Notes under the pieces: generated by a model
What the model was told of the DNA's origin: nothing
Seen by the model: the letters and a program-made list of their open reading frames with translations, nothing else
Databases searched by the model: none
Position numbers and translations under genes: made by a program
DNA from: Xanthobacteraceae bacterium
Lineage (GTDB): Bacteria > Pseudomonadota > Alphaproteobacteria > Rhizobiales > Xanthobacteraceae
Direction: 5' to 3'
NCBI GenBank assembly: GCA_019635635.1
Contig: JAHBZB010000001.1
Location: 1,612,001-1,676,000 of the forward strand
Length of the DNA stretch: 64,000 nucleotides
In this document: positions 1-64,000 of the stretch, piece after piece
Numbering within the stretch: the stretch's first letter is position 1
Layout of the letters: the number at the start of each line of letters is the position of its first letter

Positions 1-51
1 ACCGCGCCGGAAGCGCTTACGGAAGTGCTGGACACGATCGCGCGCGGTTAG
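1..51 (+). CDS. 3' end of an unidentified protein (partial)
   Basis: The first 51 bases read as an open frame of 16 codons ending in TAG (C-terminus ...EVLDTIARG). The window cuts off everything upstream, so the protein cannot be identified. Its stop overlaps by two bases the stop of the convergent membrane-protein gene, a normal tail-to-tail arrangement. The call rests only on the open frame and this tight fit. Confidence 0.4.
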   Translation, partial: TAPEALTEVLDTIARG

Positions 52-1511
52 CGCTCGTTCTTTTGCGGGGACACTTCGATCGGCGCAGCCTTCGGCGTGA
101 TTGCCGTTGCCGCGAACGCACGCGCGAGACGTTCGCGCCAGATGCTGCTCGTCACCAGGAAGTGTGCGAACACCACGCTCCAGACCAGCGGCGCGGTCCA
201 GGCCAGCCGTGCGCCATAGCGGTCGTGCGGATTGGACAGCACGCCGGTCACGAAAGCGTTCGCAAACAGCGCAAGGATCACGGTTGCGGCGAGCCAGTCG
301 GTGTCGCGCATTGCCCCGCGCCGCCACGCCAGCAAAAGCAATAGCGGCAGGAACGCGATCGCGCCGAGTGTCACCGGCTCGTGCACATCGTTCAGCTTTT
401 CGAATAGCGGTTCGAGCTTGCCACGCTTCTGCTGTGACGCGGCAATCGCAAGCGTCATCTCCGGGGCTTTGTCTTCGAGCACACCATAGGTGTAACCGAT
501 GTCGTGCACGACGCCGTCGCCGGTGCCGACGCTGACAAGCTGTTCGAGCGTAGACGTGAACGCGGTCGCGACATGCAGCAGCGGATATTGAACGAGGCTG
601 TCGATCGCGATGCGCTTCATTTCGTCGGCACCGCCTTCGAAGCCGCCGATATGCGCGAACGGCCCGCGGTCGCCCTGATGCCAGAGGAAATCGTCGGCCT
701 TGTCGGGAAGCGCGTGACGCACTTCGCAGAGCTTCAGCTTCGGATCGGGGCAGTTGTCGGCGAGATAACGCTGCGCGATGCCGTCCTGCACCAGCCGGCT
801 GAAGATGAAGCCCGCGCCGCCAGGCGTCCAGGCGAAGTTGTGCGCGAAAATATATCCGGCGGAAGGCACCAGCAGCGCGGTGATGACGACGGCGCAGGCC
901 GCCTGTTTCAACCCGGCGCGGGGAATAAGCGTCCGCCGCCACCAATGCAGCGCGACGGCGGCGGCAAGAAGCGCGACCACGACCGCAAGTGTCGCGTTGT
1001 GACCGGCGGCCGAGAACGCAATCAGCGCCACGAGGCCGTAGCGCTCGAAGCGGCCGAGTTCGTCGCGTTTGCGCAGGAGCAGATAAAGCGCGAGTACGCC
1101 GAGGGCCGCGAACAGATCCGGCATCATCATGCTCGCGACCCAGGCGAGCGCGGTCAGCGCGGAAAGCGCCGCGACGATGCCGACGAGTGCCAGCGGCAGC
1201 GCGACCGGGCGTTGGCCGAGTCCGTGCGTGCGCAAGACGAGATAGATCGTCCAGGCGGTGAGCGCGCATTGCAGGATCGCGAGCGGCCAGAAGTATAGGT
1301 AGCGCAGGCCCGTCATCACCGCGCCGTAAACGATGGAGCGGCCGTTGTTCAGCACGCCGTCGAGCACGCGCGCGAAATAGTCGCCGCTGTCATAGAACAG
1401 GATCGGAAATCCGTTCCAGATCGCGGGCGCGAGCAATATCAACACGGATGCAAGGAAAGCCGCGACGATCGCGGGCGAGACACGCAAAAGCGGAAGCGGT
1501 TTGAACGCCAT
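48..1511 (-). CDS. Polytopic inner-membrane protein, function unknown
   Basis: This is a 487-residue protein with about ten hydrophobic segments spread along its length. A short loop near the N-terminus carries the motif FYDSGDY, which recalls the acidic first loop of GT-C lipid-linked glycosyltransferases, but no family could be confirmed. I chose the ATG at 1511 because GGAG lies 7 nt before it. An ATG at 1601 would add 30 Arg/Ala-rich residues and lacks a clear ribosome site. The gene stands alone on the minus strand. A membrane glycosyltransferase is a guess only. Confidence 0.7.
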   Translation of the reverse strand: MAFKPLPLLRVSPAIVAAFLASVLILLAPAIWNGFPILFYDSGDYFARVLDGVLNNGRSIVYGAVMTGLRYLYFWPLAILQCALTAWTIYLVLRTHGLGQRPVALPLALVGIVAALSALTALAWVASMMMPDLFAALGVLALYLLLRKRDELGRFERYGLVALIAFSAAGHNATLAVVVALLAAAVALHWWRRTLIPRAGLKQAACAVVITALLVPSAGYIFAHNFAWTPGGAGFIFSRLVQDGIAQRYLADNCPDPKLKLCEVRHALPDKADDFLWHQGDRGPFAHIGGFEGGADEMKRIAIDSLVQYPLLHVATAFTSTLEQLVSVGTGDGVVHDIGYTYGVLEDKAPEMTLAIAASQQKRGKLEPLFEKLNDVHEPVTLGAIAFLPLLLLLAWRRGAMRDTDWLAATVILALFANAFVTGVLSNPHDRYGARLAWTAPLVWSVVFAHFLVTSSIWRERLARAFAATAITPKAAPIEVSPQKNER

Positions 1512-1741
1512 TCTTGCACTCCGGGCGAGCGCGGGCGTTCGTCGCGCCGCGCCGGATGAGGGAATTTGGTCAGCCGCAAATAGAATGCGCGGGGCGCGCA
1601 TCCGGTTCCCGCGACATACAGGCCCGGCGGATTAAACTTTGGAAAACATGGCGTGCGCGAATTGGCGCGCGCTTATGCAGCGCGTGATGAACGCGTGTTC
1701 ATGCGGGAACAAAATTCAAAAGCGATTTTTTAGCGGGATTC

Positions 1742-2989
1742 TTATTCGCGAAATTCCTGCGCGTCGGGGACGCGGGTGAAGGCGATCTTGGCGCCGAGAT
1801 ATTGCAGGCCGAGATCCTTCTGCGAGGCGAGCGTCACCGTCTCGCGGCCGTAGCGCGCGACCAGCTTGTCGATCGAGCGCCACAGCGTTTCCTGCTTGGT
1901 GAAGCCGTCGGCGCGGGTTTCGACGAAAAGATCGCGCGCACGCTTGCCTTCTTCGGAGAGGCGATAGAGCCAGACCGAAACTTTGCGGAACGGGCCGCTT
2001 TTCTTCGGCAACTCGTTCCAGAACTGGTCGAGATGTTCGAGCAGCGTGAAGGAATCCTGCGTCGGCGCGATCCTGCTTTCGTGCACGATCGGTTCGCGGT
2101 TGCCGTATTCGGGATGCACCGCAAGCCCGAAGCCGCCGGCGACGAGTTCGAGGCGGCGGATGCGGGTTGCGCACTTCAGAAGCAGCGAGCGGGCGACGAA
2201 GCGCGCGTCGTTACGCCCGCGCATTTTCGGCGAAAGTACGCGCGAGTGGCCGACCGAGCGGCGGCCGTCCGCGGCTTTCGGCACATCGATGCCGTGCAAC
2301 TCATACCAGTAGCGCTCGCCGCCGACCGAGCCCCAGACGTGGCGCGCGGCCTTCGGCTCGAGCGACATCAGCTGCTCGATGCTGGTGACGCCGGCGCGGT
2401 GCAGCCGCGCTTCCATGTTGGAGGCGATGCCGGGCAGGTCGGTCAGCTTCAAGGGAAAGAGAATATGTGGGAGGTCCTTTTGCTCGATCAGCGTCAGTCC
2501 GTTCGGCTTCTGCATGTCGGAGGCGATTTTCGAGAGCGTGCGGGTCGGCGCAATGCCGATCGACGAGTTGAGACATTCGCCGACGTTTTTCCTAATCCCC
2601 GCTTTCATGTTGCGCGCGATCTGGCGTGCGTTCTCCGCCTCGCACTCGTCGCCGATCAGCTTGCAGGTGAATTCGTCGATGGAGCCGGTGGAAAGCAGCG
2701 GCACGTGGTTCTGCACTTCCTCCTTCAACCGCTCGTGCACATCGACATAAAGCTCGTGGCGGGCAGGAACGAGCACGAGCCCCGGGCACATGCGCTTGGC
2801 TTCCCAGATGCGGGTGCCGGTCTTCACGCCGAAGGCTTTGGCTTCATAGCTTGCGGCGATCGCGCTGGTGGTGTCGCTCATCACCGGCACGACCGCGACC
2901 GGGCGCCCGCGAAGCGCAGGGCTCACCTGCTGCTCGACGCTCGCAAAATACGAGTTGAAGTCGATGGTGAGGTAGCTGAAGCGGCCCAT
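1742..2989 (-). CDS. dinB: SOS-controlled Y-family DNA polymerase (DinB/Pol IV-like)
   Basis: The 415-residue protein is a translesion polymerase of the UmuC/DinB superfamily. The N-terminus has the metal-binding motif DFNSYFASVEQ (residues about 10-20). The second catalytic motif GSIDEF lies near residue 100. A helix-hairpin-helix stretch (LTDLPGIASNMEARL, near 185) and a C-terminal little-finger region follow. Polymerases of this type bypass damaged bases with low fidelity. A GAAC-N7-GAAC LexA box sits 45 bp upstream, so damage induction is likely. No imuA or dnaE2 is adjacent, so it is not in an imuA-imuB-dnaE2 cassette here. DinB is the best family name; the exact subfamily is not certain. 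Confidence 0.88.
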   Translation of the reverse strand: MGRFSYLTIDFNSYFASVEQQVSPALRGRPVAVVPVMSDTTSAIAASYEAKAFGVKTGTRIWEAKRMCPGLVLVPARHELYVDVHERLKEEVQNHVPLLSTGSIDEFTCKLIGDECEAENARQIARNMKAGIRKNVGECLNSSIGIAPTRTLSKIASDMQKPNGLTLIEQKDLPHILFPLKLTDLPGIASNMEARLHRAGVTSIEQLMSLEPKAARHVWGSVGGERYWYELHGIDVPKAADGRRSVGHSRVLSPKMRGRNDARFVARSLLLKCATRIRRLELVAGGFGLAVHPEYGNREPIVHESRIAPTQDSFTLLEHLDQFWNELPKKSGPFRKVSVWLYRLSEEGKRARDLFVETRADGFTKQETLWRSIDKLVARYGRETVTLASQKDLGLQYLGAKIAFTRVPDAQEFRE

Positions 2990-3033
2990 ATTTGCCCGTG
3001 CTTACGGCCCGATTCCGATGGAGACCGAGCCTA

Positions 3034-3048
3034 GAACAAAATGAGAAC
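3034..3048 (-). promoter_or_regulatory. LexA (SOS) box of the Y-family polymerase gene
   Basis: The plus strand reads GAAC-AAAATGA-GAAC, an exact match to the GAAC-N7-GAAC LexA operator known from alphaproteobacteria. It ends 45 bp before the ATG of the polymerase gene and has the same form as the box in front of recA in this window. Confidence 0.85.
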
Positions 3049-3060
3049 GAAAGATAGGGC

Positions 3061-3180
3061 CTAGAAGCCGGCCGACTGGGCAACGGCGAGCGCCAGCAGG
3101 ATGCCTGCGGTGACCGCAGCGCCCGCAGCCCAGGAAATGGTTTCCCGGCCGGTATCCTCGAAATCCTGATCGAGGCGCAT
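3061..3180 (-). CDS. 39-residue single-span membrane protein
   Basis: This short frame has an excellent ribosome site (AGGAGG, 5 nt before ATG). It encodes a charged N-terminus (MRLDQDFEDTG) followed by one hydrophobic Ala/Leu-rich span (about residues 18-36). It lies between the acetyltransferase gene and the polymerase gene, both also on the minus strand. No family was recognised. The strong Shine-Dalgarno and the clean topology make it a credible small membrane protein. Confidence 0.65.
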   Translation of the reverse strand: MRLDQDFEDTGRETISWAAGAAVTAGILLALAVAQSAGF

Positions 3181-3249
3181 CGTGGCCTCCTCTCGTCGGC
3201 CCTCCCGACAGGAGGAAAACGCGCGAGTGGCGGATTCGATCCAGCCGCT

Positions 3250-4437
3250 CTAGCGCAGCCGCAACAGCGTCTGCGCGGCCGAGCGGACCGGCGCGGGCAG
3301 TTTGCCGAGCAGCGATTTCGCCTGCGGCGCGAAGCGGAAGGCCCGCACCGCGAGTTGTCCCGGTAGCGAGAACGGCAGCGCATAATCGCGGACCGAAATC
3401 GCGCCGCTTGCGATCACGCGCTTGAAGGCGTCGGCGGGCGCGAGCAGGTCGTAGGCGGCGAAGCCGTTTGCCCGCGCATGCGCGATCGTGTCGGCCATCT
3501 GTACCTGACCCGGACCGCATTTCGCGAATGCCGGGTCGATCGCGCCGAGGAACGCATGCCAGCGCTTGCCGTGCGTGATCGCGACTTCGATCGCGGCGAG
3601 CCTGCCGCCGGCTTCGAGCCGCGCGCAGGCGAGCAGGTTTGCGTTTTCAGTCACGAGCGAAGTCAGCACGCGCTCCCATGCTTCGTCGCCGATCACCGAA
3701 GAGGTGAAGCCCTTGCTCGCCAGCCATTCGCGTTTCAACTCCAGCGCGGTCTGCACGCAGGAAAGTGCGTCGCTGCCGCGCGTGATGTGAAGCTTCACTT
3801 CTCCCTGTTCGGCGAGTCTGCGGCGATAGCGGCGGAGTTCGCGCGCGTCGCGGGAGGAGAGCGAAACGTCGCGCCGCAAATCCACGAAAGGCGCTTCTTC
3901 GACGCGGGAGACCTGCGCGCGGCGCGAGAGCACGCGCGAGATTTTTGCGTCGTTGCGGACTTTGCGGAAGAGTGCTGCATCCGCGCCGAGTTTTTCGGCG
4001 GCGAGAAGTGCCGTCACGAGATGCGCGTCCGTACCCGCGCGCGAGAGCGCGGCGTCGCCATACTGGATAAGCGGATCGCCGAAGAAGCGCAGCACGCGCG
4101 CGCCCGCCATCGAGGTCAGCGCGAGCGGCAGGATCGCGCGCGTCTCGCCGTGCTCGCGCACGGTAATGATCTGCGGCTCGTGCTCATGCGCGAGATGCGC
4201 GGGTAACGACGCAGCCGCGACCGCGAAAGACTGGAACGGCGTGGAAAGCGCGCCTTCGCGCTCGATCGCGCGCCAGCCGGCTTCGACCGCGTCGAGCGCA
4301 TCCGCGCCCGAAAATACTTCGGCTTCTCCGGCCGCGCGATCCGTTTTCGCAGAGCGGCGCAGGCTCTCGAAGCCCGCCGCGAGTTCGGGCAGAGATTCGA
4401 GGGACGCGAAAAATTCGAGGGCGAGTTCGACCGGCAT
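3250..4437 (-). CDS. CelD/BcsL-like GNAT-fold acetyltransferase
   Basis: This 395-residue protein has the layout of the BioF2/CelD (FemAB-like) acyltransferase group. A first degenerate half contains the typical RILPLAL and RFFGDPLIQYGD segments. A second GNAT-like domain (about residues 190-340) includes ELKREWLASKG and the downstream AIEVAITHGKRWHAFLGAIDPAF strand region. Members are linked to exopolysaccharide or cell-surface modification, but the substrate is unknown here. The ATG at 4437 is preferred over an upstream TTG at 4443; neither has a strong ribosome site. No polysaccharide genes are adjacent. Confidence 0.75.
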   Translation of the reverse strand: MPVELALEFFASLESLPELAAGFESLRRSAKTDRAAGEAEVFSGADALDAVEAGWRAIEREGALSTPFQSFAVAAASLPAHLAHEHEPQIITVREHGETRAILPLALTSMAGARVLRFFGDPLIQYGDAALSRAGTDAHLVTALLAAEKLGADAALFRKVRNDAKISRVLSRRAQVSRVEEAPFVDLRRDVSLSSRDARELRRYRRRLAEQGEVKLHITRGSDALSCVQTALELKREWLASKGFTSSVIGDEAWERVLTSLVTENANLLACARLEAGGRLAAIEVAITHGKRWHAFLGAIDPAFAKCGPGQVQMADTIAHARANGFAAYDLLAPADAFKRVIASGAISVRDYALPFSLPGQLAVRAFRFAPQAKSLLGKLPAPVRSAAQTLLRLR

Positions 4438-4568
4438 GCGCAAGGTTCTAGCGGGCCGGCGCTTACTTATTCATTGTCCCGGCGCCGCAGCCGGGCTTTA
4501 AGATCGGCTATCCTTAACGGTGGCCGCGTTTCACGGTAGAACTACGGGGAGGGAAACGGGGAAAACGC

Positions 4569-4835
4569 ATGGAGACCATCTTCTTCGCAGCGGCGGCAAG
4601 CGCGGTCACGGTGTATTCGGCGGCGAGCCGCTACGCGGATCGTTTCCGGCAAATACTGATCGCGACGGCCACCGCGTTCGGCTGCGCTGCGTTTCTTGGG
4701 GTCTATTACCTGAACGTCGCGGCACCGGCGGGCGCAAACGGCGGGCAATGGCTCAGCTACGGCATCGCCGCCGCGATTTGCGGTCCGCTTGCCGGGCTCC
4801 TGATCGCGAAATATGTGCCGCGCAAAACGGACTGA
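4569..4835 (+). CDS. 88-residue membrane protein upstream of the VWA gene
   Basis: Three hydrophobic segments (about residues 3-18, 27-48 and 60-79) make this a small inner-membrane protein of unknown family. GGGGA lies 6-7 nt before the ATG. It ends 3 nt before the start of the CoxE-like VWA gene, so the two are probably cotranscribed. Confidence 0.65.
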   Translation: METIFFAAAASAVTVYSAASRYADRFRQILIATATAFGCAAFLGVYYLNVAAPAGANGGQWLSYGIAAAICGPLAGLLIAKYVPRKTD

Positions 4836-4838
4836 GGC

Positions 4839-6020
4839 ATGTTCATCCACTTCTTCAACGAGCTGAAATCGGCGGGCCTTCCGGTCACGGTGCGCGAATA
4901 CCTGACGCTGATGGAGGCGCTGAATAGCGACGCCGATCTCGCGAACCGGCGCGTCGAGGATTTCTATTTCCTCTCGCGCGCGGCGCTGGTGAAAGACGAG
5001 CGCAATCTCGACAAGTTCGACCGCGTGTTCGGCCATGTCTTCAAGGGCCTCGATCTGATGTCGGATGCCGCCGGCACCGCGCAGATCCCGGAAGAATGGC
5101 TCAGGAAGCTCGCCGAGAAATATCTCACCGAAGAAGAGAAGGCGCAGATTCAGGCCATGGGCTGGGACAAGCTCATGGAGACCTTGGCCGAGCGGCTGAA
5201 AGAACAGAAAGGCCGCCATCAGGGCGGCTCGAAATGGATCGGCACCGCGGGCACGTCGCCGTTCGGTGCCTACGGCTATCACCCCGAAGGCATCCGCATC
5301 GGGCAGGACAAGAACCGCAACAACCGCGCCGTGAAGGTGTGGGACAAGCGCGAGTTCAAGGATCTCGACGATACGGTCGAGCTCGGCACGCGCAACATCA
5401 AGGTTGCGCTCAGGCGCCTTCGCAAATTCGCGCGCACCGGCTCGCCGGACGAGCTCGATCTTCCCGGCACCATCCGCGAGACCGCGAACCACGGCTTCTT
5501 AGATGTGCAGATGCGGCCGGAGCGGCGCAACGCCGTGAAGGTGCTCCTGTTCCTCGACATCGGCGGCTCGATGGACTGGCACATCGAGCTTTGCTCGGAG
5601 CTGTTCTCCGCCGCGCGCACGGAATTCAAGAATCTCGAGACCTTCTACTTCCACAACTGCCTCTACGAGAGCGTGTGGAAGCAGAACGTGCGGCGGCACT
5701 CGGAGCGCACGCCGACCTGGGACGTGCTGCACAAGTTCCCGTCCGACTACAAAGTGATCTTCGTCGGCGACGCGAGCATGAGCCCCTATGAGATCATGAT
5801 GCCGGGCGGCTCGGTCGAACACATGAACGAGGAGCCGGGGCAGGCGTGGATCGAGCGCGTCACGCGCCTCTATCAGCACGCGGTCTGGCTGAACCCGGTG
5901 CCGCGCGAGCACTGGGACTACACGCAATCGATCCGCATGATGCGGCAGCTTTTCTCGGACCGCATGTATCCGCTGACGCTAGAGGGACTCGACGAGGCGA
6001 TGCGGGAGTTGGTGAGGTAA
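4839..6020 (+). CDS. CoxE-like VWA-domain protein (partner of a MoxR ATPase)
   Basis: The 393-residue protein starts with a helical region typical of CoxE-family proteins. Its C-terminal half (from about residue 235) is a von Willebrand A-like domain. The metal-site strand reads VLLFLDIGGSMDW, so the first serine of the usual DxSxS motif is glycine, and DAS follows later. Such proteins work with MoxR AAA+ ATPases in remodelling or metal-insertion systems and are usually encoded next to them. Here the likely partner (20974-21816) lies 15 kb away on the opposite strand. The start follows the preceding stop by 3 nt. Confidence 0.85.
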   Translation: MFIHFFNELKSAGLPVTVREYLTLMEALNSDADLANRRVEDFYFLSRAALVKDERNLDKFDRVFGHVFKGLDLMSDAAGTAQIPEEWLRKLAEKYLTEEEKAQIQAMGWDKLMETLAERLKEQKGRHQGGSKWIGTAGTSPFGAYGYHPEGIRIGQDKNRNNRAVKVWDKREFKDLDDTVELGTRNIKVALRRLRKFARTGSPDELDLPGTIRETANHGFLDVQMRPERRNAVKVLLFLDIGGSMDWHIELCSELFSAARTEFKNLETFYFHNCLYESVWKQNVRRHSERTPTWDVLHKFPSDYKVIFVGDASMSPYEIMMPGGSVEHMNEEPGQAWIERVTRLYQHAVWLNPVPREHWDYTQSIRMMRQLFSDRMYPLTLEGLDEAMRELVR

Positions 6021-6022
6021 TC

Positions 6023-6169
6023 TCACTCTTTCCCGATTATATTCGCACGCTCGATCACAATGTCAGCAAGGTTACGTAACTCTCGTGCCGCGCGAATATC
6101 GAGAGACTCGCGGGAAATGCGAACCATCGCAGCCGCCATTTCGTGGAGAAACTCGACTTCCGATGGCAT
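6023..6169 (-). CDS. Possible 48-residue protein
   Basis: This frame of 48 codons starts at an ATG with GGAAAG 7 nt upstream. The product is amphipathic and charged (MPSEVEFLHEMAAAM...ERANIIGKE). The DNA here is more AT-rich than its neighbours. It is convergent with the VWA gene, whose stop is 2 nt away. No family was recognised, and it could be chance. Confidence 0.4.
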   Translation of the reverse strand: MPSEVEFLHEMAAAMVRISRESLDIRAARELRNLADIVIERANIIGKE

Positions 6170-6271
6170 GTTGTTGCTTTCCAGAGAGAAGCGAATTGCT
6201 GATGATCAATCCGCGGCCGGGAGCTTTGTTCAACATTCGTATCGATTTATTCCAACAATCGCGTTACGCGG

Positions 6272-6397
6272 CTAATTCCTTTTAATCGTGACCGCTTCGG
6301 GGGTCGCCAGCGGATGCTGGCCGGGGCCGATCAGCACGATCAGAAACAAGGAAGCAAACGCCGCGAGAATCAAAATAACCGGCAAGCGCAGATGCAT
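6272..6397 (-). CDS. 41-residue membrane protein
   Basis: The frame has AAGGAG 4 nt before its ATG and encodes a single N-terminal hydrophobic span (about residues 5-24) followed by GPGQHPLATPE and a short basic tail. The arrangement suggests a one-span membrane protein with a short soluble tail. The family is unknown. Confidence 0.55.
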   Translation of the reverse strand: MHLRLPVILILAAFASLFLIVLIGPGQHPLATPEAVTIKRN

Positions 6398-6454
6398 GAC
6401 GCTCCTTCTATTCAGCGGAACAGTAAGCTTTTATAGATGCGCCGGGGCGGGCCG

Positions 6455-6652
6455 CTATTTATCCGCGGCGCGGGCCGGCTCTTTCAGCTTTTGCTTGGCG
6501 CGCGCTTCGCGGCTTTTCTTGAGCCGTGCCGCGTCGCGCAGGCGCTTGGAATTTCTCGTAGGCGCGGAAGCGTGCCGCAGCGAGCCGATCATGTCTTCGA
6601 GGTTGTCGAGCGTGAGACCCTTGGCGGCGCCGCGGTTATCGTTCTGTTTCAT
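6455..6652 (-). CDS. 65-residue basic protein, unknown
   Basis: A Lys/Arg-rich soluble protein begins MKQNDNRGAAKGL and has a long predicted helix (LRDAARLKKSREARAKQKLKE) in its second half. GGAAG lies 4 nt before the ATG. The composition would fit nucleic-acid or ribosome binding, but this is only an inference. It lies in the run of minus-strand small genes. Confidence 0.6.
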   Translation of the reverse strand: MKQNDNRGAAKGLTLDNLEDMIGSLRHASAPTRNSKRLRDAARLKKSREARAKQKLKEPARAADK

Positions 6653-6699
6653 AACGCTTCCAGGTTTTCACGCCGCAGGGAGAATTCACGCGATGCGCG

Positions 6700-6900
6700 C
6701 TAGAGGCTGTATTCGCCGCATTTCTCGCATTCGTACATGATCGAGACGCCGCCCTTGGGCTGCATGATGCGATGCACTTCGCGGAAGCTCTTGCTGCCGC
6801 AGCGGCAATTGATATTCGATTTCGTGGCGACGGGATCGTCGTCCGCGAAATGGAAATCGACGCGGAACAGATTCGGCTTCCGGGGTGCGGTTTGTGCCAT
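6700..6900 (-). CDS. Small zinc-ribbon protein, paralogue of the gene at 12713
   Basis: The 66-residue protein carries a zinc-ribbon pattern: CRCG near residue 33 and MYECEKCGEYSL at the C-terminus. The start MAQTAPRKP has AGGG about 6 nt upstream; a longer frame to 7050 would run through the terminator hairpin at 6955-6983 and is rejected. The product of 12713-12940 has the same plan and almost the same ending (MYECAACGEYRLG). A structural or regulatory zinc-binding role is likely; the partner is unknown. Confidence 0.7.
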   Translation of the reverse strand: MAQTAPRKPNLFRVDFHFADDDPVATKSNINCRCGSKSFREVHRIMQPKGGVSIMYECEKCGEYSL

Positions 6901-6954
6901 GAACGACCCTGCGCTCCATTCCGCCCGATAGCAAGCCGGAACGGACGTAAACAA

Positions 6955-6983
6955 AAAGCCCGGCTCCTGAAAAGCCGGGCTTT
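6955..6983 (-). terminator. Rho-independent hairpin after the 7031-7485 operon
   Basis: An 11-bp perfect stem (AAAGCCCGGCT / AGCCGGGCTTT) with a 7-nt loop and T-rich flanks lies 48 nt past the stop of the 71-residue gene on the minus strand. Confidence 0.75.
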
Positions 6984-7030
6984 CCGATCGCTCAGCCTCG
7001 CGTCTCAACCCCCGACGCGGGCGCGCGGAT

Positions 7031-7246
7031 TCAGATGCTTGCACTCGCAAACGGCGTTACGTTGTCGCGTTTCGCGGCTCTTCCGAAAATTTCGTCGGGC
7101 GCTTCCAGCACAGTCACCGAATCCGACGGCCCGAATGTGATCAGCGTGCTGTAGTTTCGTTCGTCGCGCAGCACCGTATGCGCGCGCTCCAGATTTACAT
7201 CGACCGGGCGATTGTCGGTCTTGGTCAGCCTGATCCAGCCGGTCAT
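7031..7246 (-). CDS. 71-residue hypothetical protein, last gene of a small operon
   Basis: The soluble protein begins MTGWIRLTKTDNRPVDVN and appears beta-rich; no domain was recognised. It is the third gene of a tight cluster (7485 to 7031). The end of the preceding gene (GGTGAG) doubles as its ribosome site and the gap is 7 nt. A strong terminator follows. Confidence 0.65.
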   Translation of the reverse strand: MTGWIRLTKTDNRPVDVNLERAHTVLRDERNYSTLITFGPSDSVTVLEAPDEIFGRAAKRDNVTPFASASI

Positions 7247-7253
7247 AGGTTTC

Positions 7254-7361
7254 TCACCAGTTCAAATAAAGAATGCGCAGGACGATATACACCACGGCGG
7301 CGATCGGAATGACGAGCGGCGGCGTAAAGTAGCTTGCGAGCGATGCTTTATTGTTAGCCAC
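7254..7361 (-). CDS. 35-residue single-span membrane protein (GTG start)
   Basis: The frame starts at a GTG that overlaps the stop of the upstream small gene by 8 nt (GTGGCTAA). The product is a short N-terminus, a hydrophobic span (about residues 14-31) and the end LYLNW. The overlap implies translational coupling, which supports its reality despite its size. Confidence 0.55.
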   Translation of the reverse strand: MANNKASLASYFTPPLVIPIAAVVYIVLRILYLNW

Positions 7362-7485
7362 GGGCGGCCTGCGCTTCCGCAGCTTCGAGCGCCTTCTGAT
7401 CCGCAAGCCACTTCAGTAAAATCTGGTGCTTGATCTGTACCACAGACGGCTCTTTCATCTTGTTGCCGAATTTTCTTTTCTGCAC
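7354..7485 (-). CDS. 43-residue helical protein, first gene of the small operon
   Basis: GGGGG lies about 5 nt before a GTG start. The product has a basic N-terminus and one long amphipathic helix (QILLKWLADQKALEAAEAQ). It overlaps the next gene by 8 nt. The function is unknown. Confidence 0.55.
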   Translation of the reverse strand: MQKRKFGNKMKEPSVVQIKHQILLKWLADQKALEAAEAQAARG

Positions 7486-7523
7486 TGAATCCCCCTCAAG
7501 ACTGCGGACCGAAAAACAAAGAA

Positions 7524-7541
7524 GCCCGGCTTTCGCCGGGC
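7524..7541 (-). terminator. Hairpin terminator after the 46-residue gene
   Basis: GCCCGGC and GCCGGGC form a 7-bp stem with a 4-nt loop, directly past the stop at 7557 on the minus strand, followed by a TTCTTTGTTTTTC tract on that strand. Confidence 0.65.
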
Positions 7542-7556
7542 CTCCCGAAAGGCGGC

Positions 7557-7697
7557 TTACTTGCCGCTCGTGCTTTTTACTTCCGGCTTGTCCGTTATGG
7601 GCGCACCCTTGTCGGGCTGCGGCGTTGCAGGCGCCACCGACGGAGCATTCACTTCCGGTTTCGGCGCGTCGGCAGCAAGAATGTTGGGATTGGTCAT
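7557..7697 (-). CDS. 46-residue Pro-rich disordered protein
   Basis: AAGG lies 7 nt before the ATG. The product is rich in Pro, Ala and Lys (KPEVNAPSVAPATPQPDKG) and is probably unstructured. The terminator at 7524-7541 follows at once. The role is unknown. Confidence 0.5.
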   Translation of the reverse strand: MTNPNILAADAPKPEVNAPSVAPATPQPDKGAPITDKPEVKSTSGK

Positions 7698-8036
7698 GGA
7701 ATGACCTTTCATGTTCAACCTGAAAACATATTCAAGCAGAACGAATATATAGGAACGAATAGCCGCTTAAGTAAGGCCGGTAGCGGCGAGGCGCGGTTTT
7801 TATCTCTTCGCGAAATTTAATCCATCCGAAGAAGAGGGCAGAGGCCGCGCAGAATAGAAAGCGCGGCCTCCTCCCGGCGCCACGCTCCGGTAAGGGAGCG
7901 AGCGGCACGAGTTCTAAACTCTGGCGGCCCATTTATCCTGGCTATCTATTCTCGCAAACGGTGCATAAGCTCGCCTTTGCGCCCGTTCGCGTTTGCAAAT
8001 CGTTGCATCCCCGGTCCCGCGCCGTAGGGGAATTTG
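7698..8036. other. Intergenic region without a convincing gene
   Basis: This 339-nt gap is AT-richer at its left end. It contains a minus-strand open frame (7732-7932) whose Arg/Pro-rich product has no ribosome site or family. The divergent genes on both sides need promoters here, but no consensus element stood out. Confidence 0.4.
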
Positions 8037-8177
8037 ATGCCTGCTGATCAGGAACACGACGCCCAGTCTTTGCGCTACGTTTATTACACGCTTGCCGCTA
8101 TGACTGCGGCAGCGATCGTGACCTTTCTTTATCTTTTCAACTACACGAATTTCTTTAAGCTCGCTGTGCCGCTCTAG
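8037..8177 (+). CDS. 46-residue single-span membrane protein
   Basis: AGGGG lies 6 nt before the ATG. The product has a polar N-terminus (MPADQEHDAQSLR) and a long aromatic hydrophobic span (about residues 14-40). It faces the minus-strand gene at 8181 tail to tail with a 3-nt gap. The function is unknown. Confidence 0.6.
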   Translation: MPADQEHDAQSLRYVYYTLAAMTAAAIVTFLYLFNYTNFFKLAVPL

Positions 8178-8180
8178 CGG

Positions 8181-8390
8181 CTAGTTGGCTGGCTTTTTCA
8201 TCGCGCTCTGCGGCACGATCCGCTGATGGCGTTCGCTATCGCTCTTGACGAGATAAAGCGGTTCGTCGCCGTCGAACGGGCGGAGCGCCAGAATCCGAAA
8301 ATAGATGTCGTTGGCGACGCGCAGGTGATCGCGCGTCAGTTGCACCGTCTGTCCGACCCTGAAGCGGTGAATCAAAATACCGTTTTCCAA
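8181..8390 (-). CDS. 69-residue hypothetical protein (TTG start)
   Basis: The product begins MENGILIHRFRVGQTVQL and has a compact, probably beta-barrel-like composition (SH3/KOW-like by eye, unproven). The start is TTG with AAAGG 8 nt before it. It lies 11 nt after the FYDLN-type zinc-ribbon gene and is probably in one transcript with it. Confidence 0.6.
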   Translation of the reverse strand: MENGILIHRFRVGQTVQLTRDHLRVANDIYFRILALRPFDGDEPLYLVKSDSERHQRIVPQSAMKKPAN

Positions 8391-8401
8391 GGTTCAACCT
8401 T

Positions 8402-8542
8402 TCATGAAACGATAGTGACGAGGTCGGCGAGTTCGGCGTCGCATTTCGGGCAAACGACCGGACGTTTATCGAGATCGTAAAACTTTGCGCCGCAGGAAAG
8501 GCATCTGCGCTTGGTGCCTGCCGCCGGTATTGGTTTGCTCAT
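8402..8542 (-). CDS. Small FYDLN-type zinc-ribbon protein
   Basis: The 46-residue protein has RRCLSCGAKFYDLDKRPVVCPKCDAE, which matches the N-terminal zinc ribbon of the alphaproteobacterial TIGR02300 (FYDLN acid domain) family, but without the usual long acidic tail. Its ATG overlaps the stop of the upstream membrane-protein gene (TAATG), so the two are translationally coupled. The family function is unknown. Confidence 0.7.
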   Translation of the reverse strand: MSKPIPAAGTKRRCLSCGAKFYDLDKRPVVCPKCDAELADLVTIVS

Positions 8543-8727
8543 TACCGCATGTCGTTTCCAGGCCATGTGCCCGTGAATATGCGAAATCCGATAAAGAAGG
8601 CGCCGGTAGCGGCCGCTAGGGTCCAGAACACTGTTTCAGAAACGAGACCGTATTTTACCCAGGCGACGAAAATTACAAGCAGAATGCCAAGCGTGAGGTA
8701 ACCGATGAACTTCGAATGATCGTTCAT
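8542..8727 (-). CDS. 61-residue two-span membrane protein
   Basis: Two hydrophobic segments (about residues 8-24 and 31-48) are joined by a short loop. The ATG at 8727 gives MNDHSKFIGYLTL; a longer frame from 8790 adds Arg-rich residues. Neither start has a clear ribosome site, so the start is uncertain. It is coupled through TAATG to the zinc-ribbon gene downstream. Confidence 0.55.
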   Translation of the reverse strand: MNDHSKFIGYLTLGILLVIFVAWVKYGLVSETVFWTLAAATGAFFIGFRIFTGTWPGNDMR

Positions 8728-9040
8728 CCGGGTGCGCGGGCGTTCATGCTGGCCGAGCCTTTCTCGGGCTCCGAAGCGGAACGCGAGCATCTACTATAGG
8801 CGCGCGTGCATCGGCAATTGAGGCGCTTCGAAGGCGGCCGTAACTATATTCACGCCAGAGCGATATATGGTTTGCTATTTTCCGCAAGGGAGCGCATAGC
8901 CACGATGTTCGATCTGCTCTGTACTGGCCAACGCGCCTTAAACGCTCTCTCCAAGACATCGCTGCATCGGGAAAAGGTTCTGCGCAAATGGTGCGGCGCC
9001 TGCAATCTCGCCTGTCATGGCGATACTCTAGGAGACTAAA
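8728..9040. other. Upstream region and leader of the cold-shock gene
   Basis: This 313-nt gap separates divergent genes. The long leader ahead of csp is typical for cold-shock genes. A 44-codon frame (8905-9039) ends one base before the csp ATG but has a poor ribosome site. No clear -35/-10 pair was identified. Confidence 0.4.
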
Positions 9041-9250
9041 ATGGTTACCGGTGTTGTGAAGTTCTTCAACGCGCAAAAAGGTTTTGGCTTCATCCAGCCC
9101 GCCGACGGCTCGAAGGATGTGTTCGTGCACATCTCGGCGGTCGAGCGCTCGGGCATGAGCACGCTCAACGAAGGTCAGAAGATTACGTTCGACGTCGTTG
9201 CGGACAAGCGCAGCGGCAAGTCGGCAGCGGAAAACCTGCAAGCCGCGTAA
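9041..9250 (+). CDS. cspA: Cold-shock domain protein (CspA family)
   Basis: The 69-residue single OB-fold protein has both RNA-binding motifs, KGFGFIQP (RNP1) and VFVHISAV (RNP2), and the family's usual length. Such proteins act as RNA chaperones. AGGAG lies 8 nt before the ATG and a long leader precedes it. A strong terminator follows 20 nt after the stop. Which csp paralogue it is cannot be told from the sequence, so the symbol is generic. Confidence 0.95.
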
Positions 9251-9270
9251 GCGTTCAATGCGGAATATGA

Positions 9271-9299
9271 AAAGCCCGGTCGAAAGACCGGGCTTTTTG
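9271..9299 (+). terminator. Rho-independent terminator of the cold-shock gene
   Basis: An 11-bp perfect stem (AAAGCCCGGTC / GACCGGGCTTT) with a GAAA tetraloop is followed by a T tract. Confidence 0.9.
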
Positions 9300-9314
9300 T
9301 TTGCCCGAAATTTC

Positions 9315-9343
9315 TTGACCTACTCGGCAATACGGACTATATT
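9315..9343 (+). promoter_or_regulatory. Near-consensus sigma-70 promoter
   Basis: TTGACC and TATATT are separated by exactly 17 nt, one of the best housekeeping promoters in the window. It lies just past the csp terminator and points into a region with no good ordinary gene, which suggests it drives an RNA. Confidence 0.75.
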
Positions 9344-9349
9344 CCTATC

Positions 9350-9715
9350 TCCTTTCCCTCATGGGGCCGCTCTCGCGAGGCGTTGCCAGAGGAGGGAAGG
9401 GTGCGGCGCCCGCTGTTCGTGGTTCGCAGCCACGAATACCGGGAGGCCTCGGGTCACCGTCCGCGCGCACTACGACGCGCCGCCGATCCCTTTTTAAGGG
9501 GCGAGCCAAGGATAATTCCAAAGCTCGTTACGGCTGGAATGGAGACCGGAAGCACAGGAAGAAACGCCTGTGTGGAAGGTCTCGGAAGCACGGTCCTGAG
9601 GTTCTTCTACGCCGCTTGCGAGCGCCGTAAGGCGTCACGCGGGGCGTAAGCCTCGCGCAAGGAATACCCAAGGCGCCTTACGGCGCTCGCCGGCCCCAAG
9701 CTCTCGCGCGCCGTG
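9350..9715 (+). ncRNA. Candidate structured non-coding RNA (unidentified)
   Basis: Transcription from the promoter at 9315-9343 would start near 9350. The sequence folds repeatedly: TTCGTGG/CCACGAA at 9416-9436; GAGACC/GGTCTC enclosing CACAGG/CCTGTG with a symmetric purine-rich internal loop at 9542-9583; and a 17-bp perfect stem at 9618-9690. Open frames here are Arg-rich with no ribosome site. It does not show the conserved cores of RNase P, tmRNA or SRP RNA that I know. A lineage-specific sRNA or a divergent 6S RNA is possible. The 3' end is not defined. Confidence 0.4.
9618..9690 (+). repeat. 17-bp perfect inverted repeat within the candidate RNA
   Basis: GCGAGCGCCGTAAGGCG (9618-9634) and its exact complement (9674-9690) flank a 39-nt loop that contains a further short GCGGGGC/GCCTCGC stem. 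It may be part of an RNA structure or a dispersed palindromic element. Confidence 0.75.
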
Positions 9716-9879
9716 TTTACGCGGTTCGCGACAACAAAAAAGGGGCGATCCAAAAGGGGAGGCTTCGAACGCGCGCGATGGTCGCGTGTGAATAATCGCG
9801 CTTGGCCGCTTTACTTGCGCGAATGGCCCAAGGGCCAAGCGCGGTGGCTATTCGCGACAAACAAAAGGAGTCTGCCTGC

Positions 9880-10581
9880 ATGAAACCTACTGCCAACTCG
9901 TCGTCGCCGCGCTTGTCGCGGCGATCTCGTTCAGGTGAGCAGTGCCCTGGAAATCGAGATGGCCGGGATAAACCCGGCCATGACGAAGGAAGGGGAAGCG
10001 ACACACTCCTTAATCCTGCCGCGCGCGGCCATATGGTCACCTGCTGGCAAAACGGCCGCCGCGTGCTGATGCATTCGAGCGAAGTGGCGCGGATGATGAA
10101 GAAGGAGGTGCAGAATCCTTCTCCCCGCTCGCGCCGTGCTGGCGCGGCCCGTGCGAACGATGCGGCGCAGGGAGAAGGTGGCGAGCGGCAAGGCCACGAG
10201 CGGGATGAGGGGCCAGGCGCAGGCGTTGCCCCTCACCGGATCGCTTCGCGATCACCCTCTCCCCGTGAACGGGGAGAGGGTGATCGTTACGACCTCACGC
10301 TGCCCCCGCTCGTGCCGCGTTCGCGCACGCTCGCCGGACACGAAGTCTGGCAGAAGCTCGCCAAAGAAATGGCGCGCGTTGCGGGGCACCCGAAGCGTTG
10401 CCACAAGTCCTCCTGCCGCCGCGCGAAGCAATGCGTGGGCGGGCAGGACGCCTGTTACCTGCGCGAATTTGAAACCGTCGATGTCGTGATGCAGCGCTTT
10501 CTGCAAAGCCATGCGCGCGAATTGCGCGCGGCCGCGCAAGAGGGGGCAGGTCCCGCCGAACGCGACGGAGCAAAGCCGTGA
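9880..10581 (+). CDS. Hypothetical protein whose frame runs through two dispersed repeats
   Basis: An ATG with AAGGAG 9 nt upstream opens a frame of 233 codons. Residues about 18-40 and 80-135 are translations of two intergenic-type repeats (9959-9981 and 10117-10285). The last 90 residues look like a real protein: LAGHEVWQKLAKEMARV followed by a cysteine-rich patch (CHKSSCRRAKQCVGGQDACYL) that could bind metal. Either the repeats inserted in frame, or the true gene is only the C-terminal part from about 10312 (GTG). The latter is at least as likely. Confidence 0.35.
   Translation: MKPTANSSSPRLSRRSRSGEQCPGNRDGRDKPGHDEGRGSDTLLNPAARGHMVTCWQNGRRVLMHSSEVARMMKKEVQNPSPRSRRAGAARANDAAQGEGGERQGHERDEGPGAGVAPHRIASRSPSPRERGEGDRYDLTLPPLVPRSRTLAGHEVWQKLAKEMARVAGHPKRCHKSSCRRAKQCVGGQDACYLREFETVDVVMQRFLQSHARELRAAAQEGAGPAERDGAKP
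9959..9981. repeat. Short dispersed palindrome (ATGGCCGGG type)
   Basis: ATGGCCGGG and CCCGGCCAT flank a 5-nt loop and are followed by GACGAAGG. From general knowledge, this palindrome with its flank is common between genes in Bradyrhizobium-related genomes. It lies inside the open frame 9880-10581. Confidence 0.6.
10117..10285. repeat. Composite dispersed repeat with 17-bp palindrome
   Basis: The element begins CCTTCTCCCCGC, continues through GGGAGAAGGTGGCGAGCGG and GATGAGGGG, and ends in a perfect palindrome at 10250-10285 (17-bp arms starting GATCACCCTCTCCCC, 2-nt loop). Its plan matches a family of intergenic repeats widespread in rhizobial genomes. A shorter relative lies after cckA at 53294-53316. 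Confidence 0.65.
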
Positions 10582-10588
10582 CGCGCAC

Positions 10589-11035
10589 TCAGCGTTTTTC
10601 GAGCAGCGCCTTCATCTGCGCGATTTCTTCATTCTGGCCCTTGATGATCGTGGCGCAAAGCTGCCTGATTTCGGGATCGGAAATCGGCGCGCGCTCGCAC
10701 ATCAGCACCGCGCCGGCGTGATGCGGGATCATGCTTTTCAGGAACTGCGTGTCGCCGACGGCAAGCTGCATGCGGACCGCCGCCCAGCAGCCGATCAGCG
10801 CGACGATGCTGAGCGCGTAGATCGCGATATTCGCCGCGCGGTTCTGGTACATCGCGCCCATCAGCGCGAGTTCGAAAATCACCATCGGCGCGGTCATCAG
10901 CCCCGCCATGTAGATTTTGTTGACGTTCGGAAATACATTCTCGAAGCGGTCCACCATCGCATACATCAGGACATACATCGCAACGAAGGAGAGCGCGGTC
11001 ATCGCGGCGAGGCGGAAATAAGCGTGCTTGTGCAT
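10589..11035 (-). CDS. DUF305 membrane-anchored protein
   Basis: The 148-residue protein has three or four hydrophobic segments in its first 100 residues and a C-terminal DUF305 signature (SMIPHHAGAVLMCERA) with histidines placed for metal binding. DUF305 proteins are helical, ferritin-like and often linked to copper. MHKHAYF is chosen as start because AAAGGAA lies 6 nt before it; the longer frame to 11104 adds unlikely residues. It stands alone. Confidence 0.85.
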   Translation of the reverse strand: MHKHAYFRLAAMTALSFVAMYVLMYAMVDRFENVFPNVNKIYMAGLMTAPMVIFELALMGAMYQNRAANIAIYALSIVALIGCWAAVRMQLAVGDTQFLKSMIPHHAGAVLMCERAPISDPEIRQLCATIIKGQNEEIAQMKALLEKR

Positions 11036-11176
11036 CGGCTGTTCCTTTCCGAAGGCCAACGAGGAGAAGGGAGGAAGGTTCCGCCGGCTAATCAGCGTCT
11101 GCACGCTCCCGTTCGTCGTGCATCTGAACGTGGGTGGAAATTGGAAAGTGTCGAAGCGGGCGGCGTTGCGCGGGCC

Positions 11177-11644
11177 TCAGCCCCAAATCGCTCTGATCTC
11201 GGCCTCGTTCACGCGCAGGTTCGTGTAGGCCTGACCTTCATGCGTGCCGACGCTGCCGAATGCGGGAAGCGTCTTCTCGCCCGATTGGTCGATACAGAAG
11301 TCGTTCCAGTGGTCCGGCGGGATCGGGTAGAGCGAACCATAGCGCTGACCGAGGCCGGGGCCGTTCGGCCCGCGCACGCCCGCGACCGTGATTTTGTTTT
11401 CGCGTCCGGCGTCGCGCAGCGCCTGCAGCACTTCGCCGTTCGGTACGCGCGCTTCCTTCACGAGATATTCGATGGCCCACGACATCGGCTTGTCGGGCGC
11501 GGGCGGCCATTCCTTCTTCTTTTTCGGCCAGAGCCAGGACCAAGAGAGCAGGGGCTTCTTATGCTTTCGCGTTTTCTCCGCATCCCAATGCGCGGCGGCT
11601 TTCTTCGCCGCCGCCAGGAATTCGCTCTCCGGTTTCTCAATCAT
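11177..11644 (-). CDS. 155-residue hypothetical protein
   Basis: This soluble protein has a basic Trp/Lys-rich segment (LSWSWLWPKKKKEWPP, near residues 33-48) and a more conserved-looking C-terminal part containing GLGQRYGSLYPIPPDHWNDF. No known domain was recognised. It has no close operon partner. Confidence 0.65.
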   Translation of the reverse strand: MIEKPESEFLAAAKKAAAHWDAEKTRKHKKPLLSWSWLWPKKKKEWPPAPDKPMSWAIEYLVKEARVPNGEVLQALRDAGRENKITVAGVRGPNGPGLGQRYGSLYPIPPDHWNDFCIDQSGEKTLPAFGSVGTHEGQAYTNLRVNEAEIRAIWG

Positions 11645-11853
11645 TCTTGTTCACTCGAAGTTCTGTCGGATGCCCGCCACTCTGAATCAATCCGCGCGCT
11701 TCGTCCAAGTTGGCCTGATCGAGGCGGTTTCCTGTGGCGAGGGGCGTGCGCCTGCGAAAGATTTTTGACGGGCGTTGCGGGTTGCGATTTGCGCGTCGGC
11801 GCGCGCCGTGCTGCGATCCGTGCCGGACAAAAGCCGGTAAAGGACCCAAGCCA

Positions 11854-12021
11854 ATGGACAACGACAACCCGCTCGAAGGCAAGGAATTTGCCGCAGCGCT
11901 CGCGAAGCTCGAGGCCAGTTCGCCGGAGGCCGCGACGCTGATCAATATGCTCCGCGACGCCGTGATGGATCTGCAGGAGCAGGTCTATTCCGATGACGAC
12001 GAGGATGACGACGACAAGTAG
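11854..12021 (+). CDS. 55-residue protein with acidic tail
   Basis: The product is a helical segment (LAKLEASSPEAATLINMLRDAVMDLQEQV) ending in a run of Asp/Glu. AAAGGA lies 9 nt before MDNDNPLEG; the longer frame from 11734 adds a Cys/Arg-rich stretch with no support. The function is unknown. Confidence 0.65.
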   Translation: MDNDNPLEGKEFAAALAKLEASSPEAATLINMLRDAVMDLQEQVYSDDDEDDDDK

Positions 12022-12047
12022 GTGCGCTCGAGGCGCTGCGCCGCGCG

Positions 12048-12260
12048 TTATCGCGGCGTACTTTCCGCCGTGCCGTCGGGTTCGGCGGAAAGGCGCGCTT
12101 CGGCCTCTTCCTTGTCGTGGTGCGGTTTCAGGTGCGCGAGCACACGCTCCAGATCGTCGTGCGGAAACTTGGCGTTGCAATAAAGACAAAAAAAGTCCGG
12201 CTGCCGTGGCGGCGGCTCAGCCGGAGTTTGCTTGCGGAACAGATCGAGCAGGCGCTTCAT
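12048..12260 (-). CDS. Small C2H2-like zinc-finger protein
   Basis: The 70-residue protein contains FCLYCNAKFPHDD followed by AHLKPHHD, a Cys2-His2-type spacing that suggests one zinc finger. Its ATG overlaps the stop of the ribbon-helix-helix gene upstream by 4 nt (ATGA), so the two are cotranscribed and probably coupled. The role is unknown. Confidence 0.7.
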   Translation of the reverse strand: MKRLLDLFRKQTPAEPPPRQPDFFCLYCNAKFPHDDLERVLAHLKPHHDKEEAEARLSAEPDGTAESTPR

Positions 12261-12520
12261 TCGTCCCGGCTCCCGTTGCCATTCTTGGTTTCGTTCTGGG
12301 GCGAGCGCAGCACGCCGAAATCGCTCGAGCGCGTTTCGCGTTCGGCCTCGCCGCAGTTTTCGGAAGCAAGCCCGCAGCGCAGCAGTTCGCGGATCGCGGC
12401 CGCGCGGCTCGGCATGCGCTTGGTGAAGCGGAAGTCGTCGATCGCGCGGATTTCCTCGGGGCGCAGCATCACTTGCAGTCGCTCCTCGCGCACATTGCGG
12501 TTTCCGTTATTCGTCGTCAT
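12257..12520 (-). CDS. Ribbon-helix-helix-like small protein
   Basis: The N-terminal half (RLQVMLRPEEIRAIDDFRF, then SRAAAIRELLRCGL) has the beta-alpha-alpha pattern of ribbon-helix-helix DNA-binding proteins such as antitoxins and small repressors. The C-terminal tail is polar. It overlaps the downstream zinc-finger gene by 4 nt. The neighbour does not look like a known toxin, so a toxin-antitoxin call is not justified. Confidence 0.7.
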   Translation of the reverse strand: MTTNNGNRNVREERLQVMLRPEEIRAIDDFRFTKRMPSRAAAIRELLRCGLASENCGEAERETRSSDFGVLRSPQNETKNGNGSRDE

Positions 12521-12712
12521 GCGTGCTTTCTCCGGCGGCCGCCCGTCCTCCGTTTTCGCCTGTGATGGAACGCCGGGGTAACCGCGCGGCGGGCGAAAGG
12601 TTCCATCGGCTCATATTGAGTAACAGGCGAAAAGGGCGCAGCACGAGGTCTTGCGGACTTTATTCGCGGGCAAGGCAGGCACAGGTTCCGGGCCAGACAG
12701 GGAATCGCAGCT

Positions 12713-12940
12713 ATGCCAAAAACACCCGAAGAACCGGGCAATCCATCCGCGGAAGAATCCGCAGCGCCCATGCTCTCGGCCGCCGAGCATACGCATCTCG
12801 GGAAATGCGAATGTGGCGCGGCGCGCTTCGTGCTGGTGAACGAACTGACGGTCAACGAGCGCGACGAGCCGGATGCCGGCGGCATTCGCGTGTCGCGAAT
12901 GTACGAATGTGCGGCGTGCGGGGAGTACCGGCTCGGGTAA
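12713..12940 (+). CDS. Small zinc-ribbon protein, paralogue of the gene at 6700
   Basis: The 75-residue product has a disordered N-terminus, then KCECGAARF (near residue 31) and a C-terminal MYECAACGEYRLG, giving two CxC/CxxC metal knuckles. The same plan and ending occur in the 6700-6900 product. AGGGA precedes the ATG by about 9 nt. Confidence 0.65.
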   Translation: MPKTPEEPGNPSAEESAAPMLSAAEHTHLGKCECGAARFVLVNELTVNERDEPDAGGIRVSRMYECAACGEYRLG

Positions 12941-12995
12941 GCGCGCGCCGGAATTCAGGCGATGCGGCTGAAATTCGGCAAGGCCCCGCTTTCGC

Positions 12996-13190
12996 CTACG
13001 CTTTTTTCAGAAACTCCGTCCTGAGCACGAGGCCTCTCACCTGCTTGGTGTTGCACTCGACCTCGTCCGGGTCGCCGGTAAGGCGGATATTTTTGACCAG
13101 CGTGCCGCGCTTGATCGTCTCCGAGGTGCCTTTCACCTTCAGGTCCTTGATCAGCGTGACGGAATGGAAGCGATACCGGTCAAGCACCAT
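12996..13190 (-). CDS. PhnA/YjdM C-terminal-domain protein
   Basis: The 64-residue protein (SVTLIKDLKVKGTSETIKR, VKNIRL, then LRTEFLKKA) matches the C-terminal domain of the YjdM family, historically called PhnA. The N-terminal zinc ribbon found in full-length members (about 110 residues) is absent. Despite the old name, no phosphonate genes are near. It could be a natural short form or a remnant. Confidence 0.7.
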   Translation of the reverse strand: MVLDRYRFHSVTLIKDLKVKGTSETIKRGTLVKNIRLTGDPDEVECNTKQVRGLVLRTEFLKKA

Positions 13191-13213
13191 GCCGGCGGAG
13201 CTGGAAGGAAAGC

Positions 13214-13237
13214 GCGGCCGGCGCTTGCGCCGGCCGC
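13214..13237 (-). terminator. Hairpin after the 57-residue secreted-protein gene
   Basis: GCGGCCGGCG and CGCCGGCCGC form a 10-bp stem with a 4-nt loop, 14 nt past the stop at 13251 on the minus strand. The T-tract is weak. Confidence 0.5.
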
Positions 13238-13250
13238 TTGGGAAAATTTG

Positions 13251-13424
13251 TTACTTGATGTTGTCGAAGCTCGCCAGCGTCTCGTTATAGCCCTGCGAGG
13301 CGCCGCCGGTGTTCAGCGACATCTGCTGATCCTGCCAGTGGCGATGCATGGACTGCGCTGAAGCGGCGCCCACGGAAGCGAACAGCGTGGCAGCGGCGAG
13401 GGTCGCGTAAACGATCTTTTTCAT
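13251..13424 (-). CDS. 57-residue secreted protein
   Basis: An ideal signal peptide (MKKIVYATLAAATLFASV...ASAQS, cleavage near residue 24) is followed by about 33 polar residues. AAGGAG lies 7 nt before the ATG. The family is unknown; it is likely periplasmic. Confidence 0.65.
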   Translation of the reverse strand: MKKIVYATLAAATLFASVGAASAQSMHRHWQDQQMSLNTGGASQGYNETLASFDNIK

Positions 13425-13781
13425 AGGAATTCTCCTTCAATGCTTTTGCGGCGTGCGGTTGCCAGCGCCGCTTCACATCAAGTAATCCCGCGAAAACGGA
13501 TATTGGATGCACTTACGCATCACGACGGCGTGATCGCCGCGATCCGCGCGAAAAGGCACCGGAATTATTTCTGCCGGATTGCAACGGCTCTGTTGCGCAG
13601 TTGCATTTTTACGCGCGCATTCGCAACGAAAGTCGAAGACAAAATATCCCTTGGTTACGAAAGCCGTGCGCATTGCAGTTTCATTCCGGCCTGCGCCGCA
13701 GTTTCGCCGTAGCGGATAATGTGCGGCGCGCGCGGCACGCATGCGTTTGCCAAAAGGTTCGGGGCGCGCGCGCAAAAGAAA
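13425..13781. other. Intergenic region without a recognised gene
   Basis: These 357 nt are AT-richer than the surroundings and contain short frames on both strands, none with a convincing ribosome site or familiar product. Promoters for neighbouring genes presumably lie here. Confidence 0.4.
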
Positions 13782-13803
13782 ACGGCCGGCGATTGCCGGC
13801 CGT
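13782..13803 (-). terminator. Rho-independent terminator of the Met/Lys-rich secreted-protein gene
   Basis: ACGGCCGGC and GCCGGCCGT form a 9-bp stem with a 4-nt loop. On the minus strand a TTTTCTTTT tract follows, 22 nt past the stop at 13826. Confidence 0.8.
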
Positions 13804-13825
13804 TCATGCAAACTATCTTTAAAAA

Positions 13826-14026
13826 TTACTTCTTCTGCGCGCCGGGCATTTCGGAGCCCTTCTGCATGTCCTTGGTCGCGCCCTTCGGCATGTCCTTGCG
13901 GTCCTTGCCCATCGGCGCGTTCTTGTCTTCTTTCTTGGCGTCTTTTTCCATCGGCGCGGTCGATTGCGCGTTGGCAGCGCCGGCCAAAAAAGCGAGGCCG
14001 GTCAGGGCAATCATCAAATTCTTCAC
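13826..14026 (-). CDS. Small secreted Lys/Met/Asp-rich protein
   Basis: GGAG lies 6 nt before a GTG at 14026, giving MKNLMIALTGLAFLAGAANAQS as signal peptide; the in-frame ATG at 14038 is therefore not preferred. The mature part (about 45 residues) has repeated Met-Gly/Pro-Lys-Asp/Gly units (PMEKD, PMGKD, DMPKG, DMQKG). It is probably disordered and might bind metal; the function is unknown. Confidence 0.65.
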   Translation of the reverse strand: MKNLMIALTGLAFLAGAANAQSTAPMEKDAKKEDKNAPMGKDRKDMPKGATKDMQKGSEMPGAQKK

Positions 14027-14128
14027 GGGAATCTCCATGGTTTGCGGATGCCGCAGTGGAGTTTGCGAATCAGCCGCAGGCGGAACCGTTATAGGCCGCT
14101 CTTAGGCTTTTCCTAGACGGCCCGAATC

Positions 14129-15100
14129 TTAGATTTTCGAGGGCCAGAAGTCCGGGTGATAGTGATAGCGCTCCTTGGCCCGCTCGACATAGCCGACGCC
14201 TGGATAAGGCAAATGTGCGCCAGCGACGAGCAGCCGGTCGGCGGCCGCGATATCGAACGCCTTCAGGCGCGAGGCCGCCGCCTGCTTCTGATCGGTGTCG
14301 CCGGCGAAGGTCCATTCCGGCCGCGGAAATTGCAGCGCGAGGTTGTGCACGATGTCGCCCCAGAGGAGCATCTGCTCTTTGCCGGAGGAAAAGCGGAAGC
14401 CGGTATGCCCCACCGTGTGACCGGGGAGGGCGAGCGTGCTCACGCCCGCGCCGATCTGGCCGTTCTGCGGCAGCGGCATCAGCCGGTGCGCATAAGGCTT
14501 CACCGCCCCGGCCGCCATCTGGAAAAACGGTTTGAAGTCGGCCGACACCTTGTCGGCCATTTCGGTGCCGAGCCAGAATTTCGCGTCGGCTTCCGAGAGG
14601 TAAATATCGGCGTTCTTGAACGCGGGACGGCCTTCGACCGTCAGGCCACCGAAATGATCCGGATGCAGATGCGTGAGCAGGATCGTATCGACCTGATCCG
14701 GATCGATCCCGGCAAGCACCATGTTCTCGGTGACCCGCCCGAGCGAGGAGCCGAGCAGATTTCCGGTGCCGGTATCGACCAGATAAAGCTTGTCGCCGGT
14801 ATTGATCGCGAATGCATTGACGTGCGCATGCGGAGGCGCGGGCTGATAGTGTGCCTGCGAAAGTTTTTCCATCTCGGCTGCGTCGCCGGAGAAAAGCTTG
14901 AGCTCGAGCGCGATGTCGCCGTCGAGCAGCGCGGTGATCTCGAATTCGCCGAGCTTGCGGCGGAAAAATCCCGGCGCCTGCGCTTTCGCGGGCGGCATTT
15001 TCGCGAGAGCAGGCGCAGACGATGCTCCCGTGGCAGCCAGCGCAACGCTGCCTGCGATCAGGTCACGCCGCGTCAGTGCATAGCGGCTTGGGGATTTCAT
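14129..15100 (-). CDS. Tat-exported metallo-beta-lactamase-fold hydrolase
   Basis: The N-terminus has a twin-arginine signal (LTRRDLIAGS followed by a hydrophobic stretch ending SAPALA). The catalytic zinc motif THLHPDHFGG lies near residue 155. A downstream ALPGHTVGH supplies the next ligand and WGDIVH the bridging aspartate. These enzymes hydrolyse lactones, thioesters or similar bonds; the substrate is unknown. MKSPSRYA is chosen because GGGAG lies 6 nt before it. It is close to quorum-quenching-lactonase-like MBL proteins, but that activity is not shown. Confidence 0.88.
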   Translation of the reverse strand: MKSPSRYALTRRDLIAGSVALAATGASSAPALAKMPPAKAQAPGFFRRKLGEFEITALLDGDIALELKLFSGDAAEMEKLSQAHYQPAPPHAHVNAFAINTGDKLYLVDTGTGNLLGSSLGRVTENMVLAGIDPDQVDTILLTHLHPDHFGGLTVEGRPAFKNADIYLSEADAKFWLGTEMADKVSADFKPFFQMAAGAVKPYAHRLMPLPQNGQIGAGVSTLALPGHTVGHTGFRFSSGKEQMLLWGDIVHNLALQFPRPEWTFAGDTDQKQAAASRLKAFDIAAADRLLVAGAHLPYPGVGYVERAKERYHYHPDFWPSKI

Positions 15101-15307
15101 GCGCGTCTCCCTTGTCGCGGATATGTGCAGTTTCGCATGGCGCGCGGTTCCGGCACATCCGGTTTCTGCTCCCGGCCGGAGGTGAAACACGAAGCGAAGC
15201 TGAATGTCTATTCATGAAACAATAGTTTGTTCCAGGGGTTATAGGCATTGAACGCGTATGCTCCGTTCCTACATCGGTTGCCTCGCGTGGTTGAAAAGGA
15301 GGTTCTG

Positions 15308-15673
15308 ATGAACACCCTACGCAAGAAGCTTACCGCGATCGCCGTTGCCGGTACTGTCGGTGCCAGTGCGCTCGCGACCACTTCGGTTCCGGTTTCGGCG
15401 GCGCCTGTTGCGCCGAGCCAGAATTCGGTGAAGCAGACGGCGCCGCAGCAGACCGATAATGTCCGCTGGCGTCGTGGCGGATGGGTCGCGCCTGCGATCG
15501 CCCTCGGCGTGATCGGCGCGATTGCGGCGAACAGCTACCATCGCCGGTACTACCGTCCGTATTATGGTCCGTATTCGTACTATGGGCCGACTTACTACAG
15601 AGGCTACTACCCGGCCTATTACGGCGCTCCGTTCGTCCCGGGCCCGTATCGCTACGGTCATCCGGGCTGGTAA
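15308..15673 (+). CDS. Secreted Tyr-rich protein
   Basis: AAGGAGG lies 5 nt before MNTLRKKL. A signal peptide (to about residue 31) precedes a linker, one hydrophobic segment (VAPAIALGVIGAIAAN) and a tail where Tyr, Pro and Gly dominate (HRRYYRPYYGPYSYYGPTYY). Similar proteins are common in Hyphomicrobiales and are probably envelope-associated. A terminator follows. Confidence 0.7.
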   Translation: MNTLRKKLTAIAVAGTVGASALATTSVPVSAAPVAPSQNSVKQTAPQQTDNVRWRRGGWVAPAIALGVIGAIAANSYHRRYYRPYYGPYSYYGPTYYRGYYPAYYGAPFVPGPYRYGHPGW

Positions 15674-15688
15674 ACGGGAAATCTGAAG

Positions 15689-15723
15689 TCGGGGCACGCG
15701 AGCGATCGCGCGCCCCGATTTTC
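15689..15723 (+). terminator. Terminator of the Tyr-rich protein gene
   Basis: TCGGGGC and GCCCCGA enclose a further self-complementary GCGAGCGATCGCGC segment, followed by TTTTC. Confidence 0.75.
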
Positions 15724-15762
15724 TTTGCGCCGTTTGCGCGCGCAGTCTAGAAAGCGCGCGCC

Positions 15763-16347
15763 ATGGACAGCGACGATCTCATTTATTCCTACAAGCCGCG
15801 CCTGATGGGCCCCGCTTACGAATTCCGTCTTAGCAAAGACGGTCTCGACTGGAGCATCGGCGCGCGCACGGGCCGCATCAGCTATCCGATGATCCGGCAC
15901 ATCCGGCTCGGCTACAAACCGACCAACATGGCAAGCGCGCGCTACATCGCGGAAATCTGGCCGCTCAACGCGCCGAAGATCGCGCTGCATTCGGTGTCGG
16001 CGCAGTCGCTCGTAGATATGGCGGATCAAGGAAAAGACTATTCGCGATTCCTGCGCGAACTTCACGCCCGAGTGAAAGCGGCGACTTCGGATTGCGTCTA
16101 CGACATCGGCTTTCCCGCATGGCGCTGGTGGCCGTCTGCAATCGTCGGCGTCGGCGTTCTTGCTGCCGTCGCTTACGTCATCGTGCAGGCGGTGTTCGCC
16201 GCGCAATACTGGATGGCCGCGATCATCACGCTCGTCGGCGTGTGGTTCGTCTGGCAGATCTGGAATATCGTTATGCGCAATCGTCCACGACGCTATGCGC
16301 CGGACGCAATTCCCGAAGATATTCTTCCCAGCGTGAAGGCGTTCTAG
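15763..16347 (+). CDS. 194-residue membrane protein, unknown
   Basis: The N-terminal soluble part (about 120 residues) contains GRISYPMIRHIRLGYKPTNM and resembles a PH-like fold by eye only. Two transmembrane helices follow (about residues 126-148 and 150-170), and the end is polar. No operon partner is evident. Confidence 0.65.
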   Translation: MDSDDLIYSYKPRLMGPAYEFRLSKDGLDWSIGARTGRISYPMIRHIRLGYKPTNMASARYIAEIWPLNAPKIALHSVSAQSLVDMADQGKDYSRFLRELHARVKAATSDCVYDIGFPAWRWWPSAIVGVGVLAAVAYVIVQAVFAAQYWMAAIITLVGVWFVWQIWNIVMRNRPRRYAPDAIPEDILPSVKAF

Positions 16348-16533
16348 TTTCTAGTTTGTCAAAGAACGCTGTCACCCATAAGTAACGCTTACGCGTCTAT
16401 CTAAATTAGTTTCGCGCGGAAGCCGTAATTTTACGCAGGAATTACCGTCCCCGCGTTGTTGGCAATCCAGCTTTCCACGATGCTCCGTGTCGAACGCGCA
16501 ACCAATAATGCGCGTCAAGCTGGGGAAACGACG

Positions 16534-18192
16534 ATGTGGGATCAACATTATAATCCGCTCAACAGTACGATGCTGTCGACGCTCGCGGCCGCGATTCCGG
16601 TCGTAACGCTGCTCGTTCTGATCGCATCCAATAAAGTGAAGGCGCATATCGCGGCGATCATCGCCCTGATTGTCGCCAATCTCGTCGCCATTTTCATCTT
16701 CACGATGCCGGCGGGACTTTCGCTGCGCGCAACCGTGCTCGGCGCCGTTACCGGTTTCTTTCCGATCGGATGGATCGTGCTGAACGTCATTTTTCTATAC
16801 CGGCTTACGGTGGAGAAGGGTGCGTTCGAGACGTTGCAGAATACGATCGGCGGCATCTCAAACGATCGGCGCATTCAGCTTCTTTTGATTGCGTTCGCAT
16901 TCGGCGCTTTCTTCGAAGGCGCGTCCGGATTCGGCACGCCGGTTGCCGTCACCGGCGCGATCCTGATCGGTCTCGGTTTCTCGCCGCTCGCGGCGTCGGG
17001 CCTTTCGCTGATTGCGAATACAGCCCCGGTCGCGTTCGGTGCGCTCGGCACACCCATTCAGGGCCTGTCCAGCGTGACGGGTATCGATCCGTTCCTGCTC
17101 GGCGCGATGGTCGGACGCCAGTTGCCGTTCTTTTCGCTGCTGGTGCCGTTCTGGCTGATCTGGGTCTTCGCGGGATGGCGCGGCATGATTCAGATCTGGC
17201 CGGCAATCCTTGTGACGGGCATTTCCTTCGCCGTGCCGCAATTCCTGATCTCGAACTTCGTCAATCCGTGGATCGTCGATATCGGCGCGTCGCTGATCTC
17301 GATGGCCTGCCTGATCGGCTTCCTGCAAATCTGGAAGCCGAAGGAAGTCTGGACCTCGCCCGCGCTGCGCACGAAGGACGACTCCGCAAAGGGCCGTCCG
17401 GCGCCGAAGGTTTCGACCAAGAAGCCGACGACCGGCGAAGTGTGGATGTCGCTGCTGCCATGGATCATCGTCTGCGCGATCCTGCTTTTGTGGGGCACGA
17501 ACTGGTTCAAGGCGCACGTCAATCCGTGGGCGACCTGGAACTACGCGGTGCCTGATCTGCACAACATGATCAACAAGGTTGCGCCGATTGTTGCAAAGCC
17601 GACGCCGGAAGGAGCGGTCTTCTCTTTCACGTGGCTCAGCTACACCGGCTCGGGCATGTTGATCGCCGCGATCATCGCGGGGCTGTTGATGGGCTTCTCG
17701 CCGGTGCGGATCGTGAAGGAGTACGGCAAGACGATCAAAGTCTGCGCTTACTCGCTGATCACGATCGCGGCGATGCTTGCGATCGGCACGCTCACGCGCC
17801 TTTCGGGAATCGATGCAACGCTCGGCCTCGCATTCGCGAGCGCCGGCGTGCTGTATCCGTTCTTCGGGACATTGCTCGGCTGGCTCGGCGTCGCGCTGAC
17901 CGGCTCCGATACCGCATCGAACGTGCTGTTCGGCAATCTGCAGAAGATCACCTCGGAGCAACTCGGACTTTCGCCGATCCTCATGGGTGCGGCGAACTCC
18001 TCCGGCGGCGTCATGGGCAAGATGATCGATGCACAGTCGATTGTGGTCGCTTCGACCGCGACCAACTGGTTCGGACACGAAGGCACGATCCTGCGCTTCG
18101 TGTTCTGGCATTCGATCGCGCTCGCGTGTCTCGTGGGCATGCTCGTGATGCTGCAAGCCTATGTGTTTACGGGAATGATCGTTACGCCGTAA
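16534..18192 (+). CDS. lctP: L-lactate permease (LctP family)
   Basis: The 552-residue, very hydrophobic protein has the LctP hallmarks AFFEGASGFGTPVAVTGAIL, NTAPVAFGALGTPI and, near the end, LTGSDTASNVLFGNLQ. It would import lactate (and possibly glycolate) by proton symport across the inner membrane. MWDQHYNPLN is chosen because GGGGA lies 8 nt upstream. No lactate dehydrogenase gene is adjacent. A strong terminator follows 17 nt after the stop. Confidence 0.92.
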   Translation: MWDQHYNPLNSTMLSTLAAAIPVVTLLVLIASNKVKAHIAAIIALIVANLVAIFIFTMPAGLSLRATVLGAVTGFFPIGWIVLNVIFLYRLTVEKGAFETLQNTIGGISNDRRIQLLLIAFAFGAFFEGASGFGTPVAVTGAILIGLGFSPLAASGLSLIANTAPVAFGALGTPIQGLSSVTGIDPFLLGAMVGRQLPFFSLLVPFWLIWVFAGWRGMIQIWPAILVTGISFAVPQFLISNFVNPWIVDIGASLISMACLIGFLQIWKPKEVWTSPALRTKDDSAKGRPAPKVSTKKPTTGEVWMSLLPWIIVCAILLLWGTNWFKAHVNPWATWNYAVPDLHNMINKVAPIVAKPTPEGAVFSFTWLSYTGSGMLIAAIIAGLLMGFSPVRIVKEYGKTIKVCAYSLITIAAMLAIGTLTRLSGIDATLGLAFASAGVLYPFFGTLLGWLGVALTGSDTASNVLFGNLQKITSEQLGLSPILMGAANSSGGVMGKMIDAQSIVVASTATNWFGHEGTILRFVFWHSIALACLVGMLVMLQAYVFTGMIVTP

Positions 18193-18209
18193 GCCGACAA
18201 ACTACTGTT

Positions 18210-18249
18210 GCCGCGCAGTCTTTGGTCGGACTGCGCGGCATTTTTTTTT
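18210..18249 (+). terminator. Strong Rho-independent terminator after lctP
   Basis: GCCGCGCAGTC and GACTGCGCGGC form an 11-bp stem with an 8-nt loop, followed by nine or more T residues. It is one of the clearest terminators in the window. Confidence 0.93.
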
Positions 18250-18255
18250 GCGCTG

Positions 18256-18771
18256 TTATCCGTCGAGCGTTTTCGGCGTCAGGAACATCTCGAGACGGCC
18301 CACGGGCGGGCTCGTTTCCTTCCATGCACTCACCGGCAATTCGATCTCGGCCAGACCGCAGGTAGGATATTTTTTCTCGAGACGGCGGATGGCATCGGGA
18401 TCGCCCGATTTCGCAAAACTTCGTGCGAGACGCTCGATCCCGGGATTGTGGCCGACGAGGATCAGCGTTTCGGCATCGTCCGGCGCGGTGCGCACGTACT
18501 CGAGAATCGTCCGTTCGGTCGCGGCGTAAAGCCCGTTTTCCTCCCGCGCCGGTATCTTCTTTCGAAACTGCGGTGAGGCCAGATCCCAGGTCTCGCGGGT
18601 GCGGAGCGCCGCCGAAATCATTGCAAAATCGGGCACGAATCCGGCGCGCACGATGGCTTTGCCCATCTCCTGCGCGTCACGCCGGCCCCGGTCGGCAAGC
18701 GGACGCATGGCGTCGTCGGTCCCATCCGGCCAATCGGATTTGGCGTGGCGCAAAAGCAGCAGGCGGCGCAT
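18256..18771 (-). CDS. SixA-like histidine phosphatase
   Basis: The 171-residue protein begins MRRLLLLRHAKSDW, the RHG/RHA catalytic motif of the phosphoglycerate-mutase-like phosphatase superfamily in the form typical of SixA. A second catalytic histidine lies in LVGHNPGIERLA. SixA dephosphorylates phosphohistidine on phosphotransfer proteins; the substrate here is unknown. AGGAA lies 5 nt before the chosen ATG; the longer frame to 18840 would overlap the divergent oxidoreductase gene. Confidence 0.88.
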   Translation of the reverse strand: MRRLLLLRHAKSDWPDGTDDAMRPLADRGRRDAQEMGKAIVRAGFVPDFAMISAALRTRETWDLASPQFRKKIPAREENGLYAATERTILEYVRTAPDDAETLILVGHNPGIERLARSFAKSGDPDAIRRLEKKYPTCGLAEIELPVSAWKETSPPVGRLEMFLTPKTLDG

Positions 18772-18838
18772 GAAGGTTCCTCGACAGCGAGCGAAGGTCT
18801 GTTTATCAGGTTTGGCGGAGGCCGGTCCCGGTAATCTC

Positions 18839-20128
18839 ATGACTCCTGCACAGACATATTACGAAGCCTCTTCGTCGCCGTTCTCCGCGCGGCAGCAACT
18901 CGTGCATGACGTCGATACCGATGTTTGCATAATCGGCGGGGGCTTCGCGGGACTTTGGACCGCACGCGCGTTGCAGCGGCGGCACAAGGATGTGGTGCTG
19001 ATCGAGCGGCGGCAGATCGCGTCCGGCGCGTCGGGAAAGAATGGCGGTTTCGTGTCCGCCGGTTTCAATCAAAGCATGTCCGCGATCTTCGCGCGGGTCG
19101 GCGCGGATCATGCACGCGCACTCTACCGGCTCTCGCGGCAGGGCGTCGATATCGTGCGCGAGGAAACCAGGCTCGGATTTCCCGGCATCAATCTGACGAC
19201 GGGTTATATAAAAGCCGCGGTGGAAGACGATGCCGAAGGCATCCAGCGCCGTGCGGAATGGTATGCGCGCGAACTCGACCACGACATGGAATACTGGCCG
19301 ACGGAGCGGGTGCGCGACGCGCTTCGTACCGGCGATTATTTTCAGGCGATGAATGAGCGGGATGCCTTTCACATCCATCCGCTCAATCTCGCTCATGCGT
19401 TGGCACAGGAAATCGAACGCAGCGGCGGCAAGATTTACGAGGATACGCCTGCGCTCGACGCCGACATAGACGGCGTGCGCAAGATCGTGAATACGCCGCG
19501 CGGCAAGGTGCGCGCCGAACACATCGTATTTTGCGGTAATTATTTTCCGGGCAGCGCGTTTCCGGAACTGGCGAGAACCGTATTTCCGGTCGCGACCTAT
19601 CTCGGCGTGACGCGGCCTTTGGGTGGGAAGATCGCCGACGCAATCCGCTTCGACGGCTGCATTCAGGACGAACGTAATGCGTTCAACTACTACCGCCAGA
19701 TTGGTGATCGCATCCTATGGGGGGCGGGAATTTCGATGAACCTGAAGCGCCCGCTCTATCTCGAGAACGACCTGCAAGAGCGCATCGCCGCGGTTTATCC
19801 GCAGCTTGCCGGTGCCGCGATCGAATCCGCGTGGAGCGGCAACATGGGCTTTTCTATCCACCGTATGCCGCAAATCGGCATGTTGCAGCCCGGCGCGTGG
19901 ATTGCGGGCGCGTTCGGCGGGCAGGGGCTGAATACGACGGCGATTGCGGGCGAATTGATTGCCTCGGCCATCGCGGAGAAGGACGACCGCTGGCGGCTTT
20001 TTATCCCGTTCGGGCTGGTGTGGGCCGGCGGTTGGTTCGGCAAGGCGTTCGCGCAGGTCAACTGGTGGTCGCGCAAACTGCGCGACCGCATCGACGACGC
20101 GCGAAAGAAAAGCCGGAAAGCCGCCTGA
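18839..20128 (+). CDS. FAD-dependent amine/amino-acid oxidase (DAO family)
   Basis: The 429-residue protein has the Rossmann FAD motif VCIIGGGFAGLWTARAL near residue 30, then IERRQIASGASGKNGGF, and a C-terminal GGQGLNTTAIAGELIA typical of the DAO group. It resembles gamma-glutamylputrescine oxidase-like enzymes, which oxidise secondary amines. There is no puu gene cluster, so the substrate is open. It is divergent from the phosphatase gene with 67 nt between starts. The start ATG has no strong ribosome site. Confidence 0.85.
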   Translation: MTPAQTYYEASSSPFSARQQLVHDVDTDVCIIGGGFAGLWTARALQRRHKDVVLIERRQIASGASGKNGGFVSAGFNQSMSAIFARVGADHARALYRLSRQGVDIVREETRLGFPGINLTTGYIKAAVEDDAEGIQRRAEWYARELDHDMEYWPTERVRDALRTGDYFQAMNERDAFHIHPLNLAHALAQEIERSGGKIYEDTPALDADIDGVRKIVNTPRGKVRAEHIVFCGNYFPGSAFPELARTVFPVATYLGVTRPLGGKIADAIRFDGCIQDERNAFNYYRQIGDRILWGAGISMNLKRPLYLENDLQERIAAVYPQLAGAAIESAWSGNMGFSIHRMPQIGMLQPGAWIAGAFGGQGLNTTAIAGELIASAIAEKDDRWRLFIPFGLVWAGGWFGKAFAQVNWWSRKLRDRIDDARKKSRKAA

Positions 20129-20166
20129 CGCTTTACAGTATGCGCCCGATCAACTCGAATAAAAAA

Positions 20167-20973
20167 TTATCGAGCTAACTCGCCGAAATTTACGTTGAAC
20201 GCTTTCTCTAGATATGCGCGTGTCCTTGGTTGGTTATTGAGTGACGCGCGGACGTTGGCAGTCATGAAGTAACTCTTGCTAGATTTTGCTTCGCTCGCGG
20301 GTACTGACTTAATCCATTTAACCAACGCGACATACTCGCACTTCTGATCGCTGTGTATATTGTTGTTCATTTTTTTACACTTGAGCGGAAGATCAATGAG
20401 CGGTCGTCCATTTATTCTTACATCTCGAATAGGGCGCGCCTTCTCTGCTATTTGGCCAATTCCAACATAGCCCTTACCTTTAAGGTATGCGGTAAAAATA
20501 TCTCCAACATTGAATCCAAGAATTGCTCTCGCCCACTGTCGTCCTTGACCTGCCGATATGAAGTTGAATTTTCTATAATCTTCCCATTGGCGATGCTCGC
20601 CCTGACCAACGTTGTAATAATAAATACCTGATTTGAAATCGAAGCCGGGCAAATCAATATGTAATGTATCGTGCGGTCTGAATTTGTTGGCGAAATGACC
20701 GGTAGCGATATTAGTAAGAGATTTTCCGAGCTTATAGAGAAGCGTTTTTTCGATAAGTAATGCCTCGGCCTCGGTAAGTCCCTTCGCTATGACGCGGACG
20801 ATGGGTTGCGAGCCAGATTTTAGGATTGCCTCAATTCGTCTTGTCTTTGCGGAATCGCCTTTGGCTGAGAGATGTGCGTCTTTTCGCGAATCTTTTCCTT
20901 TCCCATAATAAAACTCCTCGAAGTTTCGAGGGTCGATATAAACGTAAACGTAGTAGTCCATAGATAAAGTCAT
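20167..20973 (-). CDS. GIY-YIG nuclease-like protein with C-terminal PUA/EVE-like domain
   Basis: The 268-residue protein starts with a GIY-YIG fold: YYVYVYIDPRN (GIY strand), FYYGKGKDSRKDAHL (YIG strand and Arg), and a likely metal-binding Glu in EAEALLIEKTLL. From about residue 125, RKFNFISAGQGRQWAR, FNVGDIFTAYLKGKGYVGIG and AEKARPIRDV match my picture of PUA/EVE-like modules in DNA-modification sensors. This architecture would suit a modification-dependent restriction or defence protein, but that is inference. The DNA is clearly AT-richer than its surroundings. Its ATG follows the moxR stop directly (TAAATG), with the end of moxR (GAGGG) as ribosome site. A second ATG lies four codons in. 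Confidence 0.75.
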   Translation of the reverse strand: MTLSMDYYVYVYIDPRNFEEFYYGKGKDSRKDAHLSAKGDSAKTRRIEAILKSGSQPIVRVIAKGLTEAEALLIEKTLLYKLGKSLTNIATGHFANKFRPHDTLHIDLPGFDFKSGIYYYNVGQGEHRQWEDYRKFNFISAGQGRQWARAILGFNVGDIFTAYLKGKGYVGIGQIAEKARPIRDVRINGRPLIDLPLKCKKMNNNIHSDQKCEYVALVKWIKSVPASEAKSSKSYFMTANVRASLNNQPRTRAYLEKAFNVNFGELAR

Positions 20974-21816
20974 TTAACCCTCGCGGCGCGCGAGGAAGGC
21001 GAGCCGCTCGAAGAGGTGAACGTCCTGTTCGTTTTTCAAGAGCGCGCCGTGCAGCGGCGGGATCAGCTTTTTTGGGTCGCGCTCGCGCAGCGTCTCGGGG
21101 CCGATGTCCTCGACCATGAGCAATTTCAGCCAGTCAAGCAGCTCGGAAGTTGAAGGCTTTTTCTTGAGGCCCGGTACTTCGCGGATCTCGTAGAACATGC
21201 GCAGCGCTTCGGCGACCAGACGCTGCTTGATGCCGGGGAAGTGGACTTCGACGATCGCGCGCATCGTGTCGGCGTCGGGGAAGCGGATGTAGTGGAAGAA
21301 GCAGCGGCGCAGGAAAGCGTCCGGCAATTCCTTCTCGTTGTTTGAGGTAATCACGATGATCGGGCGCTTCGCGGCCTTGATCGTTTCGCCGGTCTCGTAA
21401 ACATGGAATTCCATGCGGTCGAGTTCCTGCAACAAGTCATTCGGAAACTCGATGTCGGCCTTGTCGATTTCGTCGATCAGGAGCAGCGGACGCTCCGCCG
21501 ACGTGAATGCATCCCAGAGCTTGCCGCGCTTGATGTAATTTTTGATTTCGGAGACGCGCGGGTCGCCGAGCTGGCTGTCGCGCAGGCGCGCGACCGCATC
21601 ATACTCATATAAGCCCTGTGCGGCCTTGGTGGTGGACTTGATGTGCCACTCGATCAGCGGCGCCTTGATTGCGCGCGCGACTTCCGCCGCGAGCACGGTC
21701 TTGCCGGTGCCGGGCTCGCCCTTGATCAGTAGCGGGCGCTCGAGCGCGATCGCGGCATTGACCGCAACTTTGAGATCGTCGGCTGCGACGTAGCTCTTGG
21801 TACCTTCAAAACGCAT
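20974..21816 (-). CDS. MoxR-family AAA+ ATPase
   Basis: The 280-residue protein has Walker A GEPGTGKT (near residue 37), Walker B LLLIDEIDKAD, and sensor 1 IVITSNNEKELPDAFLRRC. MoxR ATPases work with VWA proteins in chaperone-like or metal-centre maturation. The expected VWA gene is not adjacent; the likely partner is at 4839-6020 on the other strand, and the position behind moxR is held by the GIY-YIG gene. Confidence 0.92.
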   Translation of the reverse strand: MRFEGTKSYVAADDLKVAVNAAIALERPLLIKGEPGTGKTVLAAEVARAIKAPLIEWHIKSTTKAAQGLYEYDAVARLRDSQLGDPRVSEIKNYIKRGKLWDAFTSAERPLLLIDEIDKADIEFPNDLLQELDRMEFHVYETGETIKAAKRPIIVITSNNEKELPDAFLRRCFFHYIRFPDADTMRAIVEVHFPGIKQRLVAEALRMFYEIREVPGLKKKPSTSELLDWLKLLMVEDIGPETLRERDPKKLIPPLHGALLKNEQDVHLFERLAFLARREG

Positions 21817-21910
21817 TTCCGGCTCCGGGATTTCTCAAGGCGGCGCACCCTATGGGCGTCGTCCGTCACGGGCAAGGCGGTAATCCGGCAATCCGTTTTT
21901 GCGCGTTCCG

Positions 21911-21946
21911 CCCGGCAGAACTTGCCGGGACGGCAAAGCCTGCCGT
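21911..21946 (+). promoter_or_regulatory. Tandem ftr-like operators upstream of flgE
   Basis: Two adjacent inverted repeats, CCCGGCA-GAACT-TGCCGGG (21911-21929) and ACGGCA-AAGCC-TGCCGT (21930-21946), share the core GGCA-N5-TGCC. They lie about 100-120 bp upstream of the start expected from the sigma-54 element at 22011. That is the geometry of FlbD enhancer (ftr) sites in Caulobacter. Confidence 0.7.
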
Positions 21947-22010
21947 CCGGCAGCAGCCCCACTGGAATAAATAATATAATTATTTCAATGGCTTAACTCG
22001 TGATTGATGC

Positions 22011-22025
22011 TGGCATGCCCATTGC
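22011..22025 (+). promoter_or_regulatory. Sigma-54 promoter of flgE-flgK-flgL
   Basis: TGGCATGCCCATTGC keeps the invariant GG and GC 12 nt apart and matches the consensus TGGCACG-N4-TTGC at most positions. It ends 51 nt before the flgE ATG. Confidence 0.85.
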
Positions 22026-22076
22026 CAATTGGTCGTGGGGCCCGCACGCGCGCGGCCGGGATTTCGGAGGAGTGTA

Positions 22077-23459
22077 ATGGGTATCTTCGGTGCAATGACG
22101 AACGCGGTTGGCGGTCTGCAGGCGCAGTCCTACGCGCTCGAAAACATCTCGGGCAATATCGCAAATTCGCAGACCACCGGGTTCAAGCGCGTTGATACGA
22201 GCTTCGCCGACATGGTCGCGAGCTCCAGCGCCAAGCGCCAGTCCTCCGGCGGCGTGGTCGCGCTCTCGCGCCAGACCAATAACGTGCAGGGCGACATTCA
22301 GACCGCCGGCGTCGATACCTACATGGCGATCAAGGGCGATGGCTACTTCGTCGTGCAGAAGCCTTCCGCTTTCCCCGACGGGCAGCCAACCTTCGTCGGC
22401 GTCGATCTCTATACCCGCCGCGGCGATTTCGAGCTCGACAAGAACGGCTATCTCGTCAACGGCTCGGGCTATTACCTGAAAGCGCTGCGGGTCGATCCGA
22501 CTACCGGCAACACCGTCGGCAGCGTGCCGGAAGTGCTGCAATTCACCAATGACTTCCTGCCGTCGCAGACCACGACGATCATCGAATATCGCGCGAACCT
22601 GGCGAGCCTGCCGCGCAACCAGTCCTACACCAACGCGCCCGACACGCCGGGCAGCGAACTTCTCGTGCCCGGCGCGTTCACCGGCAGCGATCCTCGCGCT
22701 TCGGGCGATGGCACCGTGGAAGGCGCGGACGTCAACACCTTCCTCGAGCAATCGGTGGCCGGCGGCGCGGTCACGGTTTACGACGCGCTCGGCAATGAAG
22801 TGAACGTGCAACTGCGCTGGGTGAAGACGGATTCGGCTGCGACCGGCACCAGCGACACCTGGGAACTGTTTTACCAGACCAATTCGAATCCGGGCACGAC
22901 CGATGTCGCGTGGCAGAACGTGGGCCAGGTCTATGAATTCAACGCGAGCGGCATTCTCACGCCGAACATTCCGGCGGTGACGATCACCGGGCTTACCGTC
23001 AACGGTGTCGTGATCGGCGACGTCATTCTTTCGCACGGCAACGCCGGTGTCACGCAATTCGCCGACGCGAACGGCGTCGCTAAAGTGAACCTCCTGACCC
23101 AGAACGGCTACGCGGCGGGCGAACTGCAATCGATCGCGGTGAACGACAAGGGCCGCATCGTCGCGAGCTATTCGAACGGCCGCTCGATCGACATTGCCGA
23201 GATTCCGCTGGCAAGCTTCCTCGGCGACAACGCCTTGAAGCGTCTCGACGGCGGCGCATTCGAGGCGACCTCGGAATCGGGGCCTGCGATCTACGGCGCA
23301 TCCGGGCAGATCGTTGGCAAGTCGCTGGAAGGCTCAAATACGGACATAGCGGACGAGTTCACGAAACTGATCGTGACGCAGCAGGCTTATGCCGCGAACA
23401 CCCGGATCGTGACTACGGCCGACCAGATGTTGCAGGAAACGATCAACATGATCCGCTAA
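22077..23459 (+). CDS. flgE: Flagellar hook protein FlgE
   Basis: The 460-residue protein has the N-terminal rod/hook signature (MGIFGAMTNAVGGL, ISGNIANSQTTGFKRVD) and the matching C-terminal helix (VTQQAYAANTRIVTTADQMLQETINMIR region). It polymerises into the flexible hook joining basal body and filament, exported by the flagellar type III system. GGAGG lies 6 nt before the ATG; the frame to 22029 is not used. It is the first gene of a flgE-flgK-flgL operon behind a sigma-54 element. Confidence 0.95.
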   Translation: MGIFGAMTNAVGGLQAQSYALENISGNIANSQTTGFKRVDTSFADMVASSSAKRQSSGGVVALSRQTNNVQGDIQTAGVDTYMAIKGDGYFVVQKPSAFPDGQPTFVGVDLYTRRGDFELDKNGYLVNGSGYYLKALRVDPTTGNTVGSVPEVLQFTNDFLPSQTTTIIEYRANLASLPRNQSYTNAPDTPGSELLVPGAFTGSDPRASGDGTVEGADVNTFLEQSVAGGAVTVYDALGNEVNVQLRWVKTDSAATGTSDTWELFYQTNSNPGTTDVAWQNVGQVYEFNASGILTPNIPAVTITGLTVNGVVIGDVILSHGNAGVTQFADANGVAKVNLLTQNGYAAGELQSIAVNDKGRIVASYSNGRSIDIAEIPLASFLGDNALKRLDGGAFEATSESGPAIYGASGQIVGKSLEGSNTDIADEFTKLIVTQQAYAANTRIVTTADQMLQETINMIR

Positions 23460-23482
23460 CCGCGGACAAAGGCGAGTAAGCA

Positions 23483-25348
23483 ATGGGGCTGACTACCGCG
23501 TTATCGTCCGCGCTCAGCGGGCTGCGGGCTACGCAGACGGGCATCGGCGTCGTCGCGACCAACGTCGCGAACGCCGAGACGCCTGGATATACGCGCAAGA
23601 CGCTCGGACTCGAAACCTCGTCTGCCGGAGGTTCGGGCATCGGCGTTCGCGTGACCAACGTCAATCGCGAACTCGATATCTATGTGCAGCGGCAGCTTCG
23701 CACCGAGACTGCGGGCTCCGAATATATCAACGCCATCGCCAAGTTCCGGCAGCAGATCGACCAGATGTACGGCACGCCGGGCTCTGCCAGCGCGCTCGAC
23801 ACCATCATCAACGGGTTCACAAGCTCGTTGCAGGCGCTTTCCGCCGATCCGCAATCCGCGGCCACGCGCCAGTCGGTGCTGAACGCCGCGCAGGTGATGG
23901 CGCAGAAGCTGAACAGCCTTTCGACCGACGTTACGACCATGCGCAACCAGGCCGAGAGCGGTATCGGAGACGCGGTCGAGCAGGTTAACAGCCTTCTCAA
24001 GACGATCGAAAACACGCAGACGCAGATCATCGCGCTGTCGTCGCAGGACGTGGAACTCGGTGCGCTGCTCGACCAGCGCGACAAGGCGATCGACCAGCTT
24101 GCCGGGCTGATCGACATTCAGGTGATGAACAGCGGCGAGAACCAGATTTCGATCTTCACGAATTCCGGGGTCAGCCTGTTCGATATGCAGGCGGCGCGGC
24201 TGACGTTCGACCAGAAGCCGCTCGGCGCGCAGTCGCTCTGGAGCGCGGATCCGACGAAATCCGGCACAGGCACGATCAAGCTTGTGTCGCCGAACGGCGC
24301 GTCGATCGACCTGATCGCGAACAAGTCGATCCGTTCCGGCAAGATCGCAGCACTGATCGAGTTGCGCGACGACGTGCTTGTGAAGGCGCAGGCGCAACTC
24401 GATGAGATCGCGAGCGCGCTTGCGACGTCGCTGTCGAACCGTACCATGGACAGCACCGCCGCGGTTTCTGGCGCGCAGACGGGCTACCAGATCGACCTCG
24501 CCGATTTGCAGAACGGCAACTCGATCTCGCTCACCTATACCGACAACTCCGGTCCGACCCAGCACAAGATAACGATTGTCCGGGTCGACGATCCCTCCTC
24601 GCTGCCGCTTTCGAACTCGCTGACGGCCGATCCCAGCGACCAGGTCATCGGCGTGAGCTTCGCCGGCGGTGTTGCCGGTGCGCTGGCGACGCTCAACACT
24701 GCGCTCGGACCTGATGTGCAGTTCGACAACCCGAGCGGCTCGATCCTGCGCGTGCTCGACGACGGCGCGCCCGATCTCGTGAATATCGACTCGCTCAGTG
24801 CGACGGTGACGACGAATACGATCCAGTCGGGCGACGGCACCCTGCCGTTTTTCACCGACGGCAACGGAAACACGCTCTATTCGAACGTGATTGCCGGCGG
24901 GCGCGAGCAGAAGGTCGGCTTCGCGGCGCGAATCGCCGTCAACTCCTCACTGCTTTCGGATTCGTCGGGCCTCATCAACTACGACGCGAACACGCTCACG
25001 GGCGATTCAACCCGTCCCGAATTTCTCTGGCAGCGGCTGACGGCAACCGACCAGATGTTCTCGCCGTCGACCGGCGTCGGCGGCACCAGCCATCCGTTCA
25101 CCGGCTCGGTGGTCGGTTTTGCGCAGCAGGTCATTTCCAATCAAAGCACGGCCACCGAAAACGCGCTGCGGCTGAAAGACGGTCAAGACATCGTTCTTAA
25201 CGCACTACAGGATCGGATGACCGAGAGCACGGGCGTGAATATCGACTCGGAAATGGCCCGGCTGCTCACGCTCCAGAACGCCTATGCCGCGAATGCGCGC
25301 GTCATGACCGCGGTCAAGGAATTGTTCGACATGCTGATCAGGATCTAA
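23483..25348 (+). CDS. flgK: Hook-associated protein FlgK (HAP1)
   Basis: The 621-residue protein has the conserved start LTTALSSALSGLRATQTGIGVVATNVANAETPGYTRK and the C-terminal segment TGVNIDSEMARLLTLQNAYAANARV typical of FlgK. It forms the first hook-filament junction zone. It starts 23 nt after flgE with its own GAG-rich site. Confidence 0.95.
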   Translation: MGLTTALSSALSGLRATQTGIGVVATNVANAETPGYTRKTLGLETSSAGGSGIGVRVTNVNRELDIYVQRQLRTETAGSEYINAIAKFRQQIDQMYGTPGSASALDTIINGFTSSLQALSADPQSAATRQSVLNAAQVMAQKLNSLSTDVTTMRNQAESGIGDAVEQVNSLLKTIENTQTQIIALSSQDVELGALLDQRDKAIDQLAGLIDIQVMNSGENQISIFTNSGVSLFDMQAARLTFDQKPLGAQSLWSADPTKSGTGTIKLVSPNGASIDLIANKSIRSGKIAALIELRDDVLVKAQAQLDEIASALATSLSNRTMDSTAAVSGAQTGYQIDLADLQNGNSISLTYTDNSGPTQHKITIVRVDDPSSLPLSNSLTADPSDQVIGVSFAGGVAGALATLNTALGPDVQFDNPSGSILRVLDDGAPDLVNIDSLSATVTTNTIQSGDGTLPFFTDGNGNTLYSNVIAGGREQKVGFAARIAVNSSLLSDSSGLINYDANTLTGDSTRPEFLWQRLTATDQMFSPSTGVGGTSHPFTGSVVGFAQQVISNQSTATENALRLKDGQDIVLNALQDRMTESTGVNIDSEMARLLTLQNAYAANARVMTAVKELFDMLIRI

Positions 25349-25351
25349 CGA

Positions 25352-26860
25352 ATGGCGTCGGTCACAGGAACCAGTCTGACGACGACAATGGCGGCGCGCA
25401 CGATCTCGCAGATGCGCGATCAGCTCGCCGAATTGCAACGCCAGCTCAGCACCGGAAAGAGATCGGACACATATGGCGGCCTCGGTCTCGGCAGCGGGAC
25501 TGTGCTCAACCTGCGTTCGCAGCTTTCGCGCGTCGACATCTATCAGTCGAACTCGACCAACATCGAGACGCGCGTGAAGCTGATGAATACGTCACTGCAG
25601 CGGATCGGCGATCTTCGCGACGAAACGCGCTCCGACCTCACCGCGCCTTACGACTATTCTCTTGTGCAGGACGGCCAGACCGCCTCGCAGCGCTCCGCAA
25701 TCGGCCGTCTCAGCGAAATGCTGAGCCTGCTCAATCTTGACGCCGGCGGACGCTATCTTTTTTCTGGCCGTGCGACCGACAAGCCCGCTACCGATACGAT
25801 GGACCGCATCCTGAACGGCGACGGCACGCAGGCCGGTCTGAAACAGATCATCAACGAGCGCTTGCAGGCCGATCAGGGCGCGGACCAACGCGGGCGCCTC
25901 ACCGTGAACGCTGCGGCGGGCAGCGTCGTTTCGCTCGAGGAAGACGGCGCACATCCCTTCGGTTTTAAGATCGCGGGTGCGACCACGAGCTTCGGCGCGA
26001 CGATCACGGGTCCGGGTTCCGCTCCGCATTCTATTTCGATCGATCTCGGCGCGATCAACCCGCCGGTTGGCGGCACGGTGCGTATCTCGTTGACGATGCC
26101 GGACGGCACGACGACTGCGATCGACCTCACCGCCACCACCGATAATCCACCGGGCGACGGCAAGTTCACGATCGGCGCTACGCCTGCGGATACGGCCGCG
26201 AACATCACGGCCGCGATGGACGCGCAGTTGCAGGCGCTCGGCAAGACCGAGCTCGTGGCTGCTTCCGCGATGCAGGCCGGCAATGATTTTTTCGCGACCG
26301 ACGCTTCCAATCCGCCGCAACGCATCGCCGGAGCGCCGCCCTTCTATGCCGCGACCGCGCTGACCGATGGCACGCCCGCGAATACCGTTTACTGGTACAC
26401 GGGCGATGACGCGACCGACAATGCGCGCAGCACGTCCGTCGCGCGCGTCGATGATGCGATCACCGTGAACTACGGCGCGCGTGCGAACGAAGAAGGCATC
26501 CGCTGGATTGTGCAGAACGAAGCCGTGTTCGCGGCCATGACGTTCTCTCCGACCGATCCCGACGCGCGTGCCGCCTATTATGCGCTCGCCGGCCGTGTCG
26601 GCGCGGCGATGGATATTCCCTCAGGCACGCAGCAGGTCGAAGCGATACAGACGGAAATCGCCGGGGCGAACGTTTCTGCGCAGTCGGCGAAGCAGCGGCT
26701 CTCGGAGCGCGTGCCCGTGCTCCAGGACATGATTTCGGATGTCGAGGATGTTTCCGACGAAGAAATCAGCGTGAAGCTGCTCGCATTGAACACGCGCATG
26801 CAGGCGACGTTGCAGGTGACGTCGATGCTGTCGCAGCTTTCGCTGGTCAACTACATCTAA
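25352..26860 (+). CDS. flgL: Hook-associated protein FlgL (HAP3)
   Basis: Flagellin-like ends (SQMRDQLAELQRQLSTGKRSDTYGG at the start, LALNTRMQATLQVTSMLSQLSLVNYI near the end) identify FlgL, which forms the second junction zone. At 502 residues it is longer than the roughly 300-350 residues common in many bacteria; the extra length is a central Thr/Asp/Gly-rich region (about residues 190-390). It begins 3 nt after flgK. Confidence 0.9.
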   Translation: MASVTGTSLTTTMAARTISQMRDQLAELQRQLSTGKRSDTYGGLGLGSGTVLNLRSQLSRVDIYQSNSTNIETRVKLMNTSLQRIGDLRDETRSDLTAPYDYSLVQDGQTASQRSAIGRLSEMLSLLNLDAGGRYLFSGRATDKPATDTMDRILNGDGTQAGLKQIINERLQADQGADQRGRLTVNAAAGSVVSLEEDGAHPFGFKIAGATTSFGATITGPGSAPHSISIDLGAINPPVGGTVRISLTMPDGTTTAIDLTATTDNPPGDGKFTIGATPADTAANITAAMDAQLQALGKTELVAASAMQAGNDFFATDASNPPQRIAGAPPFYAATALTDGTPANTVYWYTGDDATDNARSTSVARVDDAITVNYGARANEEGIRWIVQNEAVFAAMTFSPTDPDARAAYYALAGRVGAAMDIPSGTQQVEAIQTEIAGANVSAQSAKQRLSERVPVLQDMISDVEDVSDEEISVKLLALNTRMQATLQVTSMLSQLSLVNYI

Positions 26861-26875
26861 AGACGGTCAAAAGAA

Positions 26876-26908
26876 AAACGCCGCGGCGGAAATCCGTCGC
26901 GGCGTTTT
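26876..26908. terminator. Bidirectional terminator between flgL and flaF
   Basis: A 14-bp stem (AAACGCCGCGGCGG / CCGTCGCGGCGTTT, one G-T pair) with an AAAT loop has A and T tracts on both sides. It can serve the convergent flgL and flaF transcripts. Confidence 0.9.
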
Positions 26909-26929
26909 CTGCTTCGTTTATCGCGCGAC

Positions 26930-27310
26930 TCAGGCGGCCTGGAGGTTGGTCCGCAGACCGGCGGCGATTTCGCGGTTGATGTTGATCAGCACGCCGACGC
27001 GGCCGGCGTTGGATTCGGTCGAGGTTTCGAGCTTCATCGAATGATTGACGACGAAGTTCGCGAGGTTGGCGAGATTCTGTTTGATCTCGGCGGGAAGCGG
27101 ATTTTCCGGCCGGCCGACGGAGCCGCCGAACAGCGTCCAGAGGCGGCGGTTATAGCGGATGGCGGACACGACCTCCTCGCTTTTCACCAGGGAGCCGTCA
27201 TGAACCGCCTGCAATTTGGCGGCGGCGCGCATCAGGAGCTGCGCCTCGAGTTCGCGGGGATTGCCCGTCTGCTGGGCATTTTTTGCGTAGGCGTTCGCCG
27301 CGTTATGCAT
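26930..27310 (-). CDS. flaF: Flagellin synthesis regulator FlaF
   Basis: The 126-residue protein (NAANAYAKNAQQTGNPRELEAQLL, then VSAIRYNRRLWTLF) is FlaF, which in alphaproteobacteria promotes flagellin synthesis or secretion as the counterpart of FlbT. Its ATG overlaps the flbT stop by 8 nt, so translation is coupled. It lies downstream of flbT on the minus strand, next to the flagellin genes. Confidence 0.93.
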   Translation of the reverse strand: MHNAANAYAKNAQQTGNPRELEAQLLMRAAAKLQAVHDGSLVKSEEVVSAIRYNRRLWTLFGGSVGRPENPLPAEIKQNLANLANFVVNHSMKLETSTESNAGRVGVLININREIAAGLRTNLQAA

Positions 27311-27686
27311 TCGCGAGCAATTCCTTCTCGTACTCAATGAGGGATTGGGTCTCTTTCAGCGCTTTATAAACATTTCCGGTTAATATCTGATTATTGATGC
27401 GGTCGAAGTAGGGCTGCGTGCTCGGGGCGGCGTTCACCGTCTCCTTCATCAGCGTAAAATACAGCTCATGGTGCACCGCGGGATCGCGGCTCAGGTACAT
27501 CAACTGGACCAGCAGGTAGATCTTCTTGCACGGCGTATTCGCCGCGTCGGAAGTCATGATGTCCTTCTCGCGGAGGATCGGCGCGTCGCCCTCGATGATG
27601 AGCTTGGTCCGCTGATCGTCATTGGTGACGATCGAGTCGCCGATGATGATACGCTCGCCCGGCTTCAATTCGACTTTCAGGCCCAT
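27303..27686 (-). CDS. flbT: Flagellin mRNA repressor FlbT
   Basis: The 127-residue protein begins MGLKVELKPGERIIIGDSIV, the FlbT signature. FlbT binds the leader of flagellin mRNA and lowers its stability or translation until the hook is complete. The ATG at 27686 has GGAGGA 7-8 nt upstream; the longer frame (27707) contains that site and is rejected. It forms an overlapping pair with flaF. Confidence 0.94.
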   Translation of the reverse strand: MGLKVELKPGERIIIGDSIVTNDDQRTKLIIEGDAPILREKDIMTSDAANTPCKKIYLLVQLMYLSRDPAVHHELYFTLMKETVNAAPSTQPYFDRINNQILTGNVYKALKETQSLIEYEKELLANA

Positions 27687-27771
27687 CGCCCAGTCCTCCC
27701 GAATCAACGGTGACGACGTATCGCGAGACGGTGCGCGAAAGAAGGGGTCCTTTCAACTCTCCAAAAGAAAA

Positions 27772-27796
27772 ACGGCGGGGCTTTTGGCCCCGCCGT
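27772..27796 (-). terminator. Terminator of the downstream flagellin gene
   Basis: ACGGCGGGGC and GCCCCGCCGT form a 10-bp stem; on the minus strand TTTTTCTTTT follows. It lies 25 nt past the flagellin stop. Confidence 0.88.
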
Positions 27797-27820
27797 CTTT
27801 TGTCTTGATATTCCGACTGC

Positions 27821-29281
27821 TTACTGGAGCAGGCGAAGGACGTTCTGGTCCGCCTGAACGGCCATCGACAGAGCCGAGGTCGACAGGGACTGACGGGTTT
27901 GCAGCGCGAGAAGGTTCGCACCTTCCTCGTTCGAGTCAGCGAGCGTCAGGTTGTCGGCGCCGACCTGCAAGACGTTGATCAGGTTCTTGGTGAAGTCCTG
28001 ACGGGTCTGCACGACCGAGAGCTTCGAACCGAAGGTCGAAGACTGCGTGCGCAGAGTCGCGGTCGCCGCATCCAGCGACGCGATGACCGAGTTGATCGTC
28101 GCGTTGGACTGGAACGCATTGCCGGACTGCGCGGTAAGGCCGAGGCCAGCGGCGTCGAACGTGACACCGTTGATCGCCAGCGAGGACGAACCGTCTTCGT
28201 TGAACACGACCGAGAGGTTGTCGCCGTTCAGGAGGTTCACGCCGTTGAACGAAGCGTCCGCAGCGAGCTGCGAGATCTGCGTCAAGAGGTCGTTGAAGTC
28301 CGTCTGGAGCGAAGCGCGAGTCGCGTTCGGCGTGCCGATCGTGGCGGTCGGGCTCGTCGTGCCGGCGGTGAGGCCGAGCGTGGCAAGCGTCGTGGTGCCA
28401 CCGATCGTGACGTCATCGGCCGAAGTCGACGTGATCGCGATCTGGTCCGAGCCGTTGATCGTTGCCGTGACGCCCGTCAGGTTGCCGAGGGCGGTCAGCA
28501 AGTCGGCGCGGGTTTCGATGTTGCCCGAACCGAAGGTCAGCGTCTGCGCCGAGCCGGTGCCAACGGTGAAGGTCAGCGTGCCGGTGAGGCCGCCGATGTC
28601 GCTGTTGACGAGGCTGGACGTCGTGGTGGTGCCGAAAGCGCTGTCGGCGCCGTTGCCGGAGATCGTCAGCGTGTCGGTCGGATCGTCAGCGGTAACTTCG
28701 AGCTGGCCGCTGCCATTGACGGCGACGGTCCAGGTCGCTGCACCGCCGTTCAGCGTGGTGATGACATCGTCCACGTCTTCGGTGGCGGCAGTAGTGACCG
28801 TGTGGGTAACGGTGTTGGTGCCATCCGAGATCGTGATCGTTTCACCGTCCGCGATGCCGAGCGATGCCAGCGTCGAGGCGCCGGTGATCGAACCGACGGT
28901 ACCTGTCGCGACAGCAGCGTCATCCGCAATCGCCGACGAACCGGTGATGCTCAGCGCATAGGTCGCGGCCGGAGCCGAGGCCGTCAACGCCTGCTTCGCG
29001 GTCGACTTGGCAGCTTCGACGAGCTTCGTGATCGCCGAGATGCCCTTGTCGGCAGCGGAGATCGTCTGCACCGCATTGCTGACGCTGTCGAGCAACGTGG
29101 AGAGATCGTTCGAACGAGCCGTAAGGCCAGCGGCGGTGAAGAAGTTGACCGGGTTGTCGATGGCGGAGTTGACCTTCTTGCCGGTGGCAAGACGCTGCTG
29201 GACGGTGTTCATCATTTCCGCCGTCGACTGCAGCGAGGTCAGGTTGGCGCGAACGCCAGCCGAAAGAGTAATGTTAGCCAT
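27821..29281 (-). CDS. fliC: Flagellin (copy 1)
   Basis: The 486-residue protein has conserved flagellin ends (ITLSAGVRANLTSLQSTAEM, LATGKKVNSAIDNPVNFFTA; C-terminal TRQSLSTSALSMAVQADQNVLRLLQ) that form the D0/D1 core, and a variable Thr/Ser/Gly-rich centre. It polymerises into the filament. The upstream neighbour (29506-30966) is a close paralogue of identical length. FlbT encoded nearby probably regulates its mRNA. Confidence 0.96.
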   Translation of the reverse strand: MANITLSAGVRANLTSLQSTAEMMNTVQQRLATGKKVNSAIDNPVNFFTAAGLTARSNDLSTLLDSVSNAVQTISAADKGISAITKLVEAAKSTAKQALTASAPAATYALSITGSSAIADDAAVATGTVGSITGASTLASLGIADGETITISDGTNTVTHTVTTAATEDVDDVITTLNGGAATWTVAVNGSGQLEVTADDPTDTLTISGNGADSAFGTTTTSSLVNSDIGGLTGTLTFTVGTGSAQTLTFGSGNIETRADLLTALGNLTGVTATINGSDQIAITSTSADDVTIGGTTTLATLGLTAGTTSPTATIGTPNATRASLQTDFNDLLTQISQLAADASFNGVNLLNGDNLSVVFNEDGSSSLAINGVTFDAAGLGLTAQSGNAFQSNATINSVIASLDAATATLRTQSSTFGSKLSVVQTRQDFTKNLINVLQVGADNLTLADSNEEGANLLALQTRQSLSTSALSMAVQADQNVLRLLQ

Positions 29282-29457
29282 AGCTAATCCTTCCTAGGAG
29301 TTACACGTTACTAGTCGGCCGCCATTCTGGTGGCCGGGGCGACGGTTCTCTCACGACGCCTCCTAACGCCCGGTTACTGCCGCACGGCGGTTCGATTACT
29401 TAACGAGCTCTTAAGAATCCTCGCCGCGCTCTTCATCGTGATCCGCGCAAACGGAAA

Positions 29458-29480
29458 CGGCGGAGCTTAGAGCCCCGCCG
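29458..29480 (-). terminator. Terminator between the two flagellin genes
   Basis: CGGCGGAGCT and AGCCCCGCCG form a 10-bp stem with one mismatch and a 3-nt loop, followed by TTTCCGTTT on the minus strand. The two flagellins are therefore probably separate transcripts. Confidence 0.75.
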
Positions 29481-29505
29481 CCGATGCCGTTCAGGAATCG
29501 TTAGC

Positions 29506-30966
29506 TTATTGGAAGAGCCGCAATACGTTTTGATCGGCCTGCGCCGCCATCGAAAGCGAGGTCGTGGACAGCGACTGGCGGGTCTGGAGCGCCAGAAGAT
29601 TTGCGCCTTCTTCGTTCGAATCCGCGAGCACGAGGTTGTCGGCGCCCGATTGCAGCACATTGATCAGGTTTTTCGTGAAGTCCTGCCGGGCCTGTACGAT
29701 GGACAGGTTCGAGCCGAAGGCGGACGCCTGCGCTCGGAGCTGAGCGGTAGCGGCGTCGATCTGGGCGATCACCGCGTTCACGTCCGCATTGATCTGCAAC
29801 GCATTTCCGGTCAGCGGCGTGAGGCCGAGCCCGGCGGCGGTGAAGTCCACACCGTCGATGGTGAGCGAGCTCGATCCGTCTTCGTTGAAGATCACGCCGA
29901 GATTGTCGCTGTTGAGCAGATTCACGCCGTTGTACGAAGCGTCCCGCGCAAGCTGGGTTATCTGGTTGAGCAACTCGTTGTAGTCGTTCGTCAGCGATGT
30001 TCGGGTAGCATTCGGTCCGGTCACGGTGGGGGTCGGGTTTGTCGTACCCGCGGTGAGGCCGAGCGCGGGCAGCACGGTGCCACCAAGGGTGAGTGCGTCA
30101 TCCGAGGTTGACGTGAAGGTGACCGCGTTACCCGTGATCGACGCGGTCAGACCGTTAATGCCGAGACCGGCGAGCGCCGCCGTGAGCTGCGCGCGGTTGG
30201 TGATGTTGCCGGGGCCAAAGGTCAGCGTCTGCGGCGTACCGTTGCCGGACGCAACAGTCAGCGTGCCGGTGAGGGCACCGATATCGCTGTTGACGACGCT
30301 CGAGGTGGTGGTGGTGCCGAAAACGCTATCGGCGCCGTTGCCGGAGATCGTCAACGTATCGGCCGCGCTGGCCGCGGTGACTTCAAGCTGACCCGAGCCG
30401 TTGACCGCAACCGTCCAGGTGGCAGCACCGCCGTTCAGGCTGGTGATGACGTCATCCACGTCTTCCGTCGCGGCGTTGACGACCGTGTGAGTCACGGTGT
30501 TGGTGCCGTCGGAAATGGTAATGGTCTCGCCGTTCGCGATACCGAGCGACTGAAGCGTCGAGGCGCCGGTGATCGAGCCGACCGTACCGGTCGCCACGGA
30601 TTGATCGGCGGCGATCGCGGTGCCAGCAACGTTCAGCGCGTAAGTGGCGGTGGGCTGGCCGGCGAGGAGGGCCTGCTTCGCGGTGGATTTGAGGCTTTCG
30701 ACGAGTTTCGTGATCGCCGTGATGCCCTTGTCGGCGGCGGCGAGCGTCTGGACACCGTTGCCGATCGAGTCGAGGAGCGTGCTCAGGTCCGAGGCGCGGG
30801 CCTGGAGGCCAGCCGAGGTGAAGTAGTTCACCGGGTTATCGAGCGCCGAGTTGACCTTCTTGCCGGTCGAAAGCCGCTCCTGCGTGCGCGCCATCATTTC
30901 CGCGGTCTGTTGCAGCGAAAGGAGATTTGCTCGCACGCCCTTTGAGAGAGTTACATCGTTGGCCAT
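29506..30966 (-). CDS. fliC: Flagellin (copy 2)
   Basis: The 486-residue flagellin has the same plan as its neighbour: conserved N-terminus (VTLSKGVRANLLSLQQTAEM) and C-terminus (LSMAAQADQNVLRLFQ). Long stretches of the central domain are nearly identical between the copies (GSITGASTL, ETITISDGTNTVTHTV, LNGGAATWTVAVNGSGQL), while other parts diverge. The leader has a partial sigma-54 element whose -24 half is good and -12 half poor. Confidence 0.96.
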   Translation of the reverse strand: MANDVTLSKGVRANLLSLQQTAEMMARTQERLSTGKKVNSALDNPVNYFTSAGLQARASDLSTLLDSIGNGVQTLAAADKGITAITKLVESLKSTAKQALLAGQPTATYALNVAGTAIAADQSVATGTVGSITGASTLQSLGIANGETITISDGTNTVTHTVVNAATEDVDDVITSLNGGAATWTVAVNGSGQLEVTAASAADTLTISGNGADSVFGTTTTSSVVNSDIGALTGTLTVASGNGTPQTLTFGPGNITNRAQLTAALAGLGINGLTASITGNAVTFTSTSDDALTLGGTVLPALGLTAGTTNPTPTVTGPNATRTSLTNDYNELLNQITQLARDASYNGVNLLNSDNLGVIFNEDGSSSLTIDGVDFTAAGLGLTPLTGNALQINADVNAVIAQIDAATAQLRAQASAFGSNLSIVQARQDFTKNLINVLQSGADNLVLADSNEEGANLLALQTRQSLSTTSLSMAAQADQNVLRLFQ

Positions 30967-31125
30967 GGCATCGTCCTTCTGAATCTGCCCGAATCATTCG
31001 CGCGGTCGGCGCGGTTAATATTCGTCAACATTCGTAAAGAAACGTGCCTAACAAAAAGTTACTTTCCGGACAGAAGGCCCGGAAATGCTGGGTTTTTCTT
31101 CGCTTTTGGGGCCGCCAAATGGTTA

Positions 31126-31150
31126 ACGCCGGCCGTTCGCCGGCCGGCGT
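31126..31150 (-). terminator. Hairpin after the flgI-flgJ-flgN-like operon
   Basis: ACGCCGGCC and GGCCGGCGT form a 9-bp stem with a 7-nt loop, 33 nt past the stop at 31183. The following T-tract is weak. Confidence 0.55.
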
Positions 31151-31182
31151 CAAACAGGTCCGAATCTATGCGGCCGCGGCGT

Positions 31183-31656
31183 CTAGCTGGCGCGGCTGAC
31201 CATCACCGGGCCGCCGCTTCGGGCAGGAGCGGCGACCTTGCCGTTCGCTCCATAGCCCTGGGGCGAGGCCTTGCGTGCAGCTTCCTCGGAGGCCCCGCGC
31301 ATGATGCCTTCGGCAACCGACTGCGCGGTCGCGACCACGCGGAGGTTGTGGCTCAGGATTTCGCGGAAGGTCTGGTGCGCGCGGCGCAATTCATCGACCA
31401 GCACCGGGACGGTCTGGCCAATGAAACCCGCATTGCCTTTCAGAAGTTCGATCTCGCGAAGATAGGTCGCGGCAAGATCGGTCTTCTCCTGCGTCAGCTG
31501 CGTCGCTTTCGCGATCTGACCGGCTTCGACCAGCTTGGTTTCCTTCTCGAAGATCTGCACGAGCTTGACCATCGAGTCGCCAATGCGGCGCAACAGCATT
31601 TCGGCTTCGTCGCGGCTCTTAATCGCCTGGGAAATCCGTTTTACTTCGTCGTTCAT
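31183..31656 (-). CDS. FlgN-like flagellar export chaperone
   Basis: The 157-residue, mostly helical protein (RRIGDSMVKLVQIFEKETKLVEAGQ, then LTQEKTDLAATYLREIELLK) resembles FlgN-family chaperones, which bind hook-associated proteins before export. Its ATG overlaps the flgJ-like stop by 4 nt. Assignment rests on fold-like composition, length and position; sequence similarity in this family is low. Confidence 0.65.
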   Translation of the reverse strand: MNDEVKRISQAIKSRDEAEMLLRRIGDSMVKLVQIFEKETKLVEAGQIAKATQLTQEKTDLAATYLREIELLKGNAGFIGQTVPVLVDELRRAHQTFREILSHNLRVVATAQSVAEGIMRGASEEAARKASPQGYGANGKVAAPARSGGPVMVSRAS

Positions 31657-31970
31657 CGGCTACGCTCCTGCAAGGCTATAAGTTCGCGTTGGACTTGATC
31701 GGCGATGCCCACGCCGCCGCTCTTGGCGATCGTGTTTGCGTATTCTTCGGTAAGCATCGAGCGCCAGGTTTTCTGGCCGGGGCCGCTAGCGTGCGGGCCT
31801 TCCGGCTCTTCGACGCCGGCAAACATTTCTTCGAACATGTTGGTTAAGAAAACGCCTTCGAACTGCTGGGCGGCTTCCTTGATCTTCTTGTTCGCGGCTG
31901 GCGAAAGCTTGTCGACGGTTTCGCCGATGGAACTCGCGGCGCTGAGTGCCGCCAATACGGGCGCAACCAT
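31653..31970 (-). CDS. flgJ: Rod-binding protein (FlgJ N-terminal domain)
   Basis: The 105-residue protein contains EAAQQFEGVFLTNMFEEMFAG and QKTWRSMLTEEYANTIAKSGGVGIAD, the rod-binding domain of FlgJ. The C-terminal glucosaminidase domain of enterobacterial FlgJ is absent, as usual in alphaproteobacteria, so the wall hydrolase must be separate. The start overlaps the flgI stop (TAATG) and the end overlaps the flgN-like gene. Confidence 0.88.
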   Translation of the reverse strand: MVAPVLAALSAASSIGETVDKLSPAANKKIKEAAQQFEGVFLTNMFEEMFAGVEEPEGPHASGPGQKTWRSMLTEEYANTIAKSGGVGIADQVQRELIALQERSR

Positions 31971-33076
31971 TACATCACCTCGATTTCTGCCTGGATCGCG
32001 CCCGAAGCCTTGATGGCTTGCAGGATCGAGATCAGGTCGCGTGGGCCGACGCCGAGTGCGTTCAGGCCATCGACGAGTTCTTTCAGCGAAACGCCTTCGT
32101 TCACGAGACCGAATTTGCGGCCGTCCTCCTGCACCTGAATATTCGTGCGCGGGACGACCTTTGTTTCGCCTCTGGCAAAGGGATTGGGCTGGCTCACCTG
32201 TGGCTGCTCGGTGATCGTGACAGTCAGATTGCCTTGCGCGACCGCTACCGTGGAGACGCGCACGTCTCTGCCCATCACGATGATGCCGGAGCGTTCGTCG
32301 ATGACGACTTTCGCCGGCTGGTCGGGTTCGACCACGATCTGCTCGATTTCGGTCAGCAGCGAAACGAGATTGCCCTTGTATTTCGGCGGCACGGTCAGCG
32401 AGACGGTGGCGCGGTCGACCAGTTCGGCGACCGGCGCTCCCATGAAATCGTTGATTGCACCGGCGATACGTTTGGCCGTCGTCAGGTCGGGATTGCGCAG
32501 CGCGAGCCGCACGGAACTCATGCGGTTGAGCGTGAATTCGATTTCGCGCTCGACCAGCGCGCCGTTGGAAATACGGCCGACGGTCGGAACGCCCCGTACG
32601 ATCTTGGCGGCATCGCCTTCGGCCTGAAAGCCCGCGACCGCGACCGTGCCCTGCGCAACCGCATAGACGTTGCCGTCGGCGCCTAGCAGGGGCGTGACGA
32701 GAAGCGTACCGCCTTGCAGGCTTTTCGCGTCGCCGAGTGCGGAGACCACGACATCGAGCCGCGTGCCTTGCGTGGAGAAAGCGCGAAGATTGGCGGTGAC
32801 CATCACCGCCGCGACGTTTCCGGTGCGAAGCTGCGCGCCGCGGATGTTGACGCCGAGGCGCTCGAGCATGGCCTGGAGGCTTTGCTTCGTGAACGGCGAG
32901 TTGTTGAGGCTATCGCCGGTATTGTTCAGGCCGACCACGAGGCCGTAACCGATCAACTGGTTCTCGCGGACGCCTTCGACGTCGATGAGATCCTTCAGGC
33001 GCGAAGCGGCAAAGGCATCGCTCGCGACGAAGATCGCGAGCAGCGCGCCGAACAGAAAACCGATCGTCTTGTTCAT
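31970..33076 (-). CDS. flgI: Flagellar P-ring protein FlgI
   Basis: The 368-residue protein has a signal peptide (MNKTIGFLFGALLAIFVASDAFA) and the FlgI core (RLKDLIDVEGVRENQLIGYGLVVGL, NNTGDSLNNSPFTKQS). It assembles the periplasmic P-ring around the rod. MNKTIG at 33076 is used; the longer frame would run through the promoter. A sigma-54 element lies 48-62 nt upstream. It heads the flgI-flgJ-flgN-like operon. Confidence 0.96.
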   Translation of the reverse strand: MNKTIGFLFGALLAIFVASDAFAASRLKDLIDVEGVRENQLIGYGLVVGLNNTGDSLNNSPFTKQSLQAMLERLGVNIRGAQLRTGNVAAVMVTANLRAFSTQGTRLDVVVSALGDAKSLQGGTLLVTPLLGADGNVYAVAQGTVAVAGFQAEGDAAKIVRGVPTVGRISNGALVEREIEFTLNRMSSVRLALRNPDLTTAKRIAGAINDFMGAPVAELVDRATVSLTVPPKYKGNLVSLLTEIEQIVVEPDQPAKVVIDERSGIIVMGRDVRVSTVAVAQGNLTVTITEQPQVSQPNPFARGETKVVPRTNIQVQEDGRKFGLVNEGVSLKELVDGLNALGVGPRDLISILQAIKASGAIQAEIEVM

Positions 33077-33123
33077 CGACAGGGCTCCCCAGCGGGTCGA
33101 TGGTTGAAACCGGGGTAGCCTTT

Positions 33124-33138
33124 GCGAAGCGCGTGCCA
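33124..33138 (-). promoter_or_regulatory. Sigma-54 promoter of flgI operon
   Basis: On the minus strand TGGCACGCGCTTCGC has a perfect -24 half and the invariant GC 12 nt on; the -12 half has one mismatch (TCGC for TTGC). Confidence 0.7.
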
Positions 33139-33231
33139 AGGCGGCGCGAATCCTAAGCGCTTGATCCGACTCGTCTTTTTGAATCGGACAGGAAATCGGC
33201 GGCTTCCCGGCGGCAAAGAACTCCGTCCGGC

Positions 33232-33249
33232 GCGGCAAGAACTGCCGGG
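33232..33249. promoter_or_regulatory. ftr-like operator between flgI and fliX
   Basis: CGGCA-AGAAC-TGCCGG, core GGCA-N5-TGCC, lies about 128 bp upstream of the inferred flgI start and 43 bp before the fliX ATG. A degenerate second copy lies at 33210-33229, repeating the tandem layout seen at flgE. Confidence 0.65.
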
Positions 33250-33252
33250 TGC

Positions 33253-33267
33253 TTAACTGCTCGTTAA
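33253..33267 (+). promoter_or_regulatory. CtrA-type box upstream of fliX
   Basis: TTAA-CTGCTCG-TTAA is an exact TTAA-N7-TTAA CtrA site ending 23 nt before the fliX ATG. In Caulobacter, fliX is a CtrA-controlled class II flagellar gene. Confidence 0.7.
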
Positions 33268-33290
33268 CCATGGCGGGCCGACTTTGCGGT

Positions 33291-33710
33291 ATGCGCATTT
33301 ACGGCCCGAACCAGACCAGCAGCGCGACCGGTACTTCGGCCACGCGAAAAGCGGGGCCGGCCGGTCAGTTTTCGCTGGATAGCGCCTCCGAGACTACGAA
33401 GCCCGCCACGGCCTCCGCGAGTAGCGGGGTCGGCGGACTCGATTCTCTTCTTGCGCTTCAAGCCGTCGAAGACTCGGGTGCGCGGCGGAAGCGCTTTGCC
33501 CGGCGGGGCAAATCGGCGCTCGATCTTCTGGACGAACTCAAGGCGGAATTGCTCGCGGCCGACATGCGCCGGGACACCCTCGAGCGCCTCCAGGGGACGC
33601 TCGCCCAGTTGACTGAAAAGAGCGGAACCCCGGGACTCGATGAGGTTCTGGGCGAAATCGAGCTCCGCGTGGCCGTAGAAATTGCCAAGCGGACGCCAAA
33701 AGCCGCCTGA
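33291..33710 (+). CDS. fliX: Flagellar regulator FliX
   Basis: The 139-residue protein (MRIYGPNQTSS at the start; GLDSLLALQAVED; LDLLDELKAELLAADM) is FliX, which in Caulobacter binds and controls the sigma-54 activator FlbD in response to basal-body assembly. The ATG at 33291 is preferred over the frame from 33249, which overlaps the CtrA box. flbD itself is not in the window. Confidence 0.9.
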   Translation: MRIYGPNQTSSATGTSATRKAGPAGQFSLDSASETTKPATASASSGVGGLDSLLALQAVEDSGARRKRFARRGKSALDLLDELKAELLAADMRRDTLERLQGTLAQLTEKSGTPGLDEVLGEIELRVAVEIAKRTPKAA

Positions 33711-33880
33711 TTGCTTGGGTTCCGACGCCGCAATTGGCCCGTCACGTTTCCCCTCTACTGGCAATGCCGCCCGCCCATTGAAGCGGACGGGGTACATCGC
33801 TATAAGCCCCGCCCAATTCGGAAGGGGGGGCCACAAGCCTCGCCGGAAGTGCCAGGGATTAGCGTTAGGGGACCGTTCTC

Positions 33881-34294
33881 ATGGTTGTGTTGCTCGACAC
33901 CTATCGTCCGACCGATGACGAGCCGTTCATGAACGAGAAGCAGAAGGAATACTTCCGCCAGAAGCTTCTGCGCTGGCGGGACGACATCCTTCGCGAGGCG
34001 AAGCAGACGCTCCAGCATTTGCAGGAAGAGAACGTCAATCATCCCGATCTCGCCGACCGGGCATCGTCGGAAACCGACCGCGCGATCGAACTGCGCGCAC
34101 GCGACCGCCAGCGCAAGCTGATCGCGAAAATCGACGCCGCGCTCGAGCGGATCGAGGATGGCTCTTACGGCTACTGCGTCGAGACCGGCGATCCGATTTC
34201 GCTGAAGCGTCTCGAGGCGCGTCCGATCGCGACCTTGTCGATCGAGGCGCAGGAACGCCACGAGCGCCGCGAGAAAGTCTATCGGGACGAATAG
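33881..34294 (+). CDS. dksA: DksA-like RNA polymerase-binding factor with a reduced zinc site
   Basis: The 137-residue protein has the DksA coiled coil (FRQKLLRWRDDILREAKQTL... to ERIEDG) and the globular end YCVETGDPISLKRLEARPIATLSIEAQERHE. Of the four zinc cysteines of E. coli DksA only the first remains; the other three positions are Thr, Ser and Ala. Single-cysteine, zinc-independent DksA forms are known in alphaproteobacteria. It acts with ppGpp at RNA polymerase. AGGGGA lies 8 nt before the start. Confidence 0.9.
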   Translation: MVVLLDTYRPTDDEPFMNEKQKEYFRQKLLRWRDDILREAKQTLQHLQEENVNHPDLADRASSETDRAIELRARDRQRKLIAKIDAALERIEDGSYGYCVETGDPISLKRLEARPIATLSIEAQERHERREKVYRDE

Positions 34295-34297
34295 CGC

Positions 34298-34579
34298 GTG
34301 TTCTACCGGCTGCTCTTCATATTCGATCTGCTGGCGGCAGCCGTCGTCCTGTTCTTTTTCTTCTGGGGCGTTTCCGACGGAACGGTTTCGTCATACAATT
34401 TCGGCCTGTGGGCGGGATTGCTCGCTGCCGTCGCCGCGGTGCTCGCCGCCGGATATGTTCTGAACGCGAACGGCAATCGCGTGCTTGCGAACCTGTTGCT
34501 TCTGGTTATCGCGCTGCCGGCGTTCGCCTATCTTCTGTTCGTGCTGCTGATCGTGATTGCGCAGCCGCGCTGGAACTAG
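34298..34579 (+). CDS. 93-residue membrane protein
   Basis: A GTG start 3 nt after dksA opens a protein with three hydrophobic spans (about residues 3-24, 35-53 and 64-87). It is probably cotranscribed with dksA. No function is evident. Confidence 0.65.
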   Translation: MFYRLLFIFDLLAAAVVLFFFFWGVSDGTVSSYNFGLWAGLLAAVAAVLAAGYVLNANGNRVLANLLLLVIALPAFAYLLFVLLIVIAQPRWN

Positions 34580-34947
34580 CGGCTGCCGAATAGAAATTTG
34601 AAAAATCGGAAGATCGTGTAGAGCGCAAGCTCTACGGCCGCGGTCAGCAGAAGCAGGAACAGCGCGCGCTGGCCGAGATCATCGGTGATCGCGGCGCGAA
34701 ACTTGAACTTGATGCTCTCAGGAAAATAGCCGTCTACGATCGCGTAGAGATAATTCGTGAGCGGCTGTAGTTTCGTGTAGGCCCAGCCGAGGAAATCGAG
34801 CTGGAAGGCGAACAGATAACCGTAGAGCAGCCAGACCACGACGATGGTGAACGCGAGTAAAATCGTCTTGCCGATGAACGCAGAGAGAAACCCTCCGTTG
34901 CGGCGGGGAGGCGGGGCATCGTCATAGCGCGTCTCATAATCCGTCAT
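34576..34947 (-). CDS. 123-residue membrane protein
   Basis: A soluble Pro/Asp-rich N-terminus (DDAPPPRRNGG) is followed by two long hydrophobic segments (about residues 22-50 and 92-115) and a positively charged end. Its stop overlaps the end of the convergent 93-residue gene by 4 nt. The family is unknown. Confidence 0.65.
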   Translation of the reverse strand: MTDYETRYDDAPPPRRNGGFLSAFIGKTILLAFTIVVVWLLYGYLFAFQLDFLGWAYTKLQPLTNYLYAIVDGYFPESIKFKFRAAITDDLGQRALFLLLLTAAVELALYTIFRFFKFLFGSR

Positions 34948-35027
34948 GTGACTCTCCGGAGGATGCGCAGTCGAGTGAGCGACGAGCCTCGCGGATTGTC
35001 AAACCGCATTGCGCTTATGGGAAGAAA

Positions 35028-35228
35028 TTAGTTGTCGGCTTTTTCCCAGCGGCCGATGCAGCGCTCGTCCTTCCAGACCTCGATCGCGCGGAAGGCGCCG
35101 CGATGGTTGCGGCCGCGCGTGTTGGCGTCGGCATCGTCGAGGCAAACTTCGGTTCTGGATTTCAGCAAATGATCGCGGTGATCGAGGAAGCGGAACAGAT
35201 AGTCCGCGTTGTCATCCCGGTCTTTCAT
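35028..35228 (-). CDS. 66-residue hypothetical protein
   Basis: The charged soluble protein contains YLFRFLDHRDHLLKSRTEVC and ends VWKDERCIGRWEKADN. AAAGGG lies 6 nt before MKDRDDNA, which is preferred over the ATG at 35273. No domain was recognised. Confidence 0.6.
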   Translation of the reverse strand: MKDRDDNADYLFRFLDHRDHLLKSRTEVCLDDADANTRGRNHRGAFRAIEVWKDERCIGRWEKADN

Positions 35229-35320
35229 GGGCCGCCCTTTACGCAATACTGGAGACGAGCAGGCAGACTCCACCTTCCGGGTAAATAGAGCGTTTCGCCC
35301 CCCGGAACCGGCGAAAAGAT

Positions 35321-35351
35321 ACGGCCCCCGCGGGGGAGCTGCGGGGGCCGT
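35321..35351 (-). terminator. Terminator after the flgF-flgG-flgA-flgH operon
   Basis: ACGGCCCCCGC and GCGGGGGCCGT form an 11-bp stem with a 9-nt loop; TATCTTTTC follows on the minus strand. It lies 98 nt past the flgH stop. Confidence 0.8.
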
Positions 35352-35448
35352 TACACACCGGCCGTCAATGGGGAGCTTCGGGCCGGCCTACACTTCGCGC
35401 ATTCGGTTGGGGTGCTGCGCGAAATGGAATTCTTGGAAAGCGCGCGCT

Positions 35449-36195
35449 CTAGAAGGGCAGGATGTGCTCGAAGAGCTGCTGGCCCCAGCGCGGTTGCTGG
35501 ATGTCGGTGATCTGGCCGCGGCCGCCGTAGGAGATGCGCGCCTGCGCGATCTTCTGCGAATCCAGCGTGTTGTCGGCCTCGATGTCCTCGGGCCGCACGA
35601 TGCCGGCGACGAGCAGTTCGCGCATTTCGAAGTTCACGCGGACTTCTTGCTTGCCCTCGATCACGAGATTGCCGTTCGGTAATACCTGCGTCACGACGGC
35701 GGCGACGTTGGTCTGCAAAATTTCCTGGCGGTTGATGTTGCCCTTGCCATCGTTGGTAGTGGTTGAATCCGTCGTCAGCAGCCGGTTCGGAATCGCCTGC
35801 TTGGTGAACGGAATTTTGGTGAGCCCGAAAAGGTTGGTGATGCCGGAGTCTTCGTTGGCCGAGCGGTCGCGCTTGGTTTCGTTATCCAGTTGCGCCTTGT
35901 CCGCGATCTTCACCTTGATCGTCAGAATGTCGCCGACCTGATGTGCGCGCTGGTCCTTGAAGAAGGCGCGGCTGCCCGAGCGCCATAGCGAGTTCGGCGA
36001 GTAGGCGACCGGGACCGGCTCCGGCATCGGCATCGATACCGGGCGATAGTTCGGCTGCGTGGTCGGGTTGTTCACCGGCGAGAGCGGCGGTGCCTGCGTG
36101 ATGTTCGAGATTTTATCGATTGCCGCGCAACCGCCGAGCAGGCTTGCCGCGAGCGCAACCGCGCCTGCGCGGACGAGTACCTTGGACATAGTCAT
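35449..36195 (-). CDS. flgH: Flagellar L-ring lipoprotein FlgH
   Basis: The 248-residue protein has a lipoprotein signal with lipobox LLGGC and the FlgH core (SLWRSGSRAFFKDQRAHQVGDILTIKV, QTNVAAVVTQVLPNGNLVIEG, GGRGQITDIQQPRWGQQLFE). It forms the outer-membrane L-ring. GAGG lies 5 nt before the ATG at 36195. It is the last gene of the flgF operon. Confidence 0.96.
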   Translation of the reverse strand: MTMSKVLVRAGAVALAASLLGGCAAIDKISNITQAPPLSPVNNPTTQPNYRPVSMPMPEPVPVAYSPNSLWRSGSRAFFKDQRAHQVGDILTIKVKIADKAQLDNETKRDRSANEDSGITNLFGLTKIPFTKQAIPNRLLTTDSTTTNDGKGNINRQEILQTNVAAVVTQVLPNGNLVIEGKQEVRVNFEMRELLVAGIVRPEDIEADNTLDSQKIAQARISYGGRGQITDIQQPRWGQQLFEHILPF

Positions 36196-36225
36196 CACTA
36201 CCTCTTTCAAACTCTTCTTGGCGGC

Positions 36226-37224
36226 TTAGCGCTCGCTGACGTTGATCGCGGCCGTAGTCACGGGGTTGGCATCGCTCACCATCACCACGCCGGGCGCGGT
36301 GACGGTCGCCTGCACGAGGCGCTTGGATTGCGGGTTGAGCACGGTAATGGTTTCGCCTTCGGCGCCATTGCCCATCGCCTTGCCGCGCAGCGTGAGCGTG
36401 ATCGCGCCGGAGCGGAAAACGATGGTGACGGCGTCGTCGCGGGCGATGATCTGCGGCTTCATCAGGTCGGCGGCGCGCAGCGTCTGGCCGCTGCGCAACG
36501 CGCGGCGCGCGGCCTGGTTGATGACGAGTTCGGCGCGCGTCAGCGCGTCGGTCTGGACCTGTCCACGCGGCAGCCGCTCGAGGATGATGTCGCTTTCGCG
36601 GATGGTTTCGCCGCGCGAGATCGGACGCGCGAGCGTCACCACTTCTGCGGTTTCGATCAGCGTGCCGGTCATGCGCACCGGATTGCGCCGGAGAGTCAGC
36701 GAACCGGGCATGTCGATGATCGCTTCGAAGCGGTTGTTGTTCTGGTCGACCGCGACGCTGACGACGCGCGGCGCATCCTTCGCGGTCAGCTCGACCTGCA
36801 ACGGCTTCATGTGCGGGTCGAAGGTGACCGACAGATCGGAGGCATTGGCGATTTCGTAGCGCTTGGCCGCCGCTTCCGCGACGGCCCGCCCGAGATCGCT
36901 CAACGTCACGCTCCGGCTCGCGCGAGAGACGAGCACTTCCGTGAGATTCCTGGTGTCGAAAACGACGATGCCGTTGGCGCGCAGCGCTTCCATCACGCGA
37001 TGGACCTGAATCGTGCCCGAGCCGCCGAGCGCCGGCGCCTTGAATACCGGCAGGCTCGCCTTGGCACCGGCGTTTTCGAGAATGTCTCCGATCCGCACGA
37101 GGTCGCCGGTCACGGTAACTTCGGTCTTCAAGGCCGGCGTTGCGCTTTGCGCGCGGGCGGAGAACGCCCAGATCACGACGATCGCCGCGCAGGCCAGAAG
37201 CAGAATTCCCTTGAGGTGTCTCAT
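36226..37224 (-). CDS. flgA: P-ring assembly protein FlgA
   Basis: The 332-residue protein has a signal peptide and, in its C-terminal half, the SAF-type FlgA region (LARPISRGETIRESDIILERLP, AARRALRSGQTLRAADLMKP, TIVFRSGAITLTLRGKAM). FlgA is the periplasmic chaperone for FlgI. GAGG lies 6 nt before the ATG at 37224; this ATG lies just past the flgG stop. Confidence 0.94.
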   Translation of the reverse strand: MRHLKGILLLACAAIVVIWAFSARAQSATPALKTEVTVTGDLVRIGDILENAGAKASLPVFKAPALGGSGTIQVHRVMEALRANGIVVFDTRNLTEVLVSRASRSVTLSDLGRAVAEAAAKRYEIANASDLSVTFDPHMKPLQVELTAKDAPRVVSVAVDQNNNRFEAIIDMPGSLTLRRNPVRMTGTLIETAEVVTLARPISRGETIRESDIILERLPRGQVQTDALTRAELVINQAARRALRSGQTLRAADLMKPQIIARDDAVTIVFRSGAITLTLRGKAMGNGAEGETITVLNPQSKRLVQATVTAPGVVMVSDANPVTTAAINVSER

Positions 37225-37235
37225 GGCGATCCTCA

Positions 37236-38024
37236 TCAGCGCAGCATGTTCGCGGTGGATTGCAGCATCTCGTCCGCGGCCGAGACCACTTTCGCGTTCA
37301 TCGAATAGGCGCGCTGGGCTGCGATCAGGTCGGAGATTTCGGTGACGGCGTTGACGTTGGCGGTTTCGAGCTGTTGCTGGAGCAGCGTGCCCGCGCCGTC
37401 GACGCCGGGGTTGGAAAGCTGCGGTGTGCCGCTCGCTGCGGTTTCGAGATAGAGGTTGTCGCCGATCGGTTGCAGGCCGTTCTTGTTGACGAAGCGGGCG
37501 AGCTGGATCTGGCCGAGTTCGGTCGGCTGTGTCTGGTTCGGAATCGTGACCGAGACCTGACCCTGCTGGTTGATGGTGATGCCGGTCGCATTCGCGGGCA
37601 CCGTCATCTGCGGATCGAGCAGATAGCCTTCCGGTGTCACGATGCGGCCCTGATCGTCGCGCTCGAAGGAACCCGCTCGGGTATAGGCGATGCGGCCGTC
37701 GGGCATCGTCACGCGGAAGAAGCCTTCGCCGCGGATCGCGACGTCGAGATCTTTTTCGGTGGAGGTCAGGTTGCCCTGGCTCATCACGCGCGGCGTCGAG
37801 ACGACCTTTACGCCGCCGCCGATGTCGAGACCGGCGGGCAGGCGCGTGCCCTGATCCGACGTCGTGGTGCCGACGCGGCGCAGGTTCTGGTAGAAAAGAT
37901 CCTGAAATTCCGCACGCTGCTTTTTGAAGCCGGTCGTGCGCATGTTCGCGATGTTGTTCGAAATAACTTCGACGTTCAGTTCCTGCGCCATCATTCCGGT
38001 GGCGGCGGTGTAAAGAGCGCGCAT
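37236..38024 (-). CDS. flgG: Distal rod protein FlgG
   Basis: The 262-residue protein has the FlgG start MRALYTAATGMMAQELNVEVISNNIANMRTTGFK and a typical rod C-terminus (VNAVTEISDLIAAQRAYSMNAKVVSAADEML). It builds the distal rod that passes through the P and L rings. It is the second gene of the flgF operon. Confidence 0.97.
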   Translation of the reverse strand: MRALYTAATGMMAQELNVEVISNNIANMRTTGFKKQRAEFQDLFYQNLRRVGTTTSDQGTRLPAGLDIGGGVKVVSTPRVMSQGNLTSTEKDLDVAIRGEGFFRVTMPDGRIAYTRAGSFERDDQGRIVTPEGYLLDPQMTVPANATGITINQQGQVSVTIPNQTQPTELGQIQLARFVNKNGLQPIGDNLYLETAASGTPQLSNPGVDGAGTLLQQQLETANVNAVTEISDLIAAQRAYSMNAKVVSAADEMLQSTANMLR

Positions 38025-38048
38025 TGTCTATTCTCCCCTAAGTTTCCG

Positions 38049-38807
38049 TCAGACCTCGGCGAGCTTTTCGATCGCCTTGCGGCGAAGCTCGTCGGTGCGG
38101 CTCTGCATGTTGTTGATGGTGGTGTAGGCACGGGTGACTTCGAGCATGCGGTTCATTTCCTTCACCGCCTGCACGTTGGATTTTTCGAGCGCGCCCTGCA
38201 CGGCGCGGGTCGTGACCGGCGCGACCTGCGGCGTCAGGCCGTTGCCCGCCGACCACAGGCCGTCGCCCTGCTGCGTCAGTTGCGTCGGATTGGCGAAGGT
38301 GACCATGCGCAGCTTGCCGCGGTCGCCGACCTGACCTGCGCCGTTGGTCGCGGAGATCGTGCCGTCGGCTGCGATTGCGATGTTCGTATCGGTCGGCTCG
38401 AACACGATCGGGCCGCCCTGACCCAGCACGAGATGGCCGTTGTTGTTGACCAACTGCCCCTGCGGATTGAGATGGAAGTTGCCGGCGCGGGTGAAGCGCT
38501 CGCCGTTTTGGGTCTGGACCGCAAAGAAGCCGGGGCCGTCGATTGCGACATCGAGCGGCGCTTCGGTGCGCTGGAGCGGTCCTTGCGTGAAATCTTGCAG
38601 GGTTGCGCGGTCCATTACGAAAGCGATCCGGCGGTCGTTGCCGGGGAAGTATTCGTGGCGCGCGGTCGGGTCGAGATATTGCTCGAACATCATCGACTCG
38701 CCTTTGAAGCCGGTGGTGTTGATGTTCGCGATGTTGTTCGCAATCACGTCGAGCTCGCGCCGAAGCGCGACCTGCCGTGAAAGTCCAACCAGAAGGGCAT
38801 TTTCCAT
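38049..38807 (-). CDS. flgF: Proximal rod protein FlgF
   Basis: The 252-residue protein begins MENALLVGLSRQVALRRELDVIANNIANINTTGFK, the rod-protein signature in its FlgF form. It heads the flgF-flgG-flgA-flgH operon. A perfect-core sigma-54 element lies 64-78 nt upstream, with ftr-like repeats further out. Confidence 0.95.
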   Translation of the reverse strand: MENALLVGLSRQVALRRELDVIANNIANINTTGFKGESMMFEQYLDPTARHEYFPGNDRRIAFVMDRATLQDFTQGPLQRTEAPLDVAIDGPGFFAVQTQNGERFTRAGNFHLNPQGQLVNNNGHLVLGQGGPIVFEPTDTNIAIAADGTISATNGAGQVGDRGKLRMVTFANPTQLTQQGDGLWSAGNGLTPQVAPVTTRAVQGALEKSNVQAVKEMNRMLEVTRAYTTINNMQSRTDELRRKAIEKLAEV

Positions 38808-38870
38808 TACCCGCTCCCCAAGTCCGGACCGCCACGACGCTCCCCAGCGGGGCGATCCGGTGTATTCAGA

Positions 38871-38885
38871 GCAGGAGCCGTGCCA
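38871..38885 (-). promoter_or_regulatory. Sigma-54 promoter of the flgF operon
   Basis: On the minus strand TGGCACGGCTCCTGC matches TGGCACG-N5-TGC exactly, with GG and GC 12 nt apart. It is the best sigma-54 match in the window. Confidence 0.88.
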
Positions 38886-38931
38886 GAGTAATTTATTGAA
38901 CTATTTCAATGCCTTGAGGAAATCACGGTAG

Positions 38932-38979
38932 CCCGAAAGACTGCCGGGCGGCAGCTTCCGCCCGGCAAGAATTGCCGCC
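38932..38979. promoter_or_regulatory. ftr-like operators between flgF and fliL
   Basis: CCCGGCA-AGAAT-TGCCGCC (38961-38979) carries the core GGCA-N5-TGCC; a degenerate copy (CCCGAAAGACTGCCGGG, 38932-38948) precedes it. They lie about 80-110 bp upstream of the inferred flgF start. Confidence 0.65.
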
Positions 38980-38980
38980 T

Positions 38981-38995
38981 TTTAGATTTCGTTAA
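38981..38995 (+). promoter_or_regulatory. Possible CtrA-type box upstream of fliL
   Basis: TTTA-GATTTCG-TTAA matches TTAA-N7-TTAA with one mismatch. Two copies of GTTAACCAT follow (38991-38999 and 39012-39020), the first overlapping this box. fliL-fliM is CtrA-controlled in Caulobacter. The match here is weaker than at fliX and flgB. Confidence 0.45.
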
Positions 38996-39059
38996 CCATG
39001 TCGGCCTTAGCGTTAACCATTGCCGGACCTCGGGAGCGGTCCGGTTTGGGGAGCGACCG

Positions 39060-39551
39060 ATGGCCGAAGCCGCATTGGCGGACGATCTTGCTGCCGACGA
39101 GGGCGGCAAGGCGAAAGCGCCAGCCAAATCTAAGAAGAAGCTGTTCATCTATGCGGGTGCCGGGCTCGGCGCTCTGCTTCTGCTCGCGGGCGGCTACTTC
39201 ATGTTCTTCTCCGGCGGCAAGCACGCGGAGAAGGTCGAGGTCGTCAAAGCGGTCTATTTCGACCTGCCGGAAATGATCGTGAACCTGTCGGCTTCGAGCG
39301 AGCGGCCGCAATATCTGCGGGTGAAGGTAACGCTCGAGCTTCCCGACAATTCGGTGCAGGACGCGGTGAAGACCGCGATGCCGCGCGTGATCGATGCCTT
39401 CCAGGTTCATCTGCGCGAACTGCGCGCGGTCGATCTCGAAGGCTCCGCCGGTCTCTACCGGCTGCGCGAGGAACTGATGCGGCGGATCAACATTGCGATC
39501 GCGCCCGCGAAAATCCGCGCCGTGCTGTTCAAGGAAGTCGTCGTCCAGTGA
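39060..39551 (+). CDS. fliL: Flagellar stator-associated protein FliL
   Basis: The 163-residue protein has a cytoplasmic Lys/Ala-rich tail, one transmembrane span (about residues 27-52) and the periplasmic FliL domain (VYFDLPEMIVNLS, QYLRVKVTLEL, RINIAIAPAKIRAVLFKEVVVQ). FliL surrounds and supports stator units. It is first in the fliL-fliM-DUF6468-motE-TPR gene run. Confidence 0.95.
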   Translation: MAEAALADDLAADEGGKAKAPAKSKKKLFIYAGAGLGALLLLAGGYFMFFSGGKHAEKVEVVKAVYFDLPEMIVNLSASSERPQYLRVKVTLELPDNSVQDAVKTAMPRVIDAFQVHLRELRAVDLEGSAGLYRLREELMRRINIAIAPAKIRAVLFKEVVVQ

Positions 39552-39564
39552 CGATCTAGAGATC

Positions 39565-40701
39565 ATGGCCGACATCGAAACAGAAATCTCCGACGCCCCC
39601 AAGAAGCCGAACGATCAGGAGGTCGCGGCCGACTGGGAGAAGATGGTCGAAGGCGCGCCGGGCGACATCGAGACCAAGGTCGCGATCGAGCGTGCGCTGA
39701 ACCAGGAAGAGATCGACAATCTTCTCGGCTTCCGGCTCGACGACATCAATTTCGCGGATCAGAACGGCCTGCGCGCGATCATCGACTCGGCGATGGTCTC
39801 CTACGAGCGCCTGCCGATGCTCGAAATCGTCTTCGACCGTCTGGTGCGGTTGATGACGACCTCGCTCCGCAATTTCACGTCCGATAACGTCGAAGTTTCG
39901 CTCGATCGCATCACTTCCGTGCGCTTCGGAGAATACCTGAATTCGATTCCGCTGCCGACCATTCTCGGCGTCGTGAAGGCGAAAGAGTGGGACAACTTCG
40001 GACTGTTCTCGGTCGACTCTTCGCTGATCTACGCAATGATCGACGTGCTGCTCGGCGGACGGCGCGGTACCTATACGGTGCGCGTGGACGGCCGGCCCTA
40101 TACGACGATCGAAACCAATCTCGTCAAGCGCATGATGGAATTGGTGCTCTCCGACGCGGAGGCCGCGTTCCGCCCGGTGTCGCCGGTCAAGTTTGAGATC
40201 GACCGCATCGAGACCAACCCGAAATTCGCGGCGATCTCACGTCCGACCAATGCCGCGATCCTGGTGCGGTTGCGGATCGACATGGAAGACCGCGGCGGTT
40301 GCGTCGAGATTCTCTTGCCTTATGCGACCATCGAGCCGATCCGCGAACTGCTCTTGCAGAACTTCATGGGCGACAAGTTCGGCCGCGATCCGATCTGGGA
40401 GTCGCATCTTGCGACCGAGATCTGGCACGCGAAGGTCGAGGTCGATGCCGTGCTCTACGAAGACGTAATGCCGCTGAAGAAGCTCATGAATCTCGAGGTC
40501 GGCGACACGCTGATGCTGGATGTGCGCCCCGACGCGCTGGTCAAGGTGCGTTGCGGGGACGCGGTTCTTTCCGAAGGGCGCATGGGACGGATGGGCGACC
40601 GCGTCGCGGTAAAGGTCGCCAAGCCGTTGCGGCGCTCGAAAACCACGATGGCAATGTTTGAACAGGCCGGCGCAATGTCGAGCCGGATGGAGGGCGCATG
40701 A
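39565..40701 (+). CDS. fliM: Flagellar motor switch protein FliM
   Basis: The 378-residue protein has the FliM features LNQEEIDNLLGF (N-terminal), the CheC-like middle domain (ALIYAMIDVLLGG-type region, here SLIYAMIDVLLGGRRG) and the C-terminal SpoA domain (DTLMLDVRPDALVKVRCGD). It forms the C-ring with FliG and FliN and receives CheY-P. The start MADIETEIS lies 13 nt after fliL; its stop overlaps the next gene by 4 nt. Confidence 0.96.
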   Translation: MADIETEISDAPKKPNDQEVAADWEKMVEGAPGDIETKVAIERALNQEEIDNLLGFRLDDINFADQNGLRAIIDSAMVSYERLPMLEIVFDRLVRLMTTSLRNFTSDNVEVSLDRITSVRFGEYLNSIPLPTILGVVKAKEWDNFGLFSVDSSLIYAMIDVLLGGRRGTYTVRVDGRPYTTIETNLVKRMMELVLSDAEAAFRPVSPVKFEIDRIETNPKFAAISRPTNAAILVRLRIDMEDRGGCVEILLPYATIEPIRELLLQNFMGDKFGRDPIWESHLATEIWHAKVEVDAVLYEDVMPLKKLMNLEVGDTLMLDVRPDALVKVRCGDAVLSEGRMGRMGDRVAVKVAKPLRRSKTTMAMFEQAGAMSSRMEGA

Positions 40702-41177
40702 CCGGATCGTTCTACGGTTTGGCAATCGAAACGCTCGTTGCAATCCTGCTCGGGCTTACGATCGGCTATTGCTTCATTCTCAACAGGCGGCTGATCCGAC
40801 TGCGGGCCGACGAGTCCGCGCTGCGCGGCACCATCGCCGAATTGGTCACCGCGACGGAATTTGCGGAGCGGGCGATCAAGAACTTACGCGAGATCACGCA
40901 GGAAACCAATCTAACGCTGGGCGAGGGCTTGCGCGCCTCGATCAACGTCACGCGCGAACTCGACGACCAGATCGCGCGCGGCGAGGAAGTGCTCGACCGC
41001 ATCGTGCAGATCGCAGGCGTCGCGCAGGCCGCGCGCCAGCCGGAACGCGAGCCCCAGCCTGCGAACGTCGAGCAGTTCGCTCCCGAAGAAAGCCGCTCGC
41101 GCTCGGCCAACCGGACCGCGCAAGCCGCGCAGGCGCTCGTGATGCGGCTGCGTGCCGCGACGGGTCAAGCGGCATAA
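40698..41177 (+). CDS. DUF6468-like flagellar accessory membrane protein
   Basis: The 159-residue protein has one N-terminal transmembrane span (about residues 8-27) and then a cytoplasmic helical region (LRADESALRGTIAELVTATEFAERAIKNLRE). It overlaps fliM by 4 nt (ATGA). A protein at this place in Caulobacter, PflI, affects flagellar positioning and has the same topology; whether this is the orthologue is inference. Confidence 0.6.
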   Translation: MTGSFYGLAIETLVAILLGLTIGYCFILNRRLIRLRADESALRGTIAELVTATEFAERAIKNLREITQETNLTLGEGLRASINVTRELDDQIARGEEVLDRIVQIAGVAQAARQPEREPQPANVEQFAPEESRSRSANRTAQAAQALVMRLRAATGQAA

Positions 41178-41190
41178 CGAAAGCAATCCG

Positions 41191-41994
41191 ATGACGCGCC
41201 TGCGGCTCATTCCTGTCGTCATGTTCGCGGCCGCCGCGCTGCTTGTCATCAAGGGGCTCGGCTTCGTCGCGAACATGCAGCCCTCGCGCGTGACGACGGT
41301 GACCGCAGCACCGGCGCCGGTCGCACAGAACGTGCCCGACACCGATCTCGAATTTACGAGTTCGGCGCCGACGCCGAAAAAAGAAGAGCCGCCGAAGAAG
41401 GAAGAGACGCCGTTACCGCTGCGGGCGCCTGAAACCCCGAACGGAATCAATGTCGGCGTTCCCGGAGATACCTCGCCCGCGCAGAAGGCGCTGCTCGAGC
41501 GGTTGCAGCAGCGGAGGCAGGAACTCGACGCGAAGGCGCGCGATCTCGAGCTTCGCGAAAATCTCATCCGTGAAGCGGAGCAGCGGCTGGAGACGCGGCT
41601 GAACGAACTGCGTGTGCTGGAAAATCCGGCCAGCGCCGAAAATCCGGCGGATAGCCCGAAGATGAAGAACCTCGTCATCATGTACGAGAACATGAAGCCG
41701 AAGGAAGCCGCACGCATTTTCGAGAAGCTCGACGTGACCGTGCTGGTCGGAATCGCGAAGGCCATGAAACCGCCGAAACTCTCCGAGGTGCTTGCAGTGA
41801 TGAACCCGGACGCCGCGCAGAAGCTGACCGTGGAGCTTGCGCGTGGTGTTTCGCCGGACCGCGCGATACCGCCGTCCGACCTGCCGCGGGTGAATATGCC
41901 GCCGGCGCCCCAGAAGCAGATGCCGCCGCAGGCGCAAAACCAGCAAAAGCAGCAGCAGACGCAGAACCAGCAGAAGCAGGCGCCGACGCGGTAA
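41191..41994 (+). CDS. motE: MotE-like motility chaperone
   Basis: The 267-residue protein has a signal anchor, a Pro/Lys linker, a coiled coil (RLQQRRQELDAKARDLELRENLIREAEQRLETRL) and a MgtE-N/FliG-like helical domain (YENMKPKEAARIFEKLDVTVLVGIAKAM), ending in a Gln-rich tail. This is the MotE plan; in Sinorhizobium, MotE is a periplasmic chaperone needed for the motor protein MotC. It lies 14 nt after the DUF6468-like gene. Confidence 0.85.
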   Translation: MTRLRLIPVVMFAAAALLVIKGLGFVANMQPSRVTTVTAAPAPVAQNVPDTDLEFTSSAPTPKKEEPPKKEETPLPLRAPETPNGINVGVPGDTSPAQKALLERLQQRRQELDAKARDLELRENLIREAEQRLETRLNELRVLENPASAENPADSPKMKNLVIMYENMKPKEAARIFEKLDVTVLVGIAKAMKPPKLSEVLAVMNPDAAQKLTVELARGVSPDRAIPPSDLPRVNMPPAPQKQMPPQAQNQQKQQQTQNQQKQAPTR

Positions 41995-42084
41995 GATTTC
42001 GTTAACGAACCGGGCTCCGCTAATCCTGCATTAACGCTGTTTGCCTAGGGTTCGTGCAGGCAGGCTCTGTTGCGGACTCTTATT

Positions 42085-45000
42085 ATGTTTGCGTTCCTAT
42101 CGCGAAACGGGCGGGCGTTCCTGGTGACGCTCGGTGCGCTGGTGATTGCCGCGCTTCCGTTCGCCGCTTTTGCCCAACCGCAGCCGGCGCAAATCAGCGC
42201 TTCGATGGAAAGCGGCTTCGCGCGCCTCGTTTTCACGTTTCCCGAAGAGATCAAGACCGACGTTCAGCTCAACAATACCGTGCTGGTGGTCCGCTTCGCG
42301 AAGCCGATGCGCGTTCCGGTCGAGGAAATCCAGCCGCGGCTGAAAGAAATCGTGCTCGCGGCGCGTCTCGATCCGGACGGTACGGCCGTGCGCATTGCGC
42401 TCAGGCAGAAAATAAAAATCAACACGATGGAAGCCGGCGAAAAACTTTTCGTCGATCTACTGCCCGAGAGCTGGACCAGCCTGCCGCCGGGACTACCGCA
42501 GGACGTGGTCGATGAACTTGCCAAGCGCGCACGCGATGCCGAGCGCAAGATGCGCACCGCGCAGCCGCCGCAGAAAACGTGGCAACCGGTGCGGCTGCGT
42601 TTTGCCGAAGCGCCGGGCTTTTCACGTTTCGCTTTCACGATCGGCGAACCGATGCCGATCAAGGCGGAGCAGGACGGCCAGGAGCTGAAGATCACCTTCA
42701 ACGCGCCGGTGAGCGTCGATTTCGGCGACGCGCGTTCGGTGTTGCCTGCGAGCGTCGCCTCGCTCGATGCCGACTATGCGGATGGCAATGCGGTCGTGCG
42801 TCTCGTGCTCGCGCCGAATGCAAGCGTCCGGCATTTCCGCGAAGAAAACGCATTCGTGGTCGATGTGACGCCGCCGCCCGCGGCGAAGCCCGAAGACGTG
42901 CAGGGCGAAACACCGAAGGCGCAACCGCAGACCAATCAGCAGGCCGAGTTGCCGGCGGCACAACCGGAGCAGCCGCAGACAACGCCGCAGCAGAATCCGC
43001 TACCGCAGGCCGCGCCGCAGACGATGCCTGCTGCTCCCGCGCCGCAGGTCGTAAAGCAGGAGCCGCCACAATCGACGCCGCCGGCGCCGAATTCCGAAGT
43101 CCGCGCGAATGTCGTGCTTGCACCGACCGGCGTGCGGGTCGCGTTTTCGTTTCAGGAGCCGGTCGCGTCCGCCGTTTTCCGCCGGGGCGACTGGGTCTGG
43201 ATCGTCTTCGACACCAAGCGCACGATCAATATCAACGAACTGATCGCGGACAAGACGCGCAGCTTCTCCGACGCGGCCGTCATCGACGCCGACGATGGCA
43301 AAGTGGTTCGGCTCAGGCTCAGGGGCGGCTGGCTGACGAGCGCGGAGACCGATGGACAGAACTGGACCGTGCATTTCGGCGACACGGTGATCGGAACGAG
43401 CCGGCCGCTCATCGTCCAGCGCATGACCGAAGAGAACGGCGCTTCGCTTATTGTGCCGCTCGACGGTGCTGCGCGCGGCAAGGTTCATCGCCTCGAAGAT
43501 CCCGACATCGGCGACGATATTTATGTCGTTACCGCAACCGGTCCGATCCGCGGCGTGTTGCGCGCGCAGAATTTTCTCGAGTTCAGGCTGCTGCCGTCGG
43601 CGCAGGGCATTGCGCTATCGCCACTCGCGGACGATCTCAATATCGCACTCAAGCCCGATCTCGTCCTGATCGGTCGGCCCAAGGGACTTTCGATTTCGAC
43701 CGCGCCGCGTGCGCCGAGCATGCGCCCTGACCGCAGCGTGTCGTCGCCGCTAGACGCGGCGCTCTGGGAAGCCGAGCGCAATCGCCGTTTCCATGAACGC
43801 GAACAGGAAATTCTCACGGCCGCCGCCGCCGCGCCGCCGGCGCAGCGTTCGGACTCGCGCATGATGCTCGCAACCTTCTATCTCGCGAACGGGCTTGCGA
43901 CCGAGGCGAAGGGCGCGCTCGAGGTCATCGTGCGCGAAGACGCGAAAGCGCCGGTCAATGCGCGCTTTCATCTGTTGCGCGGCCTCGCCGAACTGACGAT
44001 GGGCCGCGCCAAGAAGTCGCTCGAGGATTTCGCGGACACCGAACTTTCCGGCTCGCAGGACGCAGCACTCCTGCGCACGATTGCCTATGCCGAGCTTTCG
44101 GCCTGGGCGGAAGCGCGCGAGCAATTTCGCGCAGGTAACGCCGGGCTGAAGCTTTTGCCGCTCGACCTGCAACGCCGCGTGCTGATGGCGGCATTGCGTG
44201 CCTCGATCGAGGTTCGGGATTTTACCGAGGCAAGCCGCCTTATGAACGAACTCGACGCGACCGAAGTGCCGCCCGAACTCGCGGCGCAATTCGCGGTACT
44301 CGCGGGCCGTATCGCCGAGGGTCTCGGCCGCATCGACCGCGCGGAAAGTTTTTTTGAAGCGGCGTCGAAGTCGAAAGACGCGCCCGCGGTCGCGGAGGCG
44401 CTCTACAAGCTCGTCGAAATGAAGCTCGCGCGGGGCGAATACAATCGTCCGAAAGCGATCGACCGGCTGGAATCGCTTGCCTTCCTCTGGCGCGGCGACC
44501 GGATCGAACTGGAATCGAACCGGCTGCTTGCGCGCCTCTATGTGCAGGAAGCGCGATACCGCGAAGCGTTCCGGCTGCTCGACGCGGCACTCCTTTCGCA
44601 GCCGAACGCGCCGGTCACGCGCACTTTGCAGATGGAAATGGCGGCGGTGTTCGAGGACCTGTTCCTTTCGGGCAAGGCCGACGCGCTGCCGCCGATCGAG
44701 GCGCTCGCGCTCTATTATGATTTCGCAAAGCTGACGCCGATCGGGAGACGGGGCGACGAATTGATCCGTCGTCTTTCGGAACGGCTCGTTTCCGTCGATC
44801 TGCTCGATCAGGCGGCCGAGCTGTTGCAGCATCAGGTCGAATTCCGGCTGACGGGTGCAGCGAAAGCGCAGGTCGCGACCCGCCTTGCCATCGTCTTTCT
44901 GATGAACCGCAAGCCGCAGAAAGCCATCGCCATTCTCGCGGCGACGCGGCTCGCCGATCTGCCGAAAGATATGCGCGAGCAGCGGCTCCTGATCGAGTCG

Positions 45001-45468
45001 CGCGCGCTCATGAGCGCGAACCGTTTCGATCAGGCGCTCGATGTGATCGCCAGCATGAAAGGCCCGGAGGCCGACCGGCAACGCGCGGACATTTTATGGA
45101 CCGCGCGGCGCTGGCGTAATGCGGGCGAGGCGATCGAAGCCATGCTCGGCGAGCGCTGGAAGGAAGACGAGCCGCTGACCGAAATCGAGCGTCACGACAT
45201 TCTGCGCGCGGGGCTGGCATATGCGCTGGTCGGCGAAAATCTCGGCCTCGTGCGGCTCAAGGAAAAATACGCGAGCAAGATGGCCGCCGGGCCGGAGAAA
45301 GCGGCGTTCGATCAGATTTCCGCCGATCCCAATCCGCATGCGATCGGTGCGGCCACCAAGGCGCTCTCCAGCCTCGACTCGCTTGGCGTGTTTTTGAAGA
45401 TGTATCAGGCGCGTTATCCCGGCGCGCAGATGCCGGTCACGCCGCCCGATCAGGTGAGCGCGAAGTAA
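42085..45468 (+). CDS. Giant periplasmic AMIN-like/TPR-like motility protein
   Basis: The 1,127-residue protein has a signal peptide (to about residue 31). Three AMIN-like beta units follow (about residues 36-150, 170-270 and 340-455), separated by a Pro/Gln-rich linker (about 285-335). A long helical TPR-like half starts near residue 560. AMIN modules bind peptidoglycan or secretin-like partners. It closes the fliL operon directly behind motE, which suggests a motor-related envelope role, perhaps as a MotE client in place of MotC. A TTG at 42070 is an alternative start. The family is not firmly identified. Confidence 0.75.
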   Translation: MFAFLSRNGRAFLVTLGALVIAALPFAAFAQPQPAQISASMESGFARLVFTFPEEIKTDVQLNNTVLVVRFAKPMRVPVEEIQPRLKEIVLAARLDPDGTAVRIALRQKIKINTMEAGEKLFVDLLPESWTSLPPGLPQDVVDELAKRARDAERKMRTAQPPQKTWQPVRLRFAEAPGFSRFAFTIGEPMPIKAEQDGQELKITFNAPVSVDFGDARSVLPASVASLDADYADGNAVVRLVLAPNASVRHFREENAFVVDVTPPPAAKPEDVQGETPKAQPQTNQQAELPAAQPEQPQTTPQQNPLPQAAPQTMPAAPAPQVVKQEPPQSTPPAPNSEVRANVVLAPTGVRVAFSFQEPVASAVFRRGDWVWIVFDTKRTININELIADKTRSFSDAAVIDADDGKVVRLRLRGGWLTSAETDGQNWTVHFGDTVIGTSRPLIVQRMTEENGASLIVPLDGAARGKVHRLEDPDIGDDIYVVTATGPIRGVLRAQNFLEFRLLPSAQGIALSPLADDLNIALKPDLVLIGRPKGLSISTAPRAPSMRPDRSVSSPLDAALWEAERNRRFHEREQEILTAAAAAPPAQRSDSRMMLATFYLANGLATEAKGALEVIVREDAKAPVNARFHLLRGLAELTMGRAKKSLEDFADTELSGSQDAALLRTIAYAELSAWAEAREQFRAGNAGLKLLPLDLQRRVLMAALRASIEVRDFTEASRLMNELDATEVPPELAAQFAVLAGRIAEGLGRIDRAESFFEAASKSKDAPAVAEALYKLVEMKLARGEYNRPKAIDRLESLAFLWRGDRIELESNRLLARLYVQEARYREAFRLLDAALLSQPNAPVTRTLQMEMAAVFEDLFLSGKADALPPIEALALYYDFAKLTPIGRRGDELIRRLSERLVSVDLLDQAAELLQHQVEFRLTGAAKAQVATRLAIVFLMNRKPQKAIAILAATRLADLPKDMREQRLLIESRALMSANRFDQALDVIASMKGPEADRQRADILWTARRWRNAGEAIEAMLGERWKEDEPLTEIERHDILRAGLAYALVGENLGLVRLKEKYASKMAAGPEKAAFDQISADPNPHAIGAATKALSSLDSLGVFLKMYQARYPGAQMPVTPPDQVSAK

Positions 45469-45472
45469 CGCG

Positions 45473-46210
45473 CTAGGTACCGAAGCTCTGCACCAGCGAG
45501 CCCGCGACCAGGCTCCAGCCGTCGACCAGCACGAAAAAGATCAGCTTGAACGGCAGCGAGACTACGACCGGCGGCAGCATCATCATGCCCATCGACATCA
45601 GGACCGAAGCGATCACGAGGTCGATGACGAGAAACGGCACGAACAGAAGAAAGCCGATCTCGAACGCGCGGCGCAATTCCGAGATCATGAAGGCCGGAAC
45701 GAGAATGCGCAGGGGCGTCGCTTCCGCCGTTTCGGGCTTCTGCTCGCGCGAAAGATCGATGAAGAGTGCGAGATCCTTTTCGCGCACGTTCTTGAGCATG
45801 AAAGCGCGGAACGGCGCGGCTCCCTTCTCGAAAGCCTGTTGCGGCTGCATCTCACCGGCGATCACCGGCTTCACGGCGGTGTCGTAGGCGGTCTGGAAGG
45901 CCGGGCCCATCACGAAGGCAGTGAGAAAGAGCGCGAGACTGACGACGACCGCGTTCGGCGGCGCGGTCTGCAAGCCGATCGCGGTGCGCAGTAACGAGAG
46001 CACCACCACGATGCGCGTGAAGCTCGTCACCATCACGAGGATCGCGGGCGCGAGCGAGAGAATGGTGATGAGCGCGACGAGTTGAACCACGCGCTCGGTG
46101 ACGCCGGTGCCATTACCGAAGTTCACGCTGATGTCCTGCGCGCTCACGCTGCCTGCGGTGGCAACGAGGAGCGCGAAGGCGAGGAACGCTACGGCATGGC
46201 TGCGCTTCAT
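45473..46210 (-). CDS. fliP: Flagellar export gate protein FliP
   Basis: The 245-residue protein has a signal sequence and the FliP signatures LAPAILVMVTSFTRIVVVLSLLR, then LRILVPAFMISELRRAFEIGF and VLMSMGMMMLPPVVVSLPFK. It is a core part of the type III export gate with FliQ, FliR and FlhB. It follows fliO by 3 nt. Confidence 0.97.
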   Translation of the reverse strand: MKRSHAVAFLAFALLVATAGSVSAQDISVNFGNGTGVTERVVQLVALITILSLAPAILVMVTSFTRIVVVLSLLRTAIGLQTAPPNAVVVSLALFLTAFVMGPAFQTAYDTAVKPVIAGEMQPQQAFEKGAAPFRAFMLKNVREKDLALFIDLSREQKPETAEATPLRILVPAFMISELRRAFEIGFLLFVPFLVIDLVIASVLMSMGMMMLPPVVVSLPFKLIFFVLVDGWSLVAGSLVQSFGT

Positions 46211-46213
46211 CTC

Positions 46214-47176
46214 TTATCTTTTCTTGTCTTGTCCGAGCAGGCTCGCCATTTCGGCTTCGAGGCTGTCGAACGGGTTGGGCGCGTCCTGCTTTGGCGGCAT
46301 GGGCGCAGCGGGTTGTGCGGTCGCGGGTGCGGGCGCTGCCGGCATCGGCCGCGTTTGCGGCATCGGAGGCGGCGGCGTCATGACGCGAGTCTGTGGTTGC
46401 GGTGCCGGAGCGGCCGGCTGCGCTTCGGGCGCGCGCGGCGCGGGAGCGGCCGCCGGTTTGCGGAGTGCGGCTTCGAGCTTCAGCGCCATATCCGCATATT
46501 GCGGATCGGTGCGAGGCTGTGCTGGAGCGGGCTGCGGCGTCGGCGCCTGAACGGGTGCGGGAGCGGGTGCTGCCGCTGCGGGATGCGCGGCCGGAGCCGG
46601 GCGCGGCATCAAAGGCGGAGGCGGGGAGAATGCGGCAGGCTCGGTCCGCAGCTGCGGTTCGGCAAAGTCCTGCATCGGCTCGGGCTGCATCTGCGGCTGT
46701 GGCGGCATCGGCCGCGGCGGACGAGGTGCGGGTTCGCGATCGCGCGGGCGAGGTGCGGGCGCAGCAGCACGAGGTGCCGGTTCTTCGTAAGCCGGTTCGG
46801 GTACGAGCGCTGCCTCAAGCGAATCAAGTTCCTGCGGCTGCAAGCGCTGACGGCTCATCGGCTGCGTGCCGGGAGCCACGTTGCCACGGATGATGTTCGT
46901 TTCGACGACGACATCCGAGGGACCGCCGATCAGGATCAAATGTTCGGCGTTGTCTCGGCGGACCAGCACCAGGCGACGTTTGGCGTCCACGATCGCCGAA
47001 TCGAGTACCGCAAGGCGCGGCTGGCGGTTGCGGCCGCCGCCGGACGAGGGCATCCGCCCGCTGCCGAAGCGTTTCAGGATGATCGCCGTAATTCCGATAA
47101 GCGCCAGCACAAGCAGGAATGCGATCGCGAATTTCGCGGTCGTGCCGAGCTGGGAGCCGAGGAGAGAATCCAACAT
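46214..47176 (-). CDS. fliO: Flagellar biosynthesis protein FliO with long Pro-rich tail
   Basis: The 320-residue protein has one N-terminal membrane span (about residues 15-35) and the FliO cytoplasmic domain (RNRQPRLAVLDSAIVDAKRRLVLVRRDNAEHLILIGG). A Pro/Ala/Gln-rich tail of about 190 residues follows, far longer than in enterobacterial FliO. FliO assists FliP assembly. It is the first gene of the fliO-fliP pair. Confidence 0.9.
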   Translation of the reverse strand: MLDSLLGSQLGTTAKFAIAFLLVLALIGITAIILKRFGSGRMPSSGGGRNRQPRLAVLDSAIVDAKRRLVLVRRDNAEHLILIGGPSDVVVETNIIRGNVAPGTQPMSRQRLQPQELDSLEAALVPEPAYEEPAPRAAAPAPRPRDREPAPRPPRPMPPQPQMQPEPMQDFAEPQLRTEPAAFSPPPPLMPRPAPAAHPAAAAPAPAPVQAPTPQPAPAQPRTDPQYADMALKLEAALRKPAAAPAPRAPEAQPAAPAPQPQTRVMTPPPPMPQTRPMPAAPAPATAQPAAPMPPKQDAPNPFDSLEAEMASLLGQDKKR

Positions 47177-47200
47177 CTACGCGCCCCTTCCTTAACGGGC

Positions 47201-47217
47201 CGGGCAAAAAATGCCGT
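47201..47217. promoter_or_regulatory. ftr-like repeat upstream of fliO
   Basis: CGGGCA-AAAAA-TGCCGT carries the GGCA-N5-TGCC core 25-41 nt upstream of the fliO ATG. Being this close, it could act as an operator overlapping the promoter rather than as an enhancer. Confidence 0.5.
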
Positions 47218-47316
47218 CCCTATGCCTAATAAAGCGTTAACGACTGTTAACGAGAAGCCGAAAAATCAAGGCTTTCCGAGGGCCGGAGGGTTGTTTCCGC
47301 CAGTGGCCCGAAGGCT

Positions 47317-47331
47317 TTAACCTGCCGTTAA
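47317..47331 (+). promoter_or_regulatory. CtrA-type box upstream of flgB
   Basis: TTAA-CCTGCCG-TTAA is an exact TTAA-N7-TTAA site 59 nt before the flgB ATG; a related TTAA pair (6-nt spacing) lies at about 47238-47251. Class II basal-body genes are direct CtrA targets in Caulobacter. Confidence 0.7.
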
Positions 47332-47337
47332 CCATAC

Positions 47338-47354
47338 CCCCGGCAAGACTTGCC
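47338..47354 (+). promoter_or_regulatory. ftr-like repeat upstream of flgB
   Basis: CCCGGCA-AGACT-TGCC carries the GGCA-N5-TGCC core and lies between the CtrA box and the flgB start (36 nt away). In Caulobacter, FlbD represses class II genes from such promoter-overlapping sites. Confidence 0.6.
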
Positions 47355-47389
47355 TATCGGGCCATGCAAGGCCCCGCCGGATTCTTCCC

Positions 47390-47788
47390 ATGGCCGTCAC
47401 GGAACTCCCGCTTTTCTCGATGCTGAAGACCCGGATGCGCTGGCTCGAGACGCGCCAGCGGCTGCTTTCGGAGAACGTCGCCAACGCCGAGACGCCGGGC
47501 TACCGCGGCCGCGATCTGAAACCGCAGGACTTCACCCGTCAGCTTCAGGCCGCGACCTCGGTGCAGATGGTCTCGACCAATCCGGGCCATCTCGCGGGCG
47601 CGACGCAGTCCGATCCGAATTTTGCGTCCGACCGCTCGCAGCCGTTCGAGGTGACGCCGCGCGGCAACTCCGTCTCGCTCGAAGAGGAAATGATGCGGAT
47701 CGCGCAGAACCAGGTCGATCACCAGACCGCCGCCACGCTTTATTCGCGCTCGCTCGGGCTTCTGAAAATCGCCATCGGAAAGAAGTGA
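47390..47788 (+). CDS. flgB: Proximal rod protein FlgB
   Basis: The 132-residue protein has MLKTRMRWLETRQRLLSENVANAETPGYRGRDLKP, the rod signature in FlgB form, and ends with the typical MMRIAQNQVDHQTAATLYSRSLGLLKIAIG region. It heads the flgB-flgC-fliE-fliQ-fliR-flhB operon. CtrA and ftr-like sites lie upstream. Confidence 0.96.
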   Translation: MAVTELPLFSMLKTRMRWLETRQRLLSENVANAETPGYRGRDLKPQDFTRQLQAATSVQMVSTNPGHLAGATQSDPNFASDRSQPFEVTPRGNSVSLEEEMMRIAQNQVDHQTAATLYSRSLGLLKIAIGKK

Positions 47789-47798
47789 GGGCTGATCC

Positions 47799-48209
47799 AT
47801 GGATTTCATGCGCTCGATCTTCATCGCCGCGACCGGTCTGCGTTCGCAGTCGGCGCGCATGCGCATCATTTCGGAGAACATCGCCAACGCGAATTCCACC
47901 GCGCAGACGCCGACCGCCGACCCGTACCGGCGGCGCGTGCCGACTTTCTCCAGCAATTTCGACCGCGAATTGCAGGCGACCGTGGTTTCCATGGGCAATG
48001 TGCGCACCGATCAATCCGATTTCGTGGTCCGCAACGAGCCGGGCCATCCGGCCGCCGACGCGCAGGGCAACGTGAAGTACCCGAACGTCAATACGTTGAT
48101 CGAAACCGTCGACATGCGCGAGGCGCAGCGTTCCTACGAGGCCAATCTGAACGTGATCACCGCCACGCGCCGCATGATCGCGCGCACCATTGAAATCCTG
48201 AAAGCGTAA
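47799..48209 (+). CDS. flgC: Proximal rod protein FlgC
   Basis: The 136-residue protein begins MDFMRSIFIAATGLRSQSARMRIISENIANANSTAQT and ends with EAQRSYEANLNVITATRRMIARTIEILKA, as expected for FlgC. It follows flgB by 10 nt. Confidence 0.96.
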   Translation: MDFMRSIFIAATGLRSQSARMRIISENIANANSTAQTPTADPYRRRVPTFSSNFDRELQATVVSMGNVRTDQSDFVVRNEPGHPAADAQGNVKYPNVNTLIETVDMREAQRSYEANLNVITATRRMIARTIEILKA

Positions 48210-48224
48210 AGGGGAGCGCTTCGC

Positions 48225-48524
48225 ATGAGCACACCTTCGATTGCCGCCAACGCCTATGCCGCGCTTCAGCGCGCGGCCAACGGACCAGCGAAAACCAATA
48301 CGCAGGATAACGGCTTCGGCGACATGCTCAAGAACGTGCTCGGCGAACTCACCAATAAAGGCACCCAGATGGACGCGAAGGCGGCGGCCGCCGCGAACGG
48401 CAAGGGCGACCTCGTCGATGTCGTGACCGCGGTCGCCGAAACCGAAGTCGCGGTCGAGACCATGGTCTCGGTGCGCGACAAGGTGATCGCTGCCTACGAA
48501 GAAATCATGCGGATGCCTATCTGA
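48225..48524 (+). CDS. fliE: MS-ring/rod junction protein FliE
   Basis: The 99-residue protein has the FliE C-terminus (VVTAVAETEVAVETMVSVRDKVIAAYEEIMRMPI). FliE links MS ring and rod and is the first export substrate. Its last base overlaps the fliQ ATG. Confidence 0.95.
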   Translation: MSTPSIAANAYAALQRAANGPAKTNTQDNGFGDMLKNVLGELTNKGTQMDAKAAAAANGKGDLVDVVTAVAETEVAVETMVSVRDKVIAAYEEIMRMPI

Positions 48525-48787
48525 TGAACGGCGCGGAAGTTCTCGACGTCGCACGCGACGGAATCTGGACGCTGCTTCTGGTGGCGAGCCCGCTCATGGT
48601 CGTGGCGCTGGTCGTCGGTGTCGCGATCTCGCTCGTGCAGGCGCTGACCCAGATTCAGGAAATGACGCTCGTGTTCGTGCCGAAGATCATCGCGATCTTC
48701 GTCGCACTCCTCGTCGCGCTGCCTTTCATGGGCGATCTCCTGAACGGCTATATGGGCCGGATCGCAAGCCGCATCATCTCCGGCTAA
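48524..48787 (+). CDS. fliQ: Flagellar export gate protein FliQ
   Basis: The 87-residue protein has two membrane spans and the FliQ motif VVGVAISLVQALTQIQEMTLVFVPKI. Its start overlaps the fliE stop (TGATG). Confidence 0.96.
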   Translation: MNGAEVLDVARDGIWTLLLVASPLMVVALVVGVAISLVQALTQIQEMTLVFVPKIIAIFVALLVALPFMGDLLNGYMGRIASRIISG

Positions 48788-48807
48788 GACCCGGGGAAGG
48801 GCGCGCG

Positions 48808-49575
48808 GTGCAGGTCAATATTTCCTTCCTTCCGGCACTCGCCGTCACCTTCATGCTCATGTTCGCGCGGCTCGGCACCATGACCATGCTGATGCCGGGC
48901 ATCGGCGAACGCGGCATTCCGACTCGCATCCGGCTCGTGACCGCGCTGATGCTGACGCTCGTGCTCTTGCCGATCTATCGCAGCAACTACCCGACCGTGC
49001 CGATGGCGAATTTCGCTCCCATCGTCGGCCTGCTCATTCAAGAGGTGATCGTCGGCGCGGTGCTCGGGCTGACCGCGCGTCTTACTTTGTCGGCGCTCGA
49101 AGTCGCGGGCGCGACGATCGCAAACCAGATGGGCCTCGGCTTTGCGACTGCGGTCGATCCAAACCAAGGGCAGCAGGGCATCATCGTCGGCAACCTGCTT
49201 GCGATGCTCGGCGTCGCGCTGATCTTCGCGACCGACCTGCATCACCTTGCCATCGGTGCGCTCGACCAGAGCTATTCGCTGTTCCGGCCCGGCGAGTTTC
49301 TGCCGACCAGCGACGTGACGCAGCTGATGCTCGCCGTCGTCTCCGGCGCGTTCAAGATCGGCGTGCAGTTGGCCGCGCCGTTTCTCGTGTTCGGACTTCT
49401 ATTCAACCTAGGTCTCGGCCTGCTCGCGCGGCTGATGCCGCAATTGCAGGTGTTCTTCCTCGGCCTGCCGATCTCGCTGATGATCGGCTTCGCCATGTTG
49501 TTTGCCTTCGTCGGTGCGGTGATGCTCGGCTTTCTCGGGCATCTGGAATCCGTGCTGCTCGGCGTCGTGCGATAG
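48808..49575 (+). CDS. fliR: Flagellar export gate protein FliR
   Basis: The 255-residue polytopic protein shows FliR features: FMLMFARLGTMTMLMPGIGERGIPTRIRL, EVIVGAVLGLTARLTLSALEVAGATIANQMGLGFA. The start is GTG, 20 nt after fliQ. It completes the FliPQR gate. Confidence 0.96.
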   Translation: MQVNISFLPALAVTFMLMFARLGTMTMLMPGIGERGIPTRIRLVTALMLTLVLLPIYRSNYPTVPMANFAPIVGLLIQEVIVGAVLGLTARLTLSALEVAGATIANQMGLGFATAVDPNQGQQGIIVGNLLAMLGVALIFATDLHHLAIGALDQSYSLFRPGEFLPTSDVTQLMLAVVSGAFKIGVQLAAPFLVFGLLFNLGLGLLARLMPQLQVFFLGLPISLMIGFAMLFAFVGAVMLGFLGHLESVLLGVVR

Positions 49576-49584
49576 GAGCGCGCG

Positions 49585-50670
49585 ATGGCCGAAAGCGAAG
49601 GGCAAGACGCAGAAAAGTCAGAAGACCCAACCGCAAAACGGCTGGAAGACGCAATCAAGCGCGGCGACGTTGCGAAGAGCCAGGAGGTTAACACCTGGTT
49701 CCTGCTGCTCGGCGGCACCATCGCGTTCTTCATGTTCGGCGGGCAGGCAACGAATAAGCTCGCGATCGCGTTTCGTGACGTGCTTGGCAACCTGCATCTT
49801 GCGACCGACCAGAGTCTCGTCATGCGCGCGATCATCCGCCTCTTCATGCAGGTGCTGGTCGCAATCGGCCCAGTGATGGCGATCCTTGTCGTCTCGGCGA
49901 TCGCGGGCAACATGGTCCAGCACCGGCTGTTATGGACCACCGAACCGCTCGCACCGAAACTCGACCGCATCTCGCTGATCGGCGGCTTCAAGCGGATTTT
50001 CTCGAAACACGCCTTCGTGCAATTCGGCAAGGGGCTCGTGAAGCTCGCGATCGTCGGCACCGTGATCTATGTGATCGCGTCGTCCGAAGTCGAGCGGATG
50101 GGTCTTCTAATCAACGGTGAACTCGGCCTTTCGGTCAGCGTCACCTTCATCCTCGCGCTGAAAATCATGTCGGCGGTGACCGCGATCATGGCGCTGGTCG
50201 CCGCTGCAGATTATCTCTGGTCGCGGCACAGCTGGTACGAGAAGCAGCGCATGTCGGTGCGCGAAGTGCGCGAGGAATTCAAGGAGCAGGAAGGCGATCC
50301 GACCATCAAGGCTAAACTGCGCCAGATCCGCCAATCACGCTCGCGCAAGCGCATGATGCAGGAAGTGCCGGGCGCGACCGTGGTGGTGATGAACCCGACC
50401 CACTTCGCCGTGGCGCTGAAATACGAGCCCGGCATGGGCGCGCCGATCTGCGTCGCCAAGGGCCAGGACAACATCGCTTTGAAAATCCGCGAGGTCGCCT
50501 ACCGGCACGCGGTGCCGGTGGTGCAGAATCCGCCGCTCGCCCGCGCGCTCTTCAAGTCGGTCGAGGTCGAACAGGAAATCCCGGTGGAACATTACAAGGC
50601 GGTCGCCGAGGTCATCGGCTACGTCATGAAACTCCGCAATTCCGTGCGAAATAACGGGGCGAGGGGCTAG
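49585..50670 (+). CDS. flhB: Flagellar export switch protein FlhB
   Basis: The 361-residue protein has the basic N-terminus EKSEDPTAKRLEDAIKRGDV, four membrane spans and the self-cleaving motif NPTH (VVMNPTHFAVALKY) in the cytoplasmic domain, followed by VPVVQNPPLARALF. It controls substrate switching from rod/hook to filament. The downstream cckA frame begins almost at its stop. Confidence 0.97.
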   Translation: MAESEGQDAEKSEDPTAKRLEDAIKRGDVAKSQEVNTWFLLLGGTIAFFMFGGQATNKLAIAFRDVLGNLHLATDQSLVMRAIIRLFMQVLVAIGPVMAILVVSAIAGNMVQHRLLWTTEPLAPKLDRISLIGGFKRIFSKHAFVQFGKGLVKLAIVGTVIYVIASSEVERMGLLINGELGLSVSVTFILALKIMSAVTAIMALVAAADYLWSRHSWYEKQRMSVREVREEFKEQEGDPTIKAKLRQIRQSRSRKRMMQEVPGATVVVMNPTHFAVALKYEPGMGAPICVAKGQDNIALKIREVAYRHAVPVVQNPPLARALFKSVEVEQEIPVEHYKAVAEVIGYVMKLRNSVRNNGARG

Positions 50671-50741
50671 GCTTGCGAAACGAAGGGGTTCTCAGGCAAA
50701 CCGGGGTGGCGGAGCCAAAGTATTCGCGGGAGACGGCGCCT

Positions 50742-53288
50742 ATGGCCATGACGCCTCACGACGACGAACCGGTCAGCGTTGACCGCATACCGGCGACCGG
50801 GTCGATCGGCCTCGTGATCGTCGTCGCCTTCGCGCTGGTTTCGACCGCCGTGTTTCTCCTGTTCCTCGGCCGTGATCAGGCCGACCCTTATATCGTCGCG
50901 GTGCTGGCGGCGCTCTCCGTGATCGGCGTCTTTGCACTGTTCTCCTATGCGTCCGGCGTGATCGAGTTCGCGGGCCGCGCGAGCCGCAACGATCTCACGA
51001 AAGCGCTTGCGGACACCGGCACCGAAGGCGTCTCCATCGTCGATGCGTCGGGCCGCGTGCTCTACGCGAACCGCAGCTATCTCGAACTGACCGGCGCCGA
51101 ACATCCCGACGATGTGCGGCCAATCGAGCGGCTGTTCACGAGCGACCCGACGGTCGCCGACGCGATCTATCGTCTCGCGCAAGCGGTGCAGTCGGGGCGC
51201 GCGCATGCGGAAGAAATCCGCGTGCCGAATGCCGACAACAGTGGTGCGCGCTGGTTTCGCATCCGCTCGCGGCCGCTGGGCTCCAAGGGCCGTCACGCGA
51301 AGCTCGCGGCATGGACCATCGCCGATATCACGCGCGACCGCGAAAAGCAGGAAAGCACGTTCCAGTCGCTGCAACACGCGATCGACTTCCTCGACCATGC
51401 GCCCGCGGGCTTTTTCTCGTCCGACGCGGCGGGTCGCGTAAGCTATCTCAACACCACGCTCGCGGGCTGGCTCGGCTACGACATCGCGGAGATCGGTCCC
51501 GACGGCTTGAAGATCACCGATCTCGTGCAGGGCACGAGTGCCGCGCTGCTTACCAATATGGCACCGGCGCCCAGTGAAGTGAAAACCGAAGTTCTCGACA
51601 TCGATCTTCGCAAGAAGAACGGCAGCAGCCTGCCGGTGCGGCTCATGCATCGCGTGGCCTTCGCTTCCGACGGTACCGCAGGCGCGTCGCGCACGCTCGT
51701 GCTGAGCAGAGCGAAGACCGACGACAAGCCCGATGCGCTGCGCGCAGCCGAAATCCGCTTCGCGCGCTTCTTCCACAACTCTCCGGCGGCGATCGCGACG
51801 GTGGATCGCGCAGGCCGGATCGTGAATTCGAACGCCACCTTCGCGCGGCTGTTCGGCCCTTCCGCTGACGAGAAGGGCGCGCGGCAGACCGTGTTCTCCT
51901 TCATCGCGCAGCGCGACCGCGAAAAGCTGGAGTCGCTCCTGCGCGGCGTGATCGAGGGCAAGGCTGCGCCGCACGAAATCGAATTGCCGCTCGAAGGCAA
52001 GGAAGGCCACTTCGCGCGCTTCTTCGTGACGCCGGTCGAGGAAGATACGATCGAGGCAGGCGAAGCCGCGATCGTGCATGCCATCGACACCAGCGAGGAG
52101 AAGAAACTCGAATTCTCGTTCGCGCAGGCGCAGAAGATGCAAGCGATTGGCGAGTTCGCGGGCTACATCGCGCACGACTTCAACAACGTGCTGACTACCA
52201 TGATCGGCAACGCCAGCTTGATGCTCGCGCAGATTCGTCCGACCGATCCGGGCTTCCAGTATCTTAACCAGATCCGCCAATACGGCACGCGCGCGGCGAA
52301 CCTCGTGCGGCAGTTGCTCGCCTTTGCCCGGCGCGAAACGATGGTGCCGGAAATCCTGCACATGGGCGACGTCATTTCCGAGCTTGCGGCAGGGCTGTTG
52401 CGCCGGGTCGCGACCGAGAAGGTGAAGGTCGAGGCTACCTATGCGCGCGACCTGTGGCCGGTGAAGGCGGACAGCATTCAGCTCGAGCGTGTGCTTCTCA
52501 ATCTCGCTGCGAACGCGCGCGACGCGATGCCGAACGGCGGCTCGCTGAAAATCCGTACCGCGAATATCTCGCTCGAAGAGTCGCAGGCTTTCAAATATGA
52601 CGGCATGCCGGCGGCTGAGTACGTCCTTATCGAAGTTGCCGATACCGGCACCGGCATTCCGCCGGATGTGTTAGGTAAAATTTTCGAGCCGTTCTTCACG
52701 ACAAAGGAAAAAGACAAGGGCACCGGCCTCGGCCTTGCCGCGGCGTTCGGCATCGTGAAGCAGTCGGGCGGCTATATCTACGTTTCGAGCGAAGCGGGAA
52801 AGGGCGCGACCTTCCGCATCTTCCTGCCGCGCTATATTCCGACGGAAGCCGAGATCACCGCGGCGCGCGATGCCGCGCAGGCGAAGGCGGTCGCGGACGC
52901 GAAGCCGGTCAACATTACCGGGCGCGGCACCGTGCTGCTCGTGGAAGACGAGCCGGGCGTGCGCAGCTTCGCCACCAACGCGCTCACCATGCGCGGCTTC
53001 ACCGTGCTGTCGGCCGCCGACGGCGAAGAGGGGCTTGAGATCGCGAAGAAAGAAGACGGCAATATCGATATCATAGTTTCCGACGTCATGATGCCGATCA
53101 TGGACGGCCCGACCATGCTCAAGGAAATGCGCAAGGCGAACCTGAAGAAGACGAAAGTGATCTTCGCTTCCGGCTATTCGGAAGGGCTCGCCGATCAGCT
53201 TCCCGGCGAGGAATTCAGCTTTCTGCCGAAACCCTTCGATCTCGTCGGTCTCGTGAAGGCGGTGAAGGAAGAATTGCAGCAGAATTAA
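50742..53288 (+). CDS. cckA: Cell-cycle hybrid histidine kinase CckA
   Basis: The 848-residue protein has two N-terminal membrane spans (about residues 20-75), PAS-like domains, the histidine box GYIAHDFNNVLTTM (His 478), ATPase motifs (LNLAANARDAMPNGG, DTGTGIPPDVLGKIFEPFFTT, KGTGLGLAA) and a C-terminal receiver with phospho-acceptor in IIVSDVMMPIMDG (Asp 781). CckA feeds phosphate through ChpT to CtrA and CpdR. The ATG at 50742 has GGGAGA about 8 nt upstream; a TTG at 50673, 3 nt after flhB, would add 23 residues. The link to flagellar genes is functional, since CtrA controls their top tier. Confidence 0.93.
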   Translation: MAMTPHDDEPVSVDRIPATGSIGLVIVVAFALVSTAVFLLFLGRDQADPYIVAVLAALSVIGVFALFSYASGVIEFAGRASRNDLTKALADTGTEGVSIVDASGRVLYANRSYLELTGAEHPDDVRPIERLFTSDPTVADAIYRLAQAVQSGRAHAEEIRVPNADNSGARWFRIRSRPLGSKGRHAKLAAWTIADITRDREKQESTFQSLQHAIDFLDHAPAGFFSSDAAGRVSYLNTTLAGWLGYDIAEIGPDGLKITDLVQGTSAALLTNMAPAPSEVKTEVLDIDLRKKNGSSLPVRLMHRVAFASDGTAGASRTLVLSRAKTDDKPDALRAAEIRFARFFHNSPAAIATVDRAGRIVNSNATFARLFGPSADEKGARQTVFSFIAQRDREKLESLLRGVIEGKAAPHEIELPLEGKEGHFARFFVTPVEEDTIEAGEAAIVHAIDTSEEKKLEFSFAQAQKMQAIGEFAGYIAHDFNNVLTTMIGNASLMLAQIRPTDPGFQYLNQIRQYGTRAANLVRQLLAFARRETMVPEILHMGDVISELAAGLLRRVATEKVKVEATYARDLWPVKADSIQLERVLLNLAANARDAMPNGGSLKIRTANISLEESQAFKYDGMPAAEYVLIEVADTGTGIPPDVLGKIFEPFFTTKEKDKGTGLGLAAAFGIVKQSGGYIYVSSEAGKGATFRIFLPRYIPTEAEITAARDAAQAKAVADAKPVNITGRGTVLLVEDEPGVRSFATNALTMRGFTVLSAADGEEGLEIAKKEDGNIDIIVSDVMMPIMDGPTMLKEMRKANLKKTKVIFASGYSEGLADQLPGEEFSFLPKPFDLVGLVKAVKEELQQN

Positions 53289-53293
53289 AGGTA

Positions 53294-53316
53294 CCCCTCT
53301 CCATCGGGGAGAGGGG
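53294..53316. terminator. Hairpin between cckA and the convergent isomerase gene
   Basis: CCCCTCTCC and GGAGAGGGG form a 9-bp stem with a 5-nt loop, just after the cckA stop. It resembles the core of the dispersed palindrome at 10250-10285, so it may be a repeat copy used as a terminator. Confidence 0.6.
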
Positions 53317-53317
53317 G

Positions 53318-53902
53318 TTATTGACGAAGCGCTTCCTCGACAAAATCCAGCCGGTCCTGCCCGAAAAACATCTTTTCACCGACGAAAAACGTCGGTGCGC
53401 CGAATACGCCGCGCGAAACGGCCTCTTCGGTGTTCGCGCGCAGGCCGTCCTTGACGCTTTGATCTTCGATCGCGGCCAGCATCGCCTTCGGCTCGAAACC
53501 TGCTTTTGCAAGCACGCCGCCTATGACCTGCGGATCGTTCATGTTCTGCGGCTCTACCCACATCGCGTGGAAGATTGCGTCGACATAAGGCGCAAGGCGG
53601 CCTTCCTTCTCCATCGCGACCGCGCCGCGCATCAACATCATCGTGTTGATGGGGAAGTTCGGATTGTACTTGAACGGCACGCCATAGCGCCGCGCGAATG
53701 CCTGCATGTCACGGCCCATCCATTTCGACTTCGCGGGGATGACCGCGGGCGACTGGTTGCCGGTCGCCTTGAACACGCCGCCGAGCAGCATCGGGCGATA
53801 GACGATTTCCGCGCCGGTGCGTCTGGCGAGCACCGGCATCTGGGTATGCGCGAGATAGGTGGTGGGGCTGCCGAAATCGAAAAAGAATTCGAGACGCTTC
53901 AA
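53318..53902 (-). CDS. 2-hydroxychromene-2-carboxylate isomerase-like (DsbA-fold) protein
   Basis: The 194-residue protein (MKRLEFFFDFGSPTTYLAHTQMP, GGVFKATGNQSPAVIPAKSKWMGRDM, RGVFGAPTFFVGEKMFFGQDRLDFVEEAL) belongs to the HCCA isomerase / DsbA-like thioredoxin-fold group. Serine (GSPTTY) sits where a thiol is found in DsbA. The glutathione-dependent isomerase acts in naphthalene-type catabolism; no such pathway is adjacent, so the substrate is open. The TTG at 53902 is preferred because GGAGGA lies 4 nt before it; an ATG at 53917 is possible. Confidence 0.85.
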   Translation of the reverse strand: MKRLEFFFDFGSPTTYLAHTQMPVLARRTGAEIVYRPMLLGGVFKATGNQSPAVIPAKSKWMGRDMQAFARRYGVPFKYNPNFPINTMMLMRGAVAMEKEGRLAPYVDAIFHAMWVEPQNMNDPQVIGGVLAKAGFEPKAMLAAIEDQSVKDGLRANTEEAVSRGVFGAPTFFVGEKMFFGQDRLDFVEEALRQ

Positions 53903-54002
53903 GTCTTCCTCCCGCATTCGCGCATGGCTGCTTTTACGGCGCTTTGATTGACAGGCTCCCGCGCGGGAAGCCACGCTGTCAAGAAAGCGCGAGGAAATGC
54001 CT

Positions 54003-54728
54003 ATGCCTGAGAAAGTAGCGCTGATCGTCGGCGCGGGCGATGCAACAGGCGGCGCCATTGCCCGCCGCTTTGCGAAGGAAGGCTATGTCGCCTGCGTTAC
54101 GCGCCGGCATGCCGACAAGCTCGAGCCGCTGGTGCGGCACATCGAAGCCGAAGGCGGCAAGGCGCGCGGGTTCGGCAACGACGCGCGGAAGGAAGAGCAG
54201 GTCGCAGCCCTCTTCGAGGAGATCGAGCGCGACATCGGGCCGGTGGAAGTCGCGGTCTATAACATCGGCGCGAATGTGCGCTTTCCGATCCGGGAAACGA
54301 CCTCTCGCGTATTTTTCAAGGTCTGGGAGATGGCTTGCTTCGGCGGCTTCCTTATGGGCCGCGAGGCGGCGAAGGTCATGGTGCCGAGAGGCCGCGGCAC
54401 GATCATTTTCACTGGCGCGACCGCAAGCATGCGCGGCTCGCCTGGTTTCGCGGCGTTCTCCGCGGGCAAACACGCGCTCCGCGCGGTCGCGCAAAGCATG
54501 GCGCGCGAACTCGGGCCGGAGGGAGTTCATGTCGCGCATGTGGTGATCGACGGGGCGATCGACACCGCCTTCATCCGGGAAATGTTTCCCGAGCGCTACA
54601 AGCTGAAAGAGCAGGACGGCATTCTCGATCCCGACCAGATCGCGGAGAACTACTGGTATCTGCACAACCAGCACCGCAGCGCCTGGACGCATGAAATGGA
54701 TCTGCGTCCGTGGATCGAAAAGTGGTGA
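54003..54728 (+). CDS. Short-chain dehydrogenase-like protein lacking the catalytic tyrosine
   Basis: The 241-residue protein has the SDR fold: cofactor motif VGAGDATGGAIARRF, NIGAN (NNAG strand equivalent) and a catalytic-region FTGATASMRGSPGFAAFSAGKHALR. The expected YxxxK is FSAGK, so the catalytic tyrosine is phenylalanine although serine and lysine remain. It may be an atypical reductase or a non-catalytic member. GAGGA fits the ATG at 54003 better than that at 53997. It stands next to, but divergent from, the isomerase-like gene. Confidence 0.85.
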   Translation: MPEKVALIVGAGDATGGAIARRFAKEGYVACVTRRHADKLEPLVRHIEAEGGKARGFGNDARKEEQVAALFEEIERDIGPVEVAVYNIGANVRFPIRETTSRVFFKVWEMACFGGFLMGREAAKVMVPRGRGTIIFTGATASMRGSPGFAAFSAGKHALRAVAQSMARELGPEGVHVAHVVIDGAIDTAFIREMFPERYKLKEQDGILDPDQIAENYWYLHNQHRSAWTHEMDLRPWIEKW

Positions 54729-54746
54729 GCCGCGGCGGCGCCGGTC

Positions 54747-55118
54747 TTACTCGACGATTTTCCAGTACGAGTCCTTGCGGATCACGAGGCCGCCGCGGAA
54801 CGTGTAGAAGTCGCAACCATTGACTTCGGCCTTCCTGCCGTCGCGCGCGGTACCGGTGAGCGTCCATTTCGACATGCCGGTACCGGCGGTCTCATCGACG
54901 AAATGTTCTTCGTTGCCGTAGTGAACGTCGGGTAAGCCCGCGAAGCGCGCCGCGAGACCTTCCCGCACTTTCTCTTTGCCGTCGAAACGCGAACCCCAGC
55001 GCCGGTTTCCTCTCGGCATTTCCAGTACGCAGTCTTCGGCGAAGAATTCCATGATGCGGTCGAGGTCGTGGGCGTTGAACGCCTCGCACAGTCCGGTCAG
55101 GGCCGATCGAATGTCCAT
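54747..55118 (-). CDS. SnoaL/NTF2-like protein
   Basis: The 123-residue protein (LCEAFNAHDLDRIMEFFAEDCVLEMPRG, RFDGKEKVREGLAARFAGLPDVHY, ending FRGGLVIRKDSYWKIVE) is an NTF2-like cone-fold protein of the SnoaL type, found as small isomerases, dehydratases or binding proteins. The function is open. GGAGG lies 5 nt before the ATG at 55118, so longer frames are rejected. Confidence 0.85.
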   Translation of the reverse strand: MDIRSALTGLCEAFNAHDLDRIMEFFAEDCVLEMPRGNRRWGSRFDGKEKVREGLAARFAGLPDVHYGNEEHFVDETAGTGMSKWTLTGTARDGRKAEVNGCDFYTFRGGLVIRKDSYWKIVE

Positions 55119-55189
55119 GACTGCCTCCATTACGTTTTCGGCGGATGCAGGAGGCATCGGCCAGCAGGGACGGTCAAGTCCGGCCGTGA

Positions 55190-56980
55190 CTAACGCGCAA
55201 GCGGCCAGAACAGCGCAATCAGCGGCACGCCGACGGCGAGCACGAGAATCGAAAGCGGCAGGCCGAGCCGCCAGTAATCCCCGAAGCGGTAGCCGCCCGG
55301 ACCCATCACCAGCGTGTTCGACTGGTGGCCGATAGGAGTGAGGAAATCGCAGGCCGCGCCGATCGCGACCGCCATCAGGAACGGATCAGGTTTGTAGCCG
55401 AGCTTCGAGGCGAACGCCGCCGCGATCGGCCCCATTACGAGCACGGTGGCGGCGTTGTTGAGAAACGGCGTCACCGCCATCGCGGCTGCCATGATCATCA
55501 GGAGGGCCGTATAGCCGTTCAGGTAGTCTCCGGCTTGCGAGAGCAGGGAGGCGATCACCTCGGTGCCGCCGGTGGAGCGCAGCGCGTCCGACACCGGGAT
55601 TAGCGCGCCGATCAGAATCAGGATCGGCCATTCCACCGCGGCGTAAGCTTCCTTCAATGTGAGCGAACGCATCAGCAGGAGTACGACCGCGGTTCCGAAA
55701 AATGCGATTGCGATCGGCAGATAGCCGAGCGCGACGAGCAGCATCGCGATGGCAAGCACCGCGACCGGCAAAATGCTCCGGCGGGTATTGCCCAGCGGTT
55801 GCGAACGTTCGGCAAGCGGAAGCAATCCCAGTTCGCCGAGCATGTCCGGCATTTCCGATAGATTTCCGCGCAGCACGACGACGTCGCCCGTGCGCAGGCG
55901 AACCGAGCGGAGTTGCGAGGTCACTCGCTCGCCGGCACGGCTGACGGCAAGCAGCGTCACGCCGTACTTGTGATAAAGTTTTGCCTGCTGGGCGTTCGAG
56001 CCGGCGATGGCCGAGCCTTCGCTCACGACTGCTTCCATGACGCCAAGATCGTCGGCCGGCGTATCGGTTTCCTTTTTCGATTTCCGGCTCGAGGCCGTCG
56101 CAAGCTTCAGTTTCGCGTCGGTGACGATGCGCTGAAGCGCGTCCGGTTCGCCTTCCAGCAGCAGCACATCGTTCGCGCGCAGCACCGTGCTTTCGGTCGG
56201 GGCGTAGCGGCGGCCGCCCTTGCGCACTACCATCAGCACTTCGACGTCATTGCCGGAAAGTTTTTCGAGCTGCGCGACGGTCTTGCCGACGGTGTCGGTT
56301 TTGGCCTGCACCACGGCTTCGGTCGTGTACCCTTCGAGGTTGAAGGCGGCTTCGATCGAAGAGGCGCCCTTGCGGCCTTTCGGCAGCAAGCGCCAGCCGA
56401 CCGCGAGAAAGGCAATGCCCGCGACCGCGAGCACGACTCCGACCGGCGTGAAGTCGAACATATGGAACGGCTCGCCGGTGATTTCCTGCCGCACGCGCGA
56501 GACCAGAATATTCGGCGAGGTGCCGACAAGCGTAACGATGCCGCCGAGCAGCGAGCCGAACGCCATCGGCATCAAGTAAAATGAGGGCGAGGTTTCGGTC
56601 TTGCGCGCGAGCGCAAACGCGACCGGCATCAACATGGCGAGCGCGCCGATGTTCTTCACGAAGCCGGAAAGTGCGGCGACCGTGGCGGAGAGCACGACCA
56701 CCTGCATGGTCGTGTTCGTGAGCCAGGGCGAGATCGGCTTCAGCAAGCGCTCGACGATGCCGGAACGCGCGACCGCAGCACTCACGACGAGCGCGCTTGC
56801 GATGATCGCGATGATATCGTCGGAAAAGCCGGAGAACGCCTTGTCCGCGGGGACGACGCCGATCAGCACCGCCACCAGGAGCGTGACCATCGCGACCAGA
56901 TCGTAGCGGAAGCGGCCCCAGACGAAGGCCGCCATCATCAGCGCGATCAGGCCGAAGGCGGCGGATTGTTGCCATGTCAT
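55190..56980 (-). CDS. SLC13/DASS-type anion transporter with two RCK_C domains
   Basis: The 596-residue protein has two sets of hydrophobic segments (about residues 5-200 and 410-595). The conserved SLC13 motifs are GSLLGGIVTLVGTSPNILVS and, in the second half, TPFLNNAATVLVMGPIA and LTPIGHQSNTLVMGPGGYRFGDYW. Two TrkA_C (RCK_C) domains lie between (about residues 210-300 and 320-405). It probably imports a sulfate-like or dicarboxylate anion with Na+; the ion is not predictable. The ATG at 56980 is chosen. Confidence 0.88.
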   Translation of the reverse strand: MTWQQSAAFGLIALMMAAFVWGRFRYDLVAMVTLLVAVLIGVVPADKAFSGFSDDIIAIIASALVVSAAVARSGIVERLLKPISPWLTNTTMQVVVLSATVAALSGFVKNIGALAMLMPVAFALARKTETSPSFYLMPMAFGSLLGGIVTLVGTSPNILVSRVRQEITGEPFHMFDFTPVGVVLAVAGIAFLAVGWRLLPKGRKGASSIEAAFNLEGYTTEAVVQAKTDTVGKTVAQLEKLSGNDVEVLMVVRKGGRRYAPTESTVLRANDVLLLEGEPDALQRIVTDAKLKLATASSRKSKKETDTPADDLGVMEAVVSEGSAIAGSNAQQAKLYHKYGVTLLAVSRAGERVTSQLRSVRLRTGDVVVLRGNLSEMPDMLGELGLLPLAERSQPLGNTRRSILPVAVLAIAMLLVALGYLPIAIAFFGTAVVLLLMRSLTLKEAYAAVEWPILILIGALIPVSDALRSTGGTEVIASLLSQAGDYLNGYTALLMIMAAAMAVTPFLNNAATVLVMGPIAAAFASKLGYKPDPFLMAVAIGAACDFLTPIGHQSNTLVMGPGGYRFGDYWRLGLPLSILVLAVGVPLIALFWPLAR

Positions 56981-57086
56981 TGAAAAATTCCCAGCATCTC
57001 CCGCAAGACTATAACGCATGGAATGGAACCCGAGTTCCATTCGCTTAACGCCTGCGCTAAAGCTGTGCCAAGGAGAATTTCGGATA

Positions 57087-57527
57087 ATGCAGCGCAGCGA
57101 TTTTTGGCACTTCACTCCGTTCCGCGTCCGCTACTATGAAGCGGATGCGCAGGGCATTCTGTTCAACGCGAATTATCTCGCCTATTTCGACACCTGCATC
57201 GTCGAATATCTGCGCGATCTGCCGTTCGACTGGAATGCCGAGAAGGCTGCGAAGAATACGGATTTCCATACGGTGCGCGCGCTGGTCGAATATGCCGCGC
57301 CTGTGCGCTACGACGAACAGATCGAAATCGGGACGAAGATCGAAAAGCTCGGTCGCTCGTCAATGACCTTCAGGTTCGCGGTGTTCGGCAAAGGTGAAAG
57401 CAACGCGCGTTCGACCGGCGAGGTGGTATGGGTCAATGCCGATCAGGCCGCGCATAAATCCGCGCCGTTGCCCGAGATTCTGCGCGAGCGCGTTGGCAGA
57501 AAAGAAAAGCTTTCGGAGCCTGCCTGA
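57087..57527 (+). CDS. Hotdog-fold acyl-CoA thioesterase (4HBT family)
   Basis: The 146-residue protein has the 4-hydroxybenzoyl-CoA thioesterase-type motif RVRYYEADAQGILFNANYLAYFD, with the catalytic Asp in EADAQG. It hydrolyses an acyl- or aroyl-CoA thioester; the substrate is unknown. AAGGAG lies about 11 nt before the ATG. It is divergent from the transporter gene and ends at a strong terminator. Confidence 0.9.
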   Translation: MQRSDFWHFTPFRVRYYEADAQGILFNANYLAYFDTCIVEYLRDLPFDWNAEKAAKNTDFHTVRALVEYAAPVRYDEQIEIGTKIEKLGRSSMTFRFAVFGKGESNARSTGEVVWVNADQAAHKSAPLPEILRERVGRKEKLSEPA

Positions 57528-57535
57528 ACAACACG

Positions 57536-57561
57536 AAAAGCCCCGGAGGTCCGGGGCTTTT
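57536..57561. terminator. Bidirectional terminator after the thioesterase gene
   Basis: AAAAGCCCCGG and CCGGGGCTTTT form an 11-bp stem with a 4-nt loop between two convergent genes. Confidence 0.92.
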
Positions 57562-57580
57562 CGCGTTCCGTAGCGTATGA

Positions 57581-57814
57581 TTAATCGTAAACGCAGACCT
57601 TCGACTTGCGCGCGCCGAGCTCGGCTTCCGCACGGGTGCGGAAAATGCCGAGATCGAGCACGACGCCGGTCGAGGGGCGTTCGGTGACATAGGTGCAGTG
57701 CTTGGTCTGCGGATCCTGAATCACGTAATAGCGCTCTTCGACGACGGTAGTCTGAGCAAAGGCGGGGACGGCGATCGCAGCCGTCATCGCGCCGGCAAGA
57801 ACGAACTTGCGCAT
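57581..57814 (-). CDS. 77-residue secreted protein
   Basis: A signal peptide (MRKFVLAGAMTAAIAVPAFAQ) is followed by VVEERYYVIQDPQTKHCTYVTERPS and LGIFRTRAEAELGARKSKVCVYD. Two cysteines in the mature part may form a disulfide. Similar small periplasmic proteins are frequent in Bradyrhizobium relatives. GAGG lies 4 nt before the ATG. Confidence 0.75.
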   Translation of the reverse strand: MRKFVLAGAMTAAIAVPAFAQTTVVEERYYVIQDPQTKHCTYVTERPSTGVVLDLGIFRTRAEAELGARKSKVCVYD

Positions 57815-57878
57815 GGAACCTCTCCTCTGGTTTGTACAACCTTGAGAAGTGCGAAACCGGACGATGGTTCCGTCTAAA

Positions 57879-58490
57879 TTATTTGCGTGCCGCGAGTTCC
57901 GCCGCGCGGCCCTTGTTGCCGATGAAGTGCACTTTGTCTTTCGTGCAATCGAATTTCTGCGCGAGATCATCGGCGGCCTGCTGCGCGAGCAGGTTCGGAT
58001 TCTCGTTCGCGCGCACATCGATATAGGCGACGTTGCAGGAGCGACCCGGCGGCGTTCGCGTGACGACAAGAAGCTGGACGGTCCTGGGGCGGCTGTCCTT
58101 GTCGAGGTCGGCGTTGTCGGCGATGTACCAGCGCTGGATCGTGGCGAACGGCTTTTTGGTTTTTCCATCAATGCGCCATTCCAGCGTATCGTGAACCGAA
58201 TTGAACGGATTGAATGTCTGGCTGAGCGAAAGCTGGTCTTTCGCGTTCTCGCGATTGACGCCGATCGAGACCACGGTGCGCAGATCGTCCTCGCCGACTA
58301 CGACCGAATAGCCGGGCAGGCCGCGACACTCGAAGGCGTTCGCGATCTCGTCGCCGGCAACCTTCGTGCTGTCGAATTTCTTGCAGGTCTTGGTGGCAAC
58401 CGATGTGTATTGCGAGGTATTCTGCTGCGCGGAAGCGGGCGCGGCGAAAATCAAAGCCAGAAGCAATACGCAGGGCAGCTTGTCGCGCAT
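57879..58490 (-). CDS. 203-residue secreted protein
   Basis: The protein has a signal peptide (ending PASAQQ) and a mature domain with YTSVATKTCKKFD, ECRGLPGYSVVVGEDDLRTVVSIG and a C-terminal QKFDCTKDKVHFIGN. Cysteines suggest disulfides in the periplasm. No characterised family was recognised. AGGAA lies before the ATG at 58490. It may be cotranscribed with the 77-residue secreted protein gene 64 nt downstream. Confidence 0.75.
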   Translation of the reverse strand: MRDKLPCVLLLALIFAAPASAQQNTSQYTSVATKTCKKFDSTKVAGDEIANAFECRGLPGYSVVVGEDDLRTVVSIGVNRENAKDQLSLSQTFNPFNSVHDTLEWRIDGKTKKPFATIQRWYIADNADLDKDSRPRTVQLLVVTRTPPGRSCNVAYIDVRANENPNLLAQQAADDLAQKFDCTKDKVHFIGNKGRAAELAARK

Positions 58491-58581
58491 CGGCTTGTTC
58501 CTCCGTTTTTCCGCGGTCATCCTATCCGCTAACGCGGCGTCCGTGCCTTCACGAGCGCGCGAGGAATAAAGGGCGAGGGAC

Positions 58582-58992
58582 ATGGAACTCACAGGCGGAT
58601 GCTATTGCGGGAGCTTGCGCTACAAAGCCGAGGGCAAGCCGATGCTGAAGGCGCAATGCCATTGCCGCGAATGCCAGTATATCACCGGCGGCGCGCCGAA
58701 CCTGTTCATGCTGATGCCGCCGGAAGGCTTCGCCTACACCAAAGGCCAGCCGAAGCGGTTCACGCGCGCGGATCTCGACAACGCGGTAACGCGCGAATTC
58801 TGCGCCGAATGCGGCACGCATATTCTCACGCGGCGGCAGGACATGCCGCAGATCGTGCTCAAGATCGGCACGCTCGACGATCCGGCGGCGGGCTATGGCG
58901 GGCCGAAGATCGCGATCTATACGGTCGACAGGCAGCCGTTTCACCTGATCGCGGAAGGCGTGCTCGCGTTTGACCGGCTGCCGAATAAGTAG
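58582..58992 (+). CDS. GFA-family zinc protein
   Basis: The 136-residue protein begins MELTGGCYCGSLRY and has AQCHCRECQYITGGAP and FCAECGTHI, the zinc-binding cysteine set of the GFA (glutathione-dependent formaldehyde-activating) / CENP-V fold. Most members have no proven formaldehyde role. The next gene, 26 nt on, is an aldehyde dehydrogenase, which fits an aldehyde-handling context without proving it. Confidence 0.92.
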   Translation: MELTGGCYCGSLRYKAEGKPMLKAQCHCRECQYITGGAPNLFMLMPPEGFAYTKGQPKRFTRADLDNAVTREFCAECGTHILTRRQDMPQIVLKIGTLDDPAAGYGGPKIAIYTVDRQPFHLIAEGVLAFDRLPNK

Positions 58993-59018
58993 AATCGTCC
59001 CGTCCAGGGAGGAGTTCG

Positions 59019-60425
59019 ATGGACGGAGCGGTAACGAGCGATGCCATCAGTGCGGTTTTTGCCGCGCAGTGCGTGAAGGCCGCCGAGCGGCGGCTTACGT
59101 TCGGCTATGCCGAGCGGCGCGCTGCGCTCGAAAAACTTACGGAGGCGGTCCGGCGCTACGAGCCTGAAATTCTCGCGGCGTTTGCCGCCGATTTCGGCAA
59201 GCCGGAAGCGGAAGTCGTCTTCACCGAAATCCTGCCCGTCACGCAAGAAATCCGCCACACGCTGAAGCATTTGCGGCGCTGGATGCGGCCGTCGCGGGTT
59301 TCGTCGTCGCTGCCGACCTTCGGCACCTCGGCGCAGGTCATGGCGCAGCCGCGCGGCGTCTGCCTCATCATCTCGCCGTGGAATTATCCCCTCAATCTCT
59401 GTCTCGGACCGCTGGTGTCGTGTCTCGCAGCCGGCAATAGCGCGATGCTGAAACCTTCGGAAATGACGCCGGCGGTATCGGCGGTAATCGCGCGCCTGAT
59501 CGCAGAGACGTTTCCGCCTGATCTTGTGACCGTAGTCGAGGGAGGCAAAGACGTCTCAGCGGTGCTGCTTGCGCTTCCCTTCGACCACATCTTCTTCACC
59601 GGCAGTCCGGCAGTCGGCCGGATCGTGATGGAGGCGGCCGCGAAGAATCTCGCGTCGGTCACGCTCGAACTCGGCGGCAAGTCGCCGGTGATCGTCGGGC
59701 CGGACGCGGATATCGAGCAGGCCGCGAAATGGATCGCCTTCGGAAAGTTCGTGAACGCCGGTCAGACCTGCATCGCGCCCGATTATCTGTTCGTGCACGC
59801 CTCGATGAAGGAGCGCCTGCTTGCGTTGCTGCGCGAACGCATCGCCAAGGCTTACGGCGATGGTGCGCAGAGCCCGCATCTTGCGCGGATCGTGAACGAT
59901 CATCACGCGCGGCGGCTTTCGGGTTTGCTCGACGACGCAAAAGCCAAAGGCGCGCGCGTGGTTTCCGGTGGCGAAGCAGAGGCGCGCGCCATGGCGCCGA
60001 CGCTGATCGAGGCGATCACGCCGGAAATGGAAATCGGCCGCGAGGAAATCTTCGGGCCGATCCTGCCGATTATCGCCTTCGACGACATTGAGCAGGTGAT
60101 CACGCAGATCAACGCGCGGCCCAAGCCGCTCTCGCTTTATGTGTTCGACCGAAACAATGCTTTCGTCGAGCGCGTGCTCGCCGCGACCACATCGGGCGGC
60201 GCGGGCGTCAATCTTACCATGCTGCATTTCACGCATCCCGATCTGCCGTTCGGCGGCGTGAACAACTCCGGCATCGGCATGGCGCACGGCCTTTATGGCT
60301 TTCTCGCCTTCAGTCATCAGCGTGCGGTGCTGCGCAATCGCTTTTCGCTGGTGCCGCTCGTATTCCCGCCCTACGAAGGGCGCGCGAAACGGCTGATCGA
60401 TCTCGCGAAACGCTTTCTGGGCTGA
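59019..60425 (+). CDS. Aldehyde dehydrogenase (class 3 / coniferyl-aldehyde type)
   Basis: The 468-residue NAD(P)-dependent enzyme has PRGVCLIISPWNYPLNL, the catalytic Glu motif LELGGKSP and the catalytic Cys in NAGQTCIAPDYL. The C-terminus (FGGVNNSGIGMAHGLYGFLAFSHQR) resembles class 3 / coniferyl aldehyde dehydrogenases that oxidise fatty or aromatic aldehydes to acids. It lies between the GFA gene and the GMC oxidoreductase gene, which starts 3 nt later, so the alcohol-to-aldehyde-to-acid route may be one operon. Confidence 0.93.
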   Translation: MDGAVTSDAISAVFAAQCVKAAERRLTFGYAERRAALEKLTEAVRRYEPEILAAFAADFGKPEAEVVFTEILPVTQEIRHTLKHLRRWMRPSRVSSSLPTFGTSAQVMAQPRGVCLIISPWNYPLNLCLGPLVSCLAAGNSAMLKPSEMTPAVSAVIARLIAETFPPDLVTVVEGGKDVSAVLLALPFDHIFFTGSPAVGRIVMEAAAKNLASVTLELGGKSPVIVGPDADIEQAAKWIAFGKFVNAGQTCIAPDYLFVHASMKERLLALLRERIAKAYGDGAQSPHLARIVNDHHARRLSGLLDDAKAKGARVVSGGEAEARAMAPTLIEAITPEMEIGREEIFGPILPIIAFDDIEQVITQINARPKPLSLYVFDRNNAFVERVLAATTSGGAGVNLTMLHFTHPDLPFGGVNNSGIGMAHGLYGFLAFSHQRAVLRNRFSLVPLVFPPYEGRAKRLIDLAKRFLG

Positions 60426-60428
60426 GCC

Positions 60429-62006
60429 ATGTTTGACTACATCATCGTTGGTGCGGGCTCGGCGGGTTGCGTGATGGCGAACCGCCTTTCCGAAAATCCG
60501 GAAAAGCGCGTCTGCCTCGTCGAGGCCGGGCCTCCCGACAAGAGCCCGCTCATCCACATTCCGCTCGGACTGGCATTGCTTGCGCATGCGCGCGGCATCA
60601 ACTGGCGCTACGAGACGGCGCCGGAGCCGCAGCTCAACAACCGGAGCCTCTACTGGCCGCGCGGGAAGACGCTCGGCGGTTCGAGCTCCATCAACGCGAT
60701 GATCTACATGCGCGGACACCCGGAGGATTACGAGGGCTGGGCGAAAGCCGCAGGCCCCCAATGGGGATGGGAACGTGCGCGCGAACTTTTTCTTGCGATG
60801 GAAGGCAATACCGCGCGCGCGGACTCCCATCACGGCACCAAAGGACCGCTCACGGTTTCCGATCTCGTGCATGTCAATCCGCTCTCGCGCGCCTTCGTGC
60901 AGGCGGGCGGCGAATGCCAGTTTCCCGCGAACGAAGACTTCAACGGCGAGCGGCAGGACGGCGTCGGCATCTATCAGGTGACGCAGAAGGATGGCGCGCG
61001 CTTCAGCGCCGCGCGCGCGTTCCTCGAGCCGGTGCTTGGCCGCGCCAATCTTACGGTCGAGACCGGTGCTGCGGTCGAGCGCATCCTGTTCGAAAATCGC
61101 CGCGCGACCGGATTGCGTTTGCGCGGGCGCGACATTCTTTTGCGGCCGGGTGGCGAGGTGATGGTCTGCGGCGGCGCGGTCAATTCGCCGCAACTTCTGA
61201 TGCTTTCAGGGATAGGGCCGGGCGAAGAACTTTCGCGTTTCGGCATCGAGGTGTTGCACGATGCACGCGAAACCGGCGCCAATCTTGCCGATCATCTCGA
61301 CATCACGGTGCTTGCCGCGACGCGCGGGCGCGACGCGATCGGCATGGCGCCGGGTTTGCTGCCGCGACTTGTCCGCTCTGGGTTCGCTTACGCGAAGCAC
61401 CGGCAGGGCGAGCTGACTTCGAATGTCGCCGAAGCCGGCGGCTTCGTGAAATCGGATCCCGCGCGGGAGCGGCCGAACCTGCAATTCCATTTCATCCCCG
61501 CGCTGATGCGCGACCATGGCCGCAAGACCACCTTCGGTTATGGCGTCACGCTGCATGTCTGCGATCTCTTGCCCAAAAGCCGGGGTCGCATTTCGCTCGC
61601 GAGCCGCGACGCCTCCGCGCCGCCGAAGATCGAGGCGAATTACCTGAGCCATCCCGACGACATCGGCGTGCTGCTCGACGGGCTGAAGGTCGCACGGCGC
61701 GTGCTGGAAGCGCCCGCGATAAAGAAACATATCAAGGCCGAACTGCTGCCGGGGCCGAACGCGCGCTCCGACGACGCGCTGATCGCGGACATCCGCGCGC
61801 GCGCCGAGACGATCTATCACCCGGTCGGAAGCTGTCGGATGGGGCGGGACGCGGCTTCGGTAGTGGACCCGGAGGCGCGGGTGCGCGGCGTCGAGGGCCT
61901 GCGGGTGGTGGACGCCTCGATCATGCCTTCGATCATCGCGGGCAACACCAACGCGCCGGTCATGATGATCGCGGAGAATGTGAGCCGGATGATGCGGGGG
62001 AGGTAA
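60429..62006 (+). CDS. GMC-family FAD alcohol oxidoreductase
   Basis: The 525-residue protein has the FAD motif YIIVGAGSAGCVMANRL, the GMC signature GKTLGGSSSINAMIYMRG and the C-terminal HPVGSCRMG with downstream IMPSIIAGNTNAPVMMIAE. GMC enzymes of this choline-dehydrogenase-like type oxidise primary alcohols to aldehydes. With the aldehyde dehydrogenase just upstream, this suggests a two-step alcohol oxidation; the substrate is unknown, and no betaine genes are present. Confidence 0.93.
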   Translation: MFDYIIVGAGSAGCVMANRLSENPEKRVCLVEAGPPDKSPLIHIPLGLALLAHARGINWRYETAPEPQLNNRSLYWPRGKTLGGSSSINAMIYMRGHPEDYEGWAKAAGPQWGWERARELFLAMEGNTARADSHHGTKGPLTVSDLVHVNPLSRAFVQAGGECQFPANEDFNGERQDGVGIYQVTQKDGARFSAARAFLEPVLGRANLTVETGAAVERILFENRRATGLRLRGRDILLRPGGEVMVCGGAVNSPQLLMLSGIGPGEELSRFGIEVLHDARETGANLADHLDITVLAATRGRDAIGMAPGLLPRLVRSGFAYAKHRQGELTSNVAEAGGFVKSDPARERPNLQFHFIPALMRDHGRKTTFGYGVTLHVCDLLPKSRGRISLASRDASAPPKIEANYLSHPDDIGVLLDGLKVARRVLEAPAIKKHIKAELLPGPNARSDDALIADIRARAETIYHPVGSCRMGRDAASVVDPEARVRGVEGLRVVDASIMPSIIAGNTNAPVMMIAENVSRMMRGR

Positions 62007-62110
62007 GAGAATCAGCAGGTGCCGGTTCCCGGGGCGAGAGCGCCTGAGCCGGGCCGCGATTTTAACGAACCGCTAACCATAGCGGCCATTGATCCTCCAC
62101 AACCCAATTA

Positions 62111-62125
62111 GAACGTATTGCGAAC
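62111..62125 (+). promoter_or_regulatory. LexA (SOS) box of recA
   Basis: GAAC-GTATTGC-GAAC is an exact GAAC-N7-GAAC alphaproteobacterial LexA operator 96 nt before the recA ATG. Confidence 0.92.
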
Positions 62126-62221
62126 AGAGAACAAACAAGGTACATTGTCCTTGTTCCGTTCGCAAGGCGGCGGGACCCCGGAGAAAGGCAGGAACACCTC
62201 TGGGCATCGGGAGACCGTGTT

Positions 62222-64000
<1,779 letters not shown>

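Follow-up and report, generated by a model that had tools for sequence, protein, structure and literature searches.

The stretch of Xanthobacteraceae DNA analyzed here (64,000 nucleotides, hereafter the window) carries a gene for a protein of 268 amino acids, probably a modification-dependent (type IV) restriction endonuclease that works alone; this single protein most likely defends the cell against phages whose DNA is chemically disguised. Its N-terminal half is, on profile evidence, a LEM-3-like GIY-YIG nuclease, its C-terminal half has the predicted fold of modified-base readers, and the best reading of this pairing is a natural reader swap on the nuclease of CMoRE (PD-T4-3). The preliminary description of this DNA had located the open reading frame and quoted motifs of its translation, both of which proved exact on the minus strand (Table 1), and had argued for a sensor and a cutter in one polypeptide, a logic supported by matches to both domains (the reader by fold) in a gene unlike a host-like housekeeping gene. 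It is refined here, since the nuclease is kin specifically to CMoRE/PD-T4-3, and the reader is assigned to an EVE/YTH-like family corresponding to the C-terminal part of PADLOC PDC-S11.

Table 1. The fusion gene, its predicted domains and its insertion site, in positions of the window
Feature	Position	Strand	Basis
GIY-YIG + EVE/YTH-like reader protein P0001, 268 aa	20167..20973	-	ORF, profiles, models
LEM-3-like GIYxY-YIG nuclease domain, residues 5-98; Y8, Y10, Y22, G24, R30, H34, E75, N88 present	20680..20961	-	
EVE/YTH-like (PUA superfamily) predicted reader domain, residues 112-264; matches C-terminal part of PADLOC PDC-S11	20182..20640	-	
Inserted segment of ~840 bp, absent between moxR and oxidase gene in congener G002	20134..20973	.	
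GAGGG within last moxR codons, 4 bases before ATG; possible ribosome-binding site	20978..20982	-	
MoxR-like AAA ATPase gene, host flank of insertion, outside the system	20974..21816	-	

The fusion gene is a clean single-gene insertion of foreign composition and was acquired. Its ATG directly follows the TAA of the moxR-like gene, flush as first described, and its G+C content of 44.0% (44.6% at third positions) compares with 60.4% (81.1% at third positions) in moxR and 61.9% across the window, bearing out the earlier remark that it is far more AT-rich than its neighbours; when G+C was taken over 1264 stretches of 807 nt (mean 0.619, sd 0.031), the minimum fell on the one starting at 20151, within the fusion-gene locus. 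When the host genome (3.37 Mb) was compared with seven congeners, the protein had no match in any of them (0/7), and moxR was present in all seven with a protein identity of 97-99%. The end of moxR (window position 20974) runs, in congener G002, straight into the end of the oxidase gene (position 20133), with DNA identities of about 90% and 87% on the two sides of the junction, and the window therefore holds approximately 840 bp extra; the inserted piece contains the fusion gene only, so the acquisition that had been suspected from its composition is confirmed by an empty site. The moxR and oxidase genes are also adjacent in G007, G006, and G001, 20-131 bases apart in the alignments, and in G003, G004, and G005, where the oxidase gene has no match, it is the next gene but one that comes after moxR. 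A search for repeats round the insertion gave nothing of use, and the 4-base TAAA seen at both ends is too short to carry meaning. Given the GAGGG that lies 4 bases before the ATG, translation of the fusion gene could be coupled to that of moxR.

The GIY-YIG-like N-terminus of the preliminary description was upheld. Pfam PF22945 (LEM-3_GIY-YIG) matches residues 21-98 (E=3.7e-9; 37.2 bits vs the curated cut-off of 27), the PADLOC PD-T4-3 profile matches residues 5-98 only (1.2e-10), and the only PDB sequences at E<=1 were 9u75 (E=7.2e-6) and 9u7u (E=5e-5), both E. coli CMoRE enzymes; the window protein had no match in NCBIfam. A fold search with the AF2 model of the whole protein (overall pLDDT 67.3; 84-93 in blocks between residues 11 and 70) ranked the CMoRE structures first with 4.5e-7, where a TM of 0.28 and an rmsd of 15.5 mean that the match concerns one domain and not the whole protein. 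The residues listed in Table 1 for the nuclease domain were invariant in 18/18 aligned nuclease domains; in a wider set, the position of H34 is occupied by G in 3/12 viral domains. The GIYxY-YIG motif is present with its third tyrosine, as Y8, Y10, and Y22 fall on the tyrosines of CMoRE in the alignment. Judged by sequence, this half is a LEM-3-like GIY-YIG nuclease domain with its catalytic residues kept, kin to CMoRE/PD-T4-3. The loop between H34 and K43 comprises 8 residues in all five known fusions, compared with 12-23 in 14 of the 15 CMoRE-labelled domains and 8 in the remaining one, and the window copy of this loop has a net charge of 0, the other four fusions having 0, -3, -3, and -4; the inserted lid of CMoRE is therefore absent, with some relatives, among them those in G580 and G1165, retaining acidic residues in the short loop.

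The same kinship was recovered in a tree of 34 nuclease domains over 113 columns, built without the broken copies L025 and L038; the domain is short, and 16 of the 31 inner branches are weak. The three intact fusions form one clade (96/91, starred) that joins the 15 CMoRE-labelled domains (90/87) at 91/92, apart from the 12 viral domains. Eight of the CMoRE labels, L062 among them, were confirmed by the PADLOC PD-T4-3 profile and seven were given by the look of the C-terminus, the least sure being L080 (a truncated ORF) and L065. L062 itself (positions 1-2241, genome G850) is an open frame of 747 amino acids that runs to the end of the locus, with the CMoRE-like part at 490-702 and, before it, approximately 490 residues without a Pfam match. 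A short CMoRE-like GIY-YIG ORF (157 aa) was also seen amid ORFs that are McrBC-like by eye (L085:4895-10214, genome G1148). On viral contigs (L036, L037, and L103-L120), LEM-3-like GIY-YIG domains occur with the same YYVYVY start, and the tails of several such proteins look like what we take to be NUMOD motifs. One of them, L036, matches PADLOC HEase (2.3e-7), and the match in Pseudomonas phage OBP is annotated as a "putative homing nuclease."

For the C-terminal half, residues 116-261 match PADLOC PDC-S11 with an E-value of 7.3e-33, over profile positions 207-356 of 358 only. Pfam, searched with the window protein at E<=1, listed LEM-3_GIY-YIG alone, with neither EVE (PF01878) nor any other family on the reader half, and weak EVE matches were obtained in three of eight relatives, the best at 0.0026. 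Modelled alone (AF2, 27 sequences), the reader reached a pLDDT of 91.5 and a pTM of 0.86. Foldseek with this model gave a best E-value of 1.9e-4 and TM values of 0.34-0.53 to the best matches, and its structural matches comprised PH1033, YTH m6A readers, EVE proteins, THYN1 with 5mC DNA, ASCH, and VcaM4I. A second structural comparison gave Z 11.0 against PH1033 (2.7 A over 117 residues) and Z 10.2 against VcaM4I over 122 residues, at 6% sequence identity. The model thus predicts, with high confidence, that this domain folds like the EVE/YTH modified-base readers of the PUA superfamily. Conserved residues of the domain include W130 and W220. Compared by hhalign, the reader family matched 12 EVE proteins from related genomes weakly (probability 36.9%, E 3.6e-4) and seven CMoRE sensors with a probability of 0.4%, and at the level of sequence profiles it is unrelated to CMoRE's own sensor. 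The PUA/EVE-like C-terminus proposed earlier consequently stood by predicted fold and failed by Pfam match, and its EVE kinship is a statement about fold.

The reader is common to several types of effector. Among 33 distinct reader ORFs, 25 carry a NucS-like nuclease, five a GIY-YIG domain (both broken copies included), one GmrSD, and one TIR, and one (L055), which begins inside the domain, was left without class; since the searches began from the reader domain, these counts are not census figures. A text pattern assigned 23 of the NucS-like class and two were moved there by hand, L034 on a Pfam NucS_C match of 7e-4, below the family cut-off, and L056 as read by eye, whereas GmrSD (L041) and TIR (L053) come from Pfam. 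The GmrSD protein (L041:4174-6468, on a plasmid of Cyanobacterium sp. HL-69) has 764 amino acids, and in it the reader comes after both the N- and the C-terminal GmrSD domain. In Leptolyngbya sp. BC1307, an ORF of 513 amino acids (L053:4380-5918) joins TIR (PF13676, 3.9e-22) to two tandem readers, possibly a TIR system triggered by modified DNA. NucS-like proteins with the reader (L040, L043, and further plasmid matches) occur on many enterobacterial plasmids, and the 43 plasmid matches obtained include 20 Providencia and six Klebsiella records, with 31/43 typed as conjugative.

The fusion of GIY-YIG and reader is known from five copies: that of the window, those of genomes G580, G1165, and G186, and that of a conjugative plasmid of Lichenihabitans psoromatis, so that the architecture of the window protein recurs in four relatives, two of them intact and two broken. 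The G580 protein is intact and 54% identical to it, and the G1165 protein is intact and 71% identical to that of G580. In G186, the frame is broken in the second tyrosine motif, possibly by an assembly error; the plasmid copy, 52% identical, lacks the first approximately 29 residues beside an IS3 transposase gene and has a frame change near its end. Matches of any kind, own genome or search centre included, were found in 4/61 relatives, 10/385 genomes of the class, 22/397 of the order, and 5/60 relatives of G580, and, with the reader profile only, in 8/398 of the phylum. A housekeeping gene was ruled out, given the absence from 7/7 congeners and the fact that the three matches among the 61 genomes other than the host's own cover one half only. 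Of 72,556 plasmid records 43 match, a single one along 80% or more of the protein, and all phage-record matches (10/10) are confined to the nuclease half. No listed ORF was flagged for the reader among 20 loci of viral contigs, the alignment of L036 reaching residue 186 in an ORF not so flagged, and a single-protein scan of genome contigs found no relative. Between the window and G580 genes, 183 differences lie at third codon positions and 63 at second ones; the divergence from the relatives, mostly at third positions, records selection along all branches and not in this host alone.

The neighbourhoods of homologues, whose survey had been suggested, were compared. In G186, the fusion gene lies behind ORFs that match PDC-M57B (2.8e-85) and, weakly, DpdC and PDC-M57A (1.5e-4 and 7.3e-4), all of them behind a transposase. 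The window copy has only moxR and the oxidase gene at its sides, with no defence island, and that of G1165 follows genes that are ATP-synthase-like as read by eye. The PDC-M57B-like ORF and a DUF6884/DpdC-like ORF lie directly upstream of the broken G186 gene (L076:8117-9474), a possible three-gene defence cluster. In G580, the gene is near a protein kinase and a weakly RuvC-like ORF, the kinase resembling those of PD-T4-6 and Mads, as many kinases might. The host genome has one C5-methyltransferase-like and one N6/N4-methyltransferase-like gene. The former is beside unassigned ORFs, of which one is GIY-YIG-like by eye, and the locus (L084:2127-7589, contig positions C1:124000-132000) may be a restriction-modification cluster.

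We envisage that the EVE/YTH-like domain would flip out and hold a modified base of invading DNA, most likely a cytosine modification of the phage type, that the DNA so held would stay near the N-terminal GIYxY-YIG nuclease, and that the nuclease would then cut beside the modified site; unmodified host DNA would not be held and would thus be spared. Because of the host's methyltransferase-like genes, a reader of 5mC or m6A in general would damage the cell that carries it, and a phage-type modification such as 5hmC or a larger one would be the likelier target, although a context-dependent 5mC reader would also be compatible. The type IV role is supported by the kinship of the nuclease, in sequence, fold, and tree, to the tested type IV enzyme CMoRE; by the match of the reader model to modified-base readers, including the EVE-HNH endonuclease VcaM4I; by the fusion of the same reader to NucS-like nucleases, GmrSD, and TIR; by the foreign composition, the empty site, and the candidate defence genes before the G186 relative; and by the preponderance of third-position differences among the relatives. 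Against it weigh the lack of a Pfam EVE match, the weak family-to-EVE profile match, and the low TM values of the reader, as well as the place of the window copy outside a defence island, the broken state of 2/5 known copies, and the host's C5-methyltransferase-like gene, with which a general 5mC reader would be harmful.

A clean single-gene insertion together with homing-like viral relatives of the nuclease half (the HEase match of L036 and the phage OBP annotation) made us consider a free-standing GIY-YIG homing endonuclease, that is, a selfish gene inserted between moxR and the oxidase gene that would cut the empty allele. However, the protein carries a domain of the base-reader type and gave no match to NUMOD in Pfam, its nuclease groups with CMoRE and not with the 12 viral domains, and its relatives are at unrelated sites; on domain content, tree, and scattered sites, this candidate was rejected as very unlikely. 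The presence of YTH m6A-RNA readers among the best structural matches suggests another role, with modified RNA as the ligand of the reader and with either cleavage of RNA or RNA-DNA intermediates or a part in repair, rather than restriction, as the function of the protein. We regard this as improbable, since a type IV enzyme that cuts DNA is related to the nuclease half and the partners of the reader elsewhere include GmrSD and NucS-like DNA nucleases, and repair fits poorly with an absence from all seven congeners.

The gene might also be an acquired but silent or decaying one that serves no function in this host today. Breaks are seen in two of the five copies, the composition is still foreign, and no sigma-70-like promoter was found in 19900-22100 (0 vs 1.2 expected by chance). 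Nevertheless, the ORF of the window is unbroken and retains the catalytic residues, differences between copies are mostly at third codon positions (a record of all branches), and the start behind moxR has GAGGG at a fitting distance, so that the gene could be expressed with moxR; decay is thus also an unlikely account, and the preferred reading continues to be a type IV endonuclease.

More tentatively, and with the odds somewhat against it, the reader might be a portable immune sensor family for a phage base modification outside the range of CMoRE, employed in at least four effectors (GIY-YIG, NucS-like, GmrSD, and TIR), with DNA cutting in some and cell stopping in others; the window protein would then be a CMoRE-nuclease reader swap that works without the acidic lid, the reader alone sparing host DNA. 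If so, the CMoRE nuclease would be a module naturally paired with unrelated readers, one unnamed reader would serve several defence effectors, exchanging it among nucleases would put its target to a direct test, and the mapping of DNA modifications might gain a new enzyme specific for a modified base. The missing lid would offer a clear way to test what keeps such enzymes from harming their own cell.

Among known systems, the class of EVE and GIY-YIG fusions is already predicted in print: a 2020 survey of EVE domains reports "numerous" proteins in which EVE is fused to a PLDc or a GIY-YIG nuclease, alongside putative type IV enzymes, and also names EVE with PD-(D/E)XK and, rarely, with GmrSD (PMC7641849). 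These share with the window protein the domain pairing and the predicted role, and the comparison is by description, as the survey's text on them names no GIY-YIG or EVE subfamily; TIR does not occur as a whole word in its main text. No experimental study of the GIY-YIG and reader family was found in PubMed Central titles and abstract openings. PADLOC PDC-S11, a candidate phage defence, has the same reader joined to a NucS/DUF91-like nuclease, where the window protein has GIY-YIG. VcaM4I (PDB 6YEX), an EVE-HNH modification-dependent endonuclease whose EVE domain is described as flipping 5mC or 5hmC into a hydrophobic pocket (PMC7897488), likewise fuses an EVE-like sensor to a nuclease, but that nuclease is HNH, the sensor is N-terminal, and the two readers align with the low identity given above. 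CMoRE is closest, being a tested type IV enzyme that cuts DNA with 5hmC or glucosyl-5hmC, in most but not all members of which an inserted acidic loop lies over the active site; removal of the loop's charges is reported to let the enzyme cut ordinary DNA and to slow growth (PMC12923530). The same report found no homologues for the CMoRE sensor and distinguished four types of the enzyme, of which three possess an additional domain (PMC12923530); one of these three may resemble the window protein. CMoRE and the window protein are both one-gene systems of similar length and sisters in the nuclease tree, with an N-terminal GIYxY-YIG nuclease (PDB 9U75 and 9U7U), the same catalytic residues, and a C-terminal sensor. 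A plain CMoRE member is nevertheless ruled out by the unrelated sensor and the short lid loop: where CMoRE has its own sensor and an acidic lid, the window protein has a reader of EVE/YTH-like predicted fold and a loop of 8 residues without net charge.
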